Part shown: piece by piece, positions 1 through 64,000 of the stretch
How positions within the stretch are numbered: position 1 is the first letter of the stretch
How the letters are laid out: every line of letters starts with the position of its first letter
Assembly (NCBI GenBank): GCA_030425825.1
Contig: JAUHZY010000001.1
Span: 1,460,834 to 1,524,833 of the forward strand
Length of the DNA: 64,000 bases
Source: Alphaproteobacteria bacterium
Lineage (GTDB): Bacteria; Pseudomonadota; Alphaproteobacteria; JAUHZY01
Direction of reading: 5' to 3'
The notes under the pieces: generated by a model
Database searches by the model: none
The model's input: the letters and a program-made list of their open reading frames with translations, nothing else
What the model was told of the DNA's origin: nothing
Program-made: the position numbers and the translations under genes

Positions 1-382
1 TTGCAAGCGGCAAGAATTTTTCTGAAATCTCATCAGGGTTTTCAGACAGGAATGTTGCTATGGTGTGTGAGATTTTTTGTTGAAAATGACCTGAATATAA
101 AAGGGCTCGATCAAGAAACCCACTGAATTGCGTTTGTAGTAGTGGTACGAGAAGGACAAAAAACCCAATAATAAGCGTAGCAAAAAGACAAAGAGCTATA
201 AAAGTAGAAAGGGTCCGAGACCTTAAAATAGACTCAGTTCTATCTACAAGCGGGTCAAGTAAATAGGCGACAATAAATCCAATAACAAAAGGCAATAATA
301 TCGCCTGAAAGATTGAAATGAAAGCGAGACAACCACCAAGAAAAAGAAGCCCGGCATATTTTTCATAAAAAGATGCATTCAT
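1..382 (-). CDS. AI-2E family transporter (PerM/YdiK type), N-terminal part
   Basis: This is the first 127 codons of a membrane protein that continues beyond the left edge. The translation begins MNASFYEKYAG and shows two long hydrophobic segments (about residues 11-40 and 60-85) separated by the motif YLLDPLVDR, which is typical of the AI-2E/PerM permease family. The ATG is at 382, two bases after the stop of the DUF2066 gene, preceded by GGGAGAA, so the two genes are probably co-transcribed. In many alphaproteobacteria this permease lies between purMN/DUF2066 and hdaA, which fits the context here. The transported substrate is not known from sequence. Confidence 0.8.
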   Translation of the reverse strand, partial: MNASFYEKYAGLLFLGGCLAFISIFQAILLPFVIGFIVAYLLDPLVDRTESILRSRTLSTFIALCLFATLIIGFFVLLVPLLQTQFSGFLDRALLYSGHFQQKISHTIATFLSENPDEISEKFLPLA

Positions 383-384
383 TT

Positions 385-1431
385 TTATTCTCCCGTTAGG
401 TCTAGGTTTTTTTGTGTCAAGGCGAGGCGGAGCTGTTCAATTGTTCCAACATACCAAAGTGTTATTCTCATTGTTTCACGCGTCATAGAGGCCAGTTCAA
501 TTTTTTGAATGATAGATATTTTGCTGAGTTTTTCTTTGACGTCTGTCCAGGATCGGAGTGACTTTACCGGGAGCTCAATAGTCATTTCCTGCGGTGAATT
601 TAGATTAACAAGGTTTGCTTGCTTCCACATTTCTTCCAGCTGAAACGCTACTTCGTAAGCTGCCTTTAAGATGCGCTGGTCAAATTCCCCTTCTTTGTCG
701 ACCGAAAAGCTAATTTGATTTTTTTGTATGTCACCATCTTGAGGTTGAAGGCTGGTAAGGTCTATGTTGATGTCCTCACCGTCAATTGTGGCAGTTACGA
801 ACAAAATACCACCTGCTTGGTATTTCTTTATAAGTGGGAGGGCTTCTTCGTAACTTTGTCTTAGCATCATCTTTTTATTAATAACCTTTTGATCTTGCAG
901 GTCCCCTCTTGGCAAAACAAAGGGGACGAGACCAATGCGTGGAAGAATTTTGTTCCATGCTTTCATCCAGGGGTTTTTTTCTTCCCAAAGCAGGTATTCA
1001 TACTCGTTCGAGAAAAAGGGAACGACCAAATAAGGCTTGCTGTCTGTTTCGGCGTAACTGATATCATTTTTTTTCAGGAAATCCCGCACTTTCGAAGATT
1101 TAAAAGAAATGTTAAGGGTTGCGATATAGCGGACAGCTGAGCTTTTTTCGCCTTGAATACCAAGGCTTTTTACCATCGCAGAGATTTCTTTTTCTTCTAA
1201 GTGGGGAAGTCGTCTTAAGTCTTCTTTCAGTAAAAGGCGACTTAAAAGAACCTTGAAACCCTTTATTTGTCCTTTGCTAAGGGCAACTTTTTTTGCTTCT
1301 CGAACAGTTGTTGCAGTCTCATCAACTGTGATGCCCCTGACGGTAAAAACATCACCCGTAGAAGCATAAGCTGTGCTGTAGGTAAAAAAAGTAAGGACAA
1401 AGATAAAAAAAGCTCTTAAAAACATAATCAT
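385..1431 (-). CDS. DUF2066 domain protein, probably secreted to the periplasm
   Basis: The 348-residue product has an N-terminal signal peptide (hydrophobic residues 4-21, likely cleaved after STAYAS) followed by a region resembling the DUF2066 family, which has no established function. The start of the mature part (GDVFTVRGITVDETA) and the run PYLVVPFFS match the family pattern as I recall it. It is divergent from purM with only 35 bases between the two starts and runs directly into the AI-2E permease. A second in-frame ATG two codons downstream of the first is an equally possible start; neither has a strong ribosome binding site. Confidence 0.7.
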   Translation of the reverse strand: MIMFLRAFFIFVLTFFTYSTAYASTGDVFTVRGITVDETATTVREAKKVALSKGQIKGFKVLLSRLLLKEDLRRLPHLEEKEISAMVKSLGIQGEKSSAVRYIATLNISFKSSKVRDFLKKNDISYAETDSKPYLVVPFFSNEYEYLLWEEKNPWMKAWNKILPRIGLVPFVLPRGDLQDQKVINKKMMLRQSYEEALPLIKKYQAGGILFVTATIDGEDINIDLTSLQPQDGDIQKNQISFSVDKEGEFDQRILKAAYEVAFQLEEMWKQANLVNLNSPQEMTIELPVKSLRSWTDVKEKLSKISIIQKIELASMTRETMRITLWYVGTIEQLRLALTQKNLDLTGE

Positions 1432-1466
1432 TCTGACGTAAGTTAGGGTTCATTCATATAAAGCCT

Positions 1467-2522
1467 GTGGAGGATACCATTAAAAATTTAAAATACAAAG
1501 ACTCTGGTGTGAATATAGATGCAGGAAATGATCTTGTTGATAAAATTAAACCTGACCTTAAAAAAACACACCGTCCGGGTGCAAATGTTGATATTGGTGG
1601 GTTTGGCGGCCTTTTTGATTTAAAAGCCGCAGGTTTTAAAGACCCAATTTTAGTGTCTGGTACAGACGGGGTTGGCACAAAGTTAAAAGTTGCAATTGAG
1701 ACAGGTCGACATGACACGGTTGGTATCGATTTGGTTGCGATGTGCGTTAATGATCTGATTGTTCAGGGTGCTGAGCCCCTTTTCTTTCTTGATTATTATG
1801 CTTGTAGTGCGCTTGAGGTTGATGATGCAGCGGATGTGATCAAGGGCATCGCAGAAGGTTGCGCGATTTCGGGTTGTGCGCTGATTGGTGGTGAGACAGC
1901 AGAGATGCCTGGTATGTACACCAAGGGTGACTATGACCTTGCAGGGTTTTGTGTCGGTGCTGTTGAGCGTGAAGGCGTTATCACAGGCCAAAGCATTACA
2001 GAAGGTGATGTTGTTTTGGGGCTGGGTTCTAGTGGCCTACATTCAAATGGCTACTCTTTGGTGCGTAGGGTTGTTGAGCTTTCTGGCCTTACTTATGGCG
2101 ATCAAAGTCCATTTTCAGAAAATATTTTAGCAGATGAGCTGCTTATCCCAACGAAGATATATGTAAAGTCACTTTTGCAGGCAATCAGGTGCGGTGGTGT
2201 GAAAGGGTTAAGTCATATCACAGGTGGTGGATTCACAGAAAATATTCCGCGCGTGATGCCTGATAACTTGGCCGTCACAATTGATTTGTCAGCATGGGAT
2301 ATGCCACCTGTTTTTCAGTGGCTTTCTGAGGCTGGAAACATTGAAACTTCTGAAATGTTGCGTACGTTTAACTGTGGCGTTGGCATGGTAGCGATTGTTG
2401 CAGCAGATAAGGCGGATGAAATTCAATCGACTTTAACACAAAACGGTGAGACCGTTTTTGTCCTTGGATCTGTTGTAAAAAAGACAGATGAAGCTGTGAT
2501 TTATGAAAATGTGAAAGAATGA
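1467..2522 (+). CDS. purM: Phosphoribosylformylglycinamidine cyclo-ligase (AIR synthetase)
   Basis: The enzyme closes the imidazole ring in step five of purine synthesis, using ATP and FGAM. The sequence carries the family landmarks [11 protein letters not shown] near the N-terminus, [10 protein letters not shown] (about residue 65), the ND/FFLDYYA region (about 95-115) and [10 protein letters not shown] (about 245). Length (351 aa from GTG) is normal. The GTG at 1467 has no ribosome binding site in front of it; GGAGG at 1469-1473 lies five bases before an in-frame ATT at 1479, so translation may begin at ATT, giving 347 residues. purN follows with a 4-bp ATGA overlap, so the two are translationally coupled. 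Confidence 0.95.
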
Positions 2523-3160
2523 GCAATCTAAGAATTGGCATTTTGATCTCTGGGCGCGGCAGTAACATGGCTGCGTTGGTTCAGGCGTGTGAAGCTTCTG
2601 ATCTTTCGGCGGAGGTTGTTTGCGTTATCAGCAATAAGAAAGATGCAAAAGGCCTTGAGAGCGCACGCGCAAAAGGAGTTTTTGCATACGCTCCAGATTT
2701 TTCTTCTAAGCAAGAGCTTGAGTCAAAAATAACAGAAGAGTTTAAAAAACAAAAAGTTGACCTGATCTGTCTTGCTGGATTTATGCAGCTTCTAAGTGCA
2801 GAATTTGTTGCTAAATGGGAAGGCAAAATTATCAATATCCACCCCTCTCTCTTGCCTAGCTTTAAGGGCTTGGATACGTATCGTCGCGCATTGCAAGAGG
2901 GCGTCAAGTTCAGTGGATGTACGGTGCATTTTGTCACAGCTGAGATGGATGTTGGTCCAATTATTATTCAGGCTGCTGTTCCTGTTCTGCCGCAGGATAG
3001 CGAAAGTGATCTTGCGGCACGCATTCTGGCGGCCGAACATAAAATTTACCCTAAAGCCGTTAAGATGATTGCAAACAAACAGGTTGAGGTTCTTTCGGGT
3101 GGGGTCAAAATCAAGGGTGAAGATTGTGAAAGCAACACTTTGTTCAATCCAAAATTGTAA
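2519..3160 (+). CDS. purN: Phosphoribosylglycinamide formyltransferase
   Basis: PurN transfers a formyl group from 10-formyl-tetrahydrofolate to GAR in purine synthesis. The N-terminal [14 protein letters not shown] is the phosphate-binding loop, the catalytic Asn-His pair sits in [11 protein letters not shown] (about residue 108), and the catalytic Asp is in AEMDVGPII (about 142). The length of 213 residues is usual for the family. It overlaps the purM stop by four bases. About 100 non-coding bases, with no clear hairpin, separate it from sucA. Confidence 0.95.
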
Positions 3161-3262
3161 GCTGTTATTTTTTTTCATTTTTTGTTGCAAAAAGGGTAGT
3201 ATTTGGAGGCCGTTTGTTTTAAAACGACACCCCTTAATCTTTAGACTTGGGAATTAGAGACT

Positions 3263-6088
3263 ATGAGAGATATCGAAGCGACGTCATTCTTAAATCCAGC
3301 AAATGTTCATTTCATATCTGAGCTTTATGCGCGCTATACACAAGACGCCTCTTCTGTGGCATCAGATTGGGTGGAGTTCTTTGAAGGCCTTGGTGATGAT
3401 GAGCGAGACCTTTTGGCGGATGTTGAAGGTACTTCTTGGGCTGGGCAAACAGTTAGAGTTGTTGGTGCAAAAAACCCGTCATCAAAGCCAAAAGAAAAGA
3501 AAACAGGTGGCGCTTCAAAAGAAGATATTTTAAAAAGTATTAAGTTGAAGGCTCTTTTACAGGCACATCGTATTCATGGTCATAAGCGTGCAAAGCTTGA
3601 CCCACTTGGCTTTGCAACACAAATCCCCTGTCCTGAGCTTGATCCAGAGTATTATGGTATAGAGGACTTAGATGACTCTGTTTTTGTCGCGGGTGAGTTT
3701 GGCCTGGAAGAAACAACTGTTGAAGATGCACTTAAGAAAGTGCGTGCGCTTTATTGTGGGCCGATTGGGTATGAGTTTTTTCAAGTAGAAGACCCCGAAG
3801 AGCGCGACTGGCTACAACAAAAAGCAGAAAACATTCAGGAAGCCGTCGTTGACAAAGAGTCTGCGTTTAAGTTTTTAACGCGCGTCGATGGGTTCGAAGG
3901 CTATTTAAAAACAAAATTTGTTGGTGCAAAACGTTTTGGTGTTGAGGGTGGTGATACATCTGTTCTTGCTATTAAAGAGGTTATTGACCACAGCTCTACG
4001 TTGGGCCTTAAGGATGTTGTCATTGGTATGGCGCATAGAGGTCGCCTGAACGTGCTGACTAACATTATGGGTAAGTCTTATACGGCGATGTTGTCAGAGT
4101 TCCAAGGAACGCCTGCTATTCCAGAGGATGCGCCAGGCGCTGGTGATGTGAAATACCATCTTGGGTTCTCTTCTGATAAAGATTTTCGTGGTGGCAAGGT
4201 TCACTTGTCTTTGGCGTATAACCCGTCACATCTTGAAGCTGTGAACCCTGTTGTAATGGGGAAAGTGCGTGCGCGTCAGCGTCTTCATTATGGTGTGGAC
4301 CGCACAAAATCTATGCCGATTCTGATTCATGGTGATGCGGCTTTTTCTGGACAAGGTGTTGTGCCAGAAGCTTTGATGATGTCGGGTCTTGATGGGTATA
4401 CGGTTGGTGGAACTGTTCATATTATTGTGAATAACCAAATTGGCTTTACAACAGACCCTAAAGACTCACGAACGACAGATTATTGTTCTGATGTTGCGCA
4501 ATCTATCCGCGCGCCGATCTTTCATGTGAATGGAGACGACGCTGAAGCTGTGATGCGTGTCTCTCAGATTGCCGCGGAATATCGTCAGAAATTCCAGAAA
4601 GATGTTGTGATTGATCTCGTATGTTATCGTCGTCATGGTCATAATGAGTCTGATGAGCCTGCGTTTACACAGCCCAAAATGTACGAAAAAATTAATAAAC
4701 ATCCAAGTCCGCAAAAAGTCTTTGCATCAAATCTTATGCGTGATGGTGTGTTGACAGATGAACAAATCAAAAAAATTGAGGCGGATTTCAAAGCTGAAAT
4801 GGATGAAGCTTTCGAAGCAGCAAAAACATATAAACCAAACCGTCCAGACTGGCTAGAGCTTGATTGGGGCGGCATTCGTTACGCCGGGCCGGAGACAACC
4901 GAGGAAGAGGCTGCAGGAAAAACAGGTGTTGACCTAAAGATCTTGAAAGAGGTTGGTGAGAAAATATCTACAATTCCTGAAGGTTTCGCTGCAAATAAGA
5001 AAATTGCTCGCCAGTTTGATGCAAAAAAAGAAATGCTTAAGTCGGGCGAAGGTTTTGACTGGGCAATGGGTGAAGGTCTTGCTTATGGCGCTTTGTTGCA
5101 AGAAGGTTCTGATATTCGTATGACAGGACAGGATGTTGAGCGTGGAACGTTCTCGCATCGTCACTGTGTGATTACATCACAAGAAGGTGAGAAATATAGT
5201 CCTTTTGGTCATATTTCAGACGATCAAGGTCGCTTTGTTGTCCATAACAGTTTTCTATCAGAGTTTGCCGTGCTTGGGTTTGAGTATGGATACAGTATTG
5301 CGAATCCAAAGCCTTTGGTTATTTGGGAAGCACAGTTTGGTGACTTTTCGAATGGTGCGCAAATTATCATTGATCAGTTTATCTCAAGTGCAGAATCAAA
5401 GTGGTTGCGTATGTCTGGCTTGGTGATGCAATTGCCACATGGTTATGAAGGTCAAGGGCCAGAGCATTCTTCTGCAAGGCCAGAGCGTTACCTTCAAATG
5501 TGCGCAGAATATAATATGCAAGTTGTGAATTGTTCAACGCCGGCAAACTTTTTCCATGCTTTGCGTCGTCAGGTGTGTCGTGATTTTAGAAAGCCGCTTA
5601 TTGTTATGTCGCCGAAGTCTTTGTTACGTCACAAGCGTTGTGTTTCATCATTGGAAGATTTTGGCCCTAAAACAAAATTCCAGACGGTTATTGGCGATGA
5701 TAAGGCTTCTAAGGATGTTAAGCGTGTTGTCCTTTGTACAGGGAAGGTTTACTACGACCTTCTTGAGAGGCTGGAAGAAGATAAGATTAAAGACGTTGCG
5801 CTTGTGCGTGTAGAGCAACTCTATCCTTTCCCTCAGCAATCTTTATTAAAAGAATTGAAAAAATATAAAAATGCTGAAATTATCTGGTGTCAGGAAGAGC
5901 CTAAGAATATGGGATATTGGTCGTCTGTCAGAGATGATATTGAAGATGTGTTAACAGCGCTGGGACAAAAAAATGCGCGTGCACAATTTATTGGTCGAGA
6001 GGCGGCAGCGTCTCCCGCAACAGGTTTTGCAAGCCGTCATGCGGCTGAACAGAAGGCATTGGTAGAACAGGCATTAAAAATAAAATAG
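3263..6088 (+). CDS. sucA: 2-oxoglutarate dehydrogenase E1 component
   Basis: This thiamine-diphosphate enzyme decarboxylates 2-oxoglutarate in the TCA cycle and passes the succinyl group to SucB. The 941-residue protein has the N-terminal E2-binding stretch (FLNPANVHFISELYARY), GMAHRGRLNVLTN (about 258), the TPP/Mg region with HGDAAFSGQG (about 355) and the transketolase-like C-terminal half with GQDVERGTFSHRH (about 618). Size and motifs are those of proteobacterial OdhA. It is the first gene of sucA-sucB-lpd, with gaps of 11 and 16 bases; the region ahead (3161-3262) must hold the promoter, but I see no convincing box. Confidence 0.97.
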   Translation: MRDIEATSFLNPANVHFISELYARYTQDASSVASDWVEFFEGLGDDERDLLADVEGTSWAGQTVRVVGAKNPSSKPKEKKTGGASKEDILKSIKLKALLQAHRIHGHKRAKLDPLGFATQIPCPELDPEYYGIEDLDDSVFVAGEFGLEETTVEDALKKVRALYCGPIGYEFFQVEDPEERDWLQQKAENIQEAVVDKESAFKFLTRVDGFEGYLKTKFVGAKRFGVEGGDTSVLAIKEVIDHSSTLGLKDVVIGMAHRGRLNVLTNIMGKSYTAMLSEFQGTPAIPEDAPGAGDVKYHLGFSSDKDFRGGKVHLSLAYNPSHLEAVNPVVMGKVRARQRLHYGVDRTKSMPILIHGDAAFSGQGVVPEALMMSGLDGYTVGGTVHIIVNNQIGFTTDPKDSRTTDYCSDVAQSIRAPIFHVNGDDAEAVMRVSQIAAEYRQKFQKDVVIDLVCYRRHGHNESDEPAFTQPKMYEKINKHPSPQKVFASNLMRDGVLTDEQIKKIEADFKAEMDEAFEAAKTYKPNRPDWLELDWGGIRYAGPETTEEEAAGKTGVDLKILKEVGEKISTIPEGFAANKKIARQFDAKKEMLKSGEGFDWAMGEGLAYGALLQEGSDIRMTGQDVERGTFSHRHCVITSQEGEKYSPFGHISDDQGRFVVHNSFLSEFAVLGFEYGYSIANPKPLVIWEAQFGDFSNGAQIIIDQFISSAESKWLRMSGLVMQLPHGYEGQGPEHSSARPERYLQMCAEYNMQVVNCSTPANFFHALRRQVCRDFRKPLIVMSPKSLLRHKRCVSSLEDFGPKTKFQTVIGDDKASKDVKRVVLCTGKVYYDLLERLEEDKIKDVALVRVEQLYPFPQQSLLKELKKYKNAEIIWCQEEPKNMGYWSSVRDDIEDVLTALGQKNARAQFIGREAAASPATGFASRHAAEQKALVEQALKIK

Positions 6089-6099
6089 AGGACTGAAAA

Positions 6100-7290
6100 A
6101 TGGTTGATATTATTGTACCCGCATTGGGTGAGTCGGTGAGTGAGGCAACAGTTGCTACATGGTTAAAAGCATCAGGTGATGCCGTTCAAGTAGATGAACC
6201 AATTGTTGAGCTTGAGACAGATAAAATTACTGTGGAAGTGAATGCGCCGGCCTCTGGTGTGCTCTCATCTCAGGCGGTTTCAGAGGGTGACACGGTTGAA
6301 ATTGGCGCTGTTCTAGGTGCCATTGAAGAGGGTGCAACAGCTGCTCCAAGTGCTGCGCCAGCAGAAAAAGAAGCAAGTCCAGCTCCTACTGCGGCCCCTG
6401 CCCCTGCTTCTTCTGGGAAGACATCTGATCATCTTTCTCCTGCGGTACAAAAGATGGTGAATGAAACGGGTGCGAACCCATCTGCAATCTCAGGTTCTGG
6501 TAAAGATGGTCGTGTAACAAAAGGAGATGTTATTTCTCACTTGCAAGATCCACAAGCTGTTGCTGCAAAAGCAGGTCAACCACGTGAAGAACGCGTGAAA
6601 ATGACGCGTCTGCGTTCAACAATTGCACGTCGCTTGAAGGATGCACAAAACAATGCAGCGATTCTCACGACATTTAACGAAGTTGATATGTCTCATGTGA
6701 TGGCGTTGCGTTCTTCTCATAAGGATGAGTTCGAGAAAAAGCACGGCGTGAAACTAGGATTTATGTCGTTTTTCGCAAAAGCGGCTGTGAAGGCGTTGAA
6801 AGAACTTCCAGCTGTTAACGCAGAAATTGACGGCAATGAAGTTATTTATAAGAATTATTATGATATTGGTGTTGCTGTTGGGACAGACCAAGGGCTTGTT
6901 GTGCCGATCGTACGTGATGCTGATACGCTAACTTTTGCAGGCATTGAGCAGACAATTGTTGATCTCGGTAAAAAAGCCCGTGATGGTCGCCTTTCAATGG
7001 AAGATATGACAGGTGGAACATTTACCATTTCGAATGGTGGTGTGTATGGGTCAATGATGTCGACACCGATTATTAACCCGCCACAATCTGGTATCTTGGG
7101 GCTTCACAACATTGTGCGCCGCCCTGTTGTGGTTGGCAAGGGTGAGAACGAGCGTATTGAGATTCGTCCTATTATGTATCTTGCTTTGTCCTATGATCAC
7201 CGCATCATTGATGGGAAAGAAGCTGTGACATTCTTGGTGAAAATCAAACAAGCCATGGAAAACCCAGAGCGTCTTCTTTTAGGCCTATAA
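6100..7290 (+). CDS. sucB: Dihydrolipoyllysine succinyltransferase, E2 of the 2-oxoglutarate dehydrogenase complex
   Basis: SucB carries the succinyl group on a lipoyl arm and transfers it to CoA. An N-terminal lipoyl domain (1-76) has the lipoylated lysine in [10 protein letters not shown], followed by an Ala/Pro-rich linker (about 84-108), a peripheral-subunit-binding domain ([15 protein letters not shown], about 110-150) and the catalytic domain ending with the active-site motif SYDHRIIDG. The 396-residue length is standard. A ribosome binding site GAGGA precedes the ATG. It lies between the E1 and E3 genes of the same complex. Confidence 0.97.
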
Positions 7291-7306
7291 TTTTTAAGGA
7301 AAAACA

Positions 7307-8698
7307 ATGTCAGATAAATTTGATCTAATCGTTATTGGTGGTGGCCCTGGTGGGTATGTTGCTTCGATCCGTGCAGCGCAGCTTGGTATGAAAGTGGCTT
7401 GCGTTGAGAAGCGTGGCAGTCTGGGGGGAACATGTTTGAATGTTGGCTGTATACCGTCAAAAGCTTTGCTGAACGCATCACACAAGTTCGAAGATGCCAA
7501 TAACCATTTCAAAGATTTTGGCATTGAAACAAAAGGTGTCTCACTGAACCTTTCACAAATGATGAAAGCCAAAGACAAAATCGTCTCTGACTTAACGCAA
7601 GGGATTGAGTTTCTCTTCAAGAAGAACAAAGTTACTTATATTAAGGGGCATGGCACGATTAAGTCGGTGGGCGTTGTTGATGTCGATGGTACACAGTACA
7701 AATGTGATAAAATCCTTATTGCAACAGGGTCCGAGGTCACGCCTCTTCCTGGTGTTGAGATTGATGAAGAAAAAATTGTGTCATCTACAGGTGCATTGGC
7801 GTTGAATGATGTACCAAAAGAGCTTGTTGTGATTGGTGGTGGTGTGATCGGGCTTGAGATGGGGTCTGTATGGCAGCGTCTTGGTTCTAATGTTACAGTG
7901 ATTGAGTTCTTGGATAAAATAACGCCTACAATGGATGGCGAGATTTCGAAAGAATTCCAAAAGATTCTTAAAAAACAAGGCATCAAGTTTAAGCTGGGAT
8001 CAAAAGTAACAGCTGCAAAGAAGACGAAGAATGGTGTTGAGTTGACGGTTGAACCTGCAAAAGGTGGTGATGCTGAAACGATGAATGCAGATATTGTTTT
8101 ATTGGCGATTGGTCGTCGCGCCTATACACAAGGCCTTGGCCTTGAAGAAGTTGGCGTTAAAATGAATGAACGTGGCGTGATCGAGATCAACCACAACTTC
8201 GAAACAAATGTAAAAGGTATTTATGCCATTGGTGATGTGGTGCCTGGTCCTATGCTGGCGCATAAAGCAGAAGATGAAGGCATGGTCGCCGTTGAAATGA
8301 TGGCAGGACAACAGCCCCACATTAATTATGATGCCATCCCAAGTATTGTCTACACACATCCAGAAGTTGCTTCTGTGGGCAAAACAGAGGAAGAGTTAAA
8401 GGCTGCTAGCATTGCTTATAATGTCGGCAAATTCCCTTTCCTCGCGAACTCACGCGCACGCGCAAACATGGATACAGATGGTTTTGTGAAAATCTTGGCA
8501 GATAAAACAACGGACCGCGTTCTTGGTGCGCATATTATCGGACCAGAAGCAGGCAACCTCATTCAAGAAGTTGTTACAGTTATAGAATTTGGTGGTTCAG
8601 CAGAAGACATTGCTCGCATTTGTCATGGTCACCCAACTTTGACAGAAGCCGTCAAAGAAGCCGCATTAGCCGTCGATAAAAGGCCTATTCATATTTAG
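7307..8698 (+). CDS. lpdA: Dihydrolipoyl dehydrogenase (E3)
   Basis: This FAD disulfide reductase reoxidises the lipoyl groups of SucB, and possibly of the pyruvate complex, with NAD+. Visible are the FAD-binding [10 protein letters not shown] at the N-terminus, the redox-active disulfide in [16 protein letters not shown] (about residues 38-53), the NAD-binding [12 protein letters not shown] (about 180) and the C-terminal His-Glu pair in [13 protein letters not shown]. Length is 463 residues. It ends the sucAB-lpd operon, facing an asparaginase gene seven bases away with no terminator hairpin between. Confidence 0.97.
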
Positions 8699-8705
8699 TG
8701 TGAAA

Positions 8706-9794
8706 CTAGTTCATGTCGTTGGTGATATTAATCTCGCCGTGAAGGTCTTTTTGCATCATGTTTTTGATTTGTTCATAGCTAAGCCCTTGGCCAATTAACC
8801 ACCCCATTTTCACGGTCATTGATTCAATGCTCATGTCAAATGCTGGTAATGCAAGGCCCTTCTTTTTTAGATCTTGCCCCATTTGGTTTACTTGAAAGTT
8901 ACTGTTCCCATTAGGACATTGTGTTGTGATAATAATGGGAATTTCTTTTTCTTTTAGGTATTCAAATGCCCCATGGAGGTTGCTGCTGGCGTCGCCTGCA
9001 CCATAAGCCCTGAAAACGAACCCTTTAATATCATTATTTTCAACAAGGCTTTGAAAAAGATCTGGTGACATACCAGGAAATTCAGTTAGTGAAGCAATGC
9101 GCATATCAAAATTCGCACGAACATTAAGGCCGCTTGCTCTGAGTGCAATACTAGAGTTTTTGCTTAAGTAACTATTGTGCTTTTCAAGGTGCCCTTCTTT
9201 AATATTTATCACACGGCCAATTTGGCCTAAGGAAGCGGTAGAAAAAGATCTGAAGGCATCATAATCAAAATCGGTTGATTTTTTAACGCGTGTACCAGAG
9301 ATAATGTGACTACCGAAAACAGCAATAACGCCTCTTATTTGATGATACGGCCATGCAGCAATACGCAAAGCATTGTCTAAGTTCATAAGGGCGTCAGATC
9401 CTGGCCTTCCAAGAGGTACTTGTGCACCTGTAATAATAATAGGCTTGTTTGTGTTTTCCAGCGCGAAAGACAATGCTGCTGCGGTATAACCCATTGTATT
9501 TGTACCATGAGCTACTAAAAAAGCGTCGTAGTTATCATATTCTTTGTGAATTGTGTTTATCAGGTCGGACCATATTTCAGGATTCATGTTTGAGCTGTCA
9601 ACATCACAGATATCTATAGCATCGATATGGACATCTATAGCCCAGTTTTCTTTGATGTAATTAAGGGCTTGTGAGACTGTTTCTTTGAAGTCCCCCGCTT
9701 CTTTTGTTTTTTTATCTTCAACACCAGCATTTTTTGCGACATTTCCTGCAATCGTGCCGCCAGTTGAAAGTAGAAGAAGTTTCATTTGTGACAT
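8706..9794 (-). CDS. Type I L-asparaginase-like amidohydrolase with an Asp-to-Asn change at a key site
   Basis: The 362-residue product has the two-domain asparaginase fold by motif: the first catalytic Thr in LLSTGGTIAG (about residue 13) and the second Thr in AHGTNTMGYTAAALS (about 98). In asparaginases, GatD and related enzymes this second motif reads HGTD; here residue 99 is Asn (codon AAT, plus-strand positions 9498-9500), so the substrate-contacting Asp equivalent to Asp90 of E. coli AnsB is missing. The rest (PLGRPGSDA, RVKKSTDFDYDAF) looks intact. Start chosen at ATG 9794, which has AAGGA six bases upstream; a longer reading to 9851 has no such site. It may act on a different substrate or be poorly active. 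It follows an EamA permease in a folP-led minus-strand run. Confidence 0.85.
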   Translation of the reverse strand: MSQMKLLLLSTGGTIAGNVAKNAGVEDKKTKEAGDFKETVSQALNYIKENWAIDVHIDAIDICDVDSSNMNPEIWSDLINTIHKEYDNYDAFLVAHGTNTMGYTAAALSFALENTNKPIIITGAQVPLGRPGSDALMNLDNALRIAAWPYHQIRGVIAVFGSHIISGTRVKKSTDFDYDAFRSFSTASLGQIGRVINIKEGHLEKHNSYLSKNSSIALRASGLNVRANFDMRIASLTEFPGMSPDLFQSLVENNDIKGFVFRAYGAGDASSNLHGAFEYLKEKEIPIIITTQCPNGNSNFQVNQMGQDLKKKGLALPAFDMSIESMTVKMGWLIGQGLSYEQIKNMMQKDLHGEINITNDMN

Positions 9795-9808
9795 ACTGAA
9801 TTCCTTTT

Positions 9809-10690
9809 TTAAATATAAAAACTTAACAAAACAACAAGTATTGCCGCGCAAGCTTTTTTAGGAGTAGGCTTTTCTTTTAGGAGAAAAATACTAAAAATGA
9901 AAACAAAGATAGGTGTTACGTTTCCAAGTGTCACGGCGACACCCGCGCTGGTACTTTTGATTGCTTGATAAAGAAAAACCCATTGTGTGATAACAAGTAA
10001 ACCTCTTAAGAAAATAACTTTATAATGATATTTTGTTATGTTTTTAAGACTGCTCTTGAAAAATAAAATAGAAAAACACCCAATTAAAGCGGCTCTTAAA
10101 AAGTAAAGTGTAGGCGCATTAACCGTCCCTAGGTCATCAAGTAAATATTTAGCAGGTATGGCTGATAGGCCAAATAAAACGCAAGATATAAGTGCTGGTG
10201 TAAGAGTTTGAGACTTTAAGTCTTTAAAAGATACATTTTTATCTAAAGAAAAGTAGATAATTGTAATAAGCATCGCAATGGCTGCTAATAAGCTTTGTAG
10301 GCTAACGGTGTCATTGATAAATAGCCATCCAAAGAAAAAAGTGAAGACAGGCGCAAGAGAAAGAATTGGTGTTGCGACAGAGCTTTCAGTTTTCTCGAAT
10401 GTTTTAAAGTAAAAGTAATTAGCCGCTGTATCAATTGCAGCAATTAGAATCACGAAAAAGTGCGGCTTCACAAAGGAGGCAGCATTTGTTGATAAGGCAT
10501 TTGGCTGGAATGTATAAAAATATGGGGATACCAGTGTCATTGTGGCAGCCATTATAAGAAAATTGATACCTAGTATATCTTTTGATTTAAGGTCTTTCAA
10601 AAGAGTGCGCGCCATAATATTCGCAAATGCTGCAAAAACGGCAGATAGAAGAGCCAAAACTCTTGGATCAAAAGAAGTTAAGATATTCAT
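9809..10690 (-). CDS. EamA/DMT-family membrane permease
   Basis: The product has about ten hydrophobic segments arranged as two similar halves, as in EamA (drug/metabolite) transporters; the second half contains the characteristic run VFLYQAIKSTSAGVAVTLGNVTPIF. The substrate cannot be read from sequence. The ATG at 10690 (MNILTSF) avoids overlap with folP; an upstream ATG at 10720 would add ten residues and overlap folP by 23 bases. Neither has a strong ribosome binding site. It lies between folP and the asparaginase-like gene on the same strand. Confidence 0.8.
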   Translation of the reverse strand: MNILTSFDPRVLALLSAVFAAFANIMARTLLKDLKSKDILGINFLIMAATMTLVSPYFYTFQPNALSTNAASFVKPHFFVILIAAIDTAANYFYFKTFEKTESSVATPILSLAPVFTFFFGWLFINDTVSLQSLLAAIAMLITIIYFSLDKNVSFKDLKSQTLTPALISCVLFGLSAIPAKYLLDDLGTVNAPTLYFLRAALIGCFSILFFKSSLKNITKYHYKVIFLRGLLVITQWVFLYQAIKSTSAGVAVTLGNVTPIFVFIFSIFLLKEKPTPKKACAAILVVLLSFYI

Positions 10691-10697
10691 GATTTTA

Positions 10698-11528
10698 CTA
10701 TACCAATTTCTCCCAAACATTCAATGCCTGTTTGTGTTCTTCAACATCATGCACGCGGAGGATGTTGGCGCCTTGCATCGAAGCATACAGATGTGTTGCT
10801 AGTGTGCCTGACAGGCGATCTTTGGGGGTTTCTCCTGCATTTAAGTCTTTCATCATCGATTTGCGGCTGGCACCTATTAGGACAGGGAATCCTAACTCCT
10901 TAAAGGTTTTGATGTTTTTGAGGATGGTCAGGTTATGCTCTAATGTTTTGCCAAAGCCAATGCCTGGATCCAGGATGATTTGGTGTATACCCGATGCTTT
11001 TAAAGCCTTTATACGTTCTTTGAAGAAAGTACAGATCTCATCAACTACATCTGTATAGCTTGGGTTATTTTGCATATTTTGTGGCGTACCTTGCATGTGC
11101 ATGACGATGACAGGACAATTGAATTCGGCGGCAACCTTTATCATTTCGGGGTTTGTAAAACCAGTAATATCATTGATCACCTGCATACCATTTTGCAGTG
11201 CATATTTAGCGATTTGTGGTTTGTATGTATCAATAGAAAGAGTGCATCGCGGCACTGCGATATGGGAAATATCCCCCTCTATAAATGTTTGTATACGTTG
11301 GATTTCCTCCTCTTTACTTAGAACATTTGCACCAGGGCGTGAGCTTTCTGCCCCAATATCGATCAAATCTGCGCCGCAGTGCAGCATGTTTTTTGCTTGA
11401 TCCATGGCGCTGAGAGCGTTATCACCATTGTCCCTATAGAAAGAGTCTGGTGTAATGTTTAAAACACCCATAAGAAGTGTTTTTTCAGTTGTTTTGAGGG
11501 TTTCATAAAAGTTAATAAATTGCGTCAT
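10698..11528 (-). CDS. folP: Dihydropteroate synthase
   Basis: FolP joins p-aminobenzoate to 6-hydroxymethyl-dihydropterin diphosphate in folate synthesis. The 276-residue protein shows both family signatures: LMGVLNITPDSFYRD (about residue 19) and DLIDIGAESSRPGA (about 54), followed by DPGIGFGKTLEHN (about 192), GASRKSMM (about 217) and the C-terminal RVHDVEEH. It begins a minus-strand run with the EamA and asparaginase-like genes and is divergent from ald, with 44 bases between the starts. It is the only folP in the window; folK is not nearby. Confidence 0.95.
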   Translation of the reverse strand: MTQFINFYETLKTTEKTLLMGVLNITPDSFYRDNGDNALSAMDQAKNMLHCGADLIDIGAESSRPGANVLSKEEEIQRIQTFIEGDISHIAVPRCTLSIDTYKPQIAKYALQNGMQVINDITGFTNPEMIKVAAEFNCPVIVMHMQGTPQNMQNNPSYTDVVDEICTFFKERIKALKASGIHQIILDPGIGFGKTLEHNLTILKNIKTFKELGFPVLIGASRKSMMKDLNAGETPKDRLSGTLATHLYASMQGANILRVHDVEEHKQALNVWEKLV

Positions 11529-11572
11529 TTTTGCCCTATGGGTTAGGTGATAAAAGTTAAGGAGTTTTTACT

Positions 11573-12685
11573 ATGTTAATCGGTGTTCCTAAAGAAATAA
11601 AGAATCATGAATATCGTGTTGGACTTGTCCCTGGAAGTGTTCGTGAATTGGTCCATCATGGTCATGACGTGATTGTTGAGACAAATGCAGGGATGGGTAT
11701 CGGTTATAGTGATGATGTTTATATTAATGCTGGCGCAAAAATTGTTGGCACAGCAAAAGAAGTTTTTGATCAAGCTGATATGATTGTAAAGGTTAAAGAG
11801 CCCCTCAACCCTGAACTTGAGATGCTGAGAGAAGATCAAATTCTTTTCACATATCTACATTTAGCCGCAGATAAAAACCAAGCAGAAAAACTGATTAACT
11901 CAAAATGTATCGCGATTGCGTATGAAACAGTCACTGACAGAAATGGTCGCTTGCCACTTTTGGCACCTATGAGTGAAGTTGCTGGGCGTATGTCAATTCA
12001 GGTTGGCACAAGATTCTTAGAAAAACCACAAGGTGGAAAAGGCATCCTTATGGGTGGTGTTCCTGGTGTTGCGCCTGCGCATGTTGTTGTACTTGGTGGT
12101 GGTGTTGCAGGAACAAATGCAATGCGTATGGCGAGTGGTATGCGCGCACGTGTAACAGTTTTGGATAAGTCAATTGCACGCTTGAAAGAGTTGGATGATC
12201 TTTTCTTGGGCCGTGTTAGAACGATGTATTCAACACTTTCAACAGTTGAAAAATATGTCACAGATGCAGATTTAGTCGTTGGATCTGTGCTTTTGCCAGG
12301 TGCGTCAGCGCCGAAGGTGGTTTCAGAAGAAATGATTAAAAAGATGAAGCCAGGATCTGTCGTTGTTGATATTGCGATTGATCAAGGTGGGTGCTTTGAA
12401 ACATCGCGTCCTACAAGCCATGATGACCCTGTTTATGAAAAGCATGGCATCATTCACTATTGTGTGACAAACATGCCAGGTGCAGTACCTAGGACATCTT
12501 CTTTTGCCCTCAATAATGCAACCTTACCTTTCGTTGTTGCTTTGGCTGATAAGGGGTATAAGCAAGCTCTTCAAGATGATCCTCATTTGATGAAGGGCCT
12601 GAATGTTTGCAAAGGAAAGGTAACATGTCCTGAAGTTGCAGAATCTTTGGGGTATGAGCACGTTTCAGCAGAACAGGCTCTTTAA
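11573..12685 (+). CDS. ald: Alanine dehydrogenase
   Basis: Ald interconverts L-alanine and pyruvate with NAD+. The 370-residue product begins [18 protein letters not shown], the classic AlaDH/PNT start, and has the nucleotide-binding [16 protein letters not shown] (about residue 178) and [15 protein letters not shown] (about 300). AAGGAG precedes the ATG. The gene meets folD end to end: its TAA and the folD TAA share the palindrome TTAA at 12682-12685. A sodium/alanine symporter lies a few genes away and might supply its substrate. Confidence 0.95.
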
Positions 12686-13515
12686 AAAGCCTCAGCAGCC
12701 TTCACAGTGTTATAGAGCAAGCATGCAATAGTCATGGGGCCAACACCACCTGGAACAGGTGTTATTGCTCCTGCAATGTCTTTTATGTCGTCAAAGTCGA
12801 CATCACCAACAAGCTTGCCTTCTTCGTTACGATTGATGCCAACATCTATTACAACAGCACCAGGCTTTACCCAGTCTTTTTTGACAAGCTTTGCTTTCCC
12901 AACAGCTGCGATTAGAATATCAGCACTACGGCATTCTTCTTCAATGTTTTGTGTGCGTGAGTGACAAACTGTGACGGTACAGCTTTCATTTAGAAGCAGC
13001 ATAGACATTGGTTTACCAACAATTGTGGAACGTCCAATAATCACAGCTTTTTTTCCTGATAAATCGGGAATTACTGTTTTAAGAAGTTTTAGGCAGCCAA
13101 GAGGTGTACAAGCAACAAATCCTTCACGACCATTCACAAGCTTACCAATGTTTTCATCATGAAACCCATCAACATCTTTTTTAGGGTCAATGGTTTCAAC
13201 GATTTTCTCGTAATCAATGTGACTTGGAACAGGTGACTGGACCAAGATACCATGAACATCTTCTTTGTTATTAAGATCTTGAATCAATGTAATAAGATCA
13301 GCTTCTGAAGTTGATGCATCAAGGCGATACTCAAATGAGTTCATTCCAACTTCTTTTGTTGATTTTGCCTTATTGCGAACATAGACATCGCTTGCGGGGT
13401 CGCTGCCCACAAGAACAACGGCCAGGCCAGGCTTTACAGACATGTTTTTAACTTTTTCGGTAAGCTCTGTACGAAGCTGGCTTGCGATTGTTTTGCCATC
13501 AATGATTATTGTCAT
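12682..13515 (-). CDS. folD: Methylenetetrahydrofolate dehydrogenase/cyclohydrolase
   Basis: This bifunctional enzyme converts 5,10-methylene-THF to 10-formyl-THF, the one-carbon donor used by PurN. Motifs: [14 protein letters not shown] with the catalytic Lys (about residue 55), [11 protein letters not shown] (about 95), VDGFH, the NADP-binding [15 protein letters not shown] (about 161) and the C-terminal [11 protein letters not shown] (about 257). The 277-residue length is normal. YggT lies just upstream on the same strand, as is common in alphaproteobacteria. Confidence 0.96.
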
Positions 13516-13546
13516 TTTTTATCCTTATTTTGTGACGGGTCGTTTT

Positions 13547-13834
13547 TTAAAAAGCTCTAAAGACGTATTCTTGGATGAGGTTTCTAGCAAAACTAATCAG
13601 CAAAATAACCACAAGAGGCGAAAGATCCATGCCTCCAACAGGTGGAATATAGCGTCGGAAGAAGTTAAATGCAGGGTCAGTCAGGCGACGGCACGCATCA
13701 TAGATAATGGCGACAAGTTTTTGGTATGGGTTAATAATATTGAAAGCCATCAACATATGTAAAACAACAGAAATAATGACAATAAAGCTATAAAGACTTA
13801 AGATTTGATCAATCAATAAAAAAAGCGACACCAT
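13547..13834 (-). CDS. YggT family small membrane protein
   Basis: The 95-residue protein has two YggT-type hydrophobic halves (about residues 4-32 and 66-90) around the conserved stretch YDACRRLTDPAFNFFRRYIPPVGGMDLSP, shown here only in part by RRLTDPAF and IPPVGGMDLSP. YggT proteins are linked to osmotic resistance and cell division or shape in several bacteria, but the exact role is not settled. It is 31 bases upstream of folD on the same strand, divergent from the Cys-rich gene. Confidence 0.88.
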   Translation of the reverse strand: MVSLFLLIDQILSLYSFIVIISVVLHMLMAFNIINPYQKLVAIIYDACRRLTDPAFNFFRRYIPPVGGMDLSPLVVILLISFARNLIQEYVFRAF

Positions 13835-13890
13835 TATATTTTTCTCCTTTATTAGGAGCCGGATTATAAAACAAATTTAAAGAAATATCT

Positions 13891-14592
13891 ATGATTGCCT
13901 TGTTTAAAAAACTGAATAAATTTTATCGTGTCTTTAAAGATGCCCCAGTTGATGTTGCTGCTTTTGAGAAGGCGTATAAAAGATGTGATTTAATGTCTTG
14001 TCAGGCAATGTGTTGCAATAAGGGCGGTCCAATTGATGAGGCAGAAGAAAAGGTCATTCGAAAACTTTTAAAAAAGCACAAAACCTTTTTCGCTAAAGCA
14101 GCCAACCTACCAGAAGACCCGCTGGATGTTTTTTATATGTTGGGTGAGCGTACGATTCAAACAAAAGTAAGGCCTATGAAGTACCGTGCTGATTTAAATG
14201 TGCCTGACAAGTTCTCACCTGCGGCGTGCGTTTTTTTGGATGATGAATACCGCTGTACCCTACAAATGCTAAGCGTTGAGCTTGGAAAGCATCCTTGGCA
14301 TTATAAGCCATCAGGCTGCTGGATGCACCCTGTTCAATTAGGAAGGCAAGGGAAACCAGAGATAACTGTTTTTTCAAAAGAAGAATATAACCCTTCCCAA
14401 AATGACCTAGAAGCATTCTTTGCACCTTTCACAAAATGTGGTGAGTCGTGCAAGGAAGGAACACCTGGACACGCTCTTTTTGAGGAAGAATTAAAGGTTA
14501 TAGGGCAGGCACTGGGGCGTGATTTGATTTGTGAACTTAAATCAAAGATTGCAGAAAAAGAAGCAGTTGCATCAAAAGATGAGGAAGAGTAA
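13891..14592 (+). CDS. Cysteine-rich putative metal-binding protein (DUF3109/YkgJ-like)
   Basis: I do not recognise a named gene. The 233-residue soluble protein has two Cys clusters: CDLMSCQAMCCNKGG (about residues 30-44) and ACVFLDDEYRC followed by KPSGCWMHPVQL (about 111-150), plus a third pair in TKCGESC (about 188). This spacing resembles the DUF3109 and YkgJ families, which are thought to bind zinc or an iron-sulfur cluster, but the match is by eye. The C-terminus is highly charged. It is followed by ahcY on the same strand after 57 bases and is divergent from YggT. No activity is proposed. Confidence 0.6.
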   Translation: MIALFKKLNKFYRVFKDAPVDVAAFEKAYKRCDLMSCQAMCCNKGGPIDEAEEKVIRKLLKKHKTFFAKAANLPEDPLDVFYMLGERTIQTKVRPMKYRADLNVPDKFSPAACVFLDDEYRCTLQMLSVELGKHPWHYKPSGCWMHPVQLGRQGKPEITVFSKEEYNPSQNDLEAFFAPFTKCGESCKEGTPGHALFEEELKVIGQALGRDLICELKSKIAEKEAVASKDEEE

Positions 14593-14649
14593 TCTCGGTT
14601 GGGCGGAATTCTTGCGCGCAGTTTATCAAAAATTTTAAGGGGAAAAATC

Positions 14650-15942
14650 ATGACGTTTACAGATTACAAAGTTGCAGACATGTCTTTGGCAGACTGGGGC
14701 CGTAAGGAAATTGAAATTGCACAGACAGAAATGCCAGGACTTATGGCTTTGCGTGAAGAATATAAAGGAAAATCACCGCTTAAGGGCGCACGTATTGCTG
14801 GGTGCTTGCATATGACAATTCAAACGGCTGTTTTGATCGAGACACTCGTTGAGCTTGGTGCTGAAATTCGTTGGAGCTCTTGTAACATTTTCTCAACACA
14901 AGATCAGGCCGCTGCAGCTATTGCAGCAAAAAACATCCCTGTCTTTGCTTGGAAAGGTGAAACAGAGGAAGAGTTTGATTGGTGTATACATCAAACAATC
15001 AAGGGGCCTGATGGGTGGACGCCGAACATGATTTTGGATGATGGTGGTGACCTGACATTAATGGTTCATAATGACTATCCTGAACTTCTTGCAGACATTA
15101 AAGGTATTTCTGAAGAAACAACAACAGGTGTTCATCGTCTTTATGAAATGCATAAAAAAGGCGAGCTGAAAGTGCCTGCAATTAATGTGAATGATTCTGT
15201 CACAAAGTCTAAGTTTGACAATCTTTATGGGTGTCGTGAGTCTTTGGTTGATGGTATCAAGCGTGCCACAGACACAATGGTTGCTGGTAAATTGGCTGTT
15301 GTATGTGGATATGGCGATGTTGGAAAAGGGTCTGCTGGGTCGCTACGTGGCCTTGGTGCACGTGTTGTCATTACTGAAATTGATCCGATTTGTGCCTTAC
15401 AGGCCACAATGGAAGGGTATCAGGTTGTTAGAATTGAAGATGTCGTGAAAGAGGCTGATATCTTTGTAACAACAACAGGAAATAAAGATATCATCACAAT
15501 TGACCATATGCGCGATATGAAAGATCGTGCCATTGTTTGTAATATCGGTCACTTTGATAATGAGATCCAAATTGATGCCCTTGAGAATTATACATGGGAA
15601 GAAGTGAAACCACAGGTTGACGAAGTTGTTTTTCCTGATGGTAAGCGTCTTATTATTCTTGCCAAAGGCCGTCTTGTGAACTTGGGCTGTGGAACTGGCC
15701 ACCCGAGTTTTGTGATGAGCGCATCTTTCACAAACCAAACGCTTGCACAAATTGAGTTGTGGAACAACTCTGATAATTATGAAGTTGGTGTTTATGTTTT
15801 GCCTAAGAAGCTAGATGAAAAAGTCGCTAGATTGCACCTTGGTAAAGTTGGTGCACGCCTTACAGAGCTAAGTAAAGACCAAGCAGACTATATTGGTGTC
15901 TCTGTTGATGGCCCTTACAAGCCTGAAAACTATAGATATTAG
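14650..15942 (+). CDS. ahcY: Adenosylhomocysteinase (S-adenosylhomocysteine hydrolase)
   Basis: AhcY splits S-adenosylhomocysteine into adenosine and homocysteine, removing the product of methyltransferases. The 430-residue protein carries [16 protein letters not shown] (about 52), the catalytic [14 protein letters not shown] (about 182), the NAD-binding [18 protein letters not shown] (about 220) and the C-terminal [11 protein letters not shown] that reaches into the neighbouring subunit. The start is ATG 14650, which follows AAGGGG; a reading from 14599 would add a 17-residue tail absent from the family. A strong hairpin terminator follows. Confidence 0.97.
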
Positions 15943-15961
15943 GTAGACACAAGCTTTTTGG

Positions 15962-15991
15962 AAAGGGCCTTCTATTGAAGGCCCTTTTTTT
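15962..15991 (+). terminator. Rho-independent terminator of ahcY
   Basis: An 11-bp perfect stem (AAAGGGCCTTC at 15962-15972 with GAAGGCCCTTT at 15977-15987), a TATT loop and a T run to 15991 follow the ahcY stop by 20 bases. It ends at the stop codon of the convergent symporter gene. Confidence 0.92.
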
Positions 15992-17432
15992 ATTTTCTTG
16001 CTTTAATTTTTCCTGATCTAATCTTTTCAAAATAGACTTCAGTATCTTTTTTGATGTCTGGCGCCAGGATGTAAAGACCAATCATATTGGGGATAACCAT
16101 GGCAAAGATACTGGCATCTGAGAAAGCTAATGCGCTATTCAAGCTGACTGATGGTCCAATAATAAGCATAAAGCAGAATAAAATCTTGAAGGCATAGTAA
16201 GAAAACTTACTTTCTCCCACCATATAGCGCAGTGACTTATCACCATAGTATTCCCAAGAAATCATAGACGAAAAGGCAAACAACAGCACTGAAACTGTTA
16301 AAACAGCAGGGAACCATGGAATGACAGTTTCAAAAGCATGGGATGTAATTTGTACCCCTGTCAGTCCAGGTGTCTGGTACGCACCTGTAATTACAACAAT
16401 AAGGGCCGTTGATGTACAAACAATAATTGTATCAAAGAATGGCTCTAACAGAGCAACAAAGCCTTCGGAGACAGGGTGGCGTGTTTTCACAACCGAGTGT
16501 GCGATTGCTGCTGATCCAAGTCCTGCCTCGTTTGAGAATGCAGATCTTTTTAAACCTTGGATCATAGCGCCAATCATACCGCCAGCAACAGCTTTTGGTG
16601 CGAAGGCTGATGAAACGATGGTCATAAATGCCGCAGGAATCTGAGAATAATGCGTGATTAGGATAACAAGAACAGCACTTATATAAATAACAACCATGAG
16701 TGGGACAATGCGTTCAGTGACCTTAGCAATAGAACGAATCCCTCCAATAATTACAGATCCAACTAAAACGGCACCTATCAGGCCAAATAGAACACCTTTA
16801 TTCGCCCACCAACTTGCTTCACCCCCTGTAAAGTCAACAAAAAGAGAGAAAGATTGATTAATTTGAAAGACTGCAATGGCACCAAGTGTTGCGAAGATAC
16901 AAGAAACACTGAAGAAATAAGCAAAGAACTTTCCAAGTTTAGGCATGCCTTTTTCTGCGAGTCCATCTTCAAGATAGTGCATTGGACCGCCCGACCATGT
17001 ATCAGGGCCAACTTTTTTGCGGTACTTTACACCCAGAGAGCATTCAACAAACTTAGAAGACATTCCGAAGAACCCTGCAATGATCATCCAAAAAGCAGCG
17101 CCAGGGCCACCAAGAGAGATCGCAATCGCTACGCCTGCAATATTGCCAAGCCCTACTGTGCCAGAGAGAGCCGTTGATAGTGCTTGGAAGTGGGTAATCA
17201 TGCCTGGTGCGCGTGAGTCATCATATTTCCCTCGAATAAGGCGAAAAGCGTGTCTGAAACCACGGAAATTAATGAAGTTCATATAAAACGTGAAATAAAT
17301 GGCACCTAGTAAAAGCCACATAAGGATGAGCGGTGTTTGAACGCCTGCGATAGGAATAGAATAGAAAATGACGCTTGAGACAGCATCTGCAATTGGCGCA
17401 AACGCCGTATCTATTTTTTGATCTAGAGACAT
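15990..17432 (-). CDS. Sodium:alanine (AGCS family) symporter
   Basis: The 480-residue protein has about eleven hydrophobic segments and AGCS signatures: RGFRHAFRLIRGKYD, TALSGTVGLGNIAGVA (about residue 88), GPGAAFWMI, and the downstream GAMIQGLKRSAFSNEAGLGSA (given in part: KRSAFSNEAGLG). These carriers import alanine or glycine with Na+. The stop abuts the ahcY terminator. The gene stands alone on the minus strand, with 79 bases to the next upstream gene. Alanine uptake would feed the nearby ald product, though the two are not in one operon. Confidence 0.92.
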   Translation of the reverse strand: MSLDQKIDTAFAPIADAVSSVIFYSIPIAGVQTPLILMWLLLGAIYFTFYMNFINFRGFRHAFRLIRGKYDDSRAPGMITHFQALSTALSGTVGLGNIAGVAIAISLGGPGAAFWMIIAGFFGMSSKFVECSLGVKYRKKVGPDTWSGGPMHYLEDGLAEKGMPKLGKFFAYFFSVSCIFATLGAIAVFQINQSFSLFVDFTGGEASWWANKGVLFGLIGAVLVGSVIIGGIRSIAKVTERIVPLMVVIYISAVLVILITHYSQIPAAFMTIVSSAFAPKAVAGGMIGAMIQGLKRSAFSNEAGLGSAAIAHSVVKTRHPVSEGFVALLEPFFDTIIVCTSTALIVVITGAYQTPGLTGVQITSHAFETVIPWFPAVLTVSVLLFAFSSMISWEYYGDKSLRYMVGESKFSYYAFKILFCFMLIIGPSVSLNSALAFSDASIFAMVIPNMIGLYILAPDIKKDTEVYFEKIRSGKIKARK

Positions 17433-17511
17433 TGGGCAACTCCATGGAAAATAAGAACTTTAGAAAAGACCATAAATATTTTTAGGTGCCACGTCAAATT
17501 TATGCCAAAAA

Positions 17512-18435
17512 TCAGTTGGATAATGAGAAAAAGCTGTAATAAGCAGGAATCGCGATCAATGCAAAAAGCGTTGAAAACAACACAGCCGCGGCTGCCTTAT
17601 CAGGATAAACATTAAGCTTAGAGGCGTAAGCGACTGTATTGGCTGCAAGAGGAACAATTGAAAAAAGAACAAGAAGCTCATGCGTGCTCTCTCCAAAAAT
17701 CAAGAAATGACTTTTATCTAGATAGATAAACCCAAAGATAATAAGTGGCCAAAAAACAAACTTATTCACAAAGCATATCATAATAAACTTCCAGTCTGTT
17801 TTAGGTGCTTCTAATTGGCTTAGGGCGAGGCCAACAACCATCATGCCTAGGACAATATATGCTCCTTTAAACAAGGCAAGGCTTTGATAAACATATGGTG
17901 GAATTTGGAATTTCGAGAAGCTTACTAAGACGCCCAGGCCCATCGCATAAAGTGCAGGGAGAGACAAAAGCTTTTTGACAGCCTCTTTAGAGGTGTAATT
18001 CCCGCGTGCGAGGTAATAATATCCAATCGTTACCTCTCCGATCATGAGTCCTATCCCTGCTAGGGCATAAATTGCTACTTGATCAGGTGTAAAAAGAATG
18101 AGGGCGATGGGAAGCCCAAAATAACCATTATTTGCTGTGCAGCAGGACAAAGGAAGTAAGCTTCTCGTTTTATCAGTCCAGAGACGCCCCCAGACAAAAT
18201 AACCTAATATAGCCATTGAGAAAGAGAATATACACATAAACCCAATAAGGCCTATATGCTTAAGTTCTATTTCTGCGCGTGAGATGAAATCAAAAAACAC
18301 AAGTGGAGAAATGATATAAATAAGTAGTTTTGAGACACTTGCTGTATCAGTTTTAAAAGTCTTACCTGCAAAAAATCCAAGCAAGCCAATAAAATAAAGA
18401 GGAAGGATTTTTAGAAGAAGGGTTGTGAATATCAT
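17512..18435 (-). CDS. AEC family (auxin efflux carrier-like) transporter
   Basis: The 307-residue protein has about ten membrane segments in the two five-helix halves of the AEC family: the first ends with SCCTANNGYFGLPIALILF (about 97-115) and the second with SIVPLAANTVAYASKLNVYPDKAAAAV (in part, PLAANTVAYASKL). Bacterial members export or import small carboxylates; the substrate here is unknown. It is preceded by tRNA-Phe on the same strand, 22 bases upstream. Confidence 0.88.
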   Translation of the reverse strand: MIFTTLLLKILPLYFIGLLGFFAGKTFKTDTASVSKLLIYIISPLVFFDFISRAEIELKHIGLIGFMCIFSFSMAILGYFVWGRLWTDKTRSLLPLSCCTANNGYFGLPIALILFTPDQVAIYALAGIGLMIGEVTIGYYYLARGNYTSKEAVKKLLSLPALYAMGLGVLVSFSKFQIPPYVYQSLALFKGAYIVLGMMVVGLALSQLEAPKTDWKFIMICFVNKFVFWPLIIFGFIYLDKSHFLIFGESTHELLVLFSIVPLAANTVAYASKLNVYPDKAAAAVLFSTLFALIAIPAYYSFFSLSN

Positions 18436-18457
18436 GCCCTATACTATCCAATAAAGG

Positions 18458-18533
<76 letters not shown>

Positions 18534-18563
18534 TTCACCAAAGAGTATATTGAATTACACTCT

Positions 18564-18600
18564 CAAATAAAAGAAAGCCGCCCCGCATAAACGGAACGGC
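18564..18600 (-). terminator. Rho-independent terminator after the pilin-like gene pair
   Basis: On the minus strand a 9-bp stem (GCCGTTCCG with CGGGGCGGC, two G-T pairs) around a TTTATG loop at 18577-18600 is followed by TTTCTTTTATTT. It lies 57 bases past the stop of the 18657-19001 gene and just ahead of the tRNA-Phe promoter region. Confidence 0.8.
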
Positions 18601-18620
18601 CCTCTTTTTTAAGTAAATAG

Positions 18621-18639
18621 TCGCTTGTCTGTCAAGCGA
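18621..18639. other. Small perfect hairpin next to the pilin-like stop codon
   Basis: TCGCTTG at 18621-18627 pairs with CAAGCGA at 18633-18639 around a 5-nt loop. It has no T run on the minus strand, so it may be an mRNA 3'-end protecting structure rather than a terminator. Confidence 0.5.
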
Positions 18640-18656
18640 TATTCGCTTTTTGCTTC

Positions 18657-19001
18657 CTAGTTAAGGAAGTTAATCAGTGCTTGGAAGGCAGCAAGTAGGA
18701 ATAAACCACCAGCTAACATAAACAACCACTGGAATTTGAACTTACCCATTGCGGCCATGATCACAAGAGCAATCAAACCAAAACCAGCAAGAACATATGT
18801 GATATTACGCGTATATTTGTGCGCTGTATCAATTCTAGAAGATGCAACATCTAGGAATGTATTGTCTTCAGGAACTGTTCCAAGTGTGAAGTCTGATGTC
18901 CCAGCAGGACCAGAAACACTAAGTTGTGCGTCAGCAGATGTAACCATCACACCAACCGACATAAATAACGCAAACAATATAGTCATAAACTTATTCATCA
19001 T
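18657..19001 (-). CDS. Small VirB2/TrbC-pilin-like membrane protein, copy 1
   Basis: The 114-residue protein has a signal peptide (likely cleaved after TSADA), a short polar stretch and two hydrophobic segments (about residues 66-83 and 88-108), the layout of VirB2/TrbC pilins. Its last 61 residues match the neighbouring 19093-19554 product at 31 positions in a gap-free alignment by hand, sharing D..H.Y.R, AA.GKF, and AAFQ.LI.FLN. No other type IV secretion gene is seen in the window. GGGAGA precedes the ATG and a terminator follows. Pilin identity is an inference from size, topology and local resemblance; an unrelated family of small envelope proteins is possible. Confidence 0.6.
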   Translation of the reverse strand: MMNKFMTILFALFMSVGVMVTSADAQLSVSGPAGTSDFTLGTVPEDNTFLDVASSRIDTAHKYTRNITYVLAGFGLIALVIMAAMGKFKFQWLFMLAGGLFLLAAFQALINFLN

Positions 19002-19092
19002 AAAATCTCCCGTTTGAATTGTGACTATTAAACAACCTTCAAATTAAAAGGTCCAGAAAAAAAACACTTATGCCAAATCCCCACCGCCTTTC

Positions 19093-19554
19093 TTAGTTTA
19101 AAAAGTCGATTAATTTTTGGAATGCTGCTATCAGGAACAGTGATCCAACCATTGAAAAAAACCAAACCCAGCGGAACTTCCCGATAGCCGCCAAGATCCC
19201 AAGCCCCAGTACGCCAATACCAGAACCAACATAAAACATTTGTCTTAAATACTGATGCGAAACATCAGAACGGTCTTGTGCCGTACAGAAGAAGCTGTCA
19301 ACAGATTGTTGTTGGCCAAACTGACGGTACCCTTGGGGGTCATTAATAATGTTTGGATTTCTTGCATTTTGTGGTGCACAACCACCACCGCCAAGCCCAC
19401 CGCCGCCACCAAAGATGCCGCCAAGAGGGTTTTGCCAAGTGATGTCAATATCAAGCTGCGCACGCGCATCAACAGGTGTGAATGCAAATACTGCAAAGAT
19501 AAGAAAGAATTTAATTAAACTTTTAAAATAATACCTACTCGAAGAAGGTTCCAT
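19093..19554 (-). CDS. Small VirB2/TrbC-pilin-like membrane protein, copy 2, with Gly-rich segment
   Basis: This 153-residue paralogue of the next gene has an N-terminal hydrophobic segment with probable cleavage after DARA, a Gly-rich stretch (GGGGGLGGGG, about residues 50-60), two cysteines (about 61 and 93) that could form a periplasmic disulfide, and two C-terminal membrane segments (about 106-124 and 127-147). The C-terminal 61 residues are half identical to copy 1. It starts 18 bases after aroC with AGGAGA ahead of the ATG, so it is likely transcribed with fabI-aroC; 91 bases separate it from copy 1. Function unknown. Confidence 0.58.
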   Translation of the reverse strand: MEPSSSRYYFKSLIKFFLIFAVFAFTPVDARAQLDIDITWQNPLGGIFGGGGGLGGGGCAPQNARNPNIINDPQGYRQFGQQQSVDSFFCTAQDRSDVSHQYLRQMFYVGSGIGVLGLGILAAIGKFRWVWFFSMVGSLFLIAAFQKLIDFLN

Positions 19555-19571
19555 TTCTGTTTATTCTCCTA

Positions 19572-20651
19572 TTAAACCGATGACTTCATCATAGCTTTAT
19601 GCCTCAACAGATGATCTGCTAATACACAAGCCATCATGGCTTCACCGACTGGGACTGCTCGGATGCCAACACATGGGTCATGTCGACCTTTTGTTCTGAC
19701 TTCCGTGTCCTTAAGATCCATTGTAACAGACTTTTGAGGTAAAAGTATAGAGCTTGTGGGTTTAATGGCAAACCTAACCACAATGTCTTGGCCTGTTGAT
19801 ATGCCGCCAAGCAGCCCTCCAGCTTGGTTTGAGCCGAATTTAACTTTTTTATTTTTTATTTCCATTTCGTCACAATTTTCTTCTCCACGCAAAGAAGCGG
19901 CACCAAATCCTGCACCAATTTCAACCCCTTTTACAGCATTTATGCTCATCATTGCTTTTGCTAGGTCTGCATCTATCTTGTCATAAACAGGACAGCCAAG
20001 CCCAACGGGAACGCCGCTGGCAACAACTTCTATTACAGCACCAATAGAAGACCCTTCTTTACGAATGCCATCTAAGTATGTTGCAAATTCATCAACAATT
20101 CCTGCATCGGGCGTAAAAAAGGGATTATTATCAACCTCATCCCACTCCCAATTATCACGATTAATATGTTTTTCGCCCATTTGAACGAGTGCCCCACGAA
20201 TTTTTATGTCCGTTCCCAAGATTTTACGTGCAATCGCACCTGCTGCAACACGCATAGCTGTTTCACGCGCAGAAGATCTTCCGCCACCACGATAATCACG
20301 AATACCATATTTTTCTTGATATGTATAATCGGCATGCCCAGGGCGGTATGTGTTTTTAATCTCTGAATAGTCTTTTGAGCGTTGATCTTGGTTCTCGATC
20401 AGCAAGCCAATAGGTGCCCCTGTCGTTTTCCCTTCAAAAACACCGGAAAGAATTTTCACTTGATCAGGCTCTTGGCGCTGGGTGGTGAATTTAGACTGTC
20501 CTGGGCGACGCTTATCAAGGTGCTTTTGAATATCTTCTTCGCTGATATCTATAAGAGAAGGCACGCCATCGACAATGCACCCTATAGAAGGGCCGTGGCT
20601 TTCACCAAAGGTTGTAAAACGAAAAAGATGGCCGAAGCTGTTCCCAGCCAT
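19572..20651 (-). CDS. aroC: Chorismate synthase
   Basis: AroC makes chorismate from EPSP using reduced FMN, the last step of the shikimate pathway. The 359-residue product has all three family signatures: [14 protein letters not shown] (about residue 16), [18 protein letters not shown] (about 124) and the C-terminal [18 protein letters not shown] (about 318). The start is ATG 20651 (MAGNSFG); a TTG two codons upstream is less likely. fabI lies 12 bases upstream on the same strand, a pairing often seen in alphaproteobacteria. Confidence 0.97.
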
Positions 20652-20663
20652 AATCAAATCTAC

Positions 20664-21479
20664 CTAATCTTTAGCAATTGAAATGTCGGGCGCATCAAGG
20701 GCTTTCATGCCGACGATATGATAGCCACAGTCAACATGATGCGTTTCACCTGTTACGCCTTGTCCAAGGTCACTTAAAAGATAAAGCCCTGCGCCACCAA
20801 CATCTTCTAGTGTTGTGTTGCGTTTTAGAGGGGCATTATATTCATTCCATTTGAAAATATATCTAAAGTCGCCAATTCCTGATGCTGCAAGCGTTTTTAA
20901 AGGCCCTGCAGAGATGGCATTGACACGAATATTATCTTTTCCAAGGTCTGCCGCTAGATAGCGTACACTTGCTTCCAAGGCTGCTTTTGCGACGCCCATT
21001 ACATTATAGTGTGGAAGGACACGCTCACCGCCAAGATATGTCAGCGTAACCATGCTGCCACCATCAGTCATCATTTCGCGTGCACGTTTTGCAACTGCTG
21101 TGAAAGAGTAACATGAAATGTCCATTGTGTTTTGGAAGTTTTTGCGGCTTGTGTCGACATACTCTCCTTTTAGTTCTTCTTTATCAGAATAACCAATAGC
21201 ATGTACAAGAAAGTCGATTTTACCCCACTTTTCTTTGACTTCGTTAAAAGCACGATCAATATCCTCATCACTTGTCACATCACAAGGGACAACAACATCG
21301 GACCCAATTGATTCTGCAAGCGGATAAATTCTTTTCTCCAAGGCCTCACCTTGGTATGTAAAGGCGATTTCTGCCCCCTGGGCATGAAGCGCTTGGGCAA
21401 TGCCCCATCCAATTGAACGATTATTGGCAACGCCCATAATAATGCCGCGCTTGCCTTTCATCAAATTACCTTCTGTCAT
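20664..21479 (-). CDS. fabI: Enoyl-[acyl-carrier-protein] reductase (NADH)
   Basis: FabI reduces enoyl-ACP in the last step of each fatty-acid elongation round. The 271-residue protein contains [16 protein letters not shown] (NADH binding, about residue 16), [13 protein letters not shown] and the catalytic Tyr-x6-Tyr-x6-Lys array in [20 protein letters not shown]. The ATG at 21479 was chosen because the upstream GTG at 21494 lacks room for a ribosome binding site. It heads the fabI-aroC-pilin-like run and is divergent from the SH3-domain gene. Confidence 0.96.
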
Positions 21480-21615
21480 GTCTAAGACTCTCACCTAAAA
21501 ATGTTGTTCAAAAATTTCTAATGAAGCAGATTCTAACACCATGTTTTTGTAAACATCAAGCATAAGGTCTTTATTATAGCACGATGATCTGTTATTTGTG
21601 GTGCAAAGGAAAAAC

Positions 21616-22116
21616 ATGATTATGACACCAAAGATTAGTATTTCAGCATTTTTTTGCGTTGTTATTCTTTTATTCTCGACCATAGCTTATGCGCAAACAG
21701 GGCTTTCCTTGCCACGTTTCGTGTCATTGCGTGCTGGTGAAGTTAATCTGCGTTCTGGCCCTGATGTCAGTCGTTATCCTATTGATTGGGTTTATGTTCG
21801 TCGTGGATTGCCTGTCGAAGTCATTATCGAGGCAGGAACTTGGCGAAAGATAAGAGATTGGGAAGGAACGGTCGGTTGGGTGCATCAAAGCATGTTAAGC
21901 AACCAGAGAACCGTTATTGTAACGCAAGAAATGCGCCCTGTGCATGCACAGCCATCAGCCTCTTCTGCTGTTAAGGTGCACGCTGCACCAGGTGTCATCG
22001 GAGAGTTAAAGAAGTGTTCAAAAAACTGGTGCTTAGTGAATTTTTCAAGAAGTTCAGGGTGGATGCAAAAAACACATTTTTGGGGTGCATATCCTCTTGA
22101 AACGATTGATGACTAG
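21616..22116 (+). CDS. Periplasmic bacterial SH3-domain protein
   Basis: The 166-residue protein has a signal peptide (about residues 1-26, ending AYAQ) and two SH3b-like repeats: the first with VNLRSGPDVSRYPIDWVYVRRGLPVEV and WRKIRDWEGTVGWVHQSML, the second, more degenerate, with VKVHAAPGV and GWMQKTHFWG. Only fragments are quoted. This arrangement is the SH3_4/DUF1058 type found in alphaproteobacteria; the ligand is presumably cell-wall related but unproven. ATG 21616 follows AAAGGA by five bases; the open frame could extend to a GTG at 21598 without a ribosome binding site. Confidence 0.82.
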   Translation: MIMTPKISISAFFCVVILLFSTIAYAQTGLSLPRFVSLRAGEVNLRSGPDVSRYPIDWVYVRRGLPVEVIIEAGTWRKIRDWEGTVGWVHQSMLSNQRTVIVTQEMRPVHAQPSASSAVKVHAAPGVIGELKKCSKNWCLVNFSRSSGWMQKTHFWGAYPLETIDD

Positions 22117-22133
22117 AAAAACATATATCTTGC

Positions 22134-22163
22134 TTGACTTAGTGGATAAAAGTCGTTTATAAA
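22134..22163 (+). promoter_or_regulatory. Sigma-70-type promoter of rpmH
   Basis: TTGACT at 22134-22139 is followed after 17 bases by TTATAA at 22157-22162 (or, with 18 bases, TATAAA at 22158-22163). It lies 32 bases upstream of the rpmH start codon, which has its own GGAG site, and is the best promoter-like sequence I see in the window. Confidence 0.75.
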
Positions 22164-22194
22164 GCCCGACCAAGTTAATTTTAGGAGTTTTGAA

Positions 22195-22329
22195 ATGAAA
22201 AGAACATTTCAGCCAAGTAATATTGTTCGTAAGCGTCGCCATGGTTTCCGTGCGCGCAAAGCAACAGTTGGTGGTCGTTTGATTCTTGCGCGTCGTCGTT
22301 CAAAGGGCCGTAAGCGTCTTTCTGCTTAG
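22195..22329 (+). CDS. rpmH: 50S ribosomal protein L34
   Basis: The 44-residue basic protein begins MKRTFQPSN and ends with [10 protein letters not shown], the L34 pattern, with the central [10 protein letters not shown]. It is preceded by TAGGAG and by a strong promoter. It opens the rpmH-rnpA-yidD-yidC cluster, a nearly universal arrangement. Confidence 0.98.
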
Positions 22330-22347
22330 TCTTAATAAGAAGACACA

Positions 22348-22704
22348 GTGACACCAAAAAGAACAAAAATTAAATCAATTAAATCAAAAAAAACATTTCA
22401 AGGCGTTTTTGATAAGGGTCAAAAATGGGTAACTCCCCATTTTATTCTTTGGGTGGAAGGTGACCTTGAGGGTGTTCCACTACTCGGTTTGTCAGCGTCA
22501 AAGAAGCTTTTTTCTCTCGCAACGCAGCGCAATAAGGCAAAACGAAGACTTAAGGAGGCCTTTCGTGAAGCTATAAATGAGAATCTTCCTTTTTATCAAT
22601 CATATGTTGTTATTGCTCGCAAGGGCTCTATTGAGGCAGATTTTCAGAAGCTTGTGAAGGATATGAAGTGGGCATTGCGCAAATTGAGTGATTTAAAAAA
22701 ATGA
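22348..22704 (+). CDS. rnpA: Ribonuclease P protein component
   Basis: RnpA assists the RNase P RNA in trimming tRNA 5' ends. The 118-residue basic protein carries the RNR box [13 protein letters not shown] (about residues 53-65), with the preceding GLSASKKL. It starts at GTG, 18 bases after rpmH, with only a weak ribosome binding site, so coupling to rpmH is likely. It overlaps yidD by four bases. Confidence 0.95.
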
Positions 22705-22982
22705 AACAAATCATTTTACTTCTCGTTTTTCTTTATCGCCTGTTTATTTCACCAGTTTTTATCCTTTTTTTTGGGCATGCATGTCGATTTAAGCCTTCAT
22801 GCAGCGAGTATATGCGTTTGGCTGTATCCCATTATGGTGCTGTGAAAGGGTTTTGGATGGGTTTGGGGCGTCTGTTGCGCTGTCATCCGTTTGCAAAAGA
22901 CTTTCAGCACGATCCATTAGTACTGCCATCTGGACAAAATGAGGATGAGGCGGTAGGATCCACGCCTGATACGCACAAATAA
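22701..22982 (+). CDS. yidD: Membrane protein insertion efficiency factor YidD
   Basis: YidD is a small amphipathic membrane-associated protein that aids YidC-dependent insertion. The 93-residue product has the family core [20 protein letters not shown] and GRLLRCHPF with the three conserved cysteines (about residues 28, 34 and 61), and ends with a polar tail. It overlaps rnpA by ATGA and is 24 bases ahead of yidC. Confidence 0.95.
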
Positions 22983-23006
22983 ATTCTTAAAATCAAGGAA
23001 GAACAA

Positions 23007-24719
23007 ATGGAAAATAAGAACTTTATTACCGCTTTAGCGCTCTCTTTCATCATCCTTTTTGGGTACCAGCATTTTTTTGTTATGCCAGAGATACAAAGGC
23101 AAAGCGCCCTTGAGCAGCAAGCTGTTGAGCAAAAAACGGAAGTGGCTGTTCCTGTGTTAGAAAAAGAACTTATCTCGCGTGAAGATGCTCTTGCACAAAC
23201 GCCAAGAATATCTTTTGAAAATCAAAGTGTTAGGGGGTCTATTTCTCTGAGGGGAGCACGTATCGATGACCTTGCTTTGAAAAAATATAAGACTGAACTT
23301 TCTGAAGACAGCGAAGATGTTCATTTATTATCACCTCCTAAGACGCAAGATAATTATTTTTCAGAGTTTGGTTGGGCAGGGTCTCGAAATGTTCCTGTGC
23401 CAGGACCAAAAACAGTTTGGAAAATAAAAGGTCAAAACGGTGGTGTTTTGAAAGAAGGCTCTCCTGTCACGCTTTATTGGGATAATGGGAAGGGACTCGT
23501 TTTTGAGAGAGAGATATCTCTTGATAAGAATTACATGTTTATCATTGTTCAGCGCATTATTAACAATAGTGACAGCGTCAAAACATTCTCTCCTTACGGT
23601 CTTATTGCGCGCCTAAATTCACCAGAAGGTCAGAAAAATCGTTTGGTTCATGAGGGTGTTCTGGGTGTTATGAATGGGACACTTTTTGAAAAAACATATG
23701 ACGAAATGCAAGACAGAGAAAGCGGTGAAGGTTTGATGAAGGTCATTCAAGAACCTAGTCAGGGCGGTTGGATTGGCGTTGGTGATAAATACTGGCTGAC
23801 AGCAATTGCACCAGAGCAGTCTTCTTCTGTGAAATTCCGCTTCAGTCACCGCAAAGCAGGTGAAGACAATCAATATCAGGCAGATTATTTGGGGAACGCT
23901 ATTTCTGTTGCACCAGGTCAGACTGTCTCTAACAAGACTTACTTTTTTGCGGGTGCAAAAGAATTATCTGTTCTCGATGACTATGAACAGAGGCATGGCT
24001 TGACCAACTTTGATCTTGCGATTGATTTCGGGTGGTTTTACTTTCTAACAAAGCCGCTTCTTTATATTTTATTATACTTGAATGCAGTTGTTGGTAAATT
24101 TGGTGTTGCGCTGCTTCTTTTAACAGTCATGGTACGCCTCGCGCTTTTCCCTTTGGCAAATAAATCTTATCGTTCAATGGGTCGTATGCGTACGGTGCAG
24201 CCACAAATGAAAAAGTTAATGGAGCGTCACAAGGATGATAAGACGCGCCTAAATCAAGAGATGATAGAGCTTTATAAAAAAGAAAAAATTAATCCGGCAG
24301 CTGGGTGTTTACCTATTCTTGTTCAGATGCCGATTTTCTTTGCGCTTTATAAGGTTTTATATATTGCGATTGAGATGCGTCATCAGCCTTTCTTTGGTTG
24401 GATTCAAGATCTTTCAGCGCCCGATCCAACAAATATTTTCAATTTATTTGGTCTAGCGCCGTGGGATTTTGCCCTTGTTTCTGTAGGAGTTTGGCCCATT
24501 TTGATGGGGGTCAGCATGTTTTTCCAGCAAAAGCTGATGCCGACACCTGCGACTGACCCTATGCAAACGCGCATTTTGCGTGCTCTACCATTTGTTTTCG
24601 TCTTTATTCTGGCTGGGTTTCCGTCGGGTCTTGTGATTTACTGGACTTGGAGTAACATTCTTTCTATTCTTCAGCAGTGGATTTTGCTGAAAGAGCAGCG
24701 CAACGAATCTAAATCATAG
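23007..24719 (+). CDS. yidC: Membrane protein insertase YidC
   Basis: YidC inserts and folds inner-membrane proteins with or without SecYEG. The 570-residue protein has an N-terminal membrane anchor (about 7-25), a large periplasmic domain (about 55-345) and five C-terminal membrane helices containing the conserved hydrophilic-groove region FGVALLLLTVMVRLALFPL (about 370) and GCLPILVQMPIFFALYKVL. Length fits the Gram-negative type. The next gene is hemB, whereas engB usually follows in alphaproteobacteria; engB is instead at 54.5 kb. Confidence 0.97.
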   Translation: MENKNFITALALSFIILFGYQHFFVMPEIQRQSALEQQAVEQKTEVAVPVLEKELISREDALAQTPRISFENQSVRGSISLRGARIDDLALKKYKTELSEDSEDVHLLSPPKTQDNYFSEFGWAGSRNVPVPGPKTVWKIKGQNGGVLKEGSPVTLYWDNGKGLVFEREISLDKNYMFIIVQRIINNSDSVKTFSPYGLIARLNSPEGQKNRLVHEGVLGVMNGTLFEKTYDEMQDRESGEGLMKVIQEPSQGGWIGVGDKYWLTAIAPEQSSSVKFRFSHRKAGEDNQYQADYLGNAISVAPGQTVSNKTYFFAGAKELSVLDDYEQRHGLTNFDLAIDFGWFYFLTKPLLYILLYLNAVVGKFGVALLLLTVMVRLALFPLANKSYRSMGRMRTVQPQMKKLMERHKDDKTRLNQEMIELYKKEKINPAAGCLPILVQMPIFFALYKVLYIAIEMRHQPFFGWIQDLSAPDPTNIFNLFGLAPWDFALVSVGVWPILMGVSMFFQQKLMPTPATDPMQTRILRALPFVFVFILAGFPSGLVIYWTWSNILSILQQWILLKEQRNESKS

Positions 24720-24728
24720 GAGTTTTCA

Positions 24729-25730
24729 ATGCTTCAGCGTGCTTATCCTTACACAAGAATGCGCCGGTCTCGTTCTTCTGAGTGGTCGCGACGTCTTATT
24801 GCTGAAAACACGTTGACAGTTAATGATCTTGTCTGGCCTATCTTTCTTATTGATGGCGAAGGCAAAACAGAAGACATTGCTTCGATGCCTGGCGTGCAAA
24901 GGTACACAATTGACAAGCTGATTCCTGCTGTTGAAGAAGCTATAAAGCTTGGCATTCCTGCCATTGCACCCTTCCCTTATACGCGCGATGATTTGCGTGA
25001 TGAAAAAGCGTCGCAAGCTGATGATCCCAATAGTCTTGTGTGTCGCATGATTCGTGAGGTCAAAAAGAATTTTGGGAGTGATATTGGTGTCATTTGCGAT
25101 GTTGCTTTGGATCCATACACATCTCATGGCCATGATGGGCTGGTGATAAATGGTGAAGTTGCAAATGATCAAACAGTTGATGTTCTGGTCAGGCAGGCTT
25201 TGGTGCAAGCAGAAGCGGGTTGCGATATTTTAGCGCCTTCAGACATGATGGATGGGCGAATAGGTGCCATTCGTGAGGCTTTGGAAGAAAATGGTTTCCA
25301 TAATACGCAAATAATGTCATATGCCGCAAAATATGCTTCAAAATTTTATGGTCCTTTTCGTGATGCAATTGGTTCTAAGGGCGCATTGAAGGGTGGCAGC
25401 AAGGCAACATACCAACAGGACCCTTCCAATGGTGATGAATCATTGCATGAGGTCGCACTGGACTTAGAAGAAGGTGCAGATGCCGTTATGGTGAAGCCTG
25501 GCATGCCTTATTTGGATGTTATTTCGTGCGTTAAAAAAGAATTTAACGTCCCTGTTTTTGCTTACCAAGTCAGCGGCGAGTATGCTATGTTGAAGGCGGC
25601 TATCGAGAACGGCTGGCTTGATGACGAGGTTCTTTTTGAATCTCTGCTTTGTTTTAAGCGAGCGGGAACAGATGGTATCTTTACATATCTTGCCATTGAG
25701 ATGGCGAAAAAACTATCCACAATACGATAG
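24729..25730 (+). CDS. hemB: Delta-aminolevulinic acid dehydratase (porphobilinogen synthase)
   Basis: HemB condenses two 5-aminolevulinate molecules to porphobilinogen in heme synthesis. The 333-residue protein has the two active-site lysines in SYAAKYASKFYGPFR (about residue 199) and VMVKPGMPYLD (about 257). The metal-site segment reads DVALDPYTSHGHDG rather than the Cys-rich form, which indicates the Mg-dependent, zinc-free type. The gene begins nine bases after yidC, and motA follows 16 bases later, so heme, motor and omega genes appear to be co-directional. Confidence 0.96.
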   Translation: MLQRAYPYTRMRRSRSSEWSRRLIAENTLTVNDLVWPIFLIDGEGKTEDIASMPGVQRYTIDKLIPAVEEAIKLGIPAIAPFPYTRDDLRDEKASQADDPNSLVCRMIREVKKNFGSDIGVICDVALDPYTSHGHDGLVINGEVANDQTVDVLVRQALVQAEAGCDILAPSDMMDGRIGAIREALEENGFHNTQIMSYAAKYASKFYGPFRDAIGSKGALKGGSKATYQQDPSNGDESLHEVALDLEEGADAVMVKPGMPYLDVISCVKKEFNVPVFAYQVSGEYAMLKAAIENGWLDDEVLFESLLCFKRAGTDGIFTYLAIEMAKKLSTIR

Positions 25731-25746
25731 TTCGGAGGATTTTTAA

Positions 25747-26610
25747 ATGCTGGTTATCATAGGTTGGATTATTGTTACCGTTTGTACCTTTGGTGGGTAT
25801 GTTGCCATGGGTGGTAAAATGGCGGTTCTTAACCAGCCTTTTGAGGTTGTGATTATTGTTGGATCAGGGCTGGGCGCCTTTATTGTTTCTAACACCATGC
25901 CGGTTCTAAAGGGTTCTATTGGTGGCATTGTGCGCGCCATGAAGGGGCCGAAATACAAAAAACAGGATTATCTTGAGCTTGTCAGCATGATGTATGCGCT
26001 TTTTAAGCTGATTAAAAGCAAGGGTGCGCTGGCGGCAGAGGCCCACGTTGAGAATCCTGAGGCAAGTCCAATTTTTTCAAACTTTCCTTCCTTTGCTAAG
26101 GACCATCATGCCGTTGACTTCTTTTGTGACTATATGCGGTTGGTGACATTAGGAAGTGAAAACCCCCATGAGATGGAAAACCTTATGGACCAAGAAATCG
26201 AAACGCATCATGAAGAAGAACATAGACTTTCTGCAGCTGTTCAAGGGCTGGCAGATGGCTTGCCTGCACTTGGTATTGTTGCTGCTGTTTTAGGTGTTAT
26301 TAAGACGATGGGTTCTATTAGTGAGCCCCCCGAGATTCTCGGTAAAATGATTGGTGGCGCACTTGTTGGAACATTTTTGGGTGTTTTTGTGGCTTACGGC
26401 TTTGTCGGACCGCTTGCTAGTATTATGCAGCAAGTTTTCGATGCAGACAGTAAGTATTACCAGTGTATGAAAGTCGGTATTCTGGCGCATTTGGGTGGTT
26501 ATGCACCTGCGGTTTCTGTTGAGTATGCGAGAAAAATTCTGACATCTGATGTTAGGCCAACTTTCTATGAAGTGGAAGAAACAGTTAACAACCTTCCGCC
26601 GTCTCTTTAA
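25747..26610 (+). CDS. motA: Flagellar motor stator protein MotA
   Basis: MotA forms the proton-channel ring around MotB. The 287-residue protein has four membrane segments (about 1-20, 29-50, 164-190, 200-222), a large cytoplasmic loop between helices two and three, and the channel motif LADGLPALGIVAAVLGVIKTM near the third helix (quoted in part: GLPALGIVAAVLG). A GGAGG site precedes the ATG. motB follows 21 bases later. No other flagellar genes are in the window. Confidence 0.96.
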   Translation: MLVIIGWIIVTVCTFGGYVAMGGKMAVLNQPFEVVIIVGSGLGAFIVSNTMPVLKGSIGGIVRAMKGPKYKKQDYLELVSMMYALFKLIKSKGALAAEAHVENPEASPIFSNFPSFAKDHHAVDFFCDYMRLVTLGSENPHEMENLMDQEIETHHEEEHRLSAAVQGLADGLPALGIVAAVLGVIKTMGSISEPPEILGKMIGGALVGTFLGVFVAYGFVGPLASIMQQVFDADSKYYQCMKVGILAHLGGYAPAVSVEYARKILTSDVRPTFYEVEETVNNLPPSL

Positions 26611-26631
26611 TTCTAAAAGGTAAGCGTTCTT

Positions 26632-27537
26632 ATGGCTGATGAAGAAAAAAAGACGGAAGAAAAAGCCCCTATTATTGTTAAAAAGATCAAAAAAGGTGGT
26701 CATGGACACCATGGTGGTGCATGGAAAATTGCTTATGCTGACTTTGTAACAGCAATGATGGCCTTCTTTCTTTTGATGTGGCTTTTGAACTCTGTTACGC
26801 AAGAAACGCTTGAAGGTGTTGCAGATTATTTCTCTCCTGCTTCTATTTCTGAATCAAACAGTGGCGCTGGTGGTGTTCTTGGTGGAAAGTCAATTATTGT
26901 CCCTGGTGCGAAAGTAAGCCCCATGGATGTCCAAAGCCAAGGTGCTGCAGATGATGGTTCAGGGCAATCAGAGGATGACCTAGACAGCTTGATGGAACAA
27001 ATGGAAGAAGAAATGTTTAATCAGGCTGAGAGCGAACTCCGCATGGAAATAGAGAACAATCCTGAATTCAAAGGCTTAGAAGAGAACTTGATCATTGATC
27101 GCACAGAAGAAGGGTTGCGGATTCAGATTGTTGATAAAAATGGGCGTGATATGTTCCGTTCAGGTGGATCGGAGCCTTCTCAAGTGATGCGTAAGCTTCT
27201 TTCGACGATTTCAAAAGTTATTTCTAAGCTGCCAAATCAGATCTCTGTGACAGGGCACACTGATGCCTCACCTTTAAACGCGCGCGGTGGGAAATATACG
27301 AATTGGGAGCTTTCATCGGAACGCGCAAATGCATCTCGTTTTGAGTTAATCAATAGTGGTTTAGACAGGAAAAAAGTGAATAAAATCATTGGTAAGGCAG
27401 CAAAAGATCCTCTTTTGAAGGATGATCCTTCTAGCTCGGTAAATAGACGTATCAGCATTATTCTGTTAAAAGATGCTGCGTTGCGTGCCGAGTCGTCTCC
27501 ATTACCTCCTTCTTTAAGAAAGAAGAACAAGTATTAG
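26632..27537 (+). CDS. motB: Flagellar motor protein MotB
   Basis: MotB anchors the stator to peptidoglycan and carries the proton-accepting Asp. The 301-residue protein has a Lys/His-rich N-terminus (KKIKKGGHGHHGG), the plug-helix motif WKIAYADFVTAMMAFFLLMW with the conserved Asp at about residue 39 (AYADF), and a C-terminal OmpA-like domain with VTGHTDASPL and ELSSERANASR (about 203-245). It pairs with motA and is followed by rpoZ. Confidence 0.96.
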   Translation: MADEEKKTEEKAPIIVKKIKKGGHGHHGGAWKIAYADFVTAMMAFFLLMWLLNSVTQETLEGVADYFSPASISESNSGAGGVLGGKSIIVPGAKVSPMDVQSQGAADDGSGQSEDDLDSLMEQMEEEMFNQAESELRMEIENNPEFKGLEENLIIDRTEEGLRIQIVDKNGRDMFRSGGSEPSQVMRKLLSTISKVISKLPNQISVTGHTDASPLNARGGKYTNWELSSERANASRFELINSGLDRKKVNKIIGKAAKDPLLKDDPSSSVNRRISIILLKDAALRAESSPLPPSLRKKNKY

Positions 27538-27603
27538 GCCTTGCCAAGTAGGAAAACTTTGTATATGTTTCATTCCCTTAAATAAAATAAGTTGGAGATT
27601 TAA

Positions 27604-28026
27604 ATGGCCCGCGTAACGGTTGAAGATTGTGTAGATAAAGTTGATAGTCGTTTTGAGCTTGTTGTTCTTGCGTCAAAAAGAGCTCGTCAAATTTCTGGTG
27701 GTGCGCCACTAACAGTTGTACGTGATCGTGATAAGAACACGGTTGTTGCGCTTCGTGAAATAGCCGAAGAAACGGTTTCACTTGATGGCTTGAAAGAAGA
27801 TCTGATCAGTAGCTACAGAAAGCCTGTTACAGCAAATACGTCAGAAGCTTCCTCTCGTCCTGATATTGACTTTTTGACAGAAGCTGGTGGTGTTCAGGTT
27901 GATGACAGTGAAGCTGTCTCTGAAGACCTTGAGGCCTCAGTAGAATCAGAAGATACACCAGAAGTTGTTGATGATGGTGTTGAAGCTGACTTTTCTGACG
28001 AAAATATTGAAGAAGAGAAGGCTTAA
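27604..28026 (+). CDS. rpoZ: RNA polymerase omega subunit
   Basis: Omega assists assembly of the RNA polymerase beta-prime subunit and in many bacteria is part of a ppGpp site. The 140-residue protein starts [13 protein letters not shown], has [16 protein letters not shown] (about 18-32) and the [10 protein letters not shown] helix, then a long acidic C-terminal tail (about 90-140) typical of alphaproteobacterial omega. It precedes spoT, as in most of the class, but a hairpin terminator lies between. Confidence 0.95.
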
Positions 28027-28053
28027 CTCTTAAAAGGGTTAGACATATTATAG

Positions 28054-28090
28054 AAAAAGGGGCACAATTTAAGACCGTTGCCCCTTTTTT
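28054..28090 (+). terminator. Terminator-like hairpin between rpoZ and spoT
   Basis: AAAAAGGGGCA at 28054-28064 pairs perfectly with TGCCCCTTTTTT at 28079-28090 around a 14-nt loop, followed by the T run. It ends ten bases before the spoT start codon, so spoT must be transcribed through it or from a promoter inside it. Confidence 0.85.
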
Positions 28091-28100
28091 GTTGAGAGAA

Positions 28101-30248
28101 ATGCGTCAAATTGAACTGATAGAAAAAATAAAGTCTTATGACCCGGAAGTTGATGAAGGTCTTCTGGGCCGTGCCTATGTTTATGCGATGGAGGCACATG
28201 GCAGTCAAACACGTGAAAGCGGTGACCCTTATTTTTCACACCCCCTAGAAGTGGCAGAAATCCTTGCAGACCTTAAATTAGATGCTGCAACAATTATTAC
28301 AGCACTGTTGCACGATACAATAGAAGATACAGAAGCCACGCTGGAAGAGGTTGAAGGTTTATTTGGCAAAGAAATATCAGGGCTTGTTGATGGTGTTACA
28401 AAACTAACGCAGCTAGAGCTGCAATCAAGTCGTACTAAACAGGCAGAAAACCTAAGAAAACTTATTGTGGCGATGTCTGATGATATTCGGGTGCTGCTTG
28501 TTAAGCTGGCAGATCGTTTTCACAACATGCAAACCCTTCACTTTGTTAAAAGTCCTGAGAAAAGAAAGCGTATCGCAGAAGAAACGCTTGAAATCTATGC
28601 GCCTCTTGCTGAGCGTATCGGTCTTATAAAAATAAAAGACGAGCTTCAAGATTTGTCTTTTGCAGAGTTGCACCCTGATGCAAGAAAAGCCATTCTTGAA
28701 CGTTTAGAGCATTTGAGAAAAGAAGAAGTGAGTCTTGTTGAAGAAATTCGCAAATCATTGGCAGATAATCTAAAAGCTGCAAATGTTGATGCGCAAATAT
28801 CTGGGCGTGAGAAAAGCCCCTATTCCATCTGGAATAAGATGAAGAAGAAAAATGTTGGCTTTGAACAGCTTTCTGACATTATGGCCTTTCGCGTGATAAC
28901 AGATTCTATTGGGTCTTGTTATCAAGCTTTAGGTACGATCCACAGCCAGTATCTTGTGATTCCAGGTCGTTTCAAGGACTATATATCTACTTCAAAATCA
29001 AATGGTTATCAGTCGCTTCATACAACTGTTATTGGCCCTAAGCAGCAAAAAATTGAGGTTCAGATTAGAACACAAGAGATGCATGATTATGCCGAGCTTG
29101 GTGTTGCTGCGCATTGGCTTTATAAGCAGGATGGAGAAAAAAACACAGAAGGACGTCAGTATCAGTGGTTAAGAGAGCTGCTTGAGATTATTGAGAATGC
29201 AGATAGTCCGGAAGAGTTTCTCGAGCATACAAAAATGAACATGTATCAAGATCAGGTTTTTTGTTTTACGCCTGGCGGTGACTTGATCTCTTTGCCACGT
29301 GGCGCTACGCCAGTGGATTTTGCTTATGCGATCCACTCAAAGGTTGGTGATACATGTACAGGCGCTAAAATTAATGGGCGTATTGTGCCGCTAAGAACAG
29401 AGCTAGAAAACGGTGATCAGATCGATATTATTCGAGACAAAAATAAGTTTCCGTCCCCAGACTGGGAACAATTTGTTGTCACAGGAAAGGCAAAATCACG
29501 CATTAGACGCTTTGTTAGACAACAAAAAAGAAGCGAATATGAGGAGTTGGGTCGTCAAATGCTGCAGAGCTATTTCCGCAAGCATGGTAAATCAGTTTCT
29601 GAGAAAAAACTGGAACAGCTTCTTGATCGTTATAATTATGCGATTGTTGATGATATTTACGCCAATGTCGGTGAAGGCTCTGTCGCACCGAAAGATATTT
29701 TTAATCAGGTTTTTGTAGACTTTCATAAGAAAGAAGAGTCAGACGAAGCGTTGTTGATAGACAACTTGCCACCACAAAAAACTGAGACAACAAAGGTTGC
29801 AGGTATATCTATACAGGGTCTTATTCCTGGTATGGCAGTGCATCTCGCAAAATGTTGTCACCCTCTTCCAGGAGATAATATTACAGGTATTATTATGACG
29901 GGGCGTGGCGTGACAATTCATACAAGTGACTGCGTAACGCTTGAAACATTTAAAAAAGAGCCAGAAAGATGGATTGATGTTTCTTGGGGAGATGACGAAG
30001 GTCAAAGCTCTTTTGTTGGTCGCCTTCACCTGACGATCGACAATATTGTTGGCAGTATTGGAAGTTTTACAACGATCATAGGCCAAAATGAGGGCGATAT
30101 TCAAAATATGAAAATTATCAACCGCACCTCGAATTATTTCGAAGTTATCCTTGATTTAAGAGTGGCGAGCGTTGATAAGCTAGAGCAAGTTATTGCGGCT
30201 TTGAGGGCTTCTTCAAAAATCAAAGAGGTTAGGCGGGTACGTTCATGA
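28101..30248 (+). CDS. spoT: Bifunctional (p)ppGpp synthetase/hydrolase (Rel/SpoT)
   Basis: This is the stringent-response enzyme. The 715-residue protein has an intact HD hydrolase domain (YFSHPLEV, ALLHDTIEDT, about 45-80), a synthetase domain with GRFKDYISTSKSNGYQSLHT and EVQIRTQEMHDYAE (about 290-335), a TGS domain (VFCFTPGGDLISLPRGATPVDFAYAIHS, about 390-415; quoted in pieces), a conserved Cys region (KCCHPLPGD) and a C-terminal ACT domain. The start is ATG 28101, matching the usual MRQ.EL beginning; the frame could extend to TTG 28089 inside the upstream hairpin. It overlaps the ferredoxin gene by four bases. Confidence 0.95.
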   Translation: MRQIELIEKIKSYDPEVDEGLLGRAYVYAMEAHGSQTRESGDPYFSHPLEVAEILADLKLDAATIITALLHDTIEDTEATLEEVEGLFGKEISGLVDGVTKLTQLELQSSRTKQAENLRKLIVAMSDDIRVLLVKLADRFHNMQTLHFVKSPEKRKRIAEETLEIYAPLAERIGLIKIKDELQDLSFAELHPDARKAILERLEHLRKEEVSLVEEIRKSLADNLKAANVDAQISGREKSPYSIWNKMKKKNVGFEQLSDIMAFRVITDSIGSCYQALGTIHSQYLVIPGRFKDYISTSKSNGYQSLHTTVIGPKQQKIEVQIRTQEMHDYAELGVAAHWLYKQDGEKNTEGRQYQWLRELLEIIENADSPEEFLEHTKMNMYQDQVFCFTPGGDLISLPRGATPVDFAYAIHSKVGDTCTGAKINGRIVPLRTELENGDQIDIIRDKNKFPSPDWEQFVVTGKAKSRIRRFVRQQKRSEYEELGRQMLQSYFRKHGKSVSEKKLEQLLDRYNYAIVDDIYANVGEGSVAPKDIFNQVFVDFHKKEESDEALLIDNLPPQKTETTKVAGISIQGLIPGMAVHLAKCCHPLPGDNITGIIMTGRGVTIHTSDCVTLETFKKEPERWIDVSWGDDEGQSSFVGRLHLTIDNIVGSIGSFTTIIGQNEGDIQNMKIINRTSNYFEVILDLRVASVDKLEQVIAALRASSKIKEVRRVRS

Positions 30249-30571
30249 TGCAGGACCCTTATTATCAAGAACATATTTTCTTTTGTACGAATCAAAGGCC
30301 TCAGGGGCATAAAAGAGGCTGCTGTTATAGTAAAGACTCTGAGAGGCTGCGTGCTTATATGAAAGCTGCTGTTAAGGAAGCTGGCCTTGAAGGTGTGCGT
30401 GTGAACAAAGCAGGATGCATGGACCGGTGTGAGGCAGGACCAATTATGGTTATTTATCCTGAGGGGGTTTGGTATCGACCTGAAACAACAGAAGATATTG
30501 ATAAAATTATCGAATCTCACCTCAAAAACAAAAAGCCTGTTGCGCATCTAAAACTTTTGAATCAAGATTAA
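30245..30571 (+). CDS. Thioredoxin-like [2Fe-2S] ferredoxin domain protein
   Basis: The 108-residue protein has the cysteine pattern of thioredoxin-like ferredoxins: CTNQRPQGHKRGCC (about residues 14-27) and CMDRCEAGPIM (about 57-67), four cluster ligands plus one extra Cys. Such proteins are common in alphaproteobacteria, but their redox partners are mostly unknown. It overlaps spoT by ATGA and mnmE follows four bases after, so it is translationally linked to both. The placement suggests co-expression rather than a shared pathway. Confidence 0.85.
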   Translation: MMQDPYYQEHIFFCTNQRPQGHKRGCCYSKDSERLRAYMKAAVKEAGLEGVRVNKAGCMDRCEAGPIMVIYPEGVWYRPETTEDIDKIIESHLKNKKPVAHLKLLNQD

Positions 30572-30575
30572 AGCG

Positions 30576-31904
30576 ATGACAGATACAATTTTTGCATGTG
30601 CTTCTGGTATGGGTCGAAGTGGCGTTGCTGTGCTTAGGATTTCTGGCCCAAAAGTATCCAAGATTTTACAAGAAATAACAGATAAAAAGAAAGATTTCGA
30701 GCCAAGACGCGCGTATTTGTGCAAGGTTATAGACCCTGTTTCACGTGAAACAATCGACCATGCTCTTGTTCTATATTTCGAAGGGCCTGCCTCTTTTACG
30801 GGAGAAGATGTTGTTGAGCTGCACCTTCATGGTTCTCCTGCTGTGCTTTCGAAAGTTACAGAGGTTTTGTTGACCTTGTGCCGTATGGCTGAGCCTGGCG
30901 AGTTTACGCGCCGTGCTTTTGAAAATGAAAAAATGGATCTGACGGCAGCAGAGGGACTTGCAGATCTTTTAGCAGCTGAAACAGATCTACAAAGGCAACA
31001 GGCCTTGCGTCAAATGGAAGGAAAATTTGCTGAGATGCTTGAGGCGTGGCGGTCTTTATTGATGCGTGCGCTGGCACATTTAGAAGCCTATATTGACTTT
31101 CCAGATGAAGACTTGCCTGAGTCGCTTGATCAAGAAATTAATAAGTATGTCAAAAGTCTTGTCACTGATATTGAACAACAACTTGACCACGGTCAAAAGA
31201 GTCAGCTTTTGCGCGATGGCGTTTTTATTTCAATTGTTGGCCCTCCTAATGCGGGTAAATCAAGTCTTTTGAATATGCTGGGGAAACGTGATGCGGCAAT
31301 TGTTTCAGACCAAGCTGGGACAACACGTGACGTTGTTGAAATCAAAATGGATCTATTTGGGTATCCTGTTATTTTGGCTGATACGGCTGGTATTCGTCAA
31401 TCTGACGACAATATTGAGAAAGAGGGCATTAAAAGGGCTATTAATACGCTGCAAGCATCGGATTTGACGTTGCTGATGTTTGATGCTTCTTCTTCTCTTC
31501 CTTTAGACTTTCCAGAAATTGACCCTGCAAGAACATTATTAATCTTAAATAAGGCTGATATGCTCTCAAATAATGTGGCGACAGGTGGCAAGATTTATGA
31601 TATGGTCCCCATCCCTTTGTCTGTGAAAACAGGTGAAGGTGTAGAGAGTTTTTTAAGTATTCTACAGGAGAGAGTCGCAGAGATTTGCTCTTTAAGTGCT
31701 TCTCCGATGATGACACGACAGCGCCATAGGCAATGCCTAGAAGACTGTCTAAGGGCGTTAAAATCGTCTCTTAAAGTAGACCTTATAGAGTTGCGCGCAG
31801 AAGATTTAAGATACGCAATGGCTGCAATTGGTAAAATGACAGGCCGTGTCGATGTAGAAGACTTGCTGGACGTCGTTTTCAGCGATTTTTGTATTGGGAA
31901 ATAA
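30576..31904 (+). CDS. mnmE: tRNA uridine-5-carboxymethylaminomethyl modification GTPase MnmE
   Basis: MnmE works with MnmG to modify U34 of certain tRNAs. The 442-residue protein has the N-terminal folate-binding domain ([24 protein letters not shown]), a helical domain and a GTPase insert with [12 protein letters not shown] (about residue 221), DTAG (about 268) and NKAD (about 326), and ends with the functional Cys motif CIGK. A perfect parS sequence lies inside the gene and encodes V-S-R-E-T (about residues 54-58). The gene sits directly upstream of mnmG. Confidence 0.97.
30737..30752. promoter_or_regulatory. parS site inside mnmE
   Basis: The 16-bp palindrome TGTTTCACGTGAAACA is identical to the widely conserved chromosomal ParB-binding site and to the copy at 34071. 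It lies in the coding region of mnmE, 4.9 kb from parB. ParB would load here and spread to neighbouring DNA. Confidence 0.9.
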
Positions 31905-31909
31905 GACTT

Positions 31910-33778
31910 ATGTCACATATAGATGTCATTGTTATTGGTGGCGGGCATGCTGGCTGTGAGGCAGCCGCAGCTGCAGCACGAATGGGCGCCAAAACACTTC
32001 TTTTAACACATAAAATTGAAACACTTGGCGTGATGTCGTGTAACCCTGCGATTGGAGGGTTGGCAAAGGGCCACTTGGTCCGTGAGATTGACGCGTTGGA
32101 TGGCGTGATGGCGAAGGTGATTGATCAGTCAGGCATTCAATTCCGTATGTTGAATAAGTCTAAAGGCCCTGCTGTTTGGGGCCCGCGTGCCCAAGCTGAT
32201 CGTAAGCTTTATCGTGAAGCAATGCAGCGTCTTCTTTTGAATTATGAGAACCTTACAGTTGTTGCAGACCCGGTTGAGGATTTTATACGTGATGAGAAAA
32301 ATACTGTAAGTGGGGTGACTTGCGAATCTGGTAAGCAATACCATGCCTCTGCTGTTGTTTTGACAACAGGCACTTTTTTGCGTGGAATGATTCATTTAGG
32401 TGAAAAGAAAATACCTGCTGGACGTGAAGGCGAAAAACCAACAATTAAGATGGCTGAGACATTAGAATCTCTGGACTTCAAAATGGCTCGCTTGAAAACA
32501 GGAACCCCTGCCCGTTTGAATGGTAAAACAATTAATTGGGATGTTTTAGATGTTCAGGAAGGTGATAAGCCCCCTACTCCCTTTTCTTTTATGACGGATC
32601 AGGTAGAAGTCCCTCAAATTCCTTGTCATATTACATATACAAATATGGCGTCTCACAAAGTGATCCAGGATAACGCGCATAAGTCACCTGTCTATACGAA
32701 GGAAGTGGAAAGTCTTGGTCCACGCTATTGCCCTTCGATTGAAGATAAAGTGACACGTTTTTCAGATAAGGAACGTCATCAGATTTTTCTTGAACCTGAA
32801 GGACTTGATGACGATACGGTTTACCCTAATGGTATTTCGACATCAATGCCTGAAGATGTTCAATTAACATTTCTAAGAACAATTAAAGGCCTGGAAGAAG
32901 TTGAGATGCTGAAGCCTGGCTATGTCATAGAATATGACTTTATTGATCCACGAGAGCTTAAAAACACACTTGAAACCCATAAAATGGGAAACCTTTTTTT
33001 AGCAGGTCAAATTAATGGCACAACAGGATATGAAGAAGCTGCAGCGCAGGGGCTTCTGGCAGGAGTCAATGCCGCATTAAAAGCCTTTAAAAAAGAAGAG
33101 ACCTTTGTGCTGGACCGCGCAGATGGTTATATGGGTGTTTTGATCGATGACTTAATTACAAAAGGCACGAGAGAGCCCTATCGTATGTTTACATCGCGTG
33201 CTGAATACAGATTATTGTTGCGTGCTGATAACGCTGACCAAAGGTTGACAGAAAAAGGTATTGCAATCGGATGTGTTTCGGATGCACGGCGCAAAGCCTT
33301 TGAAGATAAGATGAGCCGTCTAAAAACAGGCCATGATTTGGCAGACACTCTTAAAATTACGCCTTCAGATCTTAAAAAAAGAGGCATCACAATCAACCAG
33401 GATGGTGTTTATCGCTCAGTTAAGGACTTGCTTGCCTATCAAGACATCACTTTTGAGCAGCTTTCCGAGATTTGGCCACAGCTTCTTGATATTCAAGATG
33501 ATGTGCGTGAACAGATCGAAATTGATGCAAAGTATGCAGCCTATATCGCACGTCAAAAGGCAGATATCGAAGCGTATCGTAAAGATGAAAATCTCAAGCT
33601 TCCTTCTTCATTGGACTATTCAAAGATTGGAGCATTATCGACAGAAATGGTGTCAAAGCTATCAGAGGTACGCCCTGAAACATTAGGTGCTGCTGGCCGT
33701 ATACCAGGCGTTACGCCTGCTGCAATTATGGCCCTTCTAAAATACGTCAAAAAAGGCAAAAGCCACAACGCTGCCTAG
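31910..33778 (+). CDS. mnmG: tRNA uridine-5-carboxymethylaminomethyl modification enzyme MnmG
   Basis: MnmG is the FAD/NADH partner of MnmE. The 622-residue protein begins with the dinucleotide-binding [20 protein letters not shown], contains [19 protein letters not shown] (about residue 44), [19 protein letters not shown]-type motif (here [17 protein letters not shown], about 365) and the C-terminal helical domain with [14 protein letters not shown]. The start is ATG 31910; a TTG at 31889 overlapping mnmE is less likely because family members begin at this point. A likely terminator follows. Confidence 0.96.
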
Positions 33779-33817
33779 TTTCCTTCATTAAAACTTTTCT
33801 TCGCTTACAGAGAGCCT

Positions 33818-33846
33818 GAAACGGTATTGTCGCCGTTTCGCTTTTT
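33818..33846 (+). terminator. Probable terminator of the mnmE-mnmG run
   Basis: GAAACGG at 33818-33824 pairs with CCGTTTC at 33833-33839 around an 8-nt loop, followed by a short T run at 33842-33846. It lies 40 bases after the mnmG stop. Confidence 0.65.
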
Positions 33847-34070
33847 AGCGGCTTTTTAAAGAACCACTTCAAGTGACTAGGGAACCTAAAGAGTCACGTG
33901 AGATATCTTATGTTTTTCTTTATAAAACAGATTCTTAGAGAGAGTAGTTGTTTGGGCAAGAATATACATCTTGATTGTCACATTAACTTTGCGTTTTTTC
34001 TGCAATCTCTGCATAAGCTGCGTCTGGTAAGCTGCTGGGTTTGTGCACATTTTTATCATTTTATAGGTGA

Positions 34071-34086
34071 TGTTTCACGTGAAACA
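34071..34086. promoter_or_regulatory. parS site upstream of rsmG-parA-parB
   Basis: A perfect 16-bp TGTTTCACGTGAAACA palindrome lies in the mnmG-rsmG gap, 40 bases before the rsmG start and 730 bases before parA. Its position could also let ParB influence transcription of its own operon. Confidence 0.95.
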
Positions 34087-34125
34087 TACTATATTTTGTG
34101 TCTAACAGAATAAAAAGGAGCTATT

Positions 34126-34797
34126 GTGTCTGTATTTCAAAATATCAATCCACAAAACTTAGAAGATTTTTGGAAGACAAGGGAAGACTTGTCTCCTGCT
34201 GTTGTAAAATTGCTTGAAGCAGGAACGGGATTTTTTGATGAGAAAACAGATATTTATGCAGGCATGTTGCAAAAATGGCAGGAGAAGATAAACCTTGTCG
34301 CAAGCGGCACATTGAACGACATTCTGTCTCGCCACTTCTTGGACTCTCTTCAGCTGGCTTCTTATTTGCCAGATCCTGATCAAGTTATTTATGACTTTGG
34401 AAGCGGTGCAGGGTTTCCTGGAATGGTCTTGGCACAATTAGGGTATAGAAATGTTCACTTGATTGAATCTGACCAACGTAAATGTGTTTTCTTAAAAGAA
34501 GTTGCGCGTCAAACAAAGACAGAAGTAAATATTCGCACGGTTAGAATTGAGACATTAGAAGAAAATTCTTGCGATATTGTCGTTTCGCGTGCTTGCGCCA
34601 GCCTCGATCAATTGCTGACATGGTCACATAAGGCATTAAAAAAAGGTGGCAAATGCCTCTTTTTAAAAGGAGAAAAATTCGAAGAAGAATTGACGGCAGC
34701 ACAGAAAAAATGGCATATTTTGTTACAGACATACCCAAGCTGCACAAGAAGTGGTAGTGTTGTGGTAGAAATTGAAGAATTCTCACCCTTAAAATAA
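34126..34797 (+). CDS. rsmG: 16S rRNA (guanine527-N7)-methyltransferase
   Basis: RsmG methylates G527 of 16S rRNA with SAM. The 223-residue protein has WQEKINLVAS and the HFLDSLQLA region (about residue 65), the SAM loop YDFGSGAGFPGMVLA (about 88-102) and the catalytic-side SRACASLDQLL (about 155). It starts at GTG with AAGGAG six bases upstream. It is the first gene of rsmG-parA-parB, a standard linkage. Confidence 0.95.
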   Translation: MSVFQNINPQNLEDFWKTREDLSPAVVKLLEAGTGFFDEKTDIYAGMLQKWQEKINLVASGTLNDILSRHFLDSLQLASYLPDPDQVIYDFGSGAGFPGMVLAQLGYRNVHLIESDQRKCVFLKEVARQTKTEVNIRTVRIETLEENSCDIVVSRACASLDQLLTWSHKALKKGGKCLFLKGEKFEEELTAAQKKWHILLQTYPSCTRSGSVVVEIEEFSPLK

Positions 34798-34816
34798 GTT
34801 GATAGAAGGAGGGTTT

Positions 34817-35629
34817 ATGCGCCAAAAAAACTTACGAATCTTAGCCGTGGCAAACCAAAAAGGTGGTGTGGGCAAGACAACGACAACTGTTAACCTTGCA
34901 ACAGCATTAGCCGCAATTGGAAAAAAAGTCACATTGGTTGATCTTGATCCTCAAGGAAATGCCTCAACAGGTTTGGGTGTTGCAAAAGAAGATCGTGGCG
35001 TTGGTATTTACGGCGTTATGGCAGGCCAGGCTTCTGTCGAAGAAGCGTCACGCCAAACAATTATTCCTGGTCTTAAAATTATTCCTTCAACAATGGACTT
35101 ATCAGGTGCCGAGATTGAGTTGGTGAATGTTGAGAATCGTGAATTTCTCATGAAGGGCGTTTTTGAAGACCTAGAGAGTGATCAAGATTATATTTTGATT
35201 GACTGCCCCCCATCTCTTGGGCTTTTAACATTAAACTCTTTGGTGGCGGCAGATGGTGTAATTGTTCCTTTGCAGTGCGAGTTCTATGCATTAGAAGGGC
35301 TAAGCCATTTGATCAGAACAATTCGCTCGGTTCAAAGCCGTTTTAATCCTGATTTAGAAATTCAAGGGATTGTCTTAACAATGTTTGACAGACGCAACAA
35401 TCTGTCGGGTATCGTTGCAGATGATGTCAGAGAGCATATGGGAGACAAAGTTTATAATACCGTAATCCCAAGAAATGTGAAGATTCCAGAGGCATCTTCA
35501 TACGGTAAGCCTGTGATGGTTTATGACTATAAATCAACAGGGGCCATGTCTTATATCATGTTGGCCAAAGAAATGATTAAACGCGAAGGTATTATTGTTA
35601 CAAGCACACAAGTAGAAGGAAGAGCATAA
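34817..35629 (+). CDS. parA: Chromosome partitioning ATPase ParA (Soj)
   Basis: ParA moves ParB-parS complexes during chromosome segregation. The 270-residue protein has the deviant Walker A NQKGGVGKTTTTVNLA (about residue 14), the switch DLDPQGNASTGLG (about 43), DCPPSLGLLTLN (about 123) and lacks an N-terminal DNA-binding extension, as expected for chromosomal ParA. The start is ATG 34817, six bases after GAAGGAGGG; an upstream TTG at 34799 precedes that site. Its stop overlaps the parB start by one base. Confidence 0.97.
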   Translation: MRQKNLRILAVANQKGGVGKTTTTVNLATALAAIGKKVTLVDLDPQGNASTGLGVAKEDRGVGIYGVMAGQASVEEASRQTIIPGLKIIPSTMDLSGAEIELVNVENREFLMKGVFEDLESDQDYILIDCPPSLGLLTLNSLVAADGVIVPLQCEFYALEGLSHLIRTIRSVQSRFNPDLEIQGIVLTMFDRRNNLSGIVADDVREHMGDKVYNTVIPRNVKIPEASSYGKPVMVYDYKSTGAMSYIMLAKEMIKREGIIVTSTQVEGRA

Positions 35630-36627
35630 TGGAAAACACGACAAGAAATGAAGCAACAATTATTGATAGCTATCAGGGTGGTCAAACACAAAAAAGGCCT
35701 TTGGGACGCGGTCTTTCTGCATTGATGGGAGACGAGCAAGAAGACTATGCATCTTTGGACCGTGTACGTTATGTGAAAATGGTTCATACGGATAAGCTTG
35801 TGCAAGGCTCTGTTCAACCACGTTTTGAGTTTGACGAAGAGCTTTTGAAAAGCTTAGCAAAGTCAATTCAAGATAAGGGTGTACTTCAACCAATTGTTGT
35901 TCGTCGTTCAAAAGAGTCTCCTAATAAGTTAGAAATCATTGCAGGTGAACGTCGCTGGCGTGCGTCAAAAATGATTGGCATGGAAGAAGTGCCGGTTATT
36001 ATTAAGGACCTTGATGACAAGTCGGCGCTTGAAATTGCGTTGATTGAAAACATACAGCGTGAAGAATTAAAACCTTTAGAAGAAGCAGAAGGTTTCAAAA
36101 GGCTGATGAACGACTATCAGTATTCACAAGAAGAAGTTGCCGATGTCATTGGCAAAAGTCGCAGCCATATCTCAAACACAATTCGTCTTTTAAGCCTGCC
36201 AGACCAGGTCAAATCATATCTTCAAAAAGGTCAAATATCGGCAGGGCATGCAAGAACACTTTTGTCTTCCAAAAACCCTGAAAAGCTGGCGGAGAAAACA
36301 ATCAAAAAAGGATTGAGTGTGCGTCAGCTGGAAAAAGCAGTTCAGAAAGAATCTGAGCCACCAAAGCCAAAGGTTGAAAAAGCTGCCAATGACCAAGATG
36401 CAGATGTTGCAAAAATTATTACAGCTGGCGGTACAAAAAGTGCAGAAGTCAAAAGAATTGAAGATGAAATTGTTAATTATCTCGGCCTTAAGACATTCGT
36501 CACAGTTCCGACAGCCAAACAAGATAAGGGTCATGTTGTGATCGAATATAATGGTTTTGGGGAGCTAGATGACTTGGTTCAGCTTTTGACAGGGCGCGCG
36601 GCCAAACAAAGCCCGAGTAATTCTTGA
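35629..36627 (+). CDS. parB: Chromosome partitioning protein ParB (Spo0J)
   Basis: ParB is a CTP-dependent DNA clamp that loads at parS. The 332-residue protein starts with a polar tail and RPLGRGLSALMGDE, has the CTPase core (GVLQPIVVRRS, AGERRWRASK, ALIENIQREELKPLEEAEGFK, about 84-155), a helix-turn-helix (SQEEVADVIGKSRSHISNTIRLL, about 165-188; quoted in two parts: EEVADVIGKS, SHISNTIRLL) and a C-terminal dimer domain. Two perfect parS sites lie upstream. Its 3' end overlaps convergent holA by 49 bases. Confidence 0.97.
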   Translation: MENTTRNEATIIDSYQGGQTQKRPLGRGLSALMGDEQEDYASLDRVRYVKMVHTDKLVQGSVQPRFEFDEELLKSLAKSIQDKGVLQPIVVRRSKESPNKLEIIAGERRWRASKMIGMEEVPVIIKDLDDKSALEIALIENIQREELKPLEEAEGFKRLMNDYQYSQEEVADVIGKSRSHISNTIRLLSLPDQVKSYLQKGQISAGHARTLLSSKNPEKLAEKTIKKGLSVRQLEKAVQKESEPPKPKVEKAANDQDADVAKIITAGGTKSAEVKRIEDEIVNYLGLKTFVTVPTAKQDKGHVVIEYNGFGELDDLVQLLTGRAAKQSPSNS

Positions 36628-37616
36628 CGACAAATTGTCTGGCTCAGCGTTGTTCCGCTGAGCTTGGCCTTTTCTTCTAGTGCAATAACTTTATCAAGTG
36701 CTTTTTCAATTTTCAGGCGCGACCATCTTCTTGATTGTTGCCAGAAGCTATCTTGTACCTTAAAGAAGATAGGAGGGCGCATTTTACTCATAACTTCTCT
36801 TTTTCCCAACCCTCCCTGGCTTAGGTCTTGAATCTCAATCAATCTGCTAAGGTGACGAATAATACCGCGAATAAGTGCGATTTCAGAAAACCCTTGGCTC
36901 CAAAACATGTTTAAGTTCTTTTCAAGCCCAGCAATATTGCCGTCGAAAAGGCCTAAAATAATATCTTGTGTCGATGTATCTTGAGAGTTTTCCATACTCT
37001 CCATGACGTCTTCTAGTGTGAGATGGTCTTTGACTTCGGCAAATAGGAAGAGTTTATCCAACTCTGACCGCGCCATAAGCCTATCCTGGCTGAGGTGGTC
37101 AGTAAGATAACGAACAATATCGCCATTTAAAGGGATATTATGCTTTTTAGCCTCTTCACGGATGAGGCTGGCGATTTGACGGCTGTCATCCTCATAACAA
37201 GGAATACAACCAACTTCTTTTTCTTTTTCAAAAAGCGCACGTAAAGTAGATTTTGGCTTAAGGTCACCAGATTCTAAAATGAGATAATTAATGTCTGTGA
37301 TATCATTTTCTTCAATAAAGGCTGCCAAATCTTTTGTCAGCGCATCTTCGGCACCTCTAATCCAAATCACCTTATTGCCGCCCATAAAAGGTAGAGACAT
37401 GAGTTCGCTACCCAGTTTCCCAGGATCATTCTTTAATTCATCAGGGCTTAATTTGAGGACCTGGAAAGCATCCTGCAAGTCTTCTACAAAGAGCTTTGCC
37501 ATAGACTTTGCGCGCTCACTGACAAGGCCGTTATTGGGCCCATAAAACAAAAACATGCGATGAGAGGGTGTTGGAGATTTTAAATAAGGATCAATTTGGT
37601 TATAGGCGAGTTTCAT
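36579..37616 (-). CDS. holA: DNA polymerase III delta subunit
   Basis: HolA (delta) opens the sliding clamp within the clamp loader. The 345-residue protein has the N-terminal RMFLFYGPNNGLVSERA region, a degenerate nucleotide-binding start typical of delta, and a C-terminal helical domain with SELDKLFLFAE and LSQTICRQELLGLC. It is the last gene of the DUF3576-leuS-GNAT-lptE-holA run, two bases after lptE. Its final 49 bases run antisense into parB. Confidence 0.9.
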   Translation of the reverse strand: MKLAYNQIDPYLKSPTPSHRMFLFYGPNNGLVSERAKSMAKLFVEDLQDAFQVLKLSPDELKNDPGKLGSELMSLPFMGGNKVIWIRGAEDALTKDLAAFIEENDITDINYLILESGDLKPKSTLRALFEKEKEVGCIPCYEDDSRQIASLIREEAKKHNIPLNGDIVRYLTDHLSQDRLMARSELDKLFLFAEVKDHLTLEDVMESMENSQDTSTQDIILGLFDGNIAGLEKNLNMFWSQGFSEIALIRGIIRHLSRLIEIQDLSQGGLGKREVMSKMRPPIFFKVQDSFWQQSRRWSRLKIEKALDKVIALEEKAKLSGTTLSQTICRQELLGLCLAARPVKS

Positions 37617-37617
37617 T

Positions 37618-38130
37618 TTATTGACTTTTACACACTTTAATCTTGTCTTTGTTTTGGTCGTAATAAATAGCCAAAGACTGAATCATATCATTTGCGATCA
37701 CTTGAATGGATCTATTCCGAGCATCTTTTTCAGCGCGCAATGTTGCGTATGGAGAGGCTAAGATATTGTAACTATTAACAGATCTAGCAGAGGACTCAAA
37801 TATTTTTAGGTCTTTTTGGTTATAAAGAGAATACGTCGCGATCAATGTCAGCTTTGCTAAGGTTGCTGAGTCATCCTGTTCGATACCAAGCTCTGCCTTA
37901 TGTTCTTCTAGTGTGATATCTAAACGGTAATTTGTTTCATGAGGTTTGGTTTGAAAGCGGTGTACAAGTTCTTGTCGTAGAATCTGCTGTGTGCGTGAAT
38001 GTGGTTTGGATGGATTAATTTTATTAAAGAAGCAAAAAATATCACCCGTTTTATCAACTTTGTAGAGTGGCTGAAAACCACACGAAGATAAAATAAAAGT
38101 CAATATTATCAATACCTTAAGTTGTTTCAT
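37618..38130 (-). CDS. lptE: LPS-assembly lipoprotein LptE
   Basis: LptE plugs the LptD channel that inserts LPS in the outer membrane. The 170-residue protein has a lipoprotein signal with lipobox LSSCG (Cys about residue 17) followed by FQPLYK, the usual LptE beginning. The remainder is weakly conserved, as in the family; position between leuS and holA supports the call. It overlaps the GNAT gene by four bases. Confidence 0.85.
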   Translation of the reverse strand: MKQLKVLIILTFILSSCGFQPLYKVDKTGDIFCFFNKINPSKPHSRTQQILRQELVHRFQTKPHETNYRLDITLEEHKAELGIEQDDSATLAKLTLIATYSLYNQKDLKIFESSARSVNSYNILASPYATLRAEKDARNRSIQVIANDMIQSLAIYYDQNKDKIKVCKSQ

Positions 38131-38570
38131 CTAATCTTCTTTTTCATCATGTAATGCGGAATGCCTGCATCCATAAACTCGTCTCCAAAAGCTTCAAAGT
38201 CAAGTTTTTCATAAAATTTTAGAGCATGGCTTTGTGCGCCAAGTTGAATTTCGATGACAGAAGCGGATCTGTTTTTTACATCTTCAATCATAAATTCCAT
38301 TAATTTTTTACCAAAGCCTTTGCCTTGGCATTCGTCTAGTACGGCGACACGTTCAATTTTCGCTGTTTCTTGATCAGGATATCTTATGCGTCCTGTTGCG
38401 ACAGCTTTTTGATCATATAAACCTAAATAATGGTCACATATGTGGTCTAGCCCATCAATTTCACGGTCAAAAGCAACATCTTGCCCTATAACAAAGACTG
38501 TTTTACGAATATCAATTGCTTGGCACATGTCTGCGGCTGTTTCAATGCGTTTTGTCTTTAGGTCAGGCAT
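38127..38570 (-). CDS. GNAT family N-acetyltransferase (ElaA/YjcF-like)
   Basis: The 147-residue protein has the GNAT layout: an N-terminal IDIRKTVFVIGQDVAFDREIDGLD segment like that of ElaA/YjcF proteins (in part, VFVIGQDVAFDREIDG), ATGRIRYP on strand 3-4, and the acetyl-CoA motif RVAVLDECQGKGFGKKLMEF (in part, QGKGFGKKL). The substrate is unknown. It starts one base after leuS and overlaps lptE by four bases, so it is embedded in an operon that usually has leuS next to lptE. Confidence 0.85.
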   Translation of the reverse strand: MPDLKTKRIETAADMCQAIDIRKTVFVIGQDVAFDREIDGLDHICDHYLGLYDQKAVATGRIRYPDQETAKIERVAVLDECQGKGFGKKLMEFMIEDVKNRSASVIEIQLGAQSHALKFYEKLDFEAFGDEFMDAGIPHYMMKKKIR

Positions 38571-41114
38571 TTACACCACCACATTGACAATTTTACCAGG
38601 CACAACAATGACTTTTCGAATATCTTTTCCTGCGGTGTATTCTTGGACTTTTGGGTGTCCAAGCGCTTGTTCTTCAGCCATTTTTTTATCAACATTTGCA
38701 GGCATATCAAGCGTTGCACGAAGTTTCCCATTAATTTGCACCGCCATGGTCACAGTATCTTCTTTAACCAGTTCAGGGTCATATTCGGGCCAAGCTGTGT
38801 TGCTTAGCTCTGTTGTGTGGCCTAAGTTTTGCCAGATTTCTTCAGAGATATGTGGTGTGATCGGGTTAATCATTTGTGTGGCAACTTCCACCCCTTTGCG
38901 CAAAACCCATGCTTCATCAAGGCTTGAAGGGTCTAAAGTCTCTAGCTTATTGGTCAGTTCACGAATGCCTGCCACAGCCTTGTTAAAGTGATAACCGTCA
39001 ATATCATGGTCAACTTTTTGGATTGATTTATGGATGAAGCGGTTGGTTTCATCAGCTTTTTTACTAAATGTGCTAGGCTTTTCAGTTTTCCCATTAACTG
39101 TTAAAGCGAGGCGCCATAACCTATTTAGATAACGCCATGCGCCATCAATCCCGGAGTCATTCCAAGGTAGGTTTTTATCAGGCGGGCTATCAGAAAGCAT
39201 AAACAGACGCGCTGCATCGCCACCATAAGAGTCAATCATCTCCATGGGGTCTACGACATTCTTTTTAGATTTACTCATTTTCTCCGAGCGTCCAACTGTT
39301 ACTTTTTTCCCATCTGCTGTTTGATAAGACCCATCTTCATTTTTAATTGCGTCAGTGGGAAAAATCCACTTTCCCTCTTCATTTTTATAGGTCTCATGAC
39401 AAACCATGCCTTGGGTGAGAAGCCCTTTAAAAGGCTCATCAATGGATAGATAGCCACATTTCTTCAGAGCTTTTGTAAAAAACCTGGCATAAAGCAAGTG
39501 TAAGACAGCATGTTCAACGCCACCGATATAGCCAGCAACAGGTAGCCAGTAATCCACCTCTTCTTTTGTGAAAAGCTGCTCTTTTGGGTTTTCAGAGCAA
39601 AATTGTGCAAAATACCAAGAAGATTCAAAGAAGGTATCAAATGTGTCTGTTTCACGTGTCGCAGGCTTTTGACACGTTGGACACCCAACATGCTTCCATG
39701 TTGGGTGGTGTTCAAGCGGATTGCCAGGTTTATCAAAAGAAACATCATCTGGCAGCGTTACAGGAAGCTGATCCTCAGGAACAGGGACCAGGCCACAGCT
39801 GTCACATTTAATAAAAGGAATAGGACATCCCCAATAACGTTGTCTTGAAATGCCCCAATCACGTAGGCGATATGTTGTCTCGCCTGTACCTTTACCAAGA
39901 GACTCAAGCTTATCAATCGCTTTGTTTTTTGCTTCTTCAATACTGAGGCCGTTCAGGAACTGTGAATTAAAAATGATACCACTATCTGTATAAGCTTCTG
40001 TGGTAATTTTAATATCATCTTGGTCTTTTGGACATACCACGGGCAAAACAGGAAGGTCGTATTTGTTAGCGAAGTCCAGATCGCGTTGGTCGTGTGCGGG
40101 ACATCCAAAAACAGCGCCTGTTCCATATTCTAGCAAGACAAAATTGGCGATGTATAAAGGCAGCTCCCAGCTATCATCAAAAGGGTGGGTGACAGTCAAA
40201 CCTGTATCAAATCCTTTTTTCTCTTGTGTTTCTAGTTCTTGTTCAGATGTTCCTGATTTGTTGCACTCTTTAATAAAGTCAGCAGCCTTTGGATTGTTCT
40301 TTGCGATTTCTAAGGCAACAGGATGATTGGCTGCGATGCCTACAAAGGAAGCCCCAAACAAGGTGTCGTGGCGCGTTGTGAATACTTCAATGCTTTCATC
40401 TTGGCCTTTTATTTTAAAGTGAATATTGGCGCCTTTGGACTTGCCAATCCAGTTTCTTTGCATGAGGCGGACATTATCAGGCCATTTTTCAAGATGATCT
40501 ATTTCTGAAAGCAATTCGTCACCAAAGTCAGTGATTTTCAAAAACCATTGGGACATTTGCTTTTTCTCAACCGGCGCGCCAGAACGCCAACCCTTGCCAT
40601 CAACAACTTGCTCATTGGCTAGTACGGTGTGTTCAACAGGGTCCCAGTTTACCCAAGATTCTTTACGATACGCCAATCCTGCCTCACAAAAGTCCAAGAA
40701 CATTTTTTGCTCATGCCTATAGTAATAAGGTTCGCATGTTGCCAACTCACGTGACCAGTCATAAGAAAGCCCCATCGTTTTGAGCTGTTCCTTCATGGTT
40801 GAGATGTTTTCTCTTGTCCATTCTGCGGGATGTCTATTGTTTTCTATGGCGGCATTTTCAGCAGGCAAGCCAAATGCATCCCATCCCATTGGATGTAAGA
40901 CATTATATCCTTTTGCGCGTTTATATCTTGCTGCAACATCACCAAGTGCATAATTACGCACATGACCCATATGAATGCGGCCTGAAGGATAGGGAAACAT
41001 TTCTAAAAGAAAGTATGCGGGCTTGTCGGATTTGTGAGAAACCTTAAATGTTTCATGTGTGTCCCAGTGTTTTTGCCACTTTTTTTCAGTCGCTTTAAAG
41101 TTATAACGTTCCAT
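38571..41114 (-). CDS. leuS: Leucyl-tRNA synthetase
   Basis: LeuS charges tRNA-Leu. The 847-residue class I enzyme has the HIGH motif in FPYPSGRIHMGHVRNY (about residue 42), a CP1 editing domain with TTRHDTLFGASF-like region (here TTRHDTLFGA, about 247), Zn-type cysteines CDSCGLVP and CPTCQ, the KMSKS motif SEKMSKSKKNV (about 620) and a C-terminal anticodon region. It is the main gene of the minus-strand run toward holA and begins 21 bases after DUF3576. Confidence 0.97.
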   Translation of the reverse strand: MERYNFKATEKKWQKHWDTHETFKVSHKSDKPAYFLLEMFPYPSGRIHMGHVRNYALGDVAARYKRAKGYNVLHPMGWDAFGLPAENAAIENNRHPAEWTRENISTMKEQLKTMGLSYDWSRELATCEPYYYRHEQKMFLDFCEAGLAYRKESWVNWDPVEHTVLANEQVVDGKGWRSGAPVEKKQMSQWFLKITDFGDELLSEIDHLEKWPDNVRLMQRNWIGKSKGANIHFKIKGQDESIEVFTTRHDTLFGASFVGIAANHPVALEIAKNNPKAADFIKECNKSGTSEQELETQEKKGFDTGLTVTHPFDDSWELPLYIANFVLLEYGTGAVFGCPAHDQRDLDFANKYDLPVLPVVCPKDQDDIKITTEAYTDSGIIFNSQFLNGLSIEEAKNKAIDKLESLGKGTGETTYRLRDWGISRQRYWGCPIPFIKCDSCGLVPVPEDQLPVTLPDDVSFDKPGNPLEHHPTWKHVGCPTCQKPATRETDTFDTFFESSWYFAQFCSENPKEQLFTKEEVDYWLPVAGYIGGVEHAVLHLLYARFFTKALKKCGYLSIDEPFKGLLTQGMVCHETYKNEEGKWIFPTDAIKNEDGSYQTADGKKVTVGRSEKMSKSKKNVVDPMEMIDSYGGDAARLFMLSDSPPDKNLPWNDSGIDGAWRYLNRLWRLALTVNGKTEKPSTFSKKADETNRFIHKSIQKVDHDIDGYHFNKAVAGIRELTNKLETLDPSSLDEAWVLRKGVEVATQMINPITPHISEEIWQNLGHTTELSNTAWPEYDPELVKEDTVTMAVQINGKLRATLDMPANVDKKMAEEQALGHPKVQEYTAGKDIRKVIVVPGKIVNVVV

Positions 41115-41135
41115 TGCACCTGTCCTGTTGGTTTT

Positions 41136-41666
41136 TTAGTTTGCGGTTGCTGCTTTCAGCTTAAGCTGTCTCGCTCTTGTTAAGATAGCGTTTTCAATAT
41201 CTGTTTGAAGGGTGGCAACGCTATTGCTGCTTGTCCATAGACCGCTTGCATCTTTTTGCTCTTTAAAGGCGGATACTCTTAAAGAAGATGTTTGAAGGTC
41301 TTGGTCTAGGATATATATATTGAGTTTAAAACGTTCATTAGGTGTTTCTGGTGGTGAATACCATTCTGTTAAGACTGTGCCGCCAAAAGGGTCTGCATTT
41401 TTAACAGGCATAAAAGAAATTGTATCTAATGTCGCGCGCCATAAAAAAAGATTTACACCGATTGAAGGTGTTGCTGTTGCATCACGATCAGCCGTTGTAT
41501 CAAAAAGGGTAAGACCTCCTTCACCGAAAAGCTTACCTTTTATTTTCCTGCGTCGCAGTGGGTCAGGATATTCTGTATTGGGATCTGTTTCAATTCCTGA
41601 ACACCCTACAAATAAAAGGATTGCAGCAATTGTCAGCGTCTTTCTTAAAAGGTCAAAAATCATCAT
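41136..41666 (-). CDS. DUF3576 family lipoprotein
   Basis: The 176-residue protein has a lipoprotein signal (hydrophobic about residues 10-20, lipobox FVGCS) followed by a Pro/Arg-rich linker and the DUF3576-type core: GLTLFD, GVNLFLWRATLDTISFMPV and PFGGTVLTEWYSPPE. The family's function is unknown; in alphaproteobacteria it commonly precedes leuS, as here. It is likely an outer-membrane lipoprotein linked by position to envelope assembly. Confidence 0.85.
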   Translation of the reverse strand: MMIFDLLRKTLTIAAILLFVGCSGIETDPNTEYPDPLRRRKIKGKLFGEGGLTLFDTTADRDATATPSIGVNLFLWRATLDTISFMPVKNADPFGGTVLTEWYSPPETPNERFKLNIYILDQDLQTSSLRVSAFKEQKDASGLWTSSNSVATLQTDIENAILTRARQLKLKAATAN

Positions 41667-41907
41667 TTTATGGATCCTAAAATCAAGGTAAAACCAGGTT
41701 TGATACTATGCCAGGAATGCACACCATAAGGCAAGTTCTTCTTCAACTATTTCAGTTTTGTAAAAGAATGTGAGAAGAGTTTTGCATATTTTTCTTGCAA
41801 TACCCCTTGTGGAAGAACTAATGATAGTGTAGTTAGTTTATAGCTGTTTCACTGTAGACATCAGTGTGGAGTTAACGTCTTAACGATAATTATTCATGAG
41901 GTTTAAA

Positions 41908-43029
41908 ATGAAAAAATATTTAGCAGCATTAATCGCAGCCGGTCTGGTTGCAGGTGCAGGTGCCGCCGAAGCCGGTAAAGGTAAAGCGTCATCAGGAATT
42001 AAATTGGAACTAGGTGGTTTCATGGAGCAGTGGGTTGGTTTCACTGACAACGATGTTGTTGGTACAACTGATCTTCAAGAAGTTGATGTTCAATCAGATA
42101 CTGAAATCCATGTTCATGGTTCTGCAAAGCTACGTAACGGCATGACTGCTGGTGCAAAGATTGCTTTGGAAGGTAACACAGAGTCTGACAACGTTTCTTC
42201 TTCTTATGGTTACTTAAAAGGTAACTTCGGTAAAGTAATCGTTGGTTCACACTGGAACGTTTCATCTATGATGCAAGTTACATCAACTGATGTTGGTATT
42301 GGTATCAATCACGCTGATCACAAAGGCGACCAGTTCGCTTGGGTTAGCTCAACACCTGCATTTGGTTCAATGAGTGATTCTATGACTGCTTCTCCGTTGG
42401 TAACAACGACAGCTGGTCTAGGTCAACATAAAGCTCAAAAAGTATCTTACATGTCTTCACGTTCAAACGGTCTGATGGTTGGTGTATCTTACACGCCTGA
42501 CGCTGATTACACTGGTGACACAAACGGTCTTGTTGACTCTAACTCTAACCTAACTGATGGTCTTGCAATTGCTGCAAACTACCAAACAAAAGTTAACGGT
42601 ATGGACGTAGAGGCTTCTTTGGGCTACCAAACATTTGATGCGCCAACTGGTACATCAGACGATCCTTCAATGACAACTGCAGGTCTTAAAGTGACTAGCG
42701 GCGCTTACACAATCGGTGGTTCTTACGCTGATGTTGGTGATGGAATTGTTTCAGGTGGTATGAGCAACGAAGGTACTGGTTATGACCTAGGTGTTTCTTA
42801 CGACATGGGTGCAACAGTTCTTTCTGCGAACTACTACAAAGGTGATGCTGAAGGTACAGCAGCTGACGCTGACGAGCTTGAGCAAGAAACAATGGCTGTT
42901 TCTGCTGCTTATGAGCTTGGTACAGGTGTTGAGCTTGTTGGTACTATCGGTACTGCGGAATACACAGACGAAGCTAACGTTGAAACAGACGGTACTTTCG
43001 TTGTTGTTGGTACGCGCTTTGCATTCTAA
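41908..43029 (+). CDS. Gram-negative outer-membrane porin
   Basis: The 373-residue product has a signal peptide ending AAEAG (about residue 22) and a beta-rich, Gly-rich mature part with alternating hydrophobic residues, loops such as YLKGNFGKVIVGSHW, and a C-terminal Phe in VVGTRFAF, the outer-membrane insertion signal. It resembles trimeric porins of Rhodospirillales-type bacteria. ATG 41908 follows GAGG by six bases; an in-frame ATG at 41896 lacks such a site. Codons in this gene favour C-ending forms (AAC, TTC) more than its neighbours, as in highly expressed genes. The 241-base leader has no clear promoter boxes beyond a weak TTGTGG/TAGTTA pair. A strong terminator follows. Confidence 0.88.
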   Translation: MKKYLAALIAAGLVAGAGAAEAGKGKASSGIKLELGGFMEQWVGFTDNDVVGTTDLQEVDVQSDTEIHVHGSAKLRNGMTAGAKIALEGNTESDNVSSSYGYLKGNFGKVIVGSHWNVSSMMQVTSTDVGIGINHADHKGDQFAWVSSTPAFGSMSDSMTASPLVTTTAGLGQHKAQKVSYMSSRSNGLMVGVSYTPDADYTGDTNGLVDSNSNLTDGLAIAANYQTKVNGMDVEASLGYQTFDAPTGTSDDPSMTTAGLKVTSGAYTIGGSYADVGDGIVSGGMSNEGTGYDLGVSYDMGATVLSANYYKGDAEGTAADADELEQETMAVSAAYELGTGVELVGTIGTAEYTDEANVETDGTFVVVGTRFAF

Positions 43030-43057
43030 TTTGATTTAAATTAGAATACCAAAAGAG

Positions 43058-43090
43058 AAGGGGTAGGCGGATTGCTTACCCCTTTTTTTT
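43058..43090 (+). terminator. Rho-independent terminator of the porin gene
   Basis: AAGGGGTA at 43058-43065 pairs with TACCCCTT at 43077-43084 (two further pairs extend the stem) and an eight-T run follows at 43083-43090. It ends 13 bases before the yggS start codon. Confidence 0.92.
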
Positions 43091-43103
43091 ATGTAGGTTT
43101 TTT

Positions 43104-43748
43104 ATGTTGCAAGAAGATAGATATAAAACATTAAAAGAAGCAATACGTAGAGAAGGCACAGGTCATTGTGGGCTTGTTGCTGTAAGTAAAAACCAATCTG
43201 TTGAGAAAATCAGGCGTCTCATAGAATTAGGCCATCGAGACTTTGGTGAAAATAAGTTACAAGACGCATTAGAGAAGTGGCCTGACTTACAAAGGCAGTA
43301 TTCAGATATCTGCCTACACTTTATCGGCCCCCTTCAATCAAAAAAAACAAAAGAAGTTGTTAGAAATTTCGATGTTCTACATAGCTTGGACAGAGAAAAA
43401 CTAGCCAATAAACTGTCATCTGTTCTGGCAGAAACCCCAAAGCATGGCTTTCGTTGTTTTGTTCAGGTCAATACAGGCCAAGAAAGCCAGAAGGCTGGTG
43501 TTGCACCGTCTCTTGCAGGCGACTTTATAGAGTTCTGCACAAAAGATTTAGCGCTTCCTGTTGTGGGTTTAATGTGTATTCCACCCGCAGGAGACAACCC
43601 GCGCGTACATTTCCGACTTTTGCATGCCCTTGCAAAAGAGAAAAACTTAGAGCACCTAAGTATGGGTATGAGTAATGATTACGAAATTGCACTTGAAGAA
43701 GGTGCGACTTATCTTCGGGTAGGAACATATTTGTTTGGAGAGCGTTAA
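43104..43748 (+). CDS. YggS family PLP-homeostasis protein
   Basis: YggS proteins (PLPBP) bind pyridoxal phosphate without catalysis and balance PLP and amino-acid pools. The 214-residue product carries the PLP lysine in LVAVSKNQS (about residue 30), GENKLQDALEKW, HFIGPLQSKK (about 73), VNTGQESQKAG (about 123) and the phosphate-binding end LSMGMSNDYEIALEEGATYLRVG (quoted partly: SMGMSNDYEIA). It is coupled to the next gene by a one-base overlap and preceded immediately by the porin terminator. Confidence 0.95.
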   Translation: MLQEDRYKTLKEAIRREGTGHCGLVAVSKNQSVEKIRRLIELGHRDFGENKLQDALEKWPDLQRQYSDICLHFIGPLQSKKTKEVVRNFDVLHSLDREKLANKLSSVLAETPKHGFRCFVQVNTGQESQKAGVAPSLAGDFIEFCTKDLALPVVGLMCIPPAGDNPRVHFRLLHALAKEKNLEHLSMGMSNDYEIALEEGATYLRVGTYLFGER

Positions 43749-44299
43749 TGCTGCGTAATATTAAAACATTTTATTTAAAAGATATGGAAAAGTCTTTTGA
43801 GGCTGTTTTGTCGACGCTGTTGATGAAGAATGGCTTCAAGGCTGATATGCATAATCCTGATGTCATTCTGACCATAGAAGGGCCTGAGAGCTCTTCTTTA
43901 AGCGTTAAAGATAAAACTGGGCGTGCTAAATATCTTTCTTTACCATTTTCTATTTATGATCTACTTGCGTTAATACACAAATTTGATCATGAGGTGCGTG
44001 ATCTGACAATTGGCCCATATCTTTTTTCTTACCAAAGAAAAGAGGTCAGTGATGGTTTGCAAGTGATGAAGCTAAGAGAGAAAGAGGCCGAGATTCTTTT
44101 GGCGCTTCAAGGGCGTATAGGTCAAATATTAACAAAAGAAGAAATGCTGGAAACAATCTGGGGCTACCAAGAAAACATTGTGACCACAACTTTAGAAACG
44201 CATATTTACAGGTTACGCAAAAAATTGAAAGAAGCAGGTATACAAATTGATATTGAAGCAAAAGAAGGTGGTTATACGATTTTTTCTGGATCTCACTAG
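43748..44299 (+). CDS. PhoB/OmpR-type winged-helix protein lacking a receiver domain
   Basis: The C-terminal half (about residues 100-183) is a clear OmpR/PhoB effector domain: LREKEAEILLAL, LTKEEMLETIWGY and the recognition region TLETHIYRLRKKLKEAG, ending EGGYTIF. The N-terminal 95 residues have no phosphoacceptor Asp or conserved Lys of a receiver and match nothing I recognise, although they keep alternating hydrophobic strands. No histidine kinase is adjacent. It shares one base with yggS, which suggests joint expression. It probably acts as a DNA-binding regulator controlled by something other than phosphorylation. Confidence 0.75.
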   Translation: MLRNIKTFYLKDMEKSFEAVLSTLLMKNGFKADMHNPDVILTIEGPESSSLSVKDKTGRAKYLSLPFSIYDLLALIHKFDHEVRDLTIGPYLFSYQRKEVSDGLQVMKLREKEAEILLALQGRIGQILTKEEMLETIWGYQENIVTTTLETHIYRLRKKLKEAGIQIDIEAKEGGYTIFSGSH

Positions 44300-44346
44300 G
44301 ATCTACTGCTAGTTTTTACCCTTCAATATAATGTGGAGAATGTATT

Positions 44347-45174
44347 TTGAGTGATCACTTTTCTGTTAAGTTCTGGGGTGTAAGGGGCAGCATTGCTTGT
44401 CCAGGTGATAAAACAAAGAAATATGGTGGAAATACGTCTTGTTTAGAGGTGCGTTGTGGCGATGATGTTCTAATTTTTGATGCTGGAACAGGCATTCGAA
44501 ACCTTGGTCATGCCCTTTTAGCCGAAGGGAAATATAATATTGACTTGTTTTTCACACATTTACATTTAGACCATATTTGTGGCTTGCCATTTTTCCCACA
44601 TGCCTTCAAAAAAGAAGGTGATCTAAGGTTTTGGGCAGGGCATTTGTTGCCAGATAGGTGTTTGAAGGACTTAATTTCTACGCTGATTATTCCGCCATTT
44701 TTCCCCGTACCCGTTGAACTTTTCACTGCGAAAATCGAATATAATGATTTTGAGTACGGTCAGACATTGCAGCCTCGTGACGGTGTTGTCTTAAAGACTG
44801 TTCCTCTGAACCATCCAGATGGCGCTGTGGGATATCGCATTGAATATGGTGGGCGTTCAATTTGTTATATTACAGACACAGAGCATGTTCCTGGCAAGCC
44901 TGATGAGAAAATTCTTTCTTTTATACAAGGTGCTGATATCGTGGTGTATGATTCAACATACACAGATGAGGAGTGGCCGCTTTATAAGGGTTGGGGGCAT
45001 TCTACATGGCAAGAAGGTGTTCGATTATGTGAGCAAGCCAATGTTGGGAAGCTTGTGATTTTTCATCATGATCCCTCGCATGATGATGATTTTATGGATG
45101 AGGTTGCACGCCAAGCAGAAGAAATGCGTGAAGGGACAGTCGTCGCACGTGAAGGAATGATGTTGGAGATTTAA
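44347..45174 (+). CDS. MBL-fold metallo-hydrolase
   Basis: The 275-residue protein starts with VKFWGVRGSIACPG and GGNTSCLEV, typical of the COG1235-like phosphodiesterase branch, and has the metal motif THLHLDHICGLPFF (about residue 72), CYITDTEH (about 178) and the C-terminal HHDPSHDDDF (about 241). The substrate is unknown; relatives act on cyclic nucleotides or phosphodiesters. It starts at TTG with GGAGAA six bases upstream; no in-frame ATG is near. xseB begins directly after its stop. Confidence 0.85.
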   Translation: MSDHFSVKFWGVRGSIACPGDKTKKYGGNTSCLEVRCGDDVLIFDAGTGIRNLGHALLAEGKYNIDLFFTHLHLDHICGLPFFPHAFKKEGDLRFWAGHLLPDRCLKDLISTLIIPPFFPVPVELFTAKIEYNDFEYGQTLQPRDGVVLKTVPLNHPDGAVGYRIEYGGRSICYITDTEHVPGKPDEKILSFIQGADIVVYDSTYTDEEWPLYKGWGHSTWQEGVRLCEQANVGKLVIFHHDPSHDDDFMDEVARQAEEMREGTVVAREGMMLEI

Positions 45175-45420
45175 ATGACAGAAGATGTAAAAAAACTAAG
45201 TTTTGAAGATGCCTTGGAAGAGCTTGAGAAAATAGTTAAACAGCTAGAAGAGGGGCGTATACCACTTGATACAGCGGTAAGTGTCTATGAAAGAGGTGTG
45301 CAATTGAGAGGGCACTGTGAAGCTAAGTTAAAAGATGCTTCTTCAAGAATTGATAAGATTATAGAATCACCAGAAGGTGGTAATTTGTCTCTTATACCGC
45401 TTGATGAACAAGGGGCTTAA
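45175..45420 (+). CDS. xseB: Exodeoxyribonuclease VII small subunit
   Basis: XseB with XseA degrades single-stranded DNA. The 81-residue protein has the family core SFEDALEELEKIVKQLEEGRIPLDTAVSVYERG (recognisable parts: FEDALEELE, LEEGRIPLD, VYERG) and CEAKLKDA. It begins at the base after the hydrolase stop and ends at the base before ispA, giving the usual xseB-ispA-dxs order. Confidence 0.95.
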   Translation: MTEDVKKLSFEDALEELEKIVKQLEEGRIPLDTAVSVYERGVQLRGHCEAKLKDASSRIDKIIESPEGGNLSLIPLDEQGA

Positions 45421-46302
45421 ATGAGCGATCTTCACGCGCTTATTCAGAAATCAGCAGAAAAAACAGAGAGTATACTTGATGAGCTTCTTGATAAAGAAGC
45501 TGGTCTTTCTGCTCCTGTTTTCGAGGCTGCGCGCTATTCTTCTTTGATGGGTGGGAAAAGACTGCGCCCTTTCCTTGTGAAGCAAAGCTGTTCGCTTTTT
45601 GATGTTGAAGAAAAAACATCTTTACGCGTTGGCGCAGCGCTGGAAATGATTCATACATACTCTTTAATTCACGATGACTTACCTGCGATGGATGATAGTG
45701 ATTTGCGTCGAGGAAAGCCAAGTTGTCATAAGGCTTTTGACGAGGTAACGGCTATTTTGGCAGGTGATGGCCTACTCACATATGCTTTTGAAGTCCTCAG
45801 TGATCAAGAGACACATCAAGATCCTGCCATCAGGTGTGAGCTTGTAAGGGAACTGGCAGTTGCAGCAGGGATGCATGGCATGGTTGGTGGTCAGATGATG
45901 GATATTGCAGCAGAAGAAAAGTCACTTACATATCAAGATATTAAGGTTTTGCAGGATAAAAAAACAGGCGCTTTGTTCCGGTTTGCCCTTCTTTCTGGTG
46001 CCATTATTGCTGGAAAAGATGATCAAATAAAAAGTGCACTTGGACAATATGCCGAAGCGTTTGGGCTTATTTTCCAGATTACAGATGACCTTTTGGATGT
46101 TGAAGGCAATGCAGACCAAATGGGCAAGCCTGTTGGTCAAGATCCAGATAAAATAACTTTTGTGACGCTGTTAGGCGTTGAGGGTGCGAAGAAAGAGCTA
46201 CAAGCCTTGGAGAAGAAGGCGTTAGAAGCGATTTGTTTATTTGAAAATAAATCAGAATATTTGCGTCTTTTATTGCAGTATGTTATCTCTAGAAGAAATT
46301 AA
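45421..46302 (+). CDS. ispA: Farnesyl/geranyl diphosphate synthase
   Basis: IspA builds C15 isoprenoid diphosphate from DMAPP and IPP. The 293-residue protein has GGKRLRPFLV (about 40), the first Asp-rich motif HDDLPAMDDSDLRRG (about 84) and the second DDLLDVEG (about 222), with DKKTGALF between. The ribosome binding site AAGGGG sits in the end of xseB. It lies between xseB and dxs, linking isoprenoid chain building with precursor supply. Confidence 0.95.
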   Translation: MSDLHALIQKSAEKTESILDELLDKEAGLSAPVFEAARYSSLMGGKRLRPFLVKQSCSLFDVEEKTSLRVGAALEMIHTYSLIHDDLPAMDDSDLRRGKPSCHKAFDEVTAILAGDGLLTYAFEVLSDQETHQDPAIRCELVRELAVAAGMHGMVGGQMMDIAAEEKSLTYQDIKVLQDKKTGALFRFALLSGAIIAGKDDQIKSALGQYAEAFGLIFQITDDLLDVEGNADQMGKPVGQDPDKITFVTLLGVEGAKKELQALEKKALEAICLFENKSEYLRLLLQYVISRRN

Positions 46303-46311
46303 TAAGTAAAA

Positions 46312-48234
46312 ATGGTAAAAGTATTGAAAACCCCTCTTCTTGATACAGTTAATAGTCCTGACGACTTAAAAAAGTTAGATGAAAAACAACTCGTCCAGCT
46401 AACAGAAGAATTGCGCCATGAAATGATTGATGCGGTGTCGCAAACAGGCGGGCATTTGGGCGCAGGGCTTGGTGTGGCAGAGCTGACCGTCGCACTACAC
46501 TATGTTTTTAATGCACCAAAAGATAAGCTGATTTGGGATGTGGGCCATCAAGCCTATCCTCATAAGATTCTGACAGAGCGTCGTGATCGTATGCGTACAA
46601 TTCGTCAAGGAAATGGCCTTTCTGGCTTTACAAAGCGTTCTGAGAGCGAATATGACCCTTTTGGTGCTGGGCATAGCTCAACATCCATTTCTGCGGCTTA
46701 CGGCATGGCTGTGGCGCGCGATAAGCAAGGTGGTGACAACCATACGATCGCTGTTATTGGAGATGGCGCGATGTCTGCAGGCATGGCTTATGAGGCGATG
46801 AATAATGCAGGGTCGGGGAACTCTAAGTTAATTGTCATTTTGAACGATAATGATATGTCAATTGCGCCACCTGTTGGGGCAATGTCTGCATATCTTTCCA
46901 AGTTGATTTCGTCAAAGTCTTATCGCTCGCTACGTGATGTTGCGAAAGGCGTTGCAAAGGTTCTGCCTTCAAAGCTTGAGAAGGCCGCAAAGCAAGCCGA
47001 AGAATATGCACGTGGGATTATTGCTGGCGGTGGTACGCTCTTTGAAGAGCTTGGCTTTTATTATGTGGGTCCAATTGATGGGCATAATTTGGACCATCTT
47101 TTACCCATTCTTAAAAACATTCGCGACGCAAAGCAGAATGAGCCAGTGTTGATTCACGTCGTGACAGAAAAAGGACACGGCTATGAGCACGCTGAGAATT
47201 CAGCTGACAAATACCATGGTGTGAAGAAGTTTTGTGTTGCAACAGGTGTCCAAGAAAAGAAAACAGGTGGTGCGCCAGGCTATTCAAATGTTTTTGGCGA
47301 TGCTTTGATTGCAGAAGCCAAGAAAGACGACAAAGTTATGGCTATTACAGCGGCTATGCCTTCAGGGACAGGGTTGTCAAAGTTTGCGCAAGAGTTTCCG
47401 GACCGTTTTTTTGATGTTGGTATCGCTGAGCAACATGCTGTGACGTTTGCAGCAGGGCTTGCTTGCGAAGGAATAAAACCGTTTACAGCAATTTATTCAA
47501 CATTCTTACAGCGGGCTTATGACCAAGTTGTTCATGATGTTGCTATTCAAAATCTTCCTGTGCGTTTTGTCATTGATCGCGCTGGACTTGTTGGTGCAGA
47601 CGGTGCCACACATGCAGGTGCTTTTGATACGGCTTATCTTGGTTGTTTGCCAAACATGGTTTTGATGGCAAGCGCTGATGAGGCAGAGCTGACGCACATG
47701 GTCGCCACAGCAAACGCATATGATATCGGTCCGATAGCGTTTAGGTTTCCACGTGGTGAGGGGACAGGTGTTTTGGTGCCTGAAAAAGGTGAAGTTCTTG
47801 AAATTGGTAAAGGGCGTATTGTCAAAGAAGGCTCAAAAGTGGCCATTCTTTCTTACGGTACGCGTCTTGGGGAAGCTTTGCTGGCTTCAGAAGAGCTAGA
47901 AAAAATGGGTATTAGCACAACTGTTGCGGATGCACGTTTTGCGAAACCTCTGGATGAAGATCTTTTGAACCAACTTGCGACACATCACGAAGTCTTAATC
48001 ACCATAGAAGAAGGTTCAATTGGTGGATTTGGATCATTCGTGCTTCATGCTCTTCAAAGGCAAGGTCATTTAGATCATGGGCGTTTGAAAGTGAGAAGTT
48101 TGTTTCTTCCAGATACTTTCCAAGATCATGATAGCGCTGAGAAACAATATGAGTTTGCTGGCCTCAATGCTGCACAAGTCATCAAAACAGTTCAAAGCAC
48201 TCTCGGCACACAAACGGTTAAAATGACAGCTTAA
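46312..48234 (+). CDS. dxs: 1-deoxy-D-xylulose-5-phosphate synthase
   Basis: Dxs makes the first MEP-pathway intermediate from pyruvate and glyceraldehyde-3-phosphate. The 640-residue TPP enzyme has [19 protein letters not shown] (about 46), [13 protein letters not shown], the TPP motif [18 protein letters not shown] (about 150), [18 protein letters not shown] (about 365) and [15 protein letters not shown] (about 423). No ribosome binding site is evident ahead of the ATG, so it may depend on coupling with ispA. Its TAA overlaps the holC TAA in TTAA at 48231-48234. Confidence 0.96.
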
Positions 48235-48686
48235 ATCTTTTGCTCTTCCCAAGATCCGCTTGATGTTTGTTTGAAGTATTTTAGTTCAAACTCTTTTTCT
48301 TTGTATATTTTCCATTTTTCCCGTGCTTTTTGAAGGCTGGCCTCCATATTGCCATCGAAAACAGTTAGAACACGCTCAAAGCTTTCAACATTCTCTTCAT
48401 CTGCGTCATCAACAGTGATAAGAATACTTGCCTGATTGGGGTTGGTATCTTCATCTGTGATGAAAATAGGCTGTTTGTCTTGGTGCTTATCATCATTGAT
48501 CGTGCCATGTGGCAGAAATGATTCTTGCGTATACGTCCACAGTAATTGATCTAGAAACTTTACGCGTTCTTTAGTTTGTGTTTTGACGCATATTTTAAAG
48601 CCTGCAGACAAAGCCTTTCCAAGCAGCTTTGGTAGCGCTTGGTCTAGCTTTGTTGTGGTTAAATGATAAAACTGAATACTTGTCAG
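48231..48686 (-). CDS. holC: DNA polymerase III chi subunit
   Basis: Chi links the clamp loader to single-strand-binding protein. The 151-residue reading [21 protein letters not shown] and [28 protein letters not shown] fits alphaproteobacterial HolC (motifs FYHLT, SFLPHG, NPN). No ATG, GTG or well-placed TTG exists at the expected beginning. A CTG at 48686 lies seven bases after GAAGGA in the end of pepA and gives exactly the usual N-terminus, so I chose it. A TTG at 48701 would add five residues but has no ribosome binding site. pepA ends four bases upstream. Confidence 0.85.
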
Positions 48687-48690
48687 CGTC

Positions 48691-50169
48691 TTATCCTTCA
48701 AAATTATCGCGAATAAAGCGATCAAGAAGACGTACACCAAACCCTGTTGCCCCGATAGGTGAAAGGTCAGAGTTTGATTTTGACCATTCAACAGCTGCAA
48801 TATCTAGGTGCGCCCACTTTGTTTTGTTTACAAAACGCTTTAGGAAGTGAGCCGCTGTGATTGTGCCAGCTCCTGTACCATTTTTAGCAATGTTTTGAAC
48901 ATCTGCAATTGGCGAATTGATTGCTTTATCATAGGCATCATCCAAAGGAAGTTGCCAAAGTTTCTCACCAACTTTTTTGCTTGTTTCAAAAAGCATATTT
49001 GCCAGCTTATCATCGTTTGACATAAGGCCTGCATATTCGCGTCCAAGTGCTACAACAACAGCGCCTGTCAGTGTTGCAAGGTCGATCATATATTGTGGGT
49101 CATACTTGTCTTGTGTGTACCAAAGGGCGTCAGCCAAGACTAAGCGTCCTTCTGCATCTGTATTAAGAACCTCAATTGTTTGGCCAGACATTGATTTTAC
49201 AATATCACCAGGGCGTTGTGCTGTGGATGAAGGCATGTTCTCAACAGCCCCAATGACACACACAACATTTACCTTTGCTTTTCTGGCAGCGAGTGCGTGC
49301 ATTAAGCCAAGAACGGCACCAGATCCTGCCATATCACCTTTCATTTCGTCCATGTTGGCAGCAGGTTTAATAGAAATTCCACCTGTATCAAAGGTGACAC
49401 CTTTACCAACAAAAGCGACAGGACGCTTATCTTTGGCTTTTGGGTTTCCTTTGTATTCCATGACAATAAGTTTCGACTCAAAAGCACTTCCTTGACCAAC
49501 GCCAAGCAATGCGCCCATGCCAAGCTTTTCCATTTTTTTCTCGTCCAAGACGTCAACTTTAACGCCAAGTTTTTTCAGGCCTCTTGCGCGTTCTGCCAAA
49601 GATTCAGGATAAAGAACATTTGCAGGCTCGTTCACAACATCACGTGTTGTAAAAACGCCTTCAACAACTTGCTCTTGACCATCAAAAACTTTTTTCGCAG
49701 CAGAAAAATCATCCAGCATAAAAGTAGCGGTTTTTAGCTTGGGTTTATCGCTTGCTTTTAGCTTTGTTTTATATTTGTCAAAACGGTAAGAACGCATTTT
49801 CAAACCTTCTGCCATCTTCGTTCCCTGATCGATGTCATCGGCGTAAATTGTAACTTCCGTTCCCAGTTTTTGTGTGGCTGCAAAGATAGCACCCCCCAGT
49901 TTGCAAAGTTTTTCTTCGTTTAACTCAGTCTTTTTTCCAAGACCAAATAAAATAAGATGTGATGCTTTCATACCATTTGGAGAAGGCACAACAAGAACTT
50001 GCTTAAACTTACCTGTGAAGTTTTCCGAGTCCTTCATTGCTTTTTTAATGAAGCCTTTAGATTTTTTGTCTAATTCTTTTGCCGCATCTGAAAGTTTTGA
50101 CGTACCATATACACCACAAACTGTGATACCATCTGCGCTGAAATTTTGTTTTGCAAAAGTGATTTTCAT
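48691..50169 (-). CDS. pepA: Leucyl aminopeptidase (M17 family)
   Basis: PepA removes N-terminal residues from peptides and uses two metal ions. The 492-residue protein has the catalytic domain with VGKGVTFDTGGISIKPA (about residue 258), MKGDMAGSGAVLG and the M17 signature NTDAEGRLVLADAL (about 335). ATG 50169 follows AAGGAA; an upstream extension to 50250 is not supported. It is paired with holC downstream, as in many proteobacteria, and is divergent from lptF. Confidence 0.96.
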   Translation of the reverse strand: MKITFAKQNFSADGITVCGVYGTSKLSDAAKELDKKSKGFIKKAMKDSENFTGKFKQVLVVPSPNGMKASHLILFGLGKKTELNEEKLCKLGGAIFAATQKLGTEVTIYADDIDQGTKMAEGLKMRSYRFDKYKTKLKASDKPKLKTATFMLDDFSAAKKVFDGQEQVVEGVFTTRDVVNEPANVLYPESLAERARGLKKLGVKVDVLDEKKMEKLGMGALLGVGQGSAFESKLIVMEYKGNPKAKDKRPVAFVGKGVTFDTGGISIKPAANMDEMKGDMAGSGAVLGLMHALAARKAKVNVVCVIGAVENMPSSTAQRPGDIVKSMSGQTIEVLNTDAEGRLVLADALWYTQDKYDPQYMIDLATLTGAVVVALGREYAGLMSNDDKLANMLFETSKKVGEKLWQLPLDDAYDKAINSPIADVQNIAKNGTGAGTITAAHFLKRFVNKTKWAHLDIAAVEWSKSNSDLSPIGATGFGVRLLDRFIRDNFEG

Positions 50170-50221
50170 TTTATTTCCTTCTTTCCTGGATTTAATTAAG
50201 AAATTTCTTTTATATGTTAGC

Positions 50222-50250
50222 GGTATAACGATATTTATGAAAGTGCCCAA
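50222..50250 (-). promoter_or_regulatory. Possible sigma-70-type promoter of pepA-holC
   Basis: On the minus strand TTGGGC (plus 50245-50250) and TATACC (plus 50222-50227) are 17 bases apart, 52 bases upstream of the pepA ATG. The -35 box touches the lptF start codon on the other strand. The match is only moderate. Confidence 0.4.
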
Positions 50251-51374
50251 TGCAGATTGTCTCTAAATATTTTATTAGGCTTGTTGCCGTTAATACGCTT
50301 GTTGTGACATTGACATTGACGGGTGTTATTTGGTTGACGCAGTCTTTGAAGTTTATTGACTTGATTGTGAACCGCGGCTTATCTGTGCAAATATTCTTTC
50401 ATTTGGTCATTTTGCTTGTTCCTCGTTTTTTGGTGGTGACATTGCCAATTGGCTTGTTGATTAGTGTGATATCGGCATACCACAAACTGCATTCTGATAG
50501 TGAGCTTGTTGTTTTACGCTCTGCAGGGTTGAAAAAGATGGATTTGGCGCGTCCAGCCATTTATTTTGCCTTTTTTGTGATGTTCTTATCCTATCTTTTG
50601 AACCTTTATATTCTTCCAAGTTCTTATTCAGGGTTTAAAGACTTGCAGCATAACATTCGCAATGATTATGGAACGTTGTTGTTGCAGGAAGGTGTTTTTA
50701 ACACATTGCATGATGATTTGATGGTTTATGTTAGTGAGCGTGATGGTGCCGGCACCCTTTATGGTCTTTTAATTCATGACAATCGTAAAAAAGACAAGCC
50801 TGTCAGTATCATTGCAGAAAAAGGAACAATTGCGCCAACGAAAAAAGGGCCAGGTGTTGTGATGGTTCGTGGAAACCGGCAAGAGTTAGATCGCAAAACA
50901 GGGCAGTTAAACTTATTGTTTTTTGACAGATATGTTTTGCATTTAAGTATGTTTAATAAAGAGTTCAAGCCACGATGGAAAAGCGCCAAGGAAAGGTTTT
51001 TACCAGAGCTTTTTTGGCCAGGAAATACAAAAGATGACCTGGATAATGCTGATAAGTTGAGGGTTGAAGCTCATCGTCGATTGGTGTCTCCATTGTATAA
51101 TCTAGCATTTGTTTCGGTGTCTCTTGCTGTTTTGTTGTCCGCAGGGTTTTCAAGGTCAAGGAACCCGCGTGCTGTTTTTATCGCATCATTTTTATGTGTT
51201 TTTATCCAGTTGGTTGGGTTAGGTCTAGAGAACCTTGCCGTTAAGAATGTTGCCCTCGTTCCTTTGATGTATTTGAATGTTTTGGGGGCGATTGCTGGCG
51301 GATATTTCTTACTGAAAGGCAATTATGATTTTTCTTTATGGTTTGTCAAAAAGGGAAAAAAGAAAAATGCGTGA
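50250..51374 (+). CDS. lptF: LPS export permease LptF (YjgP/YjgQ family)
   Basis: LptF with LptG and LptB extracts LPS from the inner membrane. The 374-residue protein has three N-terminal membrane segments (about 10-32, 50-73, 98-120), a periplasmic beta-rich domain (about 130-270) and three C-terminal segments (about 290-365), with [20 protein letters not shown] (in part, [12 protein letters not shown]) typical of the family. I call it LptF because it begins with the KYFIRL pattern. lptG, normally the next gene, is absent; dnaQ follows with an 8-bp overlap. Confidence 0.88.
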
Positions 51375-52038
51375 GATTGTTCTTGATACTGAAACGACAG
51401 GTTTTGATACAAAAGAGCACCGTATTATTGAAATTGGGTGTTTAGAACTTATTAACCATATACCGACAGGAAAGACGTATCACCAGTATATTAATCCTGA
51501 AAGAGATGTGCCACAAGGCGCGTTCGAAGTTCACGGGTTAAGTGAAGACTTTCTAAGAGACTATCCTGTTTTTGCTGAAATCGCCGACGCGTTTTTGGCA
51601 TTTATTGGCACGTCAAAACTGGTGATTCATAATGCTTCTTTTGATGTAGGTTTTTTAAATGCCGAGCTTCTTCGTTTGAAAAAGCCAGCCCTTCCACAGG
51701 ATTGTGCGATTGATACTTTAATGATGGCACGCGAGAAGTTTCCAGGCGCCCAAAACAGCTTGGACGCTCTTTGTCGGCGTTTTGAGGTTGATAACTCGCA
51801 TCGTGAATTTCACGGGGCATTATTAGATTCCGAGCTTCTGGCCGAGGTGTATCTGGAGCTTATTGGCGGCAGGCAGCAGGACCTGACATTTTCATCGGCA
51901 AATACCGCTGAAGAAGAGGTTGTTGAGGTTGTACGCGCCTATCGAGAGCCACGCTCATTTAGTGTGTCAGATCAAGAATTGCAAAACCATCAGCAAATGC
52001 TGAAAAAGCTAAATAACCCATTATGGTCTGAACAATAA
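51367..52038 (+). CDS. dnaQ: DNA polymerase III epsilon subunit (3'-5' proofreading exonuclease)
   Basis: DnaQ proofreads replication. The 223-residue protein has all exonuclease motifs: LDTETTGFD (ExoI, about residue 6), [11 protein letters not shown] (ExoII, about 88) and [14 protein letters not shown] (ExoIII, about 147). ATG 51367 lies inside the end of lptF and matches the standard [12 protein letters not shown] start; a longer reading from 51325 would be buried in lptF. It faces secB with a five-base gap, a pairing typical of the class. Confidence 0.95.
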
Positions 52039-52043
52039 ATCTT

Positions 52044-52535
52044 TTATTCTTCGCTTGTTTCGCCCATCTCTGCAGCGCGACGATACATTTCTGCGAAGTC
52101 GATAGGCTGCATAAGAAGACGCGGGAATCCGGCGTCACGTGAAACATCAGCAATAATGCGTCTTGCAAACGGGAATAACAAGCGCGGGCATTCAACCAAT
52201 AAAATGGGTGAAAGCTTCATTTCGCTGTCATCGCCTTTAATCTTGAAGATGCCGGAATAAATCAGATCAATAAAAAAGGCAACATCTTCACCATGTAGCG
52301 CCTTTGCACGCAAGAAAAGCTCAACTTCATAGCGCGAATCTTTCATTGTGTGTGCTTTGACGTCAACATTAACGCTAATTTGAGGTGGTTGACTCGATTT
52401 TGCAAAAATGGCAGGTGCATTTGGGTTTTCGAAAGACAAGTCTTTAACAAATTGCGTTTCAACAATGATAGGCGTTGGAGCATACTCACTAAGGGCTTCA
52501 TCATTTGCAGGGGGCTGTGGTGGTTTTTTTGCCAT
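52044..52535 (-). CDS. secB: Protein-export chaperone SecB
   Basis: SecB keeps precursors unfolded and delivers them to SecA. The 163-residue acidic protein has the core TPIIVETQFVKDLSFENPNAP, quoted here only as QFVKDLSFENP, then VNVDVKAHT, LFLRAKALHG and the C-terminal LLVECPRLLFPFARRI and PIDFAEMYR. It lies between dnaQ and a Tim44-like gene, the usual alphaproteobacterial neighbourhood, with a divergent promoter region upstream. Confidence 0.96.
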   Translation of the reverse strand: MAKKPPQPPANDEALSEYAPTPIIVETQFVKDLSFENPNAPAIFAKSSQPPQISVNVDVKAHTMKDSRYEVELFLRAKALHGEDVAFFIDLIYSGIFKIKGDDSEMKLSPILLVECPRLLFPFARRIIADVSRDAGFPRLLMQPIDFAEMYRRAAEMGETSEE

Positions 52536-52572
52536 TTTAAAATCCTCTTTGTTTGTCTTTTCGTTCTATTAC

Positions 52573-52625
52573 ATTATATTGTTGTGTACAACCTTGCTTT
52601 TCTTTATTCAGTCTTTATGTATAAT
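52573..52625. promoter_or_regulatory. Divergent promoter region between secB and the Tim44-like gene
   Basis: A TATAAT box occurs on each strand: plus 52620-52625 toward the Tim44-like gene and minus (plus-strand 52573-52578) toward secB. Between them an inverted repeat GTTGT-GT-ACAAC lies at 52581-52592. Neither -10 box has a good -35 partner, so an activator may be needed or the boxes may be chance in AT-rich DNA. Confidence 0.4.
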
Positions 52626-52661
52626 GGTATGATGTAAGAATCCATCAATGAAGGAAGATAG

Positions 52662-53303
52662 ATGCTTTATTTAGATATTGTTTTTTATGCAGTCGTTGCG
52701 GCGTTTTTGGCGATCAGACTAAAGGATGTTCTAGGAAAGAAAACAGAAGATGTTGAGTCTGGCGAAGCACCAAAACTGTTGACAACAAATGAGCGTTCTA
52801 TCCTGAATGTGTTGGGGCATGAAGATGATGATGACTCAGGGCTTGATGATGCGCTGGAGGCCAAGCTTAAAAATGTCAAAAAACATCATCCCGCTTTTCA
52901 TTTGAAAGACTTCCTGAGAGGTGCGCGTCAGGCATTTCGTATGATTGTTGTGGCGTATGCTGAAGGTGATCGCGCTGCTTTAAAAGATTTGTTAACAAAC
53001 GATATGTACAAAGCGTTTGAAGACTCTTTGGAAAAACGTGATGCTGAAGGTTTACAGGTTGAACTTGAAAAGATTAGGGTTGAAAGCAGTGAGGTCGTCA
53101 ACGTAGAGATTAAGAAGGCAAGCATTTTTGTAACAGTTAAGTTCTTGTCTGAGCAAACACAAACAACACTTGATAAGGATGGTGAGCCTGTCAGCGATAA
53201 TGAAGGCCTTCCAGAAGATGTTGTTGACTATTGGACTTTCTCTCGTACAAAAACGTCAACAGATCCAAACTGGTCTTTGACTTCAACTTATTCGGAAGAG
53301 TAA
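52662..53303 (+). CDS. Tim44-like membrane-associated protein
   Basis: The 213-residue protein has one N-terminal membrane anchor (about residues 3-20), an acidic linker and a C-terminal Tim44-like domain (about 70-213) with FHLKDFLRGARQAFRMIVVAYAEGD, quoted here as FLRGARQAF, and the ending VVDYWTFSRTKTSTDPNWSLTST (in part, WTFSRTKTS). It matches the alphaproteobacterial TimA-type proteins related to mitochondrial Tim44; the bacterial role is not established. AAGGAAGAT precedes the ATG. mltA follows five bases later. Confidence 0.88.
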   Translation: MLYLDIVFYAVVAAFLAIRLKDVLGKKTEDVESGEAPKLLTTNERSILNVLGHEDDDDSGLDDALEAKLKNVKKHHPAFHLKDFLRGARQAFRMIVVAYAEGDRAALKDLLTNDMYKAFEDSLEKRDAEGLQVELEKIRVESSEVVNVEIKKASIFVTVKFLSEQTQTTLDKDGEPVSDNEGLPEDVVDYWTFSRTKTSTDPNWSLTSTYSEE

Positions 53304-53307
53304 TTTA

Positions 53308-54474
53308 ATGACGCGCTTTCTTCTTTTTCTTTTTCTTTTCGCTATTGGTTGCGCTCCCTTTCCAAAGGAAGGTGAAGAAATTTCTTTAACACCTGTTTCT
53401 TTTGATCGTTTACCTGGTTGGAAAAGTGATAATCATTCAGCGGTGTTGCCGGCTTTTAAAAATAGCTGTGATGTTTTCTTGAAAAAAGGTGATTTGACCA
53501 AGGTGATTGCAAGTGGATCAAATGCAATGTCTGCAGGCCAGGTCAGTGAATGGAAGTCTCTTTGTCAGGTTGCACAACGCTTAACAGAATATGACACGCA
53601 AGCTGTTCGGTCTTTCTTTGAGGCTTGGTTCCAGCCTTATCGTGTGCATGGTGAAGATGGTAGCGAGGGGCTTTTCACAGGATATTACGAGCCAGAACTT
53701 AATGGTTCCTATATTGCTTCTGCAAAGTTCAATACACCGCTTTATCGTCGTCCTTATGACCTTATTGATGTGAACTTAGGAGACTTTAGAGACGAATATA
53801 AGGGCGAAAAGCTCTCTGGGCGCCTTTCTAAAGGCAAGCTTGTTCCGTATTATACGCGTGAGCGGATAAGGTCTGGCGCTTTGAAGGGAATGGAGCTTTT
53901 GTGGGTTGATGATCCTGTCTCAGCTTTCTTTCTTCAAATACAAGGCTCTGGGCGCATTAAAATGGATACTGGCGAAGAAGTTCGGGTAGGATATGATGGA
54001 AAAAACGGTCACGCCTATACGTCTATCGGCAAGGTCATGGTTGAAAAGGGCTGGTTGAAGAAAGAGGATGTATCCCTTCAGTCAATTCGAGACTGGTTGT
54101 ATAAAAACCCCACACAAATGAACCAGTTGCTTAACGAAAATGCCTCTTTTGTGTTTTTCAGAAAAATCCCAGGTGATGGGCCGATTGGTGGGCAGGGTGT
54201 TCCTCTAACGCCAGGGCGCTCATTGGCTGTTGATCATACGCTTGTACCATATGGTGTGCCAGTTTGGGTTGATATTGAACATCCTGAACAAAACAATAAA
54301 CTAAGATTACGCCGCCTTATGATTGCGCAAGACACAGGCGGCGCGATTCGTGGTGCTGTCCGAGGTGATTTTTTCTGGGGTCATGGCGCAGTTGCAGAGC
54401 GCTTCGCGGGTAAAATGAAAAGTCGTGGGAGCTATTACATTTTGTTACCGAAAACAAAAGATCAAAAGCTTTAA
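53308..54474 (+). CDS. mltA: Membrane-bound lytic murein transglycosylase A
   Basis: MltA cleaves peptidoglycan glycan strands to 1,6-anhydro products. The 388-residue protein has a lipoprotein signal (lipobox AIGCA, Cys about residue 15), the MltA domain with LFTGYYEPELNGS (about 127) and the C-terminal 3D domain with AQDTGGAIRGAVRGDFFWG, containing the catalytic Asp. It follows the Tim44-like gene, and its TAA overlaps the TAA of engB in TTAA at 54471-54474. Confidence 0.95.
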   Translation: MTRFLLFLFLFAIGCAPFPKEGEEISLTPVSFDRLPGWKSDNHSAVLPAFKNSCDVFLKKGDLTKVIASGSNAMSAGQVSEWKSLCQVAQRLTEYDTQAVRSFFEAWFQPYRVHGEDGSEGLFTGYYEPELNGSYIASAKFNTPLYRRPYDLIDVNLGDFRDEYKGEKLSGRLSKGKLVPYYTRERIRSGALKGMELLWVDDPVSAFFLQIQGSGRIKMDTGEEVRVGYDGKNGHAYTSIGKVMVEKGWLKKEDVSLQSIRDWLYKNPTQMNQLLNENASFVFFRKIPGDGPIGGQGVPLTPGRSLAVDHTLVPYGVPVWVDIEHPEQNNKLRLRRLMIAQDTGGAIRGAVRGDFFWGHGAVAERFAGKMKSRGSYYILLPKTKDQKL

Positions 54475-55076
54475 ATAATAGATACGATTGACTCTTTGAG
54501 CGCATCCAGCCCTGTCTTTTTCTCGGCGCTGGTTGCTAGAACGATAGGGTGTGCAGCAGGGTGCTTTTTCAAAACACTTTGAATTTTCTCTGTCAAGCTA
54601 TCTAAGTCTTTTGCTTTTTTCTTATCTATTTTTGTTAAAATAACTTGATATGAAACAGCAGCTTTATCAAGCATATCCATCATCTCAGTATCGGATTCTT
54701 TGAGGCCGTGACGGCTGTCGACTAAAACACAAACGCGTCGAAGGCTTGGCCGTCCGACAAGGTATTTTCTGACAAGCTTCGTCCATTCTTTGACTTGTGA
54801 TCTTGATACCTTTGCGTATCCGTAACCAGGTAAATCCACCAAAATCATTTGGTCTGCTAGATTAAAAAAGTTAAGCAATTGTGTACGTCCAGGTGTGTTT
54901 GAGGTGCGGGCCAAATCTTTTTTATTGACCAGAGCATTGATGAGGCTCGATTTCCCAACATTTGACCGCCCAATAAAAGCGATTTCGCTTAGGCTGCTTT
55001 CAGGGAGATCACGTAAATCAGCAATGCTTGTAATAAATTCGCAGTTCTGGGCGAATAAGTGGATAGGGTCGGTCAT
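54471..55076 (-). CDS. engB: Ribosome-biogenesis GTPase EngB (YihA/YsxC)
   Basis: EngB assists late 50S subunit assembly. The 201-residue protein has G1 GRSNVGKSSLINAL (about residue 36), G2 NTPGRTQ, G3 DLPGYGYA (about 80) and G4 TKIDK (about 150). In most alphaproteobacteria it follows yidC; here it is 30 kb away and overlaps the upstream sulfotransferase gene by four bases (ATGA), so it is co-transcribed with surface-polysaccharide genes. Confidence 0.95.
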   Translation of the reverse strand: MTDPIHLFAQNCEFITSIADLRDLPESSLSEIAFIGRSNVGKSSLINALVNKKDLARTSNTPGRTQLLNFFNLADQMILVDLPGYGYAKVSRSQVKEWTKLVRKYLVGRPSLRRVCVLVDSRHGLKESDTEMMDMLDKAAVSYQVILTKIDKKKAKDLDSLTEKIQSVLKKHPAAHPIVLATSAEKKTGLDALKESIVSII

Positions 55077-55798
55077 GATTTTTTCCAGTGTGAAAGGTCA
55101 AATTGTAGGAATTCAGAAAGTTCATCAATGATTGGGAAATAAATCTCGCATAAAACTTTCTCAAGGCTTGGTCGTATGGCTTGTGTTTCGTTTTGATGTT
55201 CTGCAACGCCAAGCTTATCTTCATCTATGTTATCATAAAAGGTTGGGTCTGCACCAATATGGGTGCATATATTTTGAAGTGTGATGCGTGGATTTTTACA
55301 AATATCTTCGAAAAACAAAACCATCAAATTGTGGTGATCAAAAATAGAAAGCCAGTTCTCGAAAGTTGCAACGTAATTCCCACGTGCTAAAGAGCCTTCT
55401 GACATAAAGTTTTTGATAAACCACTGGTCAGATGTTTGATCAAATTCCAGACCCGCTCTTTTTAACTCCATGAGAGCCGCAGACCATGCGCGATCTATGG
55501 GGTTGCGCATTGAAAAAAAGACTTTCATGTCGGGGTTGTAATCATATATTTCGTCTATTTTATCCATATCCAAAATGCTGTATGCGGGTGTAATTTCACC
55601 TTTTATTTTGGCGCCTTCTGCTCTGGCAAAAAGACTCTCATACCATGCCAGGTCATGCTCTTTATATTGCAGATCCCAATAATGAATCTCTTTTTCTGGT
55701 GGCAAATAAAGCTCGGGATGAATTTCTAGGCGTTTGTGAATCCATGTTGTTCCCGCTTTTTGTGCGCCAATACCGAGGAAGCTGGGTTTATTTGACAT
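55073..55798 (-). CDS. PAPS-dependent sulfotransferase (heparan-sulfotransferase-like)
   Basis: The 241-residue protein has the 5'-phosphosulfate loop in FLGIGAQKAGTTWIHKRLE (about residues 5-22), PPEKEIHYWD (about 35-44) and the 3'-phosphate motif MRNPIDRAWSAALME (about 97), all features of the heparan/NodH-type sulfotransferases. It probably transfers sulfate from PAPS to a sugar of a surface polysaccharide. It overlaps the upstream Wzt-type ATPase by 11 bases and engB by four, so the three are one transcription unit. The acceptor is unknown. Confidence 0.85.
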   Translation of the reverse strand: MSNKPSFLGIGAQKAGTTWIHKRLEIHPELYLPPEKEIHYWDLQYKEHDLAWYESLFARAEGAKIKGEITPAYSILDMDKIDEIYDYNPDMKVFFSMRNPIDRAWSAALMELKRAGLEFDQTSDQWFIKNFMSEGSLARGNYVATFENWLSIFDHHNLMVLFFEDICKNPRITLQNICTHIGADPTFYDNIDEDKLGVAEHQNETQAIRPSLEKVLCEIYFPIIDELSEFLQFDLSHWKKS

Positions 55799-57107
55799 TT
55801 TTTTTCACCTTTGGTTTGAAGTCTAGGTTGGCCAGCCCAGTCATATGGGATGTGTCATTTGGAAGAACTTTAAACATATAACCATCGACAATACGATGTA
55901 AAAAGAACTGCTCTTGATCATTTATAGATGAAACACCTGCATTGATAAAAAACGCACCAGGCAATAAATTGCATGTGAAGTTATGAGAAATTTTGACTTT
56001 CTGTCCTTTTTTGACCTCTTCAATGATTTCAGGTGTTCCGCGTGTTGTTGAAGAACAAACGGCAATACCATCTGTTGTTTTAATTAAAGTTCCACAGGCA
56101 ATATGCAGCGCATTTTTATCAAATGTGACATGGTACTCAACAGTATATTTCTTTCCTTGGTTAAGCAGATTTACAGGCTTTCCTTTAGGAGTCATAATTT
56201 TTAAGTCATGAATTTTGGCGCCTCGTGACTGGTATTCAATGATACTCTCTGGCACAAGAGAAGGGTCAAAAAGATCTGTTTTTTTGTAATTACTTTTTGT
56301 GGTGCTTTCTGAAAACTCACCTGACATGATTTGTTTGCGTACTTTTTCCCTGTTCTCTGGCAGCGCAAATAAAAGTTTGTGGTAAGCATTCATAATTTGC
56401 TTGGGGTCTGAAAAAATAAGTGGGTCACCTTTATCTAAAAGAAGCGCTTTGTCGCAAAGTCTGACCACTTGTTCAGCAGAGTGTGAAACAAAAAGGATGG
56501 TGCCTCCTTTTTTCTTAAATGTTTCTAGATATGCAAAACATTTTCTTTGGAAGCCTTCATCACCAACGGCCAGTGCTTCATCGATGACCAGAATCTCAGG
56601 GTCAACATGTATGGCAATTGCGAAAGCAAGGCGTACGACCATGCCACTGGAATAGGTACGAATAGGTTGCTCAAGATAGGCGCCAATATCTGCAAATTTA
56701 ACAATTTTGTCAAAAGACTGTTCTATTTCATTTTTTTTCAGCCCCAAAATGGCGCCGTTCAGATAGATGTTCTCTCGCCCTGTGAATTCAGGGTTGAATC
56801 CTGCCCCTAGCTCTAAAAGTGCAGAAATGCGGCCTTTGATTTGGATGTTGCCTATTGTTGGTTTCAGCGTGCCGCAAATTAACTGTAGCAATGTTGACTT
56901 ACCAGAGCCATTTTGCCCTACAATGCCAATGGTTTGGCCTTTTTCGACCTTGAGTGAGACTTTTTTTAAGGCATGATGTGCCTTGGAAAGTTGAGGGTCT
57001 TTCTTCAAGAATCGGATGGCAATAAACTGCTTCAATCGCTCCAAGGGGTTGGAGAAAAGAAAATAAGTCTTTGAAACGTTCTGGACTTTAATTGATGTTG
57101 TCATCAT
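55788..57107 (-). CDS. Wzt-type polysaccharide ABC exporter ATPase with C-terminal carbohydrate-binding-like domain
   Basis: The first 245 residues form an ABC ATPase of the polysaccharide/teichoic acid exporter group: Walker A GIVGQNGSGKSTLLQ (about 62), GRISALLELGAGFNPEFTGREN (given in part: LELGAGFNPEFTG), the signature TYSSGMVVRLAFA (about 151) and Walker B EILVIDEALAVGD (about 170). Residues from about 260 to 439 form a beta-rich extension like the Wzt C-terminal domain that binds the polymer's modified end. The partner permease (Wzm) is not adjacent. It is divergent from the large glycosyltransferase gene, 76 bases apart. Confidence 0.88.
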   Translation of the reverse strand: MMTTSIKVQNVSKTYFLFSNPLERLKQFIAIRFLKKDPQLSKAHHALKKVSLKVEKGQTIGIVGQNGSGKSTLLQLICGTLKPTIGNIQIKGRISALLELGAGFNPEFTGRENIYLNGAILGLKKNEIEQSFDKIVKFADIGAYLEQPIRTYSSGMVVRLAFAIAIHVDPEILVIDEALAVGDEGFQRKCFAYLETFKKKGGTILFVSHSAEQVVRLCDKALLLDKGDPLIFSDPKQIMNAYHKLLFALPENREKVRKQIMSGEFSESTTKSNYKKTDLFDPSLVPESIIEYQSRGAKIHDLKIMTPKGKPVNLLNQGKKYTVEYHVTFDKNALHIACGTLIKTTDGIAVCSSTTRGTPEIIEEVKKGQKVKISHNFTCNLLPGAFFINAGVSSINDQEQFFLHRIVDGYMFKVLPNDTSHMTGLANLDFKPKVKKNVK

Positions 57108-57183
57108 TCATCCCTTTTGACCCTTGCATAAATAACCAATTTCTAGTTATATCGCAGGGTTTAATAAATAAAAACCTTTTAAG

Positions 57184-60100
57184 ATGAATATGACAACAAA
57201 ATCAAATCCTATCCAGTCTAAAGCAATCCTTGTTCTTGGCATGCATCGCAGCGGCACATCTGCGTTAACGCGTGTTTTGAACCTATGTGGTGTTGATTTA
57301 AGTGATAACTTATTACCGCCCAGCACAGATAATAAAAAAGGCTTCTGGGAGCACCAAGAGATTGTTGAGATACAAGAAAACCTTTTATTGAGCATGGACT
57401 CAAGATGGGACGATGTTCGCCCGCTGCCAAAAGGCTGGCTCAACTTTAAGGAATCGCAACAGGCAATTGCAGAAATTAAAATAATTCTGGAAAGAGATTT
57501 CTCAGATTCTCAAATATGGGCCATTAAAGACCCTAGGCTTTGTCGCTTACTGCCAATGTGGGAGAAAATCTTTAAACAGCTTAAAATTACGCCTCATTAT
57601 GTTTTTGCATATCGTTCACCAGAAGAGGTCGCAAAATCTCTTGAAAAGCGTGATAAGTTCTCATCAGGCAGGTCTTTTCTGTTATGGCTGGTTTATAATC
57701 TTGAGGCTGTTTTGTCTGTTAATGATCTTCCTTGCTCGGTTATTAGCTATGATTCTTTTTTAAAAGAACCGTTAAAAGCGACGCAGAAAATATCAAAAGA
57801 CTTAAGTCTAAAATGGCCAGTAAAAAAAGAAAAATTTGCAAAAGAAATCGAAAACTTTATAGACCCTTCCGACAGGCATCATAAAATTGGTAAGCCAGGA
57901 AAAGACGTTCAAAAATTGGTCAACACATTCTGGAAGCTTCTTGAGAAAGCTGAAACGAAAGGCCTGTCTTCAATTACCAAAGAGTGTGAGAAAATATACC
58001 AAGACGTTTGTGATATTGTTTCGCTGTATGTAGATGTTGAAGCTGAGCATTTGGTACATCAACAAAACATTATTCACCGCGATATGTACGATCATATCAA
58101 AAAAGGTGAAGAAGCAGATGTTTTAAAATCAGAAAACAAGAGATTACAAAAAGAACTTCAAACAAAAGATAAGGTTATTTCCCTTTTTGAAAGTTCAATT
58201 TCTTTTCGTATTACCAAGCCGTTGCGTAAAGTCGCGCAGATTGTTCGGAACTTATCACTTTATCTACCTCGCAAAGAACATCATATGACATTGATGCCGA
58301 ATGATCAGATTGAGGTGCAAGATCAGAGCTATAAATCAATCAGCTCGGATCCTTTCTTCCACTTGCAAAGCGATCAGGGGAAAGCGCCACGAGGCTGGAC
58401 AAAAATCACATTCGATCTTGAAACAAATCTAGATTATAATGCTGTTGAGCTGCTTGTTGACCAGGGTGCAGGGTATTCAGCGGCTCTGATGGTCAAGCTG
58501 CCACCACGACAAGATGGTCCACAAAAACACCTTGTTAGATTGCCAGAGCGTGTTGCCGCTTTGCGATTTGATCCGATGAATTGTGCTGGTGAGTTCACAC
58601 TTAAAGATGTCGTTTTCAAAGAGCATTCAACGCTGTCTGTTTTTTGTTTCTTTGTATGGAATCGTCTAAAACCTTTAATCAAGCACCCGAGCCTCGTCTT
58701 AGAGGCCATGCCAAGATTGTGGGCCGTATATCGTCAATATGGGTTGCGTGGTATTCGTAATCGCCTTGCAGAAGGAGAATTGCGTGTCGGCGGGGGCACA
58801 ACTTATGCTCATTGGGTTAAGCTTTTTGATACGCTTTCGGATCGTGATCGCAATGATATTAAAGCACATATTGAGACATTTAATTACAAGCCGCTTATTT
58901 CCGTTGTGATGCCGACGTATAACCCGCCAATAAAATTTTTAGAAATGGCGATTGAATCAGTCCAAAAACAACTTTACGAGAATTGGGAGTTTTGTATCGC
59001 AGATGATGCGTCAACAGATCCAAAAGTAAAAGAGTGCTTGGAGAAATATGCTGCAAAAGATGATCGTATTAAAATTGTTATTCGAGAAGAAAACGGACAT
59101 ATATCAGCTTCGTCAAATTCCGCTTTAGAGCTTGCAACGGGTGAATTCGTAGCCTTGCTTGATCATGATGATGAGTTCACAGAGCATGCTTTATACATGG
59201 TTGTAGAAGCCCTGAATGAGAATAAAGAGTTGGATATTATCTTTAGTGATGAAGATAAAATGAATGAACAAGGAACGCGTCATGGCCCACATTTAAAGCC
59301 TGGCTGGAACCGCGCCTTATTTTATTGTCAGAATTATGTTAGTCATTTAGGTGTTTACAGAACATCAGTTTTGAAAGAGATAGGTGGTTTTAGGAAAGGG
59401 TATGAAGGCAGCCAGGATTATGACCTTGCGCTGCGTGCGCTTGAGAAAACAACAGATGCTAGAATTAAACATATTCCGCATATTCTTTATCATTGGCGTG
59501 CGATTTCTGGATCGACAGCTTTGTGCATAGATGAAAAGTCTTATGCCGTTGAGGCAGGTCGTAAGGCTTTAAAAAGTCATCTAGACCGTATTGGTATTAA
59601 GGCTGAGATTGTCCCATCAGAAATTTCAATGCATCATCGTGCTGTTTATGAACTACCTGAAGATTTACCGCTTATCAGTGTGATCATCCCCACACGCGAT
59701 CAGGTTGAAACGTTAAAAACATGTGTTAATGGTCTTTTGCATGGCACAGACTATGTAAATCTTGAGGTGATTATTATGGATAACGGCTCTCAAGAAGATG
59801 AGACGTTGGCCTATTTTAAAGAGTTGAAGAAGGATAAAAGGTTTCAGGTGATTCATCACGACAAGCCGTTCAATTACTCTGAGCTGAATAATATTGGTGC
59901 AAAGCATGCAAAAGGCGACTACTTTTTGTTGCTCAACAATGATGTCGAGCCTTTGAATCGCGACTGGCTGATCGAAATGCTGCGTCAAATGGTTTTTGAA
60001 GATGTTGGTATTGTTGGTGCAAAGCTTTATTATCCAAATAAGACGTTGCAACATGCAGGGGTTGTTTTAAGCACGGTTGGTATCGCAGATCATTTGTTTA

Positions 60101-60525
60101 GATTTCTGACGCCGGATGATTATGGGTATTTTGCCCGTAGTAAAATGAGTCAAGAGTTTGTCGCTGTCACAGCCGCTTGTATGCTGGTCAAAAGAAAGGT
60201 ATTTGAAGAGTTGGAAGGGCTTGATGATCAAAACCTTGCCGTTGCTTTCAATGATGTGGATTTTTGTTTGCGTGCACATGAAAAAGGGTATCGGATTGTC
60301 TATACACCTTTTGCCACGTTAACCCATTATGAGTCGTTGTCGCGTGGTGCAGAAGAGGGCTTTGACAAGGTGAAACGTTTTAAAGGCGAGACACATTATG
60401 TTTGGACAAAATGGAAGCCACTAATTGAATCTGACCCGTACTTAAATCCTAATTTTATTTTAGAAAGCCATAATTACTCTTTGGCTTTTCCACCAAGACA
60501 TAAAAAACCATGGAGAAAGCAATGA
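57184..60525 (+). CDS. Multidomain sulfotransferase-like/double GT2 glycosyltransferase
   Basis: The 1113-residue protein has four parts. Residues about 12-255 are sulfotransferase-like: LVLGMHRSGTSALTRVLN and IWAIKDPRLCRLLP. Residues about 290-350 are a charged, probably coiled-coil linker ending with SFRITKPLRK. Residues about 388-485 are a beta-rich module of unknown type. Two GT2 domains follow: the first at about 571-790 (ISVVMPTYNPP, LLDHDDEF near 658, SDEDK, GSQDYDLALR) and the second at about 828-1080 (ISVIIPTRDQVETL, NNDVEP near 917, NDVDFCLRAHEKG). It probably builds and may sulfate a surface polysaccharide. No good ribosome binding site is seen; ATG 57190 is an alternative start. 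Confidence 0.85.
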   Translation: MNMTTKSNPIQSKAILVLGMHRSGTSALTRVLNLCGVDLSDNLLPPSTDNKKGFWEHQEIVEIQENLLLSMDSRWDDVRPLPKGWLNFKESQQAIAEIKIILERDFSDSQIWAIKDPRLCRLLPMWEKIFKQLKITPHYVFAYRSPEEVAKSLEKRDKFSSGRSFLLWLVYNLEAVLSVNDLPCSVISYDSFLKEPLKATQKISKDLSLKWPVKKEKFAKEIENFIDPSDRHHKIGKPGKDVQKLVNTFWKLLEKAETKGLSSITKECEKIYQDVCDIVSLYVDVEAEHLVHQQNIIHRDMYDHIKKGEEADVLKSENKRLQKELQTKDKVISLFESSISFRITKPLRKVAQIVRNLSLYLPRKEHHMTLMPNDQIEVQDQSYKSISSDPFFHLQSDQGKAPRGWTKITFDLETNLDYNAVELLVDQGAGYSAALMVKLPPRQDGPQKHLVRLPERVAALRFDPMNCAGEFTLKDVVFKEHSTLSVFCFFVWNRLKPLIKHPSLVLEAMPRLWAVYRQYGLRGIRNRLAEGELRVGGGTTYAHWVKLFDTLSDRDRNDIKAHIETFNYKPLISVVMPTYNPPIKFLEMAIESVQKQLYENWEFCIADDASTDPKVKECLEKYAAKDDRIKIVIREENGHISASSNSALELATGEFVALLDHDDEFTEHALYMVVEALNENKELDIIFSDEDKMNEQGTRHGPHLKPGWNRALFYCQNYVSHLGVYRTSVLKEIGGFRKGYEGSQDYDLALRALEKTTDARIKHIPHILYHWRAISGSTALCIDEKSYAVEAGRKALKSHLDRIGIKAEIVPSEISMHHRAVYELPEDLPLISVIIPTRDQVETLKTCVNGLLHGTDYVNLEVIIMDNGSQEDETLAYFKELKKDKRFQVIHHDKPFNYSELNNIGAKHAKGDYFLLLNNDVEPLNRDWLIEMLRQMVFEDVGIVGAKLYYPNKTLQHAGVVLSTVGIADHLFRFLTPDDYGYFARSKMSQEFVAVTAACMLVKRKVFEELEGLDDQNLAVAFNDVDFCLRAHEKGYRIVYTPFATLTHYESLSRGAEEGFDKVKRFKGETHYVWTKWKPLIESDPYLNPNFILESHNYSLAFPPRHKKPWRKQ

Positions 60526-61097
60526 TTTGGACCATCCCAAATATGATGACATTTTTACGTATGGCCCTGATCCCTGTTATGGTCTGGATGCTATTTGTTG
60601 GTGAGGGTGTGGTTGCAACATGGGGTGTTTTTGGTGTTTACGTGATTGCCGCTGTCACAGATTTTTTTGACGGCTATATTGCACGAAAATGGGATCAATC
60701 ATCTGATTTGGGCCGTTGTTTAGATCCTATTTCTGACAAGCTTTTAATCCTTCTTTTATTTGTGACATTGGTTGCGGTTGACCGCATTCATACGCCAGCA
60801 CAGGTTACTTGCGTTTTAATCATTTTATTTCGTGAAATTCTTATGTCTGGGTTGCGTGAGTTTCTTTCTTCTAAGGGTTTTACAATTCATGTCACAGGTC
60901 TTGCAAAATGGAAAACCACAGTGCAAATGGTTGCCCTGGGAGGGCTTTTATTGGTGCACCCTTTAAATGATTCACTGGGGCGTTACACTTTGGATGCTTA
61001 CGACTTTTTTACATATATGCTTTATGGCGCAGCAGCGTTGACGGCGATCACAGGGTATCAATATCTTGTGGGCAGCTTAAAGTTTTTTAAATCTTAA
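60522..61097 (+). CDS. pgsA: CDP-diacylglycerol-glycerol-3-phosphate 3-phosphatidyltransferase
   Basis: PgsA makes phosphatidylglycerol phosphate. The 191-residue membrane protein begins [14 protein letters not shown] and has the CDP-alcohol phosphotransferase signature spread over [13 protein letters not shown] and [13 protein letters not shown] (about residues 50-77). ATG 60522 was chosen because GGAG lies six bases upstream and it overlaps the preceding stop as ATGA; a start at 60510 would add four residues. Its TAA shares TTAA at 61094-61097 with the chemoreceptor gene. Confidence 0.94.
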
Positions 61098-62401
61098 CTT
61101 CTTGTGAGTTCTTTTAGCTCATTAATTTCGGCGGTCACTTCATGAATGATGTCTTGTATTTGTCCGCTGACAGATCCGGATGAAGACGAAGAGTCCACAA
61201 CAGTTTTAATTTTCGTTGCAACATCTCTTGTGCCACTTGCTGCTTTTGTTACGTTTTTCGCTATTTCTTGTGTTGCAGAATCTTGCTCTTCAACGGCACT
61301 TGCGATTGCAGAAGATGTTTCACTGACTGACGTGATGGCATCTCGGATCGCTCGAATGGCTTCAACCGCGCCATTTGTAATGGATTGAATGTCACCAACT
61401 TGCGATGTGATGTCTTCAGTTGCTTTTGATGTTTGGCTGGCAAGATTTTTTACCTCACTTGCAACAACAGCGAAGCCTTTTCCTGCTTCTTGCGCACGCG
61501 CAGCTTCAATTGTTGCATTCAAGGCGAGCAGGTTTGTTTGTCCTGCAATATCGTTAATGAGTTTGACAATCTCACCAATTTTCTCACTGGCTTCAACAAG
61601 GCGGCTCACTGTTTCAGAGGCAAGCTCTGATTTCGACACAGCTTCTTCTGAAAGTGAAGAAGATTGTGAAACCTGCCTAGCTATTTCAGAGATAGAGGCA
61701 GATAATTCTTCTGCTGCTGTTGCGACAGTTTCAACATTTGAAGACGCTTCTTGTGATGTTTCGAAAACCCCTTTAGTTGTTTGCTCAACCTGTTCGTTTT
61801 CAGAAGACATTTGATTACACATATCAATAATTCTTGCGAGTTTCATGGAAAGAGAATTAACTTTCTCTTCTATGCCTTGAGGTGTCGTCGTTTGTGGTGT
61901 GGCAGTGTCAGGTGTTTCATCAAATAAGTCCTCATCTTTGGGAGGTTGTACGTCAGGAGCAGGCGCACCAGGTAAAACGAGCGACAAATCAAAGAAAGCA
62001 GCCTTAACAGCGCTTGAGAGCACTTCCGACAATCTCTTTTTGTTCCAGCGATTCTTTGCAACAGCCTCAACAACAAGGTTTTCAAGAAGAAAAGAGTAAG
62101 AGGCAACAATAAAATGCGTAGGCATTGGTGAAATGTTTTGAGAGAGGGTTTGGGCACTCACAAAAAAGTTATCGTTAAATAAACCATGACCAAGATCAAG
62201 AATATGCGCCTTATGTCGTTCTTTCAGAAGGTTTAGTTTTTCTGTATCTTTAAAAATATCTAAGTCTTCACCAATGAAAGAAAGGCGACTATAAATCTCG
62301 TCAATAATAGGGTCTAAACTCTCTTCAAGCGTTGAGAATAGTTGGTTGATATTTTGAGAGGTATTCTCATTTATACCCATTAACGTTAGATTTTCTTGCA
62401 T
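61094..62401 (-). CDS. Soluble methyl-accepting chemotaxis protein with degenerate protoglobin-like sensor
   Basis: The 435-residue protein has no membrane segment and no HAMP domain. The N-terminal about 145 residues are helical and resemble a protoglobin sensor ([33 protein letters not shown]), but where the haem-ligating His of H.RIGL is expected I read Ser (SQNISPMP). A Pro-rich linker (about 148-175) leads to a complete MCP signalling domain with the hairpin tip [21 protein letters not shown] and [13 protein letters not shown] (quoted partly). No CheR/CheB-binding pentapeptide is at the C-terminus. It presumably senses an internal signal and, with motAB, supports taxis. hldE begins the same strand upstream. 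Confidence 0.85.
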
Positions 62402-62426
62402 GCTGTCTCCCCCTTAAGATAGTAAA

Positions 62427-63887
62427 TTAACTCTCGATTCTCTCAATCATTGAACTTGTACTATGCCCGTCAACGAATTCTGCTAAAACAACCTCACCTC
62501 CATAAGATTGTACAAAATCAGCGCCAACAACATCTTCAACTTTATAGTCTGCGCCCTTCACCAGAATGTCTGGCTTTATAAACTCAATAAGCTTTTGTGG
62601 CGTGTCTTCTGTAAAGACTACGACAGCGTCAACATAAGATAAAGATGAAAGCACATCGCCGCGAGATATTTCAGATTGAACTGGCCTTGTTTCTCCTTTG
62701 AGGCGCTTGACAGAAGCGTCACTGTTCAAGCCGATAACAAGTTTGTCGCAATGTGATTTTGCCTGTTTTAGAAGTGAAATATGGCCTGGGTGTAGAAGGT
62801 CGAAACATCCATTTGTGAACCCAATTTTTTGATCTTTTTGTCTCCATTTGTCGAGGGATTCCTCAAGACGTCGAAGTGTTAGAGCTTTCTCAGATCCTTC
62901 ACCACGGCTTCTGTTTTTGATAACATCGCGAATTTCACTTCTCTCGACAGTTGCTGTTCCAACTTTTCCAACAACAATACCTGCTGAGATATTTGCTAGC
63001 TCGACAGACTCTTTCATGCTGGCACCAGCAGCCAAAGCCGTTGCAAGCGTTGCCACAACAGTGTCACCTGCGCCGGAAACGTCAAAGACCTCTTTTGCTT
63101 CTGCTGGGAAATGTTGATAATCATCAGCTGTGACGAGAGACATGCCGTATTGCGAGCGGGTTACAAGAATCGAATCCACTTGATTTTCTGAGATAATTTC
63201 TCGTGCAGCAGCAATCATCTCTTCTTCATTTTTCAGGTTGTGCCCCACAGCCTGAGAAAGTTCTTGCCAGTTAGGCGTTAAAACGCTGGCACCTTTATAA
63301 AGGTCGTAGTTTGGTCTTTTGGGGTCAATAATGACCAGTTTATTCTTTTTGCGTGCAAGTGAAATCATGTCTCGTAAAAGATTGTCCGAGAAAATACCTT
63401 TTTGATAGTCTGACAAGATAATGACGTTGACATCATCAATGCCGCGATCAAAACGCTTTATTAATTCTTTTGATGTTTTATCAGAGAAAGAGTGTGCCTC
63501 TTCATGGTCAACGCGCAAAAGCTGCTGCCCACCCGCGACAAAGCGTCTTTTAATGGTGGTTGGTCTTTTTTTCTCAATTAAGATGTTTGGCTCTACCTCA
63601 TGAATATCTGCGATAAGCTGTAGAACTTCTCGGCCTGCACGATCATCGCCAACGGCAGAAATAAAGCAACCTTCTGCGCCAAGCTCAACAAAGTTACGGA
63701 GAACATTCCCTGCGCCGCCCAGCATTGTGATTTCATTTTTAACGCGTAAAACAGGGACGGGTGCTTCTGGTGAAATGCGTTTGACTGAACCGTAAAGAAA
63801 ACGGTCTAACATAATATCACCAATACAAAGAATTCTACTTGTTGGGAACCGGTCTATAAGGTGGATAAGGTCAACAGCACCGCTCAT
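62427..63887 (-). CDS. hldE: Bifunctional heptose-7-phosphate kinase/heptose-1-phosphate adenylyltransferase
   Basis: HldE performs two steps of ADP-heptose synthesis for the LPS inner core. The 486-residue protein has an N-terminal ribokinase-type domain (about 1-320) with GDIMLDRFLYGSVKRISPEAPVPV (in part, GDIMLDRFLYG), GGAGNVLRN and the anion-hole motif DVSGAGDTVVA (about 267), and a C-terminal nucleotidyltransferase domain (about 350-486) with FTNGCFDLLHPGHISLL. It overlaps gmhA by four bases (ATGA), so the two heptose genes are coupled. Confidence 0.96.
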   Translation of the reverse strand: MSGAVDLIHLIDRFPTSRILCIGDIMLDRFLYGSVKRISPEAPVPVLRVKNEITMLGGAGNVLRNFVELGAEGCFISAVGDDRAGREVLQLIADIHEVEPNILIEKKRPTTIKRRFVAGGQQLLRVDHEEAHSFSDKTSKELIKRFDRGIDDVNVIILSDYQKGIFSDNLLRDMISLARKKNKLVIIDPKRPNYDLYKGASVLTPNWQELSQAVGHNLKNEEEMIAAAREIISENQVDSILVTRSQYGMSLVTADDYQHFPAEAKEVFDVSGAGDTVVATLATALAAGASMKESVELANISAGIVVGKVGTATVERSEIRDVIKNRSRGEGSEKALTLRRLEESLDKWRQKDQKIGFTNGCFDLLHPGHISLLKQAKSHCDKLVIGLNSDASVKRLKGETRPVQSEISRGDVLSSLSYVDAVVVFTEDTPQKLIEFIKPDILVKGADYKVEDVVGADFVQSYGGEVVLAEFVDGHSTSSMIERIES

Positions 63888-64000
63888 GAAACAAGCCCCA
63901 GCTTTAATTCAAGCGCGCCACAAAGCATTTGCCCTAGTGTAATATGCATTTCTTGAATGCGCGCTGTTGTGTTGGAGGGAACAATCAAAAGAGGGTCTGC
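63884..64000 (-). CDS. gmhA: Sedoheptulose-7-phosphate isomerase, C-terminal end
   Basis: Only the last 38 residues lie in the window; the gene continues past the right edge. They read LLIVPSNTTARIQEMHITL and GQMLCGALE, the end of a SIS-domain phosphosugar isomerase of the GmhA/DiaA type. The overlap with hldE makes GmhA, the first enzyme of heptose synthesis, the likely identity. Confidence 0.8.
   Translation of the reverse strand, partial: ADPLLIVPSNTTARIQEMHITLGQMLCGALELKLGLVS

Follow-up and report, generated by a model that had tools for sequence, protein, structure and literature searches.

Two probable VirB2-type pilin genes behind fabI-aroC and their dispersed paralogs in an alphaproteobacterial genome

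Results

The window, that is, the whole stretch of 64,000 nucleotides analysed here, carries two adjacent small genes on its reverse strand: gene A (18657..19001), encoding a protein of 114 aa, and gene B (19093..19554), encoding one of 153 aa. Both are intact open reading frames, and the hydropathy of their products agrees with what an earlier note on this DNA had described, namely a signal peptide followed by two membrane segments. Gene B starts 17 bases behind aroC (19572..20657), which in turn lies 6 bases behind fabI (20664..21494); both are on the same strand as the pair and are 64% and 62% identical, respectively, to the aroC and fabI genes of a relative (locus L099, see below). The gap between B and A is 91 bases. 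Genes A and B have good ribosome-binding sites (GGGAG and AGGAG), and an 18-bp hairpin resembling an intrinsic terminator (18569..18608, reverse strand; region z-score -7.8) closes the unit ahead of tRNA-Phe. Given the short gaps, the ribosome-binding sites and the position of the hairpin, genes B and A look like the tail of a single fabI-aroC-B-A unit. As the earlier note had remarked, the pair follows fabI-aroC without any VirB or Trb component nearby: no vir or trb gene was found in the window, and the virB3, virB4, virB6, virB8, virB9, virB10, virB11 and virD4 genes of this genome all lie outside it.

In both proteins the hydropathy profile displays an N-terminal segment like a signal peptide and two further hydrophobic segments. 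The signal-peptide-like segment comprises residues 1-25 of A (18927..19001, reverse strand; hydrophobic at 5-23, cleavage placed by eye between ADA and Q) and residues 1-32 of B (19459..19554, reverse strand; hydrophobic at 10-28, cleavage placed by eye between ARA and Q). The two hydrophobic segments span residues 67-85 and 92-110 in A, and 106-124 and 131-149 in B, with a short basic loop (GKFKF or GKFRW) between them. They belong to a core formed by the last 61 residues of each protein (18660..18842 in A, with the loop GKFKF, and 19096..19278 in B, both on the reverse strand), in which alignment confirmed 31 identical residues and no gaps. In a search of this genome, A as a query retrieved B at E = 8e-18; the similarity is therefore not due to chance. 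Protein B is the copy that had been described as Gly-rich with two cysteines: its Gly-rich stretch covers residues 44-59 (19378..19425, reverse strand) and ends in Cys59, and the only other cysteine is Cys90. Paralogs of 154, 189 and 140 aa likewise carry two cysteines in the stretch that runs from the signal peptide to the first helix, so that a periplasmic disulphide would be plausible. An AF2 model of A, built from a three-sequence alignment, places helices at residues 2-19, 48-84 and 90-113 with low confidence (pLDDT 57.6), including those of the core. A Foldseek comparison of this weak model with the PDB returned no meaningful fold match, only three chance hits with E > 6. Given this low confidence, the prediction is informative only as to where the helices lie.

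When the genome was searched with A or B, a family of 11 genes with 13 domains emerged at four sites on the same contig (C2). Apart from the window pair (C2:1479.5-1480.4 kb), these are a six-gene cluster (C2:1162.7-1165.6 kb) in which one gene encodes a three-domain protein of 304 aa, two genes flanked by a PmbA-like and an MsbA-like gene (C2:385.5-386.5 kb), and one 140-aa gene adjoining rplU/rpmA (C2:1538 kb); the neighbours of the latter two sites were named by eye. Pairwise identity among the copies is 21-55%, indicating that they are old. The closest copy to A is not B (45%) but the gene at 1538 kb, 59 kb away (55%), which suggests that the pair is no simple recent tandem duplication. 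Calling A and B a paralogous pair understated the case, as they are two of 11 genes and A has a closer relative than its neighbour. None of the 11 genes is disrupted, each encodes a signal peptide and the core motif, and seven core positions are invariant among ten of the domains; in copies this old, such invariance speaks for continued selection. The two-helix core is common to the 11 genes, while the segment between the signal peptide and the first helix varies. Close to the six-gene cluster, two encoded proteins contain abundant GGxGxD repeats of the calcium-binding RTX type (L021:6558-9430, equal to C2:1168.6-1171.4k).

Taken alone, A and B gave nothing above the cut-offs of Pfam and NCBIfam. 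The VirB2/TrbC profile PF04956, with a cut-off of 27.9 bits, scores A at 9.7 bits (E = 1.3) and B at 13 bits (E = 0.12). The three-domain paralog passes the cut-off (32.9 bits) and the 140-aa gene at 1538 kb falls just short of it (26.2 bits). Across the wider family, including the relatives described below, PF04956 recognises 60 of the 72 members at E <= 0.01, with a best value of 1.6e-12. The profile comparison that had been proposed as a check therefore supports the family and its three-domain paralog, not A and B on their own. No solved VirB2 structure was found by sequence, and the family profile gave only a chance hit against the PDB.

Relatives were surveyed in 385 genomes of the same class (Alphaproteobacteria), none of them from the order of the host, using a profile of the pilin core (A2). 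The family was found in 33 of these genomes. In 25 of 34 relatives' loci, a pilin gene or array precedes virB3 and/or virB4 on the same strand at a distance of under 1 kb. In locus L099 (genome G242), the order is fabI-aroC-five pilin-like genes-virB3-virB4, where VirB4 reaches 30.4 bits on PF03135, against a cut-off of 21, and VirB3 scores 22.1 on PF05101, just short of the cut-off of 23.9. In another locus (L093 in G010), three pilin genes precede virB3-virB4, two further genes, virB8, virB9 and a lipoprotein gene related to secretin. Moreover, the six-gene cluster has a helix-turn-helix (HTH) gene beside it, and a relative of that gene adjoins pilin-virB3-virB4 in two loci, L102 and L123. 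The fabI-aroC and HTH synteny suggests that two sites in the present genome once held the operon. The simplest reading of these gene orders would be that the machine part was lost from, or moved off, both sites and that the pilin genes stayed.

The family also co-occurs with the VirB4 type found next to it. This VirB4 type is present in 37 of the 385 genomes; 30 genomes have both it and the pilin, three have only the pilin and seven only the VirB4 (Fisher p about 1e-34, a value to be taken only as a guide because kinship is uncorrected and the genomes are not independent). Weak pilin matches in G078 (L126), G105 and G330, all with E >= 2e-4 and in genomes without this VirB4, are probably due to chance. 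Three genomes of 0.9 Mb from one family (G068, G187 and G359) have this VirB4 type at about 825 bits, and no pilin of this family was detected in them; their VirB2 may be too divergent for detection.

The cognate machine is present in the same genome as the window. The relatives' VirB4 profile matches C5:4792-7233 at 1064 bits, and the start of contig C5 carries a block with virB3 (96 aa; PF05101 18.4 bits, below the cut-off of 23.9), virB4 (821 aa), a small lipoprotein gene, virB8 (PF04335, 74.2 bits), virB9 (PF03524, 91.5 bits), a secretin-domain lipoprotein gene after virB9 (C5:946-2346, L129; PF00263, 60 bits) and a gene for a 252-aa protein. This block adjoins lon. Its gene order corresponds to that of L093, minus the pilins: no pilin gene was found among the genes of the block. 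The genes virB10, virB11 and virD4 lie at the right end of C2 (PF03743 128, PF00437 79 and PF02534 187 bits), and a gene for a VirB6-like protein of 741 aa, recognised by a profile from two relatives, stands apart from the other vir genes at C2:1557-1560 kb. PF04610, the Pfam profile for VirB6, found only conjugative VirB6 and not this chromosomal gene. Hence virB4, virB6, virB10 and virD4, the genes for which the earlier note had proposed a genome-wide scan, all have counterparts here. Only one VirB4 of this type and one VirB6-like gene were found in the genome. The window pair is about 77 kb from the VirB6-like gene and 175 kb from virB10.

The same TTCTGC repeat terminates C2 on its right side and C5 on its left; it is absent from the other contig stretches examined, and an open reading frame that starts on C5 (VSEEDKKEEPAEDKQPEAEAEA...) runs into the Ala-Glu repeat that an open reading frame on C2 leaves. 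Accordingly, C2 and C5 probably join at this repeat, where the two halves seem to be one gene divided by an assembly break. The secretion system would then be a single locus, in which virB10-virB11-virD4 face, and converge with, the virB3-virB9 block. Conjugative loci are separate from it: a P-type trb locus on C11, and F-like tra genes on C6 (identified by eye) with a second TrbI match on C8.

Discussion

Several lines of evidence indicate that the products of genes A and B are probably two pilin subunits of the VirB2 type, belonging to a chromosomal type IV secretion system (T4SS) that is otherwise encoded elsewhere in the genome. First, the family precedes virB3-virB4 in relatives. Second, a cognate machine is present in this genome. 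Third, the machine's own locus contains no pilin gene. Similarity to VirB2/TrbC at the level of the family and T4SS genes in the genome were both found; the earlier note had named the absence of both as grounds for rejecting the pilin idea. Of its two suggestions, the data favour pilins that work for a type IV system encoded far away, as in lineages whose virB2 genes are scattered, and the comparison of neighbourhoods that it recommended contributes the synteny with virB3-virB4 and the fabI-aroC context in G242. By analogy to VirB2, A and B would be exported through the Sec pathway and lose their signal peptides, and the mature proteins would sit in the inner membrane as two-helix hairpins whose basic GKF/GRF loop faces the cytoplasm. 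Extraction of the pilin and its polymerisation into a channel or pilus would then fall to VirB4 and VirB3. Together, the 11 genes may supply alternative or mixed subunits, a mixed or switchable set, and their diversity is located in the segment expected on the periplasmic or surface side. That A and B make a pilus is an inference, as are their processing, the mixing of subunits and any cargo of the system.

It is also conceivable, though improbable, that A and B are relics: virB2 copies stranded where the operon used to lie, after virB3-virB4 had moved to their place beside lon. They would be intact but no longer belong to the machine, whose pilin would come from one other copy. A, B and further copies could also be remnants in little use at an old operon site. 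Most T4SSs need only one or a few pilins, and the pair occupies a site where a relative keeps the whole operon, both of which are consistent with this scenario. Against it, not one of the 11 genes has decayed or lost its signal peptide or core motif, A and B retain ribosome-binding sites and a terminator, and the core positions are conserved in spite of the age of the copies. Equally unlikely in our view is a regulatory or assembly role, in which A and B, as VirB2-like proteins of the inner membrane, would modulate the T4SS or pilus instead of forming its major subunits, the true pilin being one other copy. Specialised roles would fit the large variation of the periplasmic segment and the fused multi-domain forms, but A is among the more consensus-like members, its nearest relative being the 140-aa gene whose TrbC score falls just below the cut-off. 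We reject as very improbable that A and B are pilins of the conjugative elements, which do exist in the genome (the trb locus on C11 and the F-like locus on C6/C8), because the trb locus encodes a TrbC of its own (60.8 bits), a short pilin-like gene (identified by eye) is already present in the C6 locus, and relatives pair the pilin family with a different, chromosomal VirB4 type. Finally, a new and unrelated family of envelope proteins, resembling VirB2 only as any two-helix hairpin does, would agree with the sub-threshold scores of A and B alone and with the empty fold search, but we regard this alternative of the earlier note as refuted by the family-wide TrbC matches, the adjacency to virB3-virB4 in 25 loci and the co-occurrence with VirB4 across genomes.

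As VirB2-type pilins, then, A and B appear ordinary in kind and unusual in number, arrangement and architecture. Like VirB2/TrbC proteins (PF04956), they have a signal peptide and two membrane helices (from hydropathy, with AF2 helices of low confidence) joined by a short basic loop. Their relatives are encoded directly upstream of virB3-virB4, and in this genome the machine is encoded elsewhere. Unlike typical members, those in the window score below the profile cut-off, and the family displays long variable periplasmic segments and fused proteins with two or three pilins. Since T4SS pilins can escape standard profiles and lie far from their machine, inventories of T4SSs may undercount them.

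Tick-borne Rickettsiales are known to have expanded VirB2 sets, and their variable surface pilins are believed to play a part in infection. The genome analysed here shares with the Rickettsiales rvh system an expanded virB2 set and the division of the vir genes among several islands, here with the virB6-like gene apart. The rvh system also has duplicated virB4, virB8 and virB9 and several extended virB6 genes; the present genome yielded one VirB4 of the cognate type and one VirB6-like gene. In Anaplasma phagocytophilum, 8 to 15 divergent VirB2 paralogs with hypervariable segments are present per genome (PMC3556328). Both genomes thus have many divergent VirB2 paralogs and T4SS genes in separate chromosomal clusters, but in Anaplasma the paralogs form one cluster with virB4-2, whereas here they occupy four sites, none beside virB4, and virB3-virB4-virB8-virB9 form one block with a secretin gene, with virB10-virB11-virD4 facing it. 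In Rickettsia, the T4SS archipelago consists of five chromosomal islets, and virB2, apart from the other vir genes, was mapped as one of them (PMC2653234). The location of virB2 away from the other vir genes is shared with the present genome; the 11 virB2-type genes at four sites and the VirB6-like gene unrecognised by PF04610 are not.

Multiple virB2 genes and scattered vir genes are therefore already known in Rickettsiales (PMC2653234, PMC3556328). Apparently new, at least to us, are the dispersal over four sites, the fused two- and three-pilin proteins, the VirB2 domains in very long proteins and the secretin gene inside a virB operon; a limited literature search, which is no proof of novelty, found nothing on point about fused VirB2 pilins or a secretin within a virB operon. 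A similar, more dispersed VirB2 expansion with fused pilins in other alphaproteobacterial lineages could be used to test whether VirB2 diversity predates intracellular life.

Fused proteins with two or three pilins measure 304 aa in the present genome, 327 aa in L095 and 217 aa in L099. In addition, very long proteins with a single VirB2-like domain in the C-terminal half are encoded in two relatives' loci: one of 570 aa (L054:3972-5681), whose gene adjoins a VirB6-like gene, and one of 1073 aa (L107:2454-5675). A speculative and rather doubtful extension of the pilin reading is that the VirB2 fold serves as a module for display and mixing, with a filament or channel built of many subunits that differ from one another, among them pilins fused in tandem and pilin domains with long extra domains such as these two, and crossing the outer membrane via a dedicated secretin. 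A T4SS with its own secretin, encoded inside the virB operon, would be unusual. There is some likeness to type IVB pilus genes, which include the PilN secretin and PilO: a secretin-domain lipoprotein gene follows virB9 here, and a secretin and PilO (PF06864) are encoded near the pilin-virB3-virB4 block of L098. Unlike type IVB pilus loci, the L098 surroundings contain no recognised type IV pilin, and in the present genome the secretin gene sits in the virB operon itself.
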